Virus record (IMG/VR): IMGVR_UViG_3300042987_000733
Coordinates: 1-26,172 of that record
Length of the DNA: 26,172 bases
Reading direction: 5' to 3' (one strand)
DNA from: a virus
The first letter of the stretch is position 1. Each line of letters starts with the position of its first letter. The notes beneath the pieces are model-generated. The model had not been told where the DNA came from and searched no databases. It was given only the letters and a program-made list of their open reading frames with translations. A program made the translations under genes and the position numbers. Below, piece by piece: positions 1 through 26,172 of this stretch.

Positions 1-2168
1 GCATCTATCTCGGCAGCGGAGATTAGTCGTTTTTGCTCGCTAACGTACGGCTCCACTAATTTATTAAGATCGGGAACAGCCGATACGGCGGGTGCTTGCG
101 GTGCTCGCGGTGTTAAATCTTCAACTCTTCCAGGGGGAGCTTCCGGACCGCTAAGCAATGCTCCGATACCAGCTTTAGTCTGGGCCGCATCATTTGCCGC
201 TAAAAAATCTACCCCCGTAGGGGTAGCAGGTGCCGGTTGCGGCCCCGGAATCTGGTCGACTACCGGGGCGCCTTGTTCTGTCTGAAACTGTTGCTGCGCT
301 CGTTTTCTGCGGGTAGCAATATCTGCGGCCTGTTGCGCGTAGCCCGCCTCTATACCGGCTCCTTTATCCGCGATATCCCGGGAAATTGGGAAAAACCCTT
401 CTCGCTCGTATTTCTTCCGTAGCTTACCTGTTGCGGGGTCAATTTCCCAAGCGAATTGCCCGGGCAGTGCAATGAGATCCGCAACCCCCGCACCGAGCCG
501 CCGCCCAAATTCCACTGGCAATGATTGTGACAAAGCTCGTTGATAGTTAGCGGTAGCCTCCGAAGTACCTCCTTTTTCAAACGCAACAATCCCACCCTCC
601 GCAGCCGCAAACTCAGGCTCTTCTACATCTAGACTGCCAACACCCGCTGACAAGATAGGCTCTTCGGAAGGAATACCTCTCTCAAGCGCTTGCTGGTTGG
701 AGAATGCCTGTCGCATTTGCGCGACCTTCATCTTGGCAATGTTTTTCTCCAATGGGGTAGCGGTTCTATCCTGGTCAATCAGGCGCGGGTCCGAAAGCCC
801 CAACTTAACCAGCTTCGAAATATTCGATGCAAATGTTCCTTCAGTAACCCCACCAAGCGCATACGACTCGACCTCGCCACCTTCTTTCATCCCACCTGCG
901 CGACTTAGACCGTATATACCCGCTCCGATACCACCCAACTGTGAAACGAGCGACGGGGCTTGCTGGTAGCTATACTGTGTTTGTTGGGGCGCAATGACCG
1001 AACCACGAAGCAGGGAACTCAGGAATTGCAATTGAGATTGCGGGTAGAACTGCTGCCGCATAAACTCCTCATATCCAAGATCCCGCATCTGCTGGGCTTG
1101 CGCTTGCTGCTGGGCACCCGCTTGCTGTTGCGCTTGAAGAGCACCGACTTGCTGACCAAACGCGGTCTGCCCTAACTGCCCCATCTGGCCCGCAGCCCCC
1201 AGAAGCTGCTGCACGCCCTGCATCCCAAGCCCCGCGCCAAATTGGCGAGACTGTTCCGCAGCTTGGAGTCCAGCCAGCCCGTATTGAGCACCAAGCTGCG
1301 CGGTCTGTTGGGCAAACTGATTCGCGGCTTGTTGTGCCTGAAGTTGCGCGGCTTGGTTAAGTTGCTGCGATTGCATGCCGGTCTGAGCACCCAGTTGTTG
1401 AACACCGAGCGCTGCGGCTAGATTCTGCTGTCCTACAGTAAGACCTGCTTGTTGGTTGGCTTGCTGAGCCTGGAGTTGTCGCGCCGCGTCCGTTTGATAG
1501 GCTTGCTGAGCTTGTTGGAACGCAGCCTGCTGCCCCTGTGCTTGAATGTCCCCCTTTTGCTGTGCGAGATTCCGCGCGGCTTCGGCTTCCATAATTGCTT
1601 GGCGAGAGCCTCCGAAGGCACCAGCAGCCACAGCTTGCGCCTGCCGACCGGTACGTGCGATATCCGCTTGGCGCTGTGCTTCCCGGGTTTGGATATCAAC
1701 AACATTCTGCATATACGGGGACATATATGCCCCGGCGATACCGGGTTGCGCGAAGGATCCAGTGTTAACCTGAGGCGCCGGACCCATTTGATATTGCAGC
1801 AACTGCGGGGCTTGCGTTGCGGGGTAGTAGACCCCCGCCTCTCGATACTGCGGGCCTTGGTAAAACTGCTGAGCTTGAATTGGATTATACTGCCCCGTCT
1901 GTGCGGCCTGTTGCGCACCAAGCCCCGTAAGCCCCGCAGCCGTACCAAGTAGCGGAGAAGGGCCAAGTTGTGAAATGCCTTGGAACGCCTGCTCTTGCAT
2001 TGGCGAAAAAGGCGCAACCCGCTCCCCGGTATAGGGTTGGTATTGAACCTGAGACGCGGTTTGCCCGCGCGTCATTATGTCTTCGAAGTATGGCCGCGCG
2101 TATTCAGGGATGTTGGACTGCTGAACCGTTTGCGTCGTCGGGGTGCTGCCGCCGCCACCTTTGCCCAT
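1..2168 (-). CDS. Long Gln/Ala-rich phage protein, putative internal virion/ejection protein (3' end outside window)
   Basis: The frame is open from the ATG at 2168 to the left edge, giving at least 722 codons with no stop. The start has a good ribosome site (AGGAG six bases upstream) and follows the previous gene's stop by one base. The N-terminus is Gly-rich and then carries a PYTGERVAPFSP motif. Around residue 187 is a FGGSRQAIMEAE motif, inside a long Gln/Ala-rich, probably helical stretch (about residues 150-390). Two Gly motifs follow near residues 426-443 (KEGGEVESYALGG) and 519-534 (EGGIVAFEKGG). Large proteins with these motifs recur in structural modules of aquatic phages, usually without a known function. 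The position next to the tail genes and the helical, Gln-rich character suggest an ejected internal virion protein, by analogy with T7 gp14-16. That role is inference. No lytic transglycosylase domain is visible in the part seen. Confidence 0.85.
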   Translation of the reverse strand, partial: MGKGGGGSTPTTQTVQQSNIPEYARPYFEDIMTRGQTASQVQYQPYTGERVAPFSPMQEQAFQGISQLGPSPLLGTAAGLTGLGAQQAAQTGQYNPIQAQQFYQGPQYREAGVYYPATQAPQLLQYQMGPAPQVNTGSFAQPGIAGAYMSPYMQNVVDIQTREAQRQADIARTGRQAQAVAAGAFGGSRQAIMEAEAARNLAQQKGDIQAQGQQAAFQQAQQAYQTDAARQLQAQQANQQAGLTVGQQNLAAALGVQQLGAQTGMQSQQLNQAAQLQAQQAANQFAQQTAQLGAQYGLAGLQAAEQSRQFGAGLGMQGVQQLLGAAGQMGQLGQTAFGQQVGALQAQQQAGAQQQAQAQQMRDLGYEEFMRQQFYPQSQLQFLSSLLRGSVIAPQQTQYSYQQAPSLVSQLGGIGAGIYGLSRAGGMKEGGEVESYALGGVTEGTFASNISKLVKLGLSDPRLIDQDRTATPLEKNIAKMKVAQMRQAFSNQQALERGIPSEEPILSAGVGSLDVEEPEFAAAEGGIVAFEKGGTSEATANYQRALSQSLPVEFGRRLGAGVADLIALPGQFAWEIDPATGKLRKKYEREGFFPISRDIADKGAGIEAGYAQQAADIATRRKRAQQQFQTEQGAPVVDQIPGPQPAPATPTGVDFLAANDAAQTKAGIGALLSGPEAPPGRVEDLTPRAPQAPAVSAVPDLNKLVEPYVSEQKRLISAAEID

Positions 2169-2169
2169 A

Positions 2170-2592
2170 TCAATCTCCTAGCGGTAACTCACAGGTTACC
2201 CATTGGACTTGGTTACCGTCATTGGCGAACAGCTTAGCCCAACCTTTGCGCCCGGTAAATTCAATTGCCTCGCATTGTGTATCTTTAGCCCAACGCCGAA
2301 ATAATGCAAGCATTGGATCTTTCCAGCGGTGGATTTCTTCCCCACCACAGAACTGCATAGTCAGCACCCGTTTGTTGGGGTACTCAGAAAACCCAGTAAC
2401 CACCGCACCGTAATACTTTGGCCCCTCTTCAAACGCAATCCAAAGATGGTAGTCGGGGCGCTGCGATACTAAGTCGTAGATGTCTTCTTCATGGAAGCGG
2501 CCATATGTGTACTCGGCGGCTTTTCGCATAAAGTCCTGCACGTGGGGCCAGCACTCGTGCACATGATCTGGCGGTACAAGACTTACCATCAT
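2170..2592 (-). CDS. GNAT-like phage virion-associated protein
   Basis: This 140-residue protein has the character of a small acetyltransferase-fold (GNAT) protein. It has an N-terminal helix region with an aromatic/acidic stretch (FHEEDIYD), a beta region around HLWIAFEEG and YYGAVVTGF, then RVLTMQFCGGEE and a C-terminal IEFTGRKGWAKLF motif. Similar proteins occur in the internal-virion region of podoviruses, where T7 gp13 has been noted as GNAT-like. Here it sits between two putative internal virion proteins. The canonical acetyl-CoA loop (Q/RxxGxG/A) is not obvious, so enzymatic activity is doubtful. Its ATG overlaps the upstream gene's TGA (ATGATGG), which implies translational coupling. 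The family resemblance is moderately sure; the role in the particle is inferred from position. Confidence 0.75.
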   Translation of the reverse strand: MMVSLVPPDHVHECWPHVQDFMRKAAEYTYGRFHEEDIYDLVSQRPDYHLWIAFEEGPKYYGAVVTGFSEYPNKRVLTMQFCGGEEIHRWKDPMLALFRRWAKDTQCEAIEFTGRKGWAKLFANDGNQVQWVTCELPLGD

Positions 2593-3818
2593 GCTCGACG
2601 CGCCGCTTGTTCAGCATGCCGCATAAGCGTGTAGAACTTCTTAGCTCCACCTCGCTTTTTGACCTGATCTCTTGGGACGTAGGCTTCTCCGTTGGAGATC
2701 CGCGCCGGATACTTACCGTCTATTGTCGTGGGAATAGAATCGCTGGTACCAGTTCCCGGACCTCTGATGGGGATCGCACCCAACCCTGCCGCCGCACGGC
2801 GCTGCCCAATCTCGTTACTTCCTTCACCAATACCATCTATAGCGCGTTTAGTCAGCACAAAACCCCCGTCTTCCAACTGAGGGGTTGAGTGCATCTCGCC
2901 GCCCTGAGCCGCGTAGGTCGGTCGAAGCGTGCCGTAGTCCGTAAAATAATACCCTCCCGGAGCCGTGGGGTCATAGGGGCGACGAATCGGCCCAGACAAA
3001 CGAGCATCCGACCGCTTTTCCTCCGGTAGTTGCATCGACTTGGGCTGCTCAAACCCTCCCAGCGCGCCGAGAGCACCGATACCCGCTGCCATCGCACCGT
3101 ATTTACCACCGTATTGCCTCTCAAGCTCCGTGCCGAACTGAGAGAACCCTCCAGGCTGACCAAGCTGCTTAACCCCCGCCCATGCATCACCCAAACCTTG
3201 GCTACCCAGGATCGGGGCGTTGGTAGTCGTCGGCCCCAAAGGGATCTGGCTTCTGTTGAGGAATGTATCGACAGCGGACGGTTCAGAAATACTGGGGGCT
3301 GCTTGGGTAGCGTCCAAACCTAGCTCAGCAAACGAACTGATATCAGGTCTAGGCATTGCGCTTTGTAGAATTTGCGAATTCACGGGACTAATTGGGCTTG
3401 GCGATCCCGCCATCATTGACTGTACTGTCTCTGTCGGGACCGTGCTGGGGAGTGTGCTCGCCCCCATACTACTCAGAGCACCCCCCAACCCCGCCCCGCC
3501 GAAAGCCCCCAAGCCCGCCATCAACCCTTTGCCGATATCCCCCGTACGGACGGCTTCGACTCCACCTACCCCAAGCCCCGCCATGAGAGGGGTGATGGTT
3601 CCCCCCGACAGAACAGTTGCCCCAATCCCGATAATAGTCGGCAGAATGTTGCTTAGGAAACCTGCTTCGGGGAGTCCAGTATGAGGGTTGAGCGTCAGGG
3701 AACCGCCGTGTGCCTTGGCAAGCGACTGGAGTCCGGCAACTTCTCCCGGGGACATATGCACCAGCATAGTGTCGGGACCGCGCCCGAGGGAGGCAAGACC
3801 AACAGCGATATCTTTCAT
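2589..3818 (-). CDS. Gly-rich phage structural protein, putative internal virion protein
   Basis: A 409-residue protein starting at an ATG preceded by GAGGA seven bases upstream. The N-terminus (about residues 19-50) carries a LVHMSPGEVAGLQ motif and GGSLTLNPHTGLPEAGF. Residues about 55-125 form an extremely Gly/Ala-rich hydrophobic stretch (IIGIGATVLSGG, GLGAFGGAGLGGAL) that could insert into a membrane. The C-terminal 110 residues are the most family-like: HSTPQLEDGGFVLTKRAIDG, then IPIRGPGTGTSDSIPTTIDG and ARISNGEAYVP. Proteins with this architecture are common in structural modules of aquatic phages and are usually of unknown function. The membrane-like Gly/Ala segment and the position between tail proteins suggest a component delivered with the genome, which is inference. 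The Gly stretch is encoded largely by GGG codons. Confidence 0.8.
   Translation of the reverse strand: MKDIAVGLASLGRGPDTMLVHMSPGEVAGLQSLAKAHGGSLTLNPHTGLPEAGFLSNILPTIIGIGATVLSGGTITPLMAGLGVGGVEAVRTGDIGKGLMAGLGAFGGAGLGGALSSMGASTLPSTVPTETVQSMMAGSPSPISPVNSQILQSAMPRPDISSFAELGLDATQAAPSISEPSAVDTFLNRSQIPLGPTTTNAPILGSQGLGDAWAGVKQLGQPGGFSQFGTELERQYGGKYGAMAAGIGALGALGGFEQPKSMQLPEEKRSDARLSGPIRRPYDPTAPGGYYFTDYGTLRPTYAAQGGEMHSTPQLEDGGFVLTKRAIDGIGEGSNEIGQRRAAAGLGAIPIRGPGTGTSDSIPTTIDGKYPARISNGEAYVPRDQVKKRGGAKKFYTLMRHAEQAARRA
3481..3516 (-). other. G-run cluster, possible G-quadruplex
   Basis: On the minus (coding) strand five G-runs of 3, 5, 4, 4 and 6 bases follow one another, separated by loops of 3, 8, 1 and 2 bases. 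This satisfies the usual G-quadruplex pattern. It lies inside the Gly/Ala-rich part of the gene at 2589-3818 and may simply reflect GGG codon use for glycine. Confidence 0.4.
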
Positions 3819-3849
3819 GATAGTATCCTCGTGGGTTCAGCGGATTATA

Positions 3850-4734
3850 TCACCCGTAAACATTTGACGTGATATCAGAAACCCGGGCGGCGGTGAAGAT
3901 TACGGAGGGAGTGGCAGGGCGCGTCGGGCTTGTCTGAGCGGGGATCGCCTCGATAGTAATGTTGCTACTATTTGTGGCCCACATCAACTCAATGTAGTCG
4001 CCTTCAGCGAGTTGGGTGAAGAAGTTCAATGCCCCGATCAGATGCCCATCAACGCCACCGTGGCTGTTAGGTACGGAAAATTTACTGTTACTGTTGGCAA
4101 TGTCCGTACCATTGAGGCGAAACCAGATATCAACATCATGAATCTGAGTGTCGGTATTCGCGAATTGCAAACTGAACTGAAGGTTGTAAGCCCCCGCTAC
4201 AGCAAACACGACTCTGGAAGTTTGAGTACCAGTAATACTTGTGGATGTCCGTTCTTGGGATGTATTGACAGTGTAGGTGCCAGCGCCTCCGGTTCCTGTT
4301 CCGAATGATACGATCCGCGTACCCGCAGTGATAGACCCCCCCGTTAATATCATCCCGGGGGTAATGGTTCCCGAAGTCATCGCAGTGACTGTCAGCACCG
4401 TGCCCGCCCCGGGGGCGGCACCATCATCGATGGTGCCCGTAAAAACAGCGGAATTAGATCCGAGTGATACGTTTTGACTGAAGTCGGTGGTATCGTAAGA
4501 AATCGGGTATGCGGTCGTTGTAGACCCATCCGCTTGGTCTTGCGTACTGGAGAACGCCCCGTAAGAGCATGTAAGGTAGTCGGCTCCGTAAGGGCCAAAT
4601 ATTGCAGACAGCCCGTTGTCCAGCGTATTGAAATAAGTGCGTAGTTCTCGGTATAGCTGATTGAGGTGCTCCGCACTATATTGCTGCGGGGCATTTGTCA
4701 GATTAGGTGCCCGAGCCGCGCGTAAGATCGCCAT
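3850..4734 (-). CDS. Phage structural protein with C-terminal jelly-roll-like domain
   Basis: A 294-residue protein. I chose the ATG at 4734 because GGAG lies ten bases upstream; a GTG three codons earlier would sit only two bases from that ribosome site. Residues about 10-50 are helical ([20 protein letters not shown]), followed by a Gly-Pro-Tyr segment. Residues about 110-160 hold a repeat-like module ([20 protein letters not shown], then [17 protein letters not shown]) that recurs as an inserted unit in many phage structural proteins. The C-terminal part (about 175-290: [45 protein letters not shown]) has the strand pattern of a TNF/C1q-like jelly roll. Such domains form trimeric knobs on phage surfaces. 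It lies directly downstream of the stabilisation protein gene, so a tail-surface or spike role is likely but unproven. Confidence 0.8.
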
Positions 4735-4769
4735 TAGCGGCACACTCCTTTATTGCTACATTCGTGCAT

Positions 4770-6908
4770 TTACCTTCGTCCATCTGGGCGGATATCGATT
4801 CTCGGAGTCCCCAACTGCCATGCAACCCCCAAATCGGTAGACCGAATTTCGAAAGTCATCTGCCGCCCACGTATCCGCGTATACACTTGCCCAGTAAATT
4901 GCTGCACTGTGTAGACGCGCTGAGTAGCGTAACTTTGGATGCTAGTAACCGCAGGGCTGTCGGGAGCACTGTACGCGGTCCCTGAGTTTTGTCGGGGTTT
5001 GCACACCATCGTGACGGAGGGGTAATTGGGGCTAGGCGTACTGGAACTATCAAACGTCAAATCTGGAATGATGCGCCAGACAAAACCAAAGTTATGCCCG
5101 TCGCCGATGTCAAAATCCGATGAGCTTATATACGCCGTGATCGGCGAAGGCACCGTCGTTGAAGCGTCATCGTTGCCTGTCTCATGGTACATAATTTGAT
5201 TTGGGATGGTAAGAGTTATCCGTGCCCCTGCGTCATGGGCAGCGGCGGATGTACCATTGGCTCCACGGACGCATCCTTGTAACGATATATCCGTTCTAGA
5301 CGTATAAGTAATTTGCTCACTGTCGATTAACACAGTGCCCGCAGACGGATATGTTACAGCATCGTAGACTGCAACCGTCGTGGCATTAGAGGTCAACGAC
5401 GCGGTAGTGTAAGTACTTCGCGTACTAAATACCCCCATGGGTTTTTCACGAAGCGAGGAGTCCAGCCAAGTTGTACGCTCAAGCCTACCGTAATACCACA
5501 CGTTTTCTAAATAGTTGTAGACAACATATCGATCATTAATCAGGCTGTTCGCAGATGGGTAGAACCACCACACCTCACTGAACTGCTCGACACCCCCACA
5601 TACGATCTGAGCATATTGAGATGAATTGATGTCGTCGAATACATACTGCCGTACAGAACACGGAAGAGTCTGAACCCGTCCGTCATACATATAGAATTTG
5701 TCAGTCCCCATCCAGAAAATTATGTTGCTTGCCCCTGTAGTCGCATTGGGGGATGCGATGGAGATTCCGTCCATTAGGAGCGTCACCCCCCAAACGTAAG
5801 GAGGTCCGAGATACTGGAGGGAATAAACGGCGGAATCCGACCAGATAATAAACTCCTGACGGCTATGCACCCCGGTTACTAACCGTGATCCGTGAGATAG
5901 TCGAATCTCCCCCGCTTGGTTGGTCGCAGATGGTACCCAGTTAAACACATTTTCTTGGTCCGACCATCGTACCAGCATAGGATCTAGATCGGTATTTGGA
6001 TCCCCCGGAGTATAGGGGTTCGCTCCCACAGCAATCGCGAACCTCTGCACCCCCGACGTATGTACTTCGTATACCTGATGCGGCACATAATCGCCATCCC
6101 ATCCCGCCGCATCCGCTTTAGTCGCTAGAGTGACTGCCCGAGGGGGCGTAACTGTCGTATCCGCTTCCCAATAATAGATAGACCCCCCACGTACCGCAGC
6201 GACGAGATCTTGCCCGTAGTTGTCCAGGGACCATAGGCGTATCTGATAAGGGTCGGAAGCCGCAGCTGTCCCGGAAAACTCTTCCCCCCAACCATCTCGC
6301 CCCCACCCCCCAACCCCCCAAGCTGCCCCGGAGGCGGCAACCGGATTGCCCGCACTGAGTTGGTAAGTCGCTACGACACTCGCCCCACCCCCTGTCGTCG
6401 TCGAAGTGGCCGCGCTAGGGGCACTAATAACGTAAGAGTTCGCGTCGATAATCTTTATAATTTCAAATTCCGCGTTGAAGTCGATCCCTCCAACCGGAGT
6501 ACTCGCTCCCGAGAACGTGACGTAAGTATTAACTACTTGCCCATGTGCAGTATCGGACACCGTTACTATCCTGGATCCGTTGGTTGTTGCGAATGGGTTG
6601 TTGTTAATAGGGCTAGCGGTGGACGCAATAGGGGTAATGTCGTAATAGGCACCCCCGTTCTCCACGTATAGCTTTACGTCCGTACCCAACGCCGCCAGAT
6701 TGTTGCTATTGAGCGTAATCCAATTCCACAGCTTGCGGCACACACCCTTAAACGTATAGTTAGCGTTTATATTTTGCCAACCCCCAATTTTTTCTGGATA
6801 CCCAGAGCGGAAGCGGACTTTATCGCAGTCATACCAACCGCCTTCCCCCGCGTAAGTTGTATTTTCGCGGTTAACCCCGGGGCGAAATTGAAGTTTCTGT
6901 AGCGGCAT
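4770..6908 (-). CDS. Tail/stabilisation protein, P22 gp10-like (tail tubular B-type)
   Basis: A 712-residue protein with ATG start and GAGGTG upstream. The N-terminus (LQFRPGVNRENT, then EGGWYDCDKVRFRSGYPEKI, then CRKLWNWITL) is the signature of a widespread phage family that matches P22 gp10-type packaged-DNA stabilisation or T7 gp12-type tail tubular proteins. These proteins form a beta-propeller-rich ring closing the connector. The middle (residues about 300-480) contains repeated beta-blade motifs such as WSDSAVYSLQYLGPP and FWMGTDKFYMYDGR. Residues about 500-562 hold an inserted module (TVAVYDAVTYPSAGTVLIDS then CVRGANGTSAAAHDAG) known from other phage structural proteins. A Trp-Gly-rich segment near residues 193-209 is encoded by long G-runs. 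It lies just downstream of the endolysin. The family call is firm; the exact P22 or T7 equivalence is inference. Confidence 0.85.
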   Translation of the reverse strand: MPLQKLQFRPGVNRENTTYAGEGGWYDCDKVRFRSGYPEKIGGWQNINANYTFKGVCRKLWNWITLNSNNLAALGTDVKLYVENGGAYYDITPIASTASPINNNPFATTNGSRIVTVSDTAHGQVVNTYVTFSGASTPVGGIDFNAEFEIIKIIDANSYVISAPSAATSTTTGGGASVVATYQLSAGNPVAASGAAWGVGGWGRDGWGEEFSGTAAASDPYQIRLWSLDNYGQDLVAAVRGGSIYYWEADTTVTPPRAVTLATKADAAGWDGDYVPHQVYEVHTSGVQRFAIAVGANPYTPGDPNTDLDPMLVRWSDQENVFNWVPSATNQAGEIRLSHGSRLVTGVHSRQEFIIWSDSAVYSLQYLGPPYVWGVTLLMDGISIASPNATTGASNIIFWMGTDKFYMYDGRVQTLPCSVRQYVFDDINSSQYAQIVCGGVEQFSEVWWFYPSANSLINDRYVVYNYLENVWYYGRLERTTWLDSSLREKPMGVFSTRSTYTTASLTSNATTVAVYDAVTYPSAGTVLIDSEQITYTSRTDISLQGCVRGANGTSAAAHDAGARITLTIPNQIMYHETGNDDASTTVPSPITAYISSSDFDIGDGHNFGFVWRIIPDLTFDSSSTPSPNYPSVTMVCKPRQNSGTAYSAPDSPAVTSIQSYATQRVYTVQQFTGQVYTRIRGRQMTFEIRSTDLGVAWQLGTPRIDIRPDGRR
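6284..6329 (-). other. Very strong G-quadruplex motif in coding strand
   Basis: On the minus strand, G-runs of 4, 6, 6, 5 and 6 bases are separated by loops of 6, 2, 1 and 10 bases. The tract encodes a Trp-Gly-rich segment (AAWGVGGWGRDGWGEE) of the stabilisation protein. It would be present in both the coding strand and the mRNA. Confidence 0.55.
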
Positions 6909-6917
6909 AACGCACCT

Positions 6918-7439
6918 CTATACAGTTGGGCAACGCTGGGCCAATGCATGATCTTGCACCTCCTGAACACGCCGCCCCCAACCCTTTCCAAAAACATCCC
7001 ATGTACTAAGTGCCCGTAGGAACGCAAGACGGAGGTCCGAATACGCGCGAATCAAGTCATCTCCGGGCATTTCCTGTACGGCTTTTAGCGTCATAGGGCC
7101 GATGACCCCATCAGCAGTAGTGTTCACAATCTGCTGCAAGAATTTAACTGCGCGTCCCGGGCCTGAATTGATCGCGCAATCGAAGACACAATAATCGACA
7201 CCCGTAGGAAGATCATCCCCTCGGATCTTGTCCCAGTATTTCGCCTTGTATAGCGGCGCTACTTTTTCTGGCGTAAGTGCCCGCATTGCCTTTTCATCGA
7301 CCTCGTGCCCGCACCACTCCTCCCAAACCCGCTTGGTGCAGCCCAAGTTGGTCATACCTCCAGGATCTGACGGATGGTTTACAAATCCGCCTTCGTGCAG
7401 CAGCACGGCACGTAGGGCGTGCTCGAAATTCGCTTTCAT
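6918..7439 (-). CDS. Endolysin, glycoside hydrolase family 108 (N-acetylmuramidase)
   Basis: A 173-residue lysozyme-like enzyme that cleaves peptidoglycan glycan strands at the end of infection. The GH108 signature is at the N-terminus: HEGGFVNHPSDPGGMTNLG, with the catalytic glutamate at E16. It continues with LYKAKYWDKIRGDDLP and VDYCVFDCAINSGPGRA. The C-terminal half (ADGVIGPMTLKAV, then RLAFLRALSTWDVFGKGWGRRV) matches the peptidoglycan-binding/helical domain usually paired with GH108. Full length for the family. There is no signal peptide, so export would depend on a holin. Its ATG overlaps the stop of the upstream small membrane protein (ATGA), and a holin gene lies just before that, making a three-gene lysis cassette. 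Confidence 0.95.
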   Translation of the reverse strand: MKANFEHALRAVLLHEGGFVNHPSDPGGMTNLGCTKRVWEEWCGHEVDEKAMRALTPEKVAPLYKAKYWDKIRGDDLPTGVDYCVFDCAINSGPGRAVKFLQQIVNTTADGVIGPMTLKAVQEMPGDDLIRAYSDLRLAFLRALSTWDVFGKGWGRRVQEVQDHALAQRCPTV

Positions 7440-7666
7440 TCTATTTTGTCCTTTTCTTGCGACTTGGCCTCGCCAACTCTGATCCCTGTAATCAGGCCAA
7501 TGAATCCGCCGACAATCGTTTGAAATGCGGGGCCAATATGCGCAAAGACTTCTTTTGTATCAACTGTCGAATCAATCGTAGCGTAGCCAAACATCCAACA
7601 CATAGCTCCTACGACGCTCGCCAATGCGAGTGTAGAAACACAGATACAGAAGTCCTTAACCGTCAT
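7436..7666 (-). CDS. Small two-segment membrane protein in the lysis cassette
   Basis: A 76-residue protein with two hydrophobic segments, about residues 6-29 (FCICVSTLALASVVGAMCWM) and 45-63 (GPAFQTIVGGFIGLITGI), followed by a short charged tail (EAKSQEKDKIE). It sits between the 3-TM holin and the endolysin and overlaps both by ATGA, so the three are translationally coupled. The size and topology fit an accessory holin, antiholin or pinholin-like protein. I do not recognise the family, so the role is inferred from topology and context. It lacks a lipoprotein signal, which argues against an o-spanin. Confidence 0.8.
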   Translation of the reverse strand: MTVKDFCICVSTLALASVVGAMCWMFGYATIDSTVDTKEVFAHIGPAFQTIVGGFIGLITGIRVGEAKSQEKDKIE

Positions 7667-8070
7667 TTACGCCTCATGTCGATTATTTTTTCGAGCGTTC
7701 GACCTCCGAAGTAAAAACTCATAATCAGCATCCCCCACTGCCCAAGCAGTTGCACATATTCCTGGTTCGTGTCTTTTCCAAATGCAGACATCATGGCAAA
7801 TGTGAAGTAGCCTGCGAGGATGGCTATGAGTGTCATAGGGCGGATGTTCTTAGACAGCCAAGAATCACTACCCATGTCCGCACTATGACGGGCAGTGATG
7901 TTTTCCTGCTCTGTCTCGTACAGCTTCGTCTCATTTGCCATCTTGGCAAGTTCGCCCGACTGATGCAGTTGCTCTAATTCCTGCTTTGCCCTGGCTTTTG
8001 CCTCAGGGTCAGGGATGAGCTTATCGACAAGTTTGCCGCCAAGTTCAAGGAGAGGAAGTAGGGGTAGCAT
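7663..8070 (-). CDS. Holin, 3-TM (GTA/phage holin) type
   Basis: A 135-residue protein with a hydrophobic N-terminus (MLPLLPLLELGGKLVDKLIP), a charged helical middle containing EAKARAKQELEQLH, then SWLSKNIRPMTLIAILAGYF. That last motif is characteristic of the holin family named for gene-transfer-agent release (GTA_holin_3TM). Two clear membrane segments are at about residues 79-97 and 106-122, and the tail is basic (IIDMRRK). Holins open the inner membrane so that the endolysin reaches peptidoglycan. AAGGA five bases before the ATG supports the start. The stop overlaps the next gene's start (ATGA), and the endolysin follows one gene later. Confidence 0.88.
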   Translation of the reverse strand: MLPLLPLLELGGKLVDKLIPDPEAKARAKQELEQLHQSGELAKMANETKLYETEQENITARHSADMGSDSWLSKNIRPMTLIAILAGYFTFAMMSAFGKDTNQEYVQLLGQWGMLIMSFYFGGRTLEKIIDMRRK

Positions 8071-8122
8071 TGGATTCCTTTCACATCTCGGACTTACGAA
8101 GACTTCTTACCGCCTAAAGCCA

Positions 8123-8455
8123 CTAAGCCCACGGAATAGCCAGAGACACGGTAGGAGGTGTGATTTTGTTATCAATTCTCTGCTGTACTTCAGCTTCAAT
8201 GGCGTTTTTATCAACCCCACTAGCCCAGCACCAACCGAGAACTTGCGCCGACGTAAGATTTGCATAGGGGGTAAAAGGAGAGGCTGAGTCATAAGGAATG
8301 GTTGTAGATCCGTAGGCGTGATCCGTATAGAGGTCGCCAGCTTGAGTTTGCGTACCAACACAAACCCAGCTAACTTCAACAACGACATCCGACAGCCCAT
8401 TTTTTTGCGGGTAACATTCAATCCGGGTGACGTCCCAAATCATTGTTGCGGCCAT
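8123..8455 (-). CDS. Small phage tail-region protein, DUF7936-like
   Basis: A 110-residue protein beginning MAATMIWDVTRIECYPQ. It has a beta-rich N-terminal half (VVVEVSWVCVGTQ) and a C-terminal FTPYANLTSAQVLGWCWASG motif followed by an amphipathic helix (IEAEVQQRIDN). Small proteins of this design are very common next to tail-fibre and lysis genes in aquatic phages, and I associate the pattern with DUF7936. No function is established. AGGGG lies upstream of the ATG. It is the first gene after the recombination junction at 8560 whose base composition again resembles the core genes. Confidence 0.8.
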   Translation of the reverse strand: MAATMIWDVTRIECYPQKNGLSDVVVEVSWVCVGTQTQAGDLYTDHAYGSTTIPYDSASPFTPYANLTSAQVLGWCWASGVDKNAIEAEVQQRIDNKITPPTVSLAIPWA

Positions 8456-8478
8456 TTCTAACCCCTATAAATATTGCG

Positions 8479-8562
8479 TTAAGAGATACGAACGTAGAGT
8501 TGTGGGTACCAGTAATAAATTCCATTAGTAGTATCGTCCTTCCATGTCGCGCTAGTACTCAT
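8479..8562 (-). pseudogene. Remnant of a truncated gene (C-terminal fragment)
   Basis: A 27-codon frame ending WKDDTTNGIYYWYPQLYVRIS before a TAA. It has no convincing ribosome site. Its ATG overlaps the stop of the neighbouring truncated gene (ATGA), but that could be accidental. The aromatic, strand-like sequence looks like the last strands of a larger tail or fibre protein. Base composition matches the genes to its left, while the sequence immediately to its right (from about 8563) is clearly richer in G+C. I read it as the surviving 3' end of a core gene whose front was replaced by recombination. A short expressed peptide cannot be excluded. Confidence 0.5.
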
Positions 8563-8645
8563 CTTGCAGCGACCTGGGCCTGACCCACGCCCAGCTGCCA
8601 GCGGGCAAACCGAGGAGCAACCCCGAGAAAGGTCGAGACGCGCAT
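8559..8645 (-). pseudogene. Remnant of a truncated gene (N-terminal fragment)
   Basis: A 28-codon frame starts at an ATG overlapping the preceding gene's TAA (TAATG), the same coupling used elsewhere in this genome. It reads MRVSTFLGVAPRFARWQLGV, continues GQAQVAAR, and stops at TGA. The pattern FxGVAPRxA..LLP.g.AQxAxN is the N-terminal signature of large phage structural proteins that lie downstream of tail-fibre genes in other phages. Here the frame is broken exactly where the conserved Asn would follow. The region is G+C-rich like its right-hand neighbours and meets the core-like remnant at 8562. It looks like the start of a donor gene cut off at a recombination breakpoint. The family assignment is from memory of the motif only. 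Confidence 0.5.
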
Positions 8646-8872
8646 TACGAAATCGCCGCCTTAAGCTCGTCGACGTCCTTCGCGGCATCGATGTCGTTCT
8701 GGATCTTCTGGTACTTGGTGCGCAGCTTGGCCCGCTCGGCCTCAGCTTGCGCGGTTTCGTTCGGGATCTGCTTAGCCACGATCGCGTCGAACGGCGCCAT
8801 TTCCCGGTTCCGAGCCGCGCGCCGCAGGTTGTGCGCGATCGTCCGCGCTTTCTCCAGGTTAATCCGAATCAC
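8645..8872 (-). CDS. Small conserved phage protein of the tail-fibre locus
   Basis: A 75-residue, highly charged, probably all-helical protein beginning MIRINLEKARTIAHNLRRAA, with FDAIVAKQIPN in the middle and ending KYQKIQNDIDAAKDVDELKA. Proteins of this type occur downstream of tail-fibre genes in Burkholderia-type phages and prophages. No function is established. The start is a GTG overlapping the upstream gene's TGA (GTGA), which implies coupling. Codon use is G+C-rich, unlike the genes further left, and fits an imported segment shared with the tail-fibre tip. Confidence 0.78.
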   Translation of the reverse strand: MIRINLEKARTIAHNLRRAARNREMAPFDAIVAKQIPNETAQAEAERAKLRTKYQKIQNDIDAAKDVDELKAAIS

Positions 8873-9228
8873 TGTTCACCCTCCTGTGCGATCTCAACCC
8901 CTGCATTCGATGGCACGGCATTCGCCCTGGCCTGCGCATGCTTCGCGGCATCAACAGCAAGGCGCTGCTGGGCCTCACTCTCGGCCTGAGCGCGCACCGC
9001 GGCCTGTTCGGCAAACCACGCCGCCGCCCCGATACCGACACCGTCTGGCGTTACGAAATCCGCCTCCCACGCGTCGCGGAACGTGCGATCGGTCGGCACG
9101 AGGTTGTCCTCGATGATTCGATACGGCACGCCGGCCGGCACGTCCTTGCGCGCCACTTCTTCGATCGGAAGTTCGCCCGTGGGCGTCACCACTGCCACGC
9201 CCGAGGCCGTTGGATAGATGATCTTCAT
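8869..9228 (-). CDS. Tail-fibre-associated small protein, possible fibre assembly factor
   Basis: A 119-residue protein beginning MKIIYPTASGVAVVTPTGEL, followed by IEEVARKDVPAGVPYRIIED, FRDAWEADF and an Ala-rich helical tail (about residues 70-110). The same combination occurs just after tail-fibre genes in many betaproteobacterial prophages, where it is sometimes suspected to help fibre assembly. That role is not demonstrated. It starts six bases after the fibre's stop and is coupled to the next gene by GTGA. Composition is G+C-rich like the 3' half of the fibre gene, so the two probably moved together. Confidence 0.8.
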   Translation of the reverse strand: MKIIYPTASGVAVVTPTGELPIEEVARKDVPAGVPYRIIEDNLVPTDRTFRDAWEADFVTPDGVGIGAAAWFAEQAAVRAQAESEAQQRLAVDAAKHAQARANAVPSNAGVEIAQEGEQ

Positions 9229-9234
9229 CGTGGG

Positions 9235-11445
9235 TTACCTGTGAATGGCGACGTTGACGTAAGTGACGTCCTGAAGATTCCCGCCGGCGTCACGGATGTT
9301 GAACGAAAGGTTGCCGGTCGCGTAGGTGAGGTTGTTGGCGTAGTACAAGCTGCCACCGCTCGACGGGGTAATCGTGGCGCAGTAGTTTGCGTCGACCATT
9401 GCGTTAGCGAAGTTGACTTGATAGATGCCCACGCCGCCATCGGTGACGCTACTGACGTTCCCGTTCGCGCGACCCGAGCCGATCGTGCCAGCCGTGCCGT
9501 CGAAGTTGATCCAGGCCCGGCAACCGTAGGCCGTAGCAGCCGATCCGTATCCGCTGTTGAACTTGAAGTTGCCAGAGGAGTCGATGGCCGCGCGTGTAGC
9601 CGTGGCTGTGGCGTCGTAGATGTCGAACGAACCCGATGCGGCGTTTATGACGTACCAGGAGCGCACCGCATTGTATAGGTACAACCCAGCGTTGTAGCCC
9701 GAGCCGTTGAGGTTCTGCACGGCGGCGTAGACGTTGGTCGCCCCCGCCTCGCTGACCGTTAGCTTGGTGGCCGCCGTTGTGGTGCCAATCACGACATTGC
9801 CGGACGAGTCGATACGCATGCGCTCGGTATTGTTTGTCCAGAATGCCATTGGCGCGGCCAGCGCCTGCACGAGGTTGGCCGAGTTTGCGCCAGCCCAGGA
9901 AGACACAGTCGAACTGCCCAGCAGCAATCGGAACGCCGTGTTGCTCGAATTGTTTCCGAGGTTCAGGATCGAGAACGCCGAAGAACCAGCGTTCGCGTTT
10001 CGGATGTAGGATTGCTGCGCGGAGTTGGCGTCTGAGGCCACATCCAAGCGGCCCAGCGCGGTCGCCCCGATGCCGAGGTTACCCGACGAGTCGAGGCGCA
10101 TCTTTTCCGCGCCAATGAACCCCCATATAAAGCTGCCGCCGGTAGCGTCATTACGAAATGTGAAATCTGTACCAGCAGTAGCAGAGCCAAACTGGGATCC
10201 AAACCCTAACCACGCATTTAGCGTAGTAAGGTAGCCAAATGCCATCAGGCTTGTAGTAGCGTCACCACTAATCGCTAAGCGACGGTTGCCGGTTGAAGTA
10301 ATGCCAATGCCAAGATTACCAGAGGAATCGAACCGTGCTTTCTCAGTCCCCGCCCTCGTACGAAATACCTGAAGATCGGTGTCGAAGTAATACGTGGCTA
10401 CTGCTGAGCCGACGGTAATTTGCCCGTATGGGGATCCGCTATTGTGCTGGATATAAATACCGGCGTAGGAATTTGCTAGGTTGGTAGTAGTAATTACCCC
10501 AGCGGCTCCTGTTGTGCTATCACCATTGGATATGCGTGCCAACACATTCCCAGTTGAAGTATCTGCCACGTCCAGCTTATAAATTGGAGTACAACCTATC
10601 CCAAGACCCGTCGAGGTGAGGCGCATGCGCTCAACTAAAGCGGCAGAACGCCAGTACTGAGTGTCGAAGTTATAGTAAAAACTCGGTACCGCCGATCCAC
10701 CGCTCAACCCACCAAAAGCGTTCGTTCCGTTGTTGTTGTAACACTCCAAAACAAGATTGACGTTGGCGGATCCACCTTCCAAACGAACCTGAGAGAACCC
10801 CGTAGTTGTGTCAGAGTTTTTTATCCGGCCAGATACCCCACCTGCCACCGATGTACCCAGTACGTCCAACCGATACGAAGGAGTCGTACCAACGCCAAGA
10901 CCGGTGCTAGTAGTACGGGCTATCTCGCTACCCCCTACTGCAACGCCAACTTGATCTGCCGCTGGGAAGAAGATACCCGTATTCGTATCTCCGTCGTTCG
11001 TGATAGAGGGCGCAGCCGCGCTGCCATCGGGAAATAGCAGATAGTTAGCCGCAGGCACAATATCGGTGCCGTTACTCATCAACACCGCTTTCGCCCCGTT
11101 AGGGACAGATACCCCGGTCTGCCCGCTAACCTTCACGGTAACTGCATATCCGCCCGTCGTATTATTGTAGATAAAGTAGAGTTTTTTATTCGACGGGACA
11201 ATAAGATTCCGCGCGGCGGTGAGCGTTCCGGTACATTCAATAACCATATTCCGTGCAACCCCCGTCGCGCCATCGGGGATAGTGATTGTGGTATCTGCAC
11301 CGTCGGTAATGGCTTGTGTGGTGTAGCCAGAAATTGCCTGTTCAAGCAACGTACCGAGATTAGTATTGGTCGTATCGCCCCATGTTCCGGAACCCTCGCC
11401 GGTTGCAAGAAGCGTAAGCTTAAGATTCCCGCTATACGTAGCCAT
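9235..11445 (-). CDS. Long tail fibre protein (host recognition)
   Basis: A 736-residue fibre. The N-terminus (MATYSGNLKLTLLATGEGSG, then WGDTTNTNLGTLLEQAI) is a typical virion-attachment domain of aquatic phage fibres. The shaft holds about six repeats of the type E+MRLDSSGN(L/V)GIGTT, alternating with LDV and ISNGDSTTG motifs, the usual beta-structured fibre repeat. The C-terminus (about residues 640-736: CRAWINFDGTAGTIG, GVYQVNFANAM-like, VTYVNVAIHR) is a compact tip expected to bind the host surface. Codon use changes around 10130 (about residue 438), within one of the RLDSSGNLGIG repeats. The front is core-like and the rear G+C-rich, consistent with tip exchange by recombination in a repeat. 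AAGAGG lies upstream of the ATG. Confidence 0.9.
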   Translation of the reverse strand: MATYSGNLKLTLLATGEGSGTWGDTTNTNLGTLLEQAISGYTTQAITDGADTTITIPDGATGVARNMVIECTGTLTAARNLIVPSNKKLYFIYNNTTGGYAVTVKVSGQTGVSVPNGAKAVLMSNGTDIVPAANYLLFPDGSAAAPSITNDGDTNTGIFFPAADQVGVAVGGSEIARTTSTGLGVGTTPSYRLDVLGTSVAGGVSGRIKNSDTTTGFSQVRLEGGSANVNLVLECYNNNGTNAFGGLSGGSAVPSFYYNFDTQYWRSAALVERMRLTSTGLGIGCTPIYKLDVADTSTGNVLARISNGDSTTGAAGVITTTNLANSYAGIYIQHNSGSPYGQITVGSAVATYYFDTDLQVFRTRAGTEKARFDSSGNLGIGITSTGNRRLAISGDATTSLMAFGYLTTLNAWLGFGSQFGSATAGTDFTFRNDATGGSFIWGFIGAEKMRLDSSGNLGIGATALGRLDVASDANSAQQSYIRNANAGSSAFSILNLGNNSSNTAFRLLLGSSTVSSWAGANSANLVQALAAPMAFWTNNTERMRIDSSGNVVIGTTTAATKLTVSEAGATNVYAAVQNLNGSGYNAGLYLYNAVRSWYVINAASGSFDIYDATATATRAAIDSSGNFKFNSGYGSAATAYGCRAWINFDGTAGTIGSGRANGNVSSVTDGGVGIYQVNFANAMVDANYCATITPSSGGSLYYANNLTYATGNLSFNIRDAGGNLQDVTYVNVAIHR

Positions 11446-11458
11446 AACAGCCTCTTAT

Positions 11459-12922
11459 TTAGTGTAAAACGTCTGCCCAAACAGACGTTTGTGTGTCATT
11501 AATAGCCGCCCACGCAGGGGTTTGAGTATCTGCGATATCCTGCCAATTTGCAAACTGAGCGTCATTTACCAAACCCCATACGTTGACGGGCGTCACATAA
11601 CCTGTGGCGAAAACCCCTGTTATAGCTACAGCGGTTTCTAAAACTGTAATTACATCCCCCACTGCGCCTGTCGCGTATATCCCTGTAACGGGCACAAAAA
11701 GAATTCCAGCTACATCACTAGTGACCCCCGTAGCTGTTGCGGTACCAATAGTGCAACTAATACCAATATCTAAGCGGCACGCAATTCCATTCGCGGTCGC
11801 AGTACCCACGGCACAATTGATCGAGGTTGCGCCGGACACGTCGATCGACGCACCGATCCCGTTCGCCGTCGCCGTGCCTACGCTGGCGTTGACGGCTACA
11901 TCCAGCTTGGCAGCAGTGCCAGAGGCGGTCGCGGTCCCGGCGCTGGCGTTGACGGCTACATCAAGCTTGGCCGTCGTCCCGTTGGCCGTAGCCGTGCCGA
12001 CGCTGGCGTTGACGGCTACATCAAGCTTGGCCGTCGTCCCGTTGGCCGTAGCCGTGCCGACGCTGGCGTTGACCGCAATGTCGATTTTGGCCGAGGTGCC
12101 GCTCGCGGTTGCGGTGCCTACCGATGCGTTGACGGCTACGTCGAGCTTCGCGGCAGTGCCATTGGCGGTTGCGGTGCCGACGGTGCAGTCGATGGTGGTA
12201 GCACCTGCAACCACACTCGCGGTAAATATCCGCCGCGGCCTCGGCTGAAACAGTTGCCACGGGTTCTCGTGTAAGGCGCGTAACTGGCCAACGGTGGGGA
12301 CTGTATCTTCCCAAAAGACAACTAACGAGAGCCCCCAGGCAGTTGCAGCTTGCGTCCCACCTTCCGCACAACCGAAAACCGTCACGGTGGAATTCGACGC
12401 CAAGGTTCCCGTGACGTTGCCACTTGCGGAGGCGGTCGTCTCAACGCCATTAAACATCAACGACGCTGCTGATCCACTTACCCGTCCGGAAAATGTATTG
12501 AACCTATTCTGCATCCGCGCCGTGGGGCTGTTGTAACTCCACGTCTGGAGCGATCCTCCAGGCCAGAATACAGCCTGCACTGTGTCGCCGTTGATCTCTT
12601 GCATCGGCGTGCAAACGCCGTCGTGTCGAACTATCGACTGATTGAACGGCCCTTGGTTATCTCTGAAGCCCGCACAGAACCAAGCATAACTACTCTTGCC
12701 ATTGAAGTATCCGCGGGAATACTGGCGACCCGTGGCGGTTACGTTAATTCCAACGAGCCCATTGCCAAACGATCTCTTGGTGAATGTTGCCTCTGTAGAT
12801 GGCGGGACACCGTTCAATAATCCGCTAACGTGAGCCGCAGGGAGCCATATCTCAGCCGGCCTGGGAAATGCGGAATTAAGAAGCGCAATGCTCTGTGGCT
12901 GTTTCTTATTCTCGAAAATCAT
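11459..12922 (-). CDS. Repeat-bearing fibre/adhesin-like structural protein
   Basis: A 487-residue protein. I chose the ATG at 12922, which overlaps the previous stop (ATGA); a GTG at 12931 is the alternative. Residues about 20-225 have the strand pattern of a concanavalin/LamG-like domain (TGRQYSRGYFNGKSSYAW, VTVFGCAEGGTQ, WGLSLVVFWEDTVPTVGQLR), ending in a linker HENPWQLFQPRPRRIF. Residues about 240-400 are eight 20-residue repeats around VGTATANGTTAKLDV. The C-terminus carries three Trp/Gln motifs (FANWQDIADTQTPAWAAIND and TQTSVWADV) that recur in other phage surface proteins. A surface-exposed, possibly glycan-binding fibre is likely. The repeat number may vary between relatives. The domain names are inferred from pattern, not a search. 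Confidence 0.82.
   Translation of the reverse strand: MIFENKKQPQSIALLNSAFPRPAEIWLPAAHVSGLLNGVPPSTEATFTKRSFGNGLVGINVTATGRQYSRGYFNGKSSYAWFCAGFRDNQGPFNQSIVRHDGVCTPMQEINGDTVQAVFWPGGSLQTWSYNSPTARMQNRFNTFSGRVSGSAASLMFNGVETTASASGNVTGTLASNSTVTVFGCAEGGTQAATAWGLSLVVFWEDTVPTVGQLRALHENPWQLFQPRPRRIFTASVVAGATTIDCTVGTATANGTAAKLDVAVNASVGTATASGTSAKIDIAVNASVGTATANGTTAKLDVAVNASVGTATANGTTAKLDVAVNASAGTATASGTAAKLDVAVNASVGTATANGIGASIDVSGATSINCAVGTATANGIACRLDIGISCTIGTATATGVTSDVAGILFVPVTGIYATGAVGDVITVLETAVAITGVFATGYVTPVNVWGLVNDAQFANWQDIADTQTPAWAAINDTQTSVWADVLH
11715..12195 (-). repeat. Tandem 60-bp repeat array (about eight units)
   Basis: The array encodes eight 20-residue units of the type AVNASVGTATANGTTAKLDV. 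Units at 11941-12000 and 12001-12060 are identical over all 60 bases, and the identity between copies continues 13 bases further to 12073. Units at 11881-11940, 12061-12120 and 12121-12180 differ modestly, and the outermost ones are more diverged. The exact recent copy shows ongoing expansion by slippage or unequal crossing-over. The repeat keeps the reading frame (60 = 20 codons). Confidence 0.92.
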
Positions 12923-13743
12923 ACCGGCCACCCCAATTGCTTGCCGGTCGCGAGGACGTGCGGCAGTGCCCCATCACCGAGCGCATCGATCTTGATGCCG
13001 GGGCACTGCTGAAGCGTCGGCATGAGATCGGTCACCTGTTGCACGAGCGCGCCGGTCATCCAGAACCAGCGATTCGCAAAGCAAACGGGAAACGGCTGAT
13101 CGTCCTTGTGCGCTCGATCGCCAGTTGCCTTTACGACACCATTGCGCTGCACGCAGGACTCGAAGCCGACCAGCGTCACGTCGCGGAAGCCAAGCACCCA
13201 GGAAAGCGCAATCGCTCGCAGCCCGGTCGTCGTGCCGCCCCAGATACGACGCACGCCTCGCCATTCCGGATCGACCTCCTGGCGCCTATCGATACGCGGG
13301 TGCCACAGCATGACGGCATGCCCCCGAAAGCGCGGCCACGTGTCGGGGTGGCACGTCGTCGACAGGTAATACGTGACGCCGAGTCGAGGCTGGATAAGTC
13401 CGGCGTTGTGTGCCTGAGAATCTGCGCACACCGCCGAGTCTGGGATGCATCCGGCTTCCGCGAGGACGTTGTGAGCGCCCTTCACTGTCATGATATGTGC
13501 GCCGCCCGCACGGCGGCGAGCGATCTCTGGCAGGAAGTCGCGCAGGCTGGGAGACGAGCCGACGATGACCACAGGCTGACTGCGAACTGCTCCCGCTTGC
13601 TGGAGCACCGGGAACCCCGTGGCAACCGCCGCTCGCACGTAGTCGTACATGACCGAGCGATCGACGTTCGTATCCGCTTCCAGTTGAAGCGGCACCGCGT
13701 TGGCAGGCGGCGCGTTGATCGCATTGACGACCGCTATGCTCAT
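12919..13743 (-). CDS. DUF115/MAF-like Rossmann-fold protein, possible glycan-modification function
   Basis: A 274-residue protein. Residues 57-66 (PVVIVGSSPS) form a Rossmann-type nucleotide-binding loop, followed by HIMTVKGAHNVLAEAGCIPD and VCADSQ with an acidic residue at D108. This order matches the DUF115 family (MptE-like and motility-accessory-factor proteins), which includes flagellar glycosyltransferases and pterin pyrophosphokinases. Further motifs are WGGTTTGLRAIALSWVLGF and DVTLVGFES. Related phage genes are often named structural or norphogenetic without evidence. Its neighbours are fibre and surface proteins, so modification of a surface component is a fair guess. Its ATG overlaps the stop of the duplicated mini-frame, and its own stop overlaps the next start. 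Codon use is strongly G+C-rich. Confidence 0.78.
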   Translation of the reverse strand: MSIAVVNAINAPPANAVPLQLEADTNVDRSVMYDYVRAAVATGFPVLQQAGAVRSQPVVIVGSSPSLRDFLPEIARRRAGGAHIMTVKGAHNVLAEAGCIPDSAVCADSQAHNAGLIQPRLGVTYYLSTTCHPDTWPRFRGHAVMLWHPRIDRRQEVDPEWRGVRRIWGGTTTGLRAIALSWVLGFRDVTLVGFESCVQRNGVVKATGDRAHKDDQPFPVCFANRWFWMTGALVQQVTDLMPTLQQCPGIKIDALGDGALPHVLATGKQLGWPV

Positions 13744-13884
13744 GAATAGTAGGTCGCGTCGTGGGTGATGAGTACGGCCTCGGCGACCATCGGCACGTTG
13801 ATCGCATTGACGACCGCTATGCTCATGAATAGTAGGTCGCGTCGTGGGTGATGAGTACGGCCTCGGCGACCATCGGCACGTTGA
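13713..13884 (+). repeat. 83-bp perfect tandem duplication across a gene junction
   Basis: Bases 13713-13795 are repeated exactly at 13796-13878, followed by six further matching bases (CGTTGA, 13879-13884). The hexamer therefore flanks and separates the copies, as expected for duplication by slippage between 6-bp direct repeats. Each copy contains the last 18 codons of the gene at 13823-14455, its stop, and the first ten codons of the gene at 12919-13743. Confidence 0.97.
13740..13826 (-). CDS. 28-codon chimeric mini-frame created by the tandem duplication
   Basis: The right-hand copy of the 83-bp duplication gives the upstream gene its stop and an overlapping ATG (ATGA). Reading from that ATG gives ten codons of the DUF115-like gene (MSIAVVNAIN) and then, across the copy junction, the last 18 codons of the upstream gene (VPMVAEAVLITHDATYYS), ending at the TGA of the left copy. 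That TGA again overlaps the true ATG of the DUF115-like gene. Ribosomes could thus pass upstream gene, mini-frame and downstream gene by two ATGA couplings. The peptide itself is probably without function. Whether it is made is unknown. Confidence 0.55.
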   Translation of the reverse strand: MSIAVVNAINVPMVAEAVLITHDATYYS

Positions 13885-14455
13885 CCGAGTTTTTCGCTAA
13901 ATCAACCACCAGACGAACGGTTTCCTCGGAGGCGAGATCCACCGGGATGCTCCACTCTTCGGCTTGGTCGATCACTGGTGTACCCGTTGCATGGGATCGA
14001 GTAAGCGAATCCTGCACAGTAAGGATCGATGTCGCGACACCCTGAACGCGACCCCACTCGGAGTTTGCGACCGTCCCGCTCTCGTAGAAAAACACCAAAC
14101 CGTCGGAGGCAGAAATGCCGGTCCATCCGCTCGGCCCGTCAAGCGTATTGGCGTTAGCCGCAGCGTTCGACGTAAGCGATACTCGACTCGGCGCGGTACC
14201 ATGCAACGCCGTCGTCCACGGGTAGATCGGCGTCCAGAAATCCGCCGCACCGCCACTGCCTCGCCCGCCGCCCTCGAGCCGCAGTTCAGCCGCACCGCAG
14301 GACGTGGTTGTCGTTCGTCCAAGGCGCACCTTGAGCGTGCCCGCCCACTTCCCGGAGACGTTGATTTCCGGCCCCTTGGCAACGCTGTTGCTGTTGATGA
14401 GCTGACACGTCAGCGCAACGGATCGTGACTTCTGCGGGGTGAGTGAGCCAGCCAT
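13823..14455 (-). CDS. Phage structural protein of unknown function, beta-rich
   Basis: A 210-residue protein beginning MAGSLTPQKSRSVALTCQLI. It has a beta-rich body (GKWAGTLKVRLGRTTTTSCG, RVSLTSNAAANANTLDG, GLVFFYESGTVANSEWGRVQ) and a C-terminal strand region ending VAEAVLITHDATYYS. I do not recognise a named family. Its place among structural genes and its lack of catalytic motifs suggest a virion or surface component. It belongs to the G+C-rich stretch. Its 3' end lies in the right copy of the 83-bp duplication, so the protein itself is intact. It starts four bases after the previous stop. Confidence 0.78.
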   Translation of the reverse strand: MAGSLTPQKSRSVALTCQLINSNSVAKGPEINVSGKWAGTLKVRLGRTTTTSCGAAELRLEGGGRGSGGAADFWTPIYPWTTALHGTAPSRVSLTSNAAANANTLDGPSGWTGISASDGLVFFYESGTVANSEWGRVQGVATSILTVQDSLTRSHATGTPVIDQAEEWSIPVDLASEETVRLVVDLAKNSVNVPMVAEAVLITHDATYYS

Positions 14456-14458
14456 GTT

Positions 14459-14977
14459 CTACCCTCGGACCAGAGCGTCTTCAACGTCACGCTCCGACAG
14501 GTTGCCTTCAAAAGACATGGTCGCCGGGGATGCCAGGCTCCCTGTGCCTGTGGCAAGAATTTTTTCCCCGTAGGTCGACAGCCGAGCGCCAAACGACAGA
14601 ATGTGGCTTCGCATCGCGGCCACCGCACCAGTGCCTGCGAAAATCTTGGCGATTCCTTCCCGAACCTTGATCTTCGAGAAGTTGATCCCGTCGCCCATTG
14701 CCATATCTCGCCACGCACCCTGCTCCGACGTGGTTTGGCCCTTGTAGACCGTCCAGTCCCACTCGGAGGCCGATCCGCCAGCGCCCCCCGTGCCGACTTC
14801 GTTCTGGATTTCGATTCGCGGCACGTTTGTTCGGTACACGTAGAAATTCGGCGTGGCCTGGAGGTTGAGCGCGTCTCGGATCTGCCCGTACTGTCCGTTA
14901 TTGACGAGCGCAAGAAGCACCGGATCTGCCAGAATCGCCGCTTTGAGCGTCTGAAGTTGTGCGGTAGTGAGCGCCAT
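14459..14977 (-). CDS. Conserved phage virion-region protein
   Basis: A 172-residue protein. The ATG at 14977 is chosen because AAGGGGG lies just upstream and the sequence MALTTAQLQTLKAAILADPV is the usual N-terminus of this family. The frame stays open much further upstream but only as a shadow of the next gene. The middle has FYVYRTNVPRIEIQ and WRDMAMGDGINFSKIKV; the C-terminus reads LSTYGEKILATGTGSLASPA, then FEGNLSERDVEDAL. Related proteins with the TLKA.I.ADP start and ATGTG..ASPA motif occur in tail or head-completion regions of Burkholderia-type phages. The function is unknown. Composition is G+C-rich, as in the genes to its left. Confidence 0.82.
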   Translation of the reverse strand: MALTTAQLQTLKAAILADPVLLALVNNGQYGQIRDALNLQATPNFYVYRTNVPRIEIQNEVGTGGAGGSASEWDWTVYKGQTTSEQGAWRDMAMGDGINFSKIKVREGIAKIFAGTGAVAAMRSHILSFGARLSTYGEKILATGTGSLASPATMSFEGNLSERDVEDALVRG

Positions 14978-14987
14978 GGCAACCCCC

Positions 14988-15452
14988 TTAAGGTGTCGTA
15001 ATCGTGAAGATGTCAGTGCCCGCACCGCCGAAGTTGATCGTGAGCGAACCAGTCTGGATTGATCGAGACGACCCGAGATCGATATACCCCAGCGCGCGTT
15101 TACCCGCATCGGTCGAGTTGTAGACGATCCCATAGCGGCCATTAGTAAAACCGCTGGCGTCTTGGTTGATGACCACATCAGCGCCGCGAAAGGTCGGTAC
15201 GTTAGAAACGAGCGTCCATGAAACCGATGTGAGTGCAGGCCCGCCAGCCGAGTATGACGTACCTGTAGCGACTTCTTCTGTGGCAAAATTGGTCGTACCC
15301 CCGGTCCCCCAGCGAGGATCCCCCGTCGTTGCGGAAGGTGTCGTGGTGCCAATGGTCAGACCGATCTTGATTGTATCTGCACTCAGATCATGCTTTTTAG
15401 TACCCAAATCGAGCAACGCCTGTCGAAACCAAACAATATCGCCTGCCGCCAT
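14988..15452 (-). CDS. Beta-rich phage structural protein, paralogue of the next gene upstream
   Basis: A 154-residue protein beginning MAAGDIVWFRQALLDLGTKK, with DTIKIGLTIGTTTPSATTGD, TSYSAGGPALTSVSW, GRYGIVYNSTDAGKRALGYI and a C-terminal strand GSLTINFGGAGTDIFTITTP. The order and spacing (DTFKIALFTS / DTIKIGLTIG, TPGGNTL / SAGGPAL, ALIYNSTQSNKA / GIVYNSTDAGKR, FTITFP / LTINFG) match the 149-residue protein encoded at 15462-15911. The two are paralogues sharing one fold. Such proteins are common virion components of unknown role, perhaps decoration or spike. Codon use is G+C-rich toward the 3' end and core-like toward the 5' end, suggesting a recombination boundary inside the gene. Confidence 0.82.
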   Translation of the reverse strand: MAAGDIVWFRQALLDLGTKKHDLSADTIKIGLTIGTTTPSATTGDPRWGTGGTTNFATEEVATGTSYSAGGPALTSVSWTLVSNVPTFRGADVVINQDASGFTNGRYGIVYNSTDAGKRALGYIDLGSSRSIQTGSLTINFGGAGTDIFTITTP

Positions 15453-15461
15453 GACGTTCTC

Positions 15462-15911
15462 CTATACGATTCGAATAATTGCGTTAGTTGCGTCTGCCGT
15501 TGGAAATGTAATCGTGAATGTTCCACTAGATGTCGATTTATCACTTCCGAAATCAAGCACGACAGCCGCTTTATTGCTCTGAGTGGAGTTATAAATCAGC
15601 GCCCCTCGGGCAGTAATCGTCGAGCTACTCCACGACGTATCATTAAAGTCAAGAAACGCCGTCGTTCCAGAGGATGAGGGGGCGACCGTGGTCAAAGTAT
15701 TCCCCCCGGGCGTATACCCTGACCCGCTAGCTACCTCGTTAGTCGTCGCGTACGCGGTTGTAGTCGCACCCAATGTTGCCGCAGACGTAAACAGCGCAAT
15801 CTTAAAGGTGTCCGCAGTCGTACTCCCTCGGGAAACGGTCGTACCAAATGCATGAATCCCGTTGAGAAGTTCAACCTTGAACGACGTACACATTGCTTGG
15901 GAGATAGCCAT
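15462..15911 (-). CDS. Beta-rich phage structural protein (conserved aquatic phage family)
   Basis: A 149-residue protein beginning MAISQAMCTSFKVELLNGIH. It has DTFKIALFTSAATLGATT, GYTPGGNTL, SGTTAFLDFNDTSWS, ARGALIYNSTQSNKAAVVLD and FTITFPTADATNAIIRIV. This is a frequently met protein of aquatic tailed phages, usually in the connector-to-tail region, with no proven role. It lacks catalytic motifs and is Ser/Thr/Ala-rich with alternating strands. It directly follows the 94-residue gene with no spacer, and its paralogue lies immediately downstream. A virion surface or tail role is inferred from context. Confidence 0.85.
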   Translation of the reverse strand: MAISQAMCTSFKVELLNGIHAFGTTVSRGSTTADTFKIALFTSAATLGATTTAYATTNEVASGSGYTPGGNTLTTVAPSSSGTTAFLDFNDTSWSSSTITARGALIYNSTQSNKAAVVLDFGSDKSTSSGTFTITFPTADATNAIIRIV

Positions 15912-16196
15912 TTACAGACCCTCAATCGTACGGGCTAGATCAGCACGCCCCCGAACACGCAATTTTGCGCAGATTGTTGTTCGTTCAGAATCCTGCGCCT
16001 CTCGAATATAATGCACAAGAACCTGACGAATATGCTCACGAAATGCCCGCGCTTGCTCCGCGACAAGCGGGTGACTGCTATCCCCGATGCTGATAATCCT
16101 GTTCACCGCACGGTCAGCAAGCTCCTCCGGGTTCCACCCACGGTTGTCTACCGTGAGAACATTTACGCTACCACCCACTAATTCCCCATTGAACAT
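15912..16196 (-). CDS. Small conserved helical phage protein
   Basis: A 94-residue protein. I prefer the ATG at 16196 (AGGAG five bases upstream) over the adjacent GTG. After a short N-terminus (VNVLTVDNRGWNPEELADRA) it is helical and conserved: RIISIGDSSHPLVAEQARAF, then REHIRQVLVHYIREAQDSER and RGRADLARTIEGL. Proteins with a DRA..KI..(I/V)GD..HP....QA.AFR pattern are widespread in phages in the same neighbourhood. Their function is unknown. It stops immediately before the next gene, in a run of closely coupled structural genes. Confidence 0.82.
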   Translation of the reverse strand: MFNGELVGGSVNVLTVDNRGWNPEELADRAVNRIISIGDSSHPLVAEQARAFREHIRQVLVHYIREAQDSERTTICAKLRVRGRADLARTIEGL

Positions 16197-16204
16197 CACT
16201 ACTC

Positions 16205-16843
16205 CTATAGAACCGGCACGCGAACCTGTCCGCTACGATACGAATCACGACGATTTTTACCATCGCCTAACTGCTTAAGAAGCATAAGCGATTCTTGATA
16301 CTTGGCTTCGTAATTAGCAATGATATCAGGTTCTTGTTTTTGAAAGATCGCGGCCTCTCGCAACGCCCCGTAAAGCAATACGGTTTCAAAATTATCGCCA
16401 AGCCACGAAGTCCCCGCCGTTACAATGGACTGCGGATAATAGTAGTAATGCAATTCGACACTATACCCCTGATCCGGTGTCGGGCCGACAATCAAAGTGT
16501 TATAGTCAAATTGGGCGTAATGTTGGGGCACCCCTGTGTCCCCAGGATCCGGGTAAGCTTCACGGATGAAGTTAACATCCTTATCAAGCAGGAACGTCTG
16601 AGCTTCCGTCGTTGGGTCGATCACCGCCAGCGAAAATGTTGCCAACCAATCTGTGGGAAGACTAAGATATTTATTAGACGTAGTCAGCGTACCGATCTGA
16701 TTTTTACGAATCGCCGGAATCTGAACGCTATTATAAATCCGCTCTTCCGCAAGTTGCACAAACGTAGGAACTTGGGAGACAAACGTACTTTCCGTAGTCT
16801 CGGCGTACTCCTCGATTGCGGTGACCAACTGTGAATAGTTCAC
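16205..16843 (-). CDS. Phage adaptor/connector-type structural protein
   Basis: A 212-residue protein with a GTG start (AGAGG upstream) reading MNYSQLVTAIEEYAETTEST. The pattern FVQLAEERIYNSVQIPAIRK, YLSLPTDWLATFSLAV, DVNFIREAYPDPGDTGVPQH, LIVGPTPDQGYSVELHYYYY and a C-terminal helix LLYGALREAAIFQKQEPDII is typical of a phage adaptor family in head-tail junctions. The alternation of N-terminal helix, beta sandwich and C-terminal helix resembles the connector protein at 17584-18309, so it may form a second ring below the portal. That position is inferred. The family resemblance is strong. Confidence 0.85.
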   Translation of the reverse strand: MNYSQLVTAIEEYAETTESTFVSQVPTFVQLAEERIYNSVQIPAIRKNQIGTLTTSNKYLSLPTDWLATFSLAVIDPTTEAQTFLLDKDVNFIREAYPDPGDTGVPQHYAQFDYNTLIVGPTPDQGYSVELHYYYYPQSIVTAGTSWLGDNFETVLLYGALREAAIFQKQEPDIIANYEAKYQESLMLLKQLGDGKNRRDSYRSGQVRVPVL

Positions 16844-16852
16844 CCTACACCT

Positions 16853-17053
16853 CTATGCCATAGGCCCGCGAGATTTGATGCCTTTTGTAGCCGCACCGCC
16901 CCCGCGCATGGTAACCCCTTCAGTCTTGATGCCCGTCTGCGGATATCCGGTATCTACTTGATTGCCGGGTTTATTCACATTAGGCTTAGGTTGCGTATAT
17001 TTCCCAATGGGATTCGCGGTACCCATGTCAAAAAATTTGAATTCCTGAGCCAT
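16853..17053 (-). CDS. Small Gly/Lys-rich phage protein
   Basis: A 66-residue protein, MAQEFKFFDMGTANPIGKYT, then KPNVNKPGNQVDTGYPQTG, ending TMRGGGAATKGIKSRGPMA. It is basic, Pro/Gly-rich and probably disordered. The C-terminal RGGG..TKG..SRG motif resembles the RGKTKG endings of two other small proteins in this window (18824-19249 and 19249-19479). Its ATG overlaps the stop of the 47-residue gene (TAATG), so the two are coupled. It has no known function; it is one of a group of small basic proteins between the capsid and connector genes. Confidence 0.75.
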   Translation of the reverse strand: MAQEFKFFDMGTANPIGKYTQPKPNVNKPGNQVDTGYPQTGIKTEGVTMRGGGAATKGIKSRGPMA

Positions 17054-17196
17054 TATTTGCTCCTTTGGTTCATGGCCCGCGCCATGTTCCGTCCGTACTT
17101 CTTGGCTTCGGGCGACGTTACGCCCCCCTTTTTCATGCCATGCATACGCTTTTCGTGACTTTTGACTTCCTGCTTAGCCACTTTACGGACGTCCAT
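17053..17196 (-). CDS. 47-residue basic phage protein
   Basis: A short gene with ATG at 17196, AGGAG eight bases upstream, and TAA overlapping the next ATG. It reads MDVRKVAKQEVKSHEKRMHG, then MKKGGVTSPEAKKYGRNMAR, ending AMNQRSK. The motif VK.HE.RMH...KKGG.TS...KK.GRN.AR is conserved among small proteins of aquatic phages and supports a real gene despite its size. It is strongly basic and could bind nucleic acid or the packaged genome, but no role is known. Confidence 0.8.
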   Translation of the reverse strand: MDVRKVAKQEVKSHEKRMHGMKKGGVTSPEAKKYGRNMARAMNQRSK

Positions 17197-17206
17197 AGGT
17201 AATCTC

Positions 17207-17575
17207 CTAAAGTACAACTACGGTTACAGTCCCAACCGCGCCGGTCGCGACTAAAGTATTGGGAGTAAGCCCATCACTACTTCCCCCACCTACGGGGTTC
17301 CAGCCCCACTGTATTATACGACTACCTTCCCCCATCTGACCTGATACAACATAGCTAATATCCGGACGAGGGTTCCGTAGGGCTTGCGGATCGTCTACAG
17401 GATACAACCCAAGCTGCAATTGGGGGTGATCTGGCTCCCAGCAGGTGGGGCAGACCATGATATTCACGTTTTTCGTCTTAATGACGAGATTTTTAAGCTG
17501 CGTTAGCTTAAAGCGAAACCCACATCTATCGCATTCCGCGATTGCATATTTGCCTGACGCAAACCGATTCGGCAC
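17207..17575 (-). CDS. Zinc-ribbon phage structural-region protein
   Basis: A 122-residue protein starting at GTG (AGGTG upstream). The N-terminal 50 residues form a four-cysteine zinc ribbon: RFASGKYAIAECDRCGFRFK with C15 and C18, and VCPTCWEPDH with C42 and C45. The conserved LGLYPVDDPQALRNPRPD follows. The C-terminal 60 residues are Gly/Ser/Thr-rich and strand-forming (GWNPVGGGSSDG, TGAVGTVTVVVL). This ribbon-plus-RNPRPD protein is common in connector regions of aquatic phages, with unproven function. It lies between the connector and the small basic genes. It may be a virion component stabilised by zinc; that is inference. Confidence 0.85.
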   Translation of the reverse strand: MPNRFASGKYAIAECDRCGFRFKLTQLKNLVIKTKNVNIMVCPTCWEPDHPQLQLGLYPVDDPQALRNPRPDISYVVSGQMGEGSRIIQWGWNPVGGGSSDGLTPNTLVATGAVGTVTVVVL

Positions 17576-17583
17576 CGGGGCAC

Positions 17584-18309
17584 CTATACACCGATGAACA
17601 TCTGACGGGGTACAAACCGGACCGGGGCTTTCTCCCGGTCCTCGTCGGCAGCGAGTTGAAACTGCTGCTCATAGTCCATTTTGAGTTCCGCACGCCGGTT
17701 AAAATCCACCCCGGGGAGCTTTTGCGCCAGATAATACGCTAGCCCTGCAACCATGCACGGTAGGAACCGGAAGGGGATATCCGGCCCGTTTATGCCACTA
17801 CCCGCATCCAATATACGGCGAAGCCGCCAGTAGACAAACGTATAAGTCTGTGAGTTATCTGGTGTGGGCCAGACGTGGATTTGGGGGGATTGTACGACCG
17901 CTGCTGAATTCGTCGCCCCGGTTTTGCGCTGGAACCACACTTGGATCGGACGCCCCGTAGCATTCTTATTGGGGATCGCGGCGAAAGTACTTACTGAAAT
18001 GCGGGATATGTTGATATCGATTTGGCTAGTGCCCGTGCCAGTACGGATGACGTGATCTAACAAATCGATGGTGTCCACCGGCATGTCGTAATCCGCAGTG
18101 TTGTAGGTCAGCACCTGAGAGCCTTGCTCAATCGTCCAGAGGTTGATCCCTCTGTTCGCCCACTCGATGGTGAGCAGATTCAAGGAACGACGTGCCGTAC
18201 GGAAATCATAGCCAGAACGAAGCTCCGCACCACAGCGCTCGAATGCCTCCTCAATCAATGCATTCAGATCAAGGTTGAAATCCGTCGTTGCCGTCGTTTT
18301 CGCGACCAT
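17584..18309 (-). CDS. Head-tail connector, P22 gp4-like tail accessory factor
   Basis: A 241-residue protein that probably forms the ring joining portal to tail. After a helical N-terminus (LDLNALIEEAFERCGAELRS, then TARRSLNLLTIEWANRGINL) comes a beta region (VLTYNTADYDMPVDTIDLLD, HVWPTPDNSQTYTFVYWRLR) and a C-terminal helical part (PFRFLPCMVAGLAYYLAQKL, then DYEQQFQLAADEDREKAPVR). This helix-beta-helix plan and the VWPTPD..YT(F/L) motif are typical of P22 gp4 or T7 gp11-type tail accessory proteins. Full length for the family. Its ATG overlaps the previous stop (TAATG). Assignment to the broad family is confident; the P22 or T7 equivalence is inferred. Confidence 0.87.
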   Translation of the reverse strand: MVAKTTATTDFNLDLNALIEEAFERCGAELRSGYDFRTARRSLNLLTIEWANRGINLWTIEQGSQVLTYNTADYDMPVDTIDLLDHVIRTGTGTSQIDINISRISVSTFAAIPNKNATGRPIQVWFQRKTGATNSAAVVQSPQIHVWPTPDNSQTYTFVYWRLRRILDAGSGINGPDIPFRFLPCMVAGLAYYLAQKLPGVDFNRRAELKMDYEQQFQLAADEDREKAPVRFVPRQMFIGV

Positions 18310-18542
18310 TATCGGAACCTCGCAGTCTTCTTGGCGATGCTCTTGGGCTGGGCAACAAACTGTTTTCCAGCCCTCGTACCCGCTCGCTTAGCTCGGGTGG
18401 TGGCGGCATATTCAGCGGGACTCAGGGACTTGATAGCGGCCTCGGGCAGATACCGCTCCCCGGTCTTGCTGGAGGGTTTACCGGACTTGGTTGTCCAACT
18501 TTGCTGCGCCCATGCCTTCAGGCTTTGTTGGGGAGCCTTCAA
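18309..18542 (-). CDS. Small very basic phage protein (YLPEAAIKSLSPAEYAATTRAK type)
   Basis: A 77-residue protein starting at a TTG that overlaps the previous stop (TTGA). It begins MKAPQQSLKAWAQQSWTTKS, then has ERYLPEAAIKSLSPAEYAAT, and ends RAGKQFVAQPKSIAKKTARF. The YLP..AI..LS..EYA.T...KR.G...GKQ.V.QP..IA.K motif is conserved in small proteins of phages and some bacteria. It is strongly basic. Function unknown; nucleic-acid binding is plausible from charge alone. It is coupled to the connector gene by TAATG. Confidence 0.8.
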   Translation of the reverse strand: MKAPQQSLKAWAQQSWTTKSGKPSSKTGERYLPEAAIKSLSPAEYAATTRAKRAGTRAGKQFVAQPKSIAKKTARFR

Positions 18543-18823
18543 TCGCGGTAGCCCCCGCCCTTGGCTTTATACTGCTTCGCCAACAGTTGCGCCTTACGGG
18601 CGCTCCATTGTCCTGCTTTGGTACCCTGCACTGCCCGGGACTTAATGCTCCTAAACAGCGACTCGCGCATTCCGGGTTTGGTGTAATTGTCTGCTTGGTT
18701 GACGCGACTTACACCACCCTTACTAAACAGCGAGACGGGCTGTGGCCCATCTCGCTTCACAACCCTGCGAGGCTTTGGCACTTTACTTGGGCGTATTGCA
18801 CCCATTCCGCGCGAGGGTCGCAC
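18539..18823 (-). CDS. Small basic phage protein (NYTKPGMR...GQWSARKAQ type)
   Basis: A 94-residue protein beginning at a GTG directly after the upstream TAA. The first 45 residues are Arg/Pro/Lys-rich and probably disordered. The second half (QADNYTKPGMRESLFRSIKS, then GTKAGQWSARKAQLLAKQYK and GGGYRD) is a conserved small module found in phages and some bacterial genomes, of unknown function. It overlaps the next gene by TTGA. It is part of the run of small basic proteins, all of similar base composition. Confidence 0.8.
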   Translation of the reverse strand: MRPSRGMGAIRPSKVPKPRRVVKRDGPQPVSLFSKGGVSRVNQADNYTKPGMRESLFRSIKSRAVQGTKAGQWSARKAQLLAKQYKAKGGGYRD

Positions 18824-19249
18824 TTAGCACGCCCGCCCACCACGGTTCATCTTAACCATCGTGCCTTTGGTTTTGCCTCGACGCTCAATACCGCCGCCTC
18901 GGGCATACTTTCCGCCCTTCATCTCGGCCATTTCGTGCTTGATCATCGACTTCGGCGCGCCAGCTTTCTTCATGAAGCCGACTTCCTTTTTCATCATCGA
19001 CTTAGACTCTTTCACAGGACCACCTTCCTTTCTACCAATATGTTTAATAAGTGAAGCATACGGCATATCGATGCTACCATGCCGGGTATCTGCGCGGTTA
19101 ATTTTTGCCTTGGTGCTATAACCCTTAGCTTTGTCAGCGCGTACGAACTCCTCCCCCACCGACGGAGGAATTCCAACCTTCTTGGCGAAGGACGGGTTAT
19201 TTGCGACAGCCGCCATGAGCCGGTGCTGCGCTGGAGATTTTGACGGCAT
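18824..19249 (-). CDS. Lys-rich small phage protein with SKSPAQHRLMAAVANNP N-terminus
   Basis: A 141-residue protein with three parts. The N-terminus (MPSKSPAQHRLMAAVANNPS, then FAKKVGIPPSVGEEFVRADK) is a conserved phage module. The middle (KKEVGFMKKAGAPKSMIKHE, then MAEMKG) is Lys/Met-rich and helical. The C-terminus reads ARGGGIERRGKTKGTMVKMN, then RGGRAC. That RGKTKG ending also closes the protein encoded immediately upstream at 19249-19479. The protein is highly basic. No function is known. It is translated from an ATG overlapping the previous TAA (TAATG). Confidence 0.8.
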   Translation of the reverse strand: MPSKSPAQHRLMAAVANNPSFAKKVGIPPSVGEEFVRADKAKGYSTKAKINRADTRHGSIDMPYASLIKHIGRKEGGPVKESKSMMKKEVGFMKKAGAPKSMIKHEMAEMKGGKYARGGGIERRGKTKGTMVKMNRGGRAC

Positions 19250-19479
19250 TATACAAACCGCCCTTTCGTCTTACCACGTTGAGCAATGCCGTCTGCACGA
19301 CGGGAAGCGGAGCCTACGGTGCCACCTTTGGCTTTCTTTTCCGGGGGTTTAGACCCTCCCAGCCGCCCCTCCCCCATCGTAGTACTAGTTGTGGGGGCTT
19401 CCCCCTCCAGTTTACGAGCCTTTGCATCCTTAGCTTCTTGTAGTGCCTGCCGTTGTGCTTCAGTAAGGGCTTCAGCCAT
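19249..19479 (-). CDS. Small phage protein with RADGIAQRGKTKG C-terminus
   Basis: A 76-residue protein with an Ala/Glu/Lys-rich helical N-terminus (AEALTEAQRQALQEAKDAKA), a Gly/Pro/Lys-rich hinge and a conserved tail (KAKGGTVGSASRRADGIAQR, then GKTKGRFV). The tail motif is frequent among small phage proteins and resembles the end of the next protein, suggesting a shared ancestry or binding partner. AAAGGGG lies upstream of the ATG. The stop overlaps the next start. No function is known. Confidence 0.8.
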   Translation of the reverse strand: MAEALTEAQRQALQEAKDAKARKLEGEAPTTSTTMGEGRLGGSKPPEKKAKGGTVGSASRRADGIAQRGKTKGRFV

Positions 19480-19482
19480 TAG

Positions 19483-19734
19483 TTATCCCCTTTGTGCTTT
19501 CGCAAGATCATCAATCTTTGCTTCCAAATGCTTAAAACCAGCATCGAAGCGCTCAACAATCCGATCAACTTTGTCGTCGACCTCTTTACGAGTGATATGC
19601 TCACGAGCCACCTCTTCCCGAGTACGATTAAGTAAGATGCTAATCCTATTTAATTCGTCTATCTTACCCTTGAGCATAATACCGACCCCTGCAACAAAGA
19701 GAGACAGTATTGCGTTCCAAAGCATCATCTCCAT
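19483..19734 (-). CDS. Small membrane-anchored coiled-coil protein
   Basis: An 83-residue protein with one N-terminal hydrophobic segment (about residues 4-22, MLWNAILSLFVAGVGIML) followed by a continuous charged coiled coil (residues 25-80, with DELNRISILLNRTREEVARE and VDRIVERFDAGFKHLEAKID). The topology resembles an i-spanin or a membrane-tethered regulator. However, it lies far from the lysis genes and has no partner lipoprotein next to it, so I do not assign a lysis role. Function unknown. Confidence 0.75.
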   Translation of the reverse strand: MEMMLWNAILSLFVAGVGIMLKGKIDELNRISILLNRTREEVAREHITRKEVDDKVDRIVERFDAGFKHLEAKIDDLAKAQRG

Positions 19735-19754
19735 GGCTTAGTGCCTTCTTTCAG

Positions 19755-19790
19755 TGTATCTCTGATACATGCCTTATCTCGACGTATCAG
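19755..19790. other. Competing short inverted repeats after the nuclease gene
   Basis: TGTATC-TCT-GATACA (19755-19769) is a perfect 6-bp inverted repeat with a 3-base loop. An overlapping pair CTGATAC (19762-19768) and GTATCAG (19784-19790) can form a 7-bp stem with a 15-base loop. No T-tract follows on the minus strand, so this is not a standard terminator. Confidence 0.35.
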
Positions 19791-20154
19791 TATTAGCATA
19801 TAAATACTGCACCGCAAAATCTAGTAGCACAGGGTCATCGCGGAAATGCCCAAGGCCACGATTGCAATGGTGGCATAACATGCCCCTAATCTTGCCGGTA
19901 CCATGGTCGTGATCCACAACTAATTTACCCTCCGTACTACATATAGCACACTGTTTAGTAGTGGCCTTGAGATTAATTAGCTCCGCATCCGATATTACAG
20001 CCCTAAACCTACCTCGATTGATAATGCTTCTATATAGCGAGCGGCAGGTACGGCACCAACTATCAAGTCCGTTTAGTTTTTTGCTATGTGGAGGGAAATA
20101 CTCCAGGTTGGCTGGCTTTTCCTCTTTGCACTTTGTGCATCTCAGCAATTCCAA
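19774..20154 (-). CDS. Endonuclease VII-type (HNH, zinc) nuclease
   Basis: A 126-residue recombination endonuclease VII family protein. An N-terminal zinc ribbon (C6, C9, C34, C37) precedes the catalytic module: C69 and C72, VVDHDHGTGKIRGMLCHHCN with the D81-H82-D83-H84 motif, C94 and C97, and a final GLGHFRDDP. T4 endonuclease VII resolves DNA junctions, but small stand-alone copies like this are often mobile or homing nucleases of phages. The start appears to be a TTG inside the previous gene's end (AAGGA upstream, 13-base overlap). If it is a homing nuclease, its target may be the neighbouring locus in related phages. Confidence 0.9.
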   Translation of the reverse strand: MELLRCTKCKEEKPANLEYFPPHSKKLNGLDSWCRTCRSLYRSIINRGRFRAVISDAELINLKATTKQCAICSTEGKLVVDHDHGTGKIRGMLCHHCNRGLGHFRDDPVLLDFAVQYLYANTDTSR

Positions 20155-20405
20155 GCTTTCCTTGCTAAGCGTAAACGACTGTTGGGATCTTTAGCCGCCT
20201 TGGGGAACATCTCCATCTGCCCAGCACTTCTCGCGCAAAAGGACTTTCTCCGCTTTGCGTCTTTCTCAGTACGGGGGTTTGGTGCGGGCGGCTTTAGCCC
20301 CGGTTTCCCGGGGTTCGCACGGTTATATGAAGCTCTCCCCTTCGCGTTCAAACCACCCGCAGGGTTTTTACCTTCTTTGCGCTGCCATGCAGGGGACTTA
20401 GCCAT
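20142..20405 (-). CDS. DUF6321 small basic phage protein
   Basis: An 87-residue protein. I chose the ATG at 20405 with AAAGG six bases upstream; it overlaps the glycosyltransferase gene by eight bases. It reads MAKSPAWQRKEGKNPAGGLN, then AKGRASYNRANPGKPGLKPP, then KDAKRRKSFCARSAGQME and ends RLRLARKAWNC. The KSPAWQR.EGKNP.GGLN.KGRASYN start, the RRKSFCAR core and the KWNC-like end are the signature I associate with DUF6321, a very common phage protein of unknown function. It is strongly basic. Confidence 0.88.
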   Translation of the reverse strand: MAKSPAWQRKEGKNPAGGLNAKGRASYNRANPGKPGLKPPAPNPRTEKDAKRRKSFCARSAGQMEMFPKAAKDPNSRLRLARKAWNC

Positions 20406-21144
20406 ATGCAACCTTTAGCTCAGGCTCTTGCGCAGATTGGAGTCGAGGATATAGCACGTCGTTACCAAAGTCGCTCTCGTACTCATGGATGCCCATGTGG
20501 CCTAATTTAATCGTTGGGTCGATCCAGCAGGTATACCCAGCATCATTCGCACGTTGGCAGAACAAAAAGTCCTCGCCAATGTAACCCTCCGGGGTAACAA
20601 GAAAATCAAAAAAGCTATACAGCATATTGTCCGAATTGACATCCTTGTGGTACCACTCAGGATGCAACTTCGCCAAAGTCTCAAACACCTGCCGCTGGAT
20701 CATCATAAACCCGGTCGCTACCCGACGTGCCTTAACAAGACCCATGGGATCCATGATGATGTTGTCGTTTTCGTCATGGTCAAGCGTAAGTATGTAGACC
20801 TTGCCCGCCTTACGCGCTTCATAAGCCCCAGCGACGATAGGTTTTTCTTGGCCGAACGCTAGCAACCGGATAATTGCTTCCGGTTGGAAAGACATATCTG
20901 CGTCGATAAAGAGCAAGTGATCGCAGTCAGACTTCATGAATTCGTCAGCGATCATATTTCGCGCCCGGGTAACCACTGAGCAGCCGCAAATGCTACTAAC
21001 TTGAATCGTAATACCGTATTCCAGTGCCATTTGAGCAAACCGCATCAGCGAGATTGCCATCTTCACACCGACTTTATGGTCGTACGCAGGTAGCCCGATC
21101 ATCAACTTTTTACCCGCGAGATCGTAACCTTTTTGATTTTGCAC
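20398..21144 (-). CDS. GT-A fold glycosyltransferase
   Basis: A 248-residue enzyme-like protein with the order expected for a GT-A glycosyltransferase: nucleotide-sugar entry strand LMIGLPAYDHKVG, SICGCSVVTRARNMIADEF, the metal-binding DxD motif at residues 81-83 (LLFIDADMSFQPEAI), an acceptor loop VATGFMMIQRQVFETL, and the acidic GYIGEDFLFCQRANDAGY region with G190-E191-D192 as candidate catalytic residues, followed by LGHMGIHEY. Start is GTG. Similar genes lie in structural modules of aquatic phages. Possible targets are capsid or fibre proteins, phage DNA bases or host surface sugars; the sequence does not tell which. It lacks a membrane segment, so it should act in the cytoplasm. Confidence 0.85.
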   Translation of the reverse strand: MQNQKGYDLAGKKLMIGLPAYDHKVGVKMAISLMRFAQMALEYGITIQVSSICGCSVVTRARNMIADEFMKSDCDHLLFIDADMSFQPEAIIRLLAFGQEKPIVAGAYEARKAGKVYILTLDHDENDNIIMDPMGLVKARRVATGFMMIQRQVFETLAKLHPEWYHKDVNSDNMLYSFFDFLVTPEGYIGEDFLFCQRANDAGYTCWIDPTIKLGHMGIHEYESDFGNDVLYPRLQSAQEPELKVAYG

Positions 21145-21147
21145 AAA

Positions 21148-21453
21148 TCACCCGTAGAAGATAGTCGCGGAGCCTAAACTAGTAACCACCCCATACGGTG
21201 ACGTACGCACCAAGACTCCTTCACCGGGAAGCAGCAGATAAGTCGGCTGCGTTGCGGACGCTACCGTATTGATAGTCATGAGTATTGTCCCCGACACGCC
21301 ACCATCCCTGATTACGAGGGATCCCGCGACACCTGTCGGAACAATATAGATTGACTTGATACGCGTACGCTTGATAGCGTTAGTGGCTTGGTCCGTAAAA
21401 TCACCACTCGCAATAAGCGGTACACTCGCTAGTACGTCAGTTTGCATAGCCAT
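21148..21453 (-). CDS. Small head-decoration-like protein
   Basis: A 101-residue protein. I chose the ATG at 21453, seven bases after a GGAG; the longer open frame upstream covers the UUCG hairpin and is not credible as coding. It reads MAMQTDVLASVPLIASGDF, then IKSIYIVPTGVAGSLVIRDG, TYLLLPGEGVLVRTSPYGVV and SLGSATIFYG. It is a compact beta-sandwich-like protein common in head modules of aquatic phages. No function is proven; decoration of the capsid is inferred from position two genes after the major capsid protein. The next gene starts four bases beyond its stop. Confidence 0.8.
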   Translation of the reverse strand: MAMQTDVLASVPLIASGDFTDQATNAIKRTRIKSIYIVPTGVAGSLVIRDGGVSGTILMTINTVASATQPTYLLLPGEGVLVRTSPYGVVTSLGSATIFYG

Positions 21454-21470
21454 AGCTGTTCTCCAAAAAA

Positions 21471-21492
21471 GGTATAGGGGGCCGAAGCCCCC
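21471..21492 (-). terminator. UUCG-loop hairpin with T6 tract (attenuator-like)
   Basis: On the minus strand GGGGGC-TTCG-GCCCCC forms a six-pair all-G:C stem closed by the exceptionally stable C(UUCG)G tetraloop. Six bases later a TTTTTT run follows, just before the GGAG of the next gene. The U-run is displaced from the stem, so it may be a weak terminator, an mRNA-end stabiliser or a processing site between two decoration-like genes. Confidence 0.6.
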
Positions 21493-21504
21493 GAGAACCA
21501 ACTA

Positions 21505-22044
21505 TTAGCTGTCCGCAAACGGCGTGGCAACGACCCCCGAACCGAGAGCGACACCCTCAACCACATACTTCAACGCGTCGATCGCAACAATACGAACCCA
21601 AGAGCCTGCTACGCCCCCTGTCGTAGTGCCATTGAAATTGATGAAGTCATTCGTCGCACCCGCCGTATAAGCGACCAATGCGTTTGCAGTATCCGTATCG
21701 ACTCCAAAAATCGTACCGATAAACTTATCCGTGCCGTCCGTACCAATCTTGAGAGACGACGTAGCAATCGTCGTCGGCACCCAAATGGTATATACGACAC
21801 CTTCGTTATTCGCAGTGTTGGGGTCGGCTCCCGGTCCCGCAGCCGCCGAGTTAGCCGTGGCGACAATTGTCGGCAGGGTCAGAGTGACGTTCGCGGCCAG
21901 AGTACCCCCAACCGTGATGATACGCCCACCGTGGGCCGCAGGGGATAGCGTCGTGCTGGCCGAAATAGGAACAATCGTGGATGCCCCTTGCTGATAAATA
22001 CCACCAAGTGAGCGAATAGGTCCGTCAAACGTGCTGATAGCCAT
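21505..22044 (-). CDS. Head-decoration-like phage protein
   Basis: A 179-residue protein beginning MAISTFDGPIRSLGGIYQQG. It is rich in Thr, Ala, Gly and Val with alternating strands: TLSPAAHGGRIITVGGTLAA, NVTLTLPTIVATANSAAAG, GVVYTIWVPTTIATSSLKIG and GVAGSWVRIVAIDALKYVVE. The opening and the LTLP motif recur in capsid-associated proteins of aquatic phages. It is the first gene after the capsid terminator and has its own likely promoter and an 85-base leader. AAAGG precedes the ATG. A decoration or capsid-stabilising role is inferred from place and composition. Confidence 0.8.
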   Translation of the reverse strand: MAISTFDGPIRSLGGIYQQGASTIVPISASTTLSPAAHGGRIITVGGTLAANVTLTLPTIVATANSAAAGPGADPNTANNEGVVYTIWVPTTIATSSLKIGTDGTDKFIGTIFGVDTDTANALVAYTAGATNDFINFNGTTTGGVAGSWVRIVAIDALKYVVEGVALGSGVVATPFADS

Positions 22045-22072
22045 TTTCTACCTTTCGTGTAGTAGCACTTCC

Positions 22073-22111
22073 CATATCGTCCCTACTAGGTCTGCTGGGG
22101 CAGTCGATATG
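22073..22111 (-). promoter_or_regulatory. Inverted repeat in the 5' leader
   Basis: CATATCG (22073-22079) and CGATATG (22105-22111) are perfect 7-base inverted repeats about 25 bases apart, enclosing a smaller CTGC-TGGG-GCAG hairpin. They lie between the predicted promoter and the ATG at 22044. The element could be a leader stem-loop or an operator; nothing more can be said from sequence. Confidence 0.35.
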
Positions 22112-22136
22112 AGTAAAAACCCCCAGATATAGGCAC

Positions 22137-22165
22137 CTTATAGCACGAAGCAAAAACAGTGGCAA
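22137..22165 (-). promoter_or_regulatory. Sigma70-like promoter
   Basis: On the minus strand TTGCCA (22160-22165) and TATAAG (22137-22142) are separated by exactly 17 bases, each matching five of six consensus bases. It points at the gene ending at 21505, with a leader of about 85 bases. The -35 box lies in the T-rich tail of the terminator just upstream, so expression would be reset right after the capsid gene. Confidence 0.6.
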
Positions 22166-22197
22166 CAAAAACAAACGCCCCCGCAAAGGGGGCGTTT
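22164..22197 (-). terminator. Strong intrinsic terminator after the major capsid gene
   Basis: AAACGCCCCC-TTTGC-GGGGGCGTTT on the minus strand is a perfect 10-base stem with a 5-base loop (22173-22197), followed at once by GTTTTTGTT. It starts 18 bases after the capsid gene's last base. This is a textbook rho-independent terminator and would separate highly expressed head genes from those downstream. Confidence 0.92.
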
Positions 22198-22214
22198 ATC
22201 CTACCTGAACTACA

Positions 22215-23129
22215 TTAGGTAGAGCCGCTGGAACCGAAGACCCCCAGCGGATCACTCCAGCCGAACGAATACCGCTCGCGACTCTTATAGCGCACGTTCC
22301 CGGTGTCGAAGTCTCCGTCCATGGAGTTTTGCAGCGGGACACGGACAAAGTGCTTCAGCCCGTTGGGCACGTCGGTACAGAGGAACCACCCATTGGTGTC
22401 GGTCAAGAAGTGATTGACACGATAGCCTTCCGGAATGGAACCTTTCGACTTGAGCGCGTTGACGTCGTTGTTGGTGGTACCGACGCGAAGTTCAGTTTCC
22501 AACAGACGGGTCGCCACGAACATCAAGGCGGGGGGAACAATCAGCTTCCGGGGCTTGGCAGCAATCAGCAGGCCACGCTCGTCCACCCAACCGGCAATTT
22601 GAATCACCGATGCTTCCAGCGACGTTTCATTCAGGTCAGCTTGGGTCGAGAACGTGTTGCTATTGGTACCGCCAGACACCAGCGGATGATCCGTTGCACA
22701 CAGCGCCTTGCCATCACCCCCGTTGTATCCGGAAGCAGCAAATGCGTTGTTGAGCACCGAGGCACCCTTGACTTGCTTCGTGTAAGCCATCGCGCGAGCA
22801 AGTGCCTTCGTATACCGGGACGACAGCGAGTCGTACAGGTTGTCCTCAATCGCTTCTTCAGTGACCGAGAACCCGAGGGCGATAGTCTGATGGTTGTAAC
22901 GAGCCGTCCAAGCTTCTTGAGCATTATCGTACTCAATAGCTTGACCCTCGTTTTTCACCGGAGCCGCAGAGAAACCCGACAGCTTGGTTTCTTCTTCGAA
23001 CGAACGCTCGGAGGTTTCAGTTTCAAAAATCTCCTTGTGCTCTTCTCCGTAACGAGCATACTCCATACCGAACAGAGCGTTCAGGCCAGGGAGCAATTCT
23101 TTAAGTAGTTGTGCACGTGAAATAGCCAT
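22215..23129 (-). CDS. Major capsid protein, Mu gpT-like
   Basis: A 304-residue protein that should form the icosahedral shell. The N-terminal arm (AISRAQLLKELLPGLNALFG, then MEYARYGEEHKEIFETETSE) leads into FEEETKLSGFSAAPVKNEGQ and the conserved YNHQTIALGFSVTEEAIEDN. The motif ALCATDHPLVSGGTNSNTFS and ETSLEASVIQIAGWVDERGL, followed by IAAKPRKLIVPP, is the signature of the Mu gpT-type major head subunit family. The C-terminus carries NGWFLCTDVPNGLKHFVRVP and YSFGWSDPLGVFGSSGS. GGGAG lies seven bases before the ATG. Scaffold and decoration genes are upstream, and a strong terminator follows. Length is normal for the family. Confidence 0.95.
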   Translation of the reverse strand: MAISRAQLLKELLPGLNALFGMEYARYGEEHKEIFETETSERSFEEETKLSGFSAAPVKNEGQAIEYDNAQEAWTARYNHQTIALGFSVTEEAIEDNLYDSLSSRYTKALARAMAYTKQVKGASVLNNAFAASGYNGGDGKALCATDHPLVSGGTNSNTFSTQADLNETSLEASVIQIAGWVDERGLLIAAKPRKLIVPPALMFVATRLLETELRVGTTNNDVNALKSKGSIPEGYRVNHFLTDTNGWFLCTDVPNGLKHFVRVPLQNSMDGDFDTGNVRYKSRERYSFGWSDPLGVFGSSGST

Positions 23130-23143
23130 GGTTTAGCTCCCTA

Positions 23144-23758
23144 TTAGACGCCGCCGTTATTGCGGTATTGATGGATGTTTTGGTTCCAAGTCACAAGAAC
23201 CTCGACAAACGACCCCGCCGCAGGCGAAGTATCCGGCACAACGTCGATAATCTTAAAGGGGCAAGTCGTAATCGTACCCGCCGTATTAAGAACCGCTTGT
23301 GCACTATCCCCGGTGACCGTAGACCCGGTGTTGGCGACAAGAGAAATCGTACCGCCCACCAGATTCGCCCGGGTAGCTTGCGCGACAACCGTCGTACCCG
23401 AAACAACCGCCGTCTTCATCACCAGATCAGGATCGTCCGCGACATAAGCAACAATTGCATCCGCCGTATCCGCTGCCCCCGTCGTATTTGCCGGGAAATA
23501 CTGCGAGAAGACCCGCTGCCCTTGCGCGTTCACGTACGAGCAGCCTTGGAAAATACCCAAGACGTTCACGGTGGTCGCCGTCAGAGTGGCGTTATTTACG
23601 CACCCATTGGACGACATGATAACGACATCGCCGTAAAAGATCGCCGTCGCGTGACCCGAAGCGATCGGCAACTGGCGGGTCGAACCGGAATATACCCGAC
23701 CCCCCACCAAGTTAACCGGCTTAAAGCCGTACGGCTTATCAACAGTAGGATATGCCAT
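23144..23758 (-). CDS. Capsid decoration-type protein
   Basis: A 204-residue protein beginning MAYPTVDKPYGFKPVNLVGG, followed by YSGSTRQLPIASGHATAIFY and GDVVIMSSNGCV, then NVLGIFQGCSYVNAQGQRVF. This opening is a familiar signature of proteins encoded just before the major capsid protein in aquatic phages. The rest is strand-rich (VAYVADDPDLVMKTAVVSG, GTITTCPFKIIDVVPDTSPA, FVEVLVTWNQNIHQYRNNGG). It has no catalytic motif. A head-decoration role is inferred from place and family resemblance. AGGAG lies seven bases before the ATG, and the capsid gene follows 14 bases after its stop. Confidence 0.85.
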   Translation of the reverse strand: MAYPTVDKPYGFKPVNLVGGRVYSGSTRQLPIASGHATAIFYGDVVIMSSNGCVNNATLTATTVNVLGIFQGCSYVNAQGQRVFSQYFPANTTGAADTADAIVAYVADDPDLVMKTAVVSGTTVVAQATRANLVGGTISLVANTGSTVTGDSAQAVLNTAGTITTCPFKIIDVVPDTSPAAGSFVEVLVTWNQNIHQYRNNGGV

Positions 23759-23773
23759 GATTCAACTCCTAAA

Positions 23774-24229
23774 TTATTTATTGCCCCGACCAAACGTAAT
23801 CCCAGAGCGCTTCTCCGAAAAAAGAGGCATACGGGCGTCGTTGGTCCGCATAAAATTGTTGTCCACTGCCTCAACCTGAGCTTGCGTCTGCGAGTCGAAC
23901 CACTCTTTACGCGCATCCACCATCTCTGTCGGAGCCTTGCACAACACCAAACCGCCAATCTCAATCGAGCCAGGAAACTTGCCCGTAGGATCCGCGATCA
24001 TCATAATTTCCGGATGGTCTTCGGCTTTCACCGGAACCCAACCTTCCCTAAACTTTGCAGACGCATTCGTGGGATCAAGTTGCCCCAGAATACTCGTCCG
24101 GACCCACCGAAACGCCCAGCCCGGTTGGGCTTTAGGCGACGGCAACAATTGCGGAGGAGTCCAAGCATTCTTTCGCTTGGCGTATTCCCGTTCACCCAAG
24201 TCCCGCGACACCCGATTAGATTCAGCCAT
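23774..24229 (-). CDS. Conserved phage head-module protein
   Basis: A 151-residue protein beginning MAESNRVSRDLGEREYAKRK. The conserved core is GWAFRWVRTSILGQLDPTNA, KFREGWVPVKAEDHPEIMMI, IEIGGLVLCKAPTEMVDARK and a C-terminus with MPLFSEKRSGITFGRGNK. Proteins with this FRWVR...G..D..N...K.REGW.PV core are regular members of aquatic phage head modules between scaffold and capsid. The function is unknown. It starts one base beyond the scaffold stop, with GGAG inside the scaffold's last codons, so its translation is probably tied to scaffold translation. Confidence 0.82.
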   Translation of the reverse strand: MAESNRVSRDLGEREYAKRKNAWTPPQLLPSPKAQPGWAFRWVRTSILGQLDPTNASAKFREGWVPVKAEDHPEIMMIADPTGKFPGSIEIGGLVLCKAPTEMVDARKEWFDSQTQAQVEAVDNNFMRTNDARMPLFSEKRSGITFGRGNK

Positions 24230-24230
24230 T

Positions 24231-25181
24231 TTACATCTCCAGTTTGATCAGTTCTTTAGCATACTGTTCAGGGGTTAGCCCCAACTTCTTAGCCAGCCCC
24301 AACTGAGTTTGCGTCAGGCGAACCTTTGTCGGCGCAGTACTCCTTGTTGCGGGTGCTACGACAGTAGCGGGTTTGCGGGCCTTTTCAGGCTTCGTTTCGG
24401 CAGGAGGGTCGGTGTCCTCACTGTAGTACTCCGGAAAGCGTTTCCGGAGTGTTGCGTCAAGCTGCCGGTAGTATTCATCACTACGCGGGTCAACACCTGA
24501 TCTGACGAGCTTCTGATGCAGTCCAAGCGCCAAGGCAGTCATCTCGTCGTCGACCCCGAACCACGTATTGTTGCGCCGCCAAGCTTCTGCCTTGGAGTCA
24601 ACAATTTGCTGCGGTTGGCTTGGAAACTGTTGATTGCTTTCTACACTAGTTTCGTCAGATTGTAAAGCAGGTTTACGATATTCGAGTTCTTTAAGTCGAA
24701 TTTTGGCATCAGTCAAAGCTTCTTGAGCATCTGCAATCTCGGTCGGATCTCCGGATTCATACGCCTGTTTAAGCTTGCTTTTAGCGTTGAGAACCTCAGT
24801 CCCAATCGCCCGGACCATATCCTCGTTGTAGGTTTTTTCCCGCTGACCGACGCGATCCCGCAACGTACGGATCTCGTGTTCCCGCGCTTGCGCAAGGCGG
24901 AATGCCTCTTCCGCCTCTCTGCGGGCAGCTTCTTTCTCCCGCCGCTCGTCATGCCAGACCTTTTTCATCTGGGACAGACGCTTCTTTACCTTATCGGAAT
25001 ACTCCTCCAGGTCGTCGTCCTCCAACTCTTTGACGATTTCCTTGGGCAAAGGCTCCCGGCCACGGTCAGGCTCCGGGGTATCATCCACCACTTCGATCTC
25101 TAGCGAAGCGGGGAGCGGAGATTCATTTTGCGCCTGATGAACAACTTGCTCGTCCGGAAATTTGAAAACTTCTTGGTTCAT
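24231..25181 (-). CDS. Capsid scaffolding protein
   Basis: A 316-residue, highly charged protein. Residues 1-56 are acidic and Pro-rich (SLEIEVVDDTPEPDRGREPL). Residues about 57-175 form long coiled coils (DLEEYSDKVKKRLSQMKKVW, ERREKEAARREAEEAFRLAQ, EVLNAKSKLKQAYESGDPTE). Residues about 180-255 are Gln/Arg-rich with a WFGVDDEMTALALGLHQKLV segment. The C-terminal 60 residues are basic and Thr/Ala-rich, ending LTPEQYAKELIKLEM, the type of helix-loop-helix that docks scaffold to coat in P22-like phages. Position between GroES-like and capsid genes agrees. Its ATG overlaps the previous stop (TAATG) with GGAG upstream. Confidence 0.88.
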   Translation of the reverse strand: MNQEVFKFPDEQVVHQAQNESPLPASLEIEVVDDTPEPDRGREPLPKEIVKELEDDDLEEYSDKVKKRLSQMKKVWHDERREKEAARREAEEAFRLAQAREHEIRTLRDRVGQREKTYNEDMVRAIGTEVLNAKSKLKQAYESGDPTEIADAQEALTDAKIRLKELEYRKPALQSDETSVESNQQFPSQPQQIVDSKAEAWRRNNTWFGVDDEMTALALGLHQKLVRSGVDPRSDEYYRQLDATLRKRFPEYYSEDTDPPAETKPEKARKPATVVAPATRSTAPTKVRLTQTQLGLAKKLGLTPEQYAKELIKLEM

Positions 25182-25582
25182 TATTTTCTCCTGATTCCAC
25201 GCGGGTCTTGAACGACTGCCTCCACTGTATCATCGTTGATGATTCGGAATTCCTTGCCATGAATGTCCAACCGAGTACCCGAATTGGATCGGACGATGAT
25301 GAAATCGCCCTCTTTGCACCATGGGCCAGTAGGGAATTTGGAAGTGTCTTTATATGCGTCCGGGCCGAGTTTTATGACAAACAATACCGTGGTGAGAATT
25401 TCCTCATAATGCACGGTGGTATCCGCCTTGATGAGTCCGCTCTCGTACTTGCGCTCTATCTCGGGTACGGCACATAGGATGTGATATCCCGCTGGGTCAG
25501 GCAACTGCTTGGCTTTCTCTGCTGCTTCGACTTCCTCTTGCGCCCATTTTTGCTCAAGGGCTGTCATCGTCGTCATCGTCAT
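25181..25582 (-). CDS. GroES-like co-chaperonin of the head module
   Basis: A 133-residue protein. After a charged helical N-terminus (ALEQKWAQEEVEAAEKAKQL) it has a Cpn10-type beta-barrel order: AGYHILCAVPEIERKYESGL, then IKADTTVHYEEILTTVLFVI, KLGPDAYKDTSKFPTGPWCK, GDFIIVRSNSGTRLDIHGKE and FRIINDDTVEAVVQDP. The segment around YESGLIKADTT is where a GroES mobile loop would lie. T4 gp31 is the precedent for a phage GroES acting with host GroEL in capsid folding. It lies between portal and scaffold genes. There is no GroEL gene in the window. The start overlaps the previous gene by 29 bases in another frame. Confidence 0.82.
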   Translation of the reverse strand: MTMTTMTALEQKWAQEEVEAAEKAKQLPDPAGYHILCAVPEIERKYESGLIKADTTVHYEEILTTVLFVIKLGPDAYKDTSKFPTGPWCKEGDFIIVRSNSGTRLDIHGKEFRIINDDTVEAVVQDPRGIRRK

Positions 25583-25754
25583 TCATCCTTTTTGCGAGGT
25601 CGTGGAGATGTTCATCTGCAAGGTCAAGACCCCGGATAACCCCACAGATGTGTCGGTACTCTGCGTAGTCCTTGGCGGTCCCCGCCACCAAAAACTCAGT
25701 TTTACGTTTGCGCTCCTCTGCGTTTTTGCTAAGGAGCAGTTCAATAGCGTCCAT
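25554..25754 (-). CDS. Small acidic protein after portal
   Basis: A 66-residue protein beginning MDAIELLLSKNAEERKRKTE, with helical character (FLVAGTAKDYAEYRHICGVI, then LDLADEHLHDLAKRMN) and an acidic end of six Asp then Ser-Pro. The Asp run is encoded in the same DNA as the Met-Thr start of the GroES-like gene in another frame. It is a frequent neighbour of the portal in aquatic phages, with no known function. Its ATG overlaps the portal stop (TAATG), so it is coupled to the portal. Confidence 0.8.
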   Translation of the reverse strand: MDAIELLLSKNAEERKRKTEFLVAGTAKDYAEYRHICGVIRGLDLADEHLHDLAKRMNDDDDDDSP

Positions 25755-26172
25755 TAGTCGCCTTTAGGTTTGGATTTAAGTTGGCTTCGTGCTTTGGCGA
25801 TATCCACGCCGACCTTCAGCCCACTAAGAACCTCTTCACGAACCCCCTTATCAGCCTCAGATGCCGCTTTGATAATGATCTCTTTCTCCCGCAACTTAAG
25901 CTCATCGGCCCTAGCAGCGGCATCGATGACGACCTTCTTTTCCTTCGTTGCGGCTTCTCTCTCGCGGATCGCCAACTCTTTTTGCTGCATCTGAACCAGC
26001 GGATCTTGCATCTGCTGTTGCGCCTGTTGCATCGCAGCTTCCGCGCGGTCTTTCTGGAGTAGTCGCGCAGCAGCCTGTGCGGCAAGCTGAGATACCTGAA
26101 CTTCAAGCTCAGGGGGCAGCGTATCTTTCATATCCGGCAGCGGACTACCCAACTGTTTCTCGATTTCCCGAC
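25754..26172 (-). CDS. Portal protein, C-terminal part (5' end outside window)
   Basis: The frame is open to the right edge, so at least 139 residues of the C-terminus are seen. It is a long helical, Gln/Lys-rich tail: LPPELEVQVSQLAAQAAARL, QQAQQQMQDPLVQMQQKELA and REREAATKEKKVVIDAAARA. This DPLVQMQQKEL tail is typical of portal proteins of aquatic podovirus-like phages (P22-like portal tail helices). The core portal domain is not visible, so the call rests on the tail motif and on the neighbours (GroES-like, scaffold, capsid). The portal forms the dodecameric DNA gate at one capsid vertex. Confidence 0.75.
   Translation of the reverse strand, partial: REIEKQLGSPLPDMKDTLPPELEVQVSQLAAQAAARLLQKDRAEAAMQQAQQQMQDPLVQMQQKELAIREREAATKEKKVVIDAAARADELKLREKEIIIKAASEADKGVREEVLSGLKVGVDIAKARSQLKSKPKGD

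Follow-up and report, generated by a model that had tools for sequence, protein, structure and literature searches.

What does an exact tandem duplication do when it falls on the junction of two overlapping genes, and how did it arise? These questions are raised by the record of an uncultured bacterial virus, of which 26,172 bases (the whole stretch analysed, hereafter the window) carry on the minus strand, at 13713-13884, an exact tandem repeat with a period of 83 bases (2 x 83 + 6), which could be a real mutation, an error of assembly or a feature with a function of its own.

The repeat and the genes that it joins

The perfect 83-bp tandem duplication had been noticed by reading the sequence, and two programs bore it out. 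The repeat search gave direct copies at 13708-13790 and 13791-13873 that are 99% alike, with a single mismatch (13712/13795), and TRF reported 2.1 copies of period 83 at 13708-13884. The hexamer CGTTGA, which had been placed at each copy end, indeed occurs at 13713, 13796 and 13879, inside the exact stretch. A run of 83 exact repeated bases is not due to chance, and the copies are identical and arranged head to tail, as in microhomology-bounded tandem duplications. The observation as a whole was confirmed, and all the numbers in the original prediction were right. The features of the junction are:

13713-13884, minus strand: exact tandem repeat, two copies plus 6 bases; it reaches 13708 if one mismatch is allowed
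14455-13823, minus strand: P1, the upstream gene (210 aa), with an SD-like GAGG; it stops in the first-copy ATGA
13826-13740, minus strand: 28-codon chimera, coupled through ATGA to either neighbour, without an SD motif
13743-12919, minus strand: P2, the downstream gene (274 aa), without an SD motif; it opens in the second-copy ATGA

P2 carries an MptE-like domain (PF01973, E 2.5e-14), and a family search with P1 gave no match. Reading both frames on the minus strand showed that the duplication spans the ATGA overlap of the two genes, as had been proposed, and translation verified the chimeric frame with its start and stop in ATGA: it encodes MSIAVVNAIN followed by VPMVAEAVLITHDATYYS and the stop, that is, ten codons of the downstream gene and 18 of the upstream gene. 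The ATGA overlaps are located at 13823-13826 (P1/chimera) and 13740-13743 (chimera/P2), so that the arrangement has the overlap of -4 or -1 nt that characterizes termination-reinitiation gene pairs. It had also been pointed out that both genes are left full-length, which is true but uninformative, as no tandem duplication spanning the boundary of two genes would truncate either of them; the geometry of such a duplication accounts for it and no further explanation is needed.

Origin and age of the duplication

The hexamer had been taken as the footprint of slippage between short direct repeats. This is supported, but the hexamer alone understates it: CGRTCAACGYGCCG is common to both unit ends, in 12 of 14 bases, and short homology is thus present once at each end of the unit, another property of microhomology-bounded tandem duplications. 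The sites concerned are:

13874-13887, minus strand: first end homology, CGGTCAACGTGCCG
13791-13804, minus strand: novel joint, CGATCAACGTGCCG; left part of P2 type, right part of P1 type
13708-13721, minus strand: last end homology, CGATCAACGCGCCG

A 12/14 match like that between the outer end sites has a background of 4e-5 among 14-mer pairs 83 apart in this window, where an exact shared run of at least 6 has a background frequency of 1e-3. As the left part of the joint is of P2 type and the right part of P1 type, the switch is placed in or beside the shared TCAACG. The end homology fits strand slippage or short-homology recombination, two routes that the sequence cannot separate. We propose that one replication slip, or an equivalent recombination, between imperfect 14-base homologies 83 bases apart would have duplicated the P1/P2 junction, and we infer that the direction was that of a duplication rather than of an older array. 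The locus resembles slippage between short direct repeats in that the unit is bounded by short homology, once per copy end, and in that the copies are identical, the sole difference from slippage duplications generally being that an ATGA gene overlap happens to lie within this one, in phase. Literature searches on slippage-born tandem duplications in phages turned up nothing pertinent. Hairpin-driven slippage was also considered and rejected, as shuffled sequences fold as well as the DNA of the unit (z 0.75). In 0.81 Mb of related loci, a scan for tandem duplications with periods of 40-500 and at least 95% identity found none except in the second contig described below, and widening the periods to 20-500 at the same identity added three outside the lineage of the window (periods 20, 27, and 36). 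Such duplications are therefore uncommon in standing sequence, yet of a well-known kind.

The original prediction held the event to be either very recent or an assembly artefact, and proposed looking at the same junction in relatives. One contig allows this, IMGVR_UViG_3300047550_002536, which aligns to window positions 11428-22160 with 99.925% identity over 10,733 bp. It differs from the window by eight substitutions, with no gap and none of them in the repeat, and it holds the exact 83-base unit twice at the corresponding place, its copies being also identical and not diverged. If the second copy were absent from the real virus, its source would have to be the assembly, and in fact these are metagenome contigs in which an 83-bp repeat lies within the size range where k-mer assemblers form loops. 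However, two assemblies with different consensus bases share the same novel joint, which makes an artefact unlikely even if both contigs possibly come from one sample. Furthermore, assemblers usually collapse repeats, and the joint CGATCAACGTGCCG is not derivable from a single-copy genome without chimeric reads; we consider the artefact highly improbable. The true number of copies may nevertheless exceed two, since assembly from short reads does not settle how often an 83-bp unit is repeated in tandem.

As for the other half of that claim, a very recent event is possible but not established, and zero differences in 83 bases bounds the divergence of the copies only at about 3.6% (rule of three). 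The duplication arose before the strain of the window and that of the second contig (0.075% apart) diverged, because the same identical copies are present in both. Seven of the eight differences between the contigs sit in two short clusters (18878-18926 and 19741-19783), as from recombination or local variation.

Phase of the unit and translation of P2

The only informative point about the consequence of the duplication is that the chimera is in phase. The unit length, 83, is -1 mod 3, and the chance of a correct phase is 1 in 3. Given the -1 shift between the overlapping genes, the new frame made by a unit of -1 mod 3 ends precisely in the second ATGA and can act as a relay; the remaining phases give an in-frame fusion of P2 to an extension or an out-of-frame reading past the P2 start.

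An SD match (at least 4 bases) is found at 28 of the 33 starts in the window, and the starts of P2 and of the chimera have none. A missing SD motif is only weakly predictive, and P2 may have another mode of translation. If the chimera were not there, about 79-80 nt would separate the P1 stop from the P2 start. In E. coli and H. volcanii reinitiation is reported to be almost lost when 22-38 nt intervene, and the final 15 nt of the preceding gene are enough for coupling (PMC10666635); the weight of SD motifs at such overlaps differs by gene pair (PMC6728339). Because the P2 start lacks an SD motif and a gap of 80 nt would be too long for reinitiation, the mini-frame probably keeps P2 translated. 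Ribosomes ending P1 would reinitiate at the first ATGA, read the 28-codon frame, terminate at the second ATGA and start again on P2, which would thus still be translated, probably with a lower output because of the one extra reinitiation step. Judging from the arrangement of the frames and from known coupled genes, P2 translation most likely runs through the 28-codon relay, and the 28-aa peptide itself is most likely functionless. The reading that we favour with considerable confidence is that a single slip duplicated the P1/P2 junction and that the chimera would relay ribosomes and keep P2 translated. As in termination-reinitiation ATGA pairs (PMC6728339; PMC10666635), the overlap is of -4, the distance is short and the genes run in one direction. 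In contrast to these pairs, two such overlaps follow one another here, separated by a 28-codon frame, and there is no SD motif, though most overlapping pairs in many groups have one.

The duplicated junction could instead be a selected feature, either reducing P2 dosage in relation to that of P1 or giving the 28-aa peptide a role of its own, in line with the phase of the chimera, with the retention of the duplication in two strains and with relatives that have no other duplication of period over 40. However, with only 0.07% between them the two strains represent little more than a single event and provide no test of selection, the peptide consists of mere pieces of the neighbouring proteins and the RNA fold over the junction is no better than that of shuffles (z -0.07), so we regard this explanation as very unlikely. 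The most remote of the alternatives is a variable-number tandem repeat acting as a switch or a tuning device for P2. A tandem array across a translation junction, whose relay stays in phase with each added unit, would suit it, but only 2.1 copies are present in both contigs, and no difference in copy number was seen between these isolates (two copies in each, n=2 genomes).

The slip and its putative relay amount to an ordinary mutation whose effect on translation can be tested, with no evidence of a selected function. It would illustrate, on a small scale and in nature, how a duplication can insert a relay step into translational coupling, and if coupling is as local as reported, only in-phase junction duplications would survive where the downstream gene is needed. 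It is conceivable, although unlikely, that duplicated ATGA junctions offer a ready-made origin for small new coupled cistrons if the unit is -1 mod 3; if so, a new frame would be born with start, stop and translation whenever the unit has that length.

Genomic setting of the P1-P2 pair

Head, tail, fibre and endolysin genes are present in the window. For the major capsid protein, identity is 67% with the counterpart in Planktothrix phage Pag-Yong1 and 64% with the one in Pelagibacter phage HTVC023P. Among 44 related virus records, many of them fragments, P1 and P2 turned up in the second contig alone; as neither gene is in the other 43 records, the single-copy junction was not seen. Known phage records gave no DNA match and no protein match for P1 or P2, and in viral contigs P1, P2 and a 297-aa neighbour each matched only the second contig. 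No relative of P2 was found in bacterial and archaeal genomes, with a search that reaches close relatives only. In the related viruses a phrog_644 gene is followed by tail-fibre genes, without P1 or P2. Their absence from the loci and records of relatives suggests that P1 and P2 probably form an accessory cassette in this lineage, with the repeat inside it. The idea that the repeat is the insertion site of a gene cassette was rejected, as it lies inside the cassette and not at its edge.

Other features of the region were also recorded. P2 (12919-13743) is a case of a PF01973 (MptE-like) protein gene in the tail-fibre region of a phage. Two adjoining phrog_644 paralogues, about 31% alike, lie at 14988-15911, and several relatives likewise have two side by side. 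Finally, a 490-aa gene (12931-11459), the C-terminal part of which resembles proteins of the tail-fibre region of the relatives, contains at 11857-12182 a 60-bp (20-codon) tandem array of about 5.4 diverged copies.
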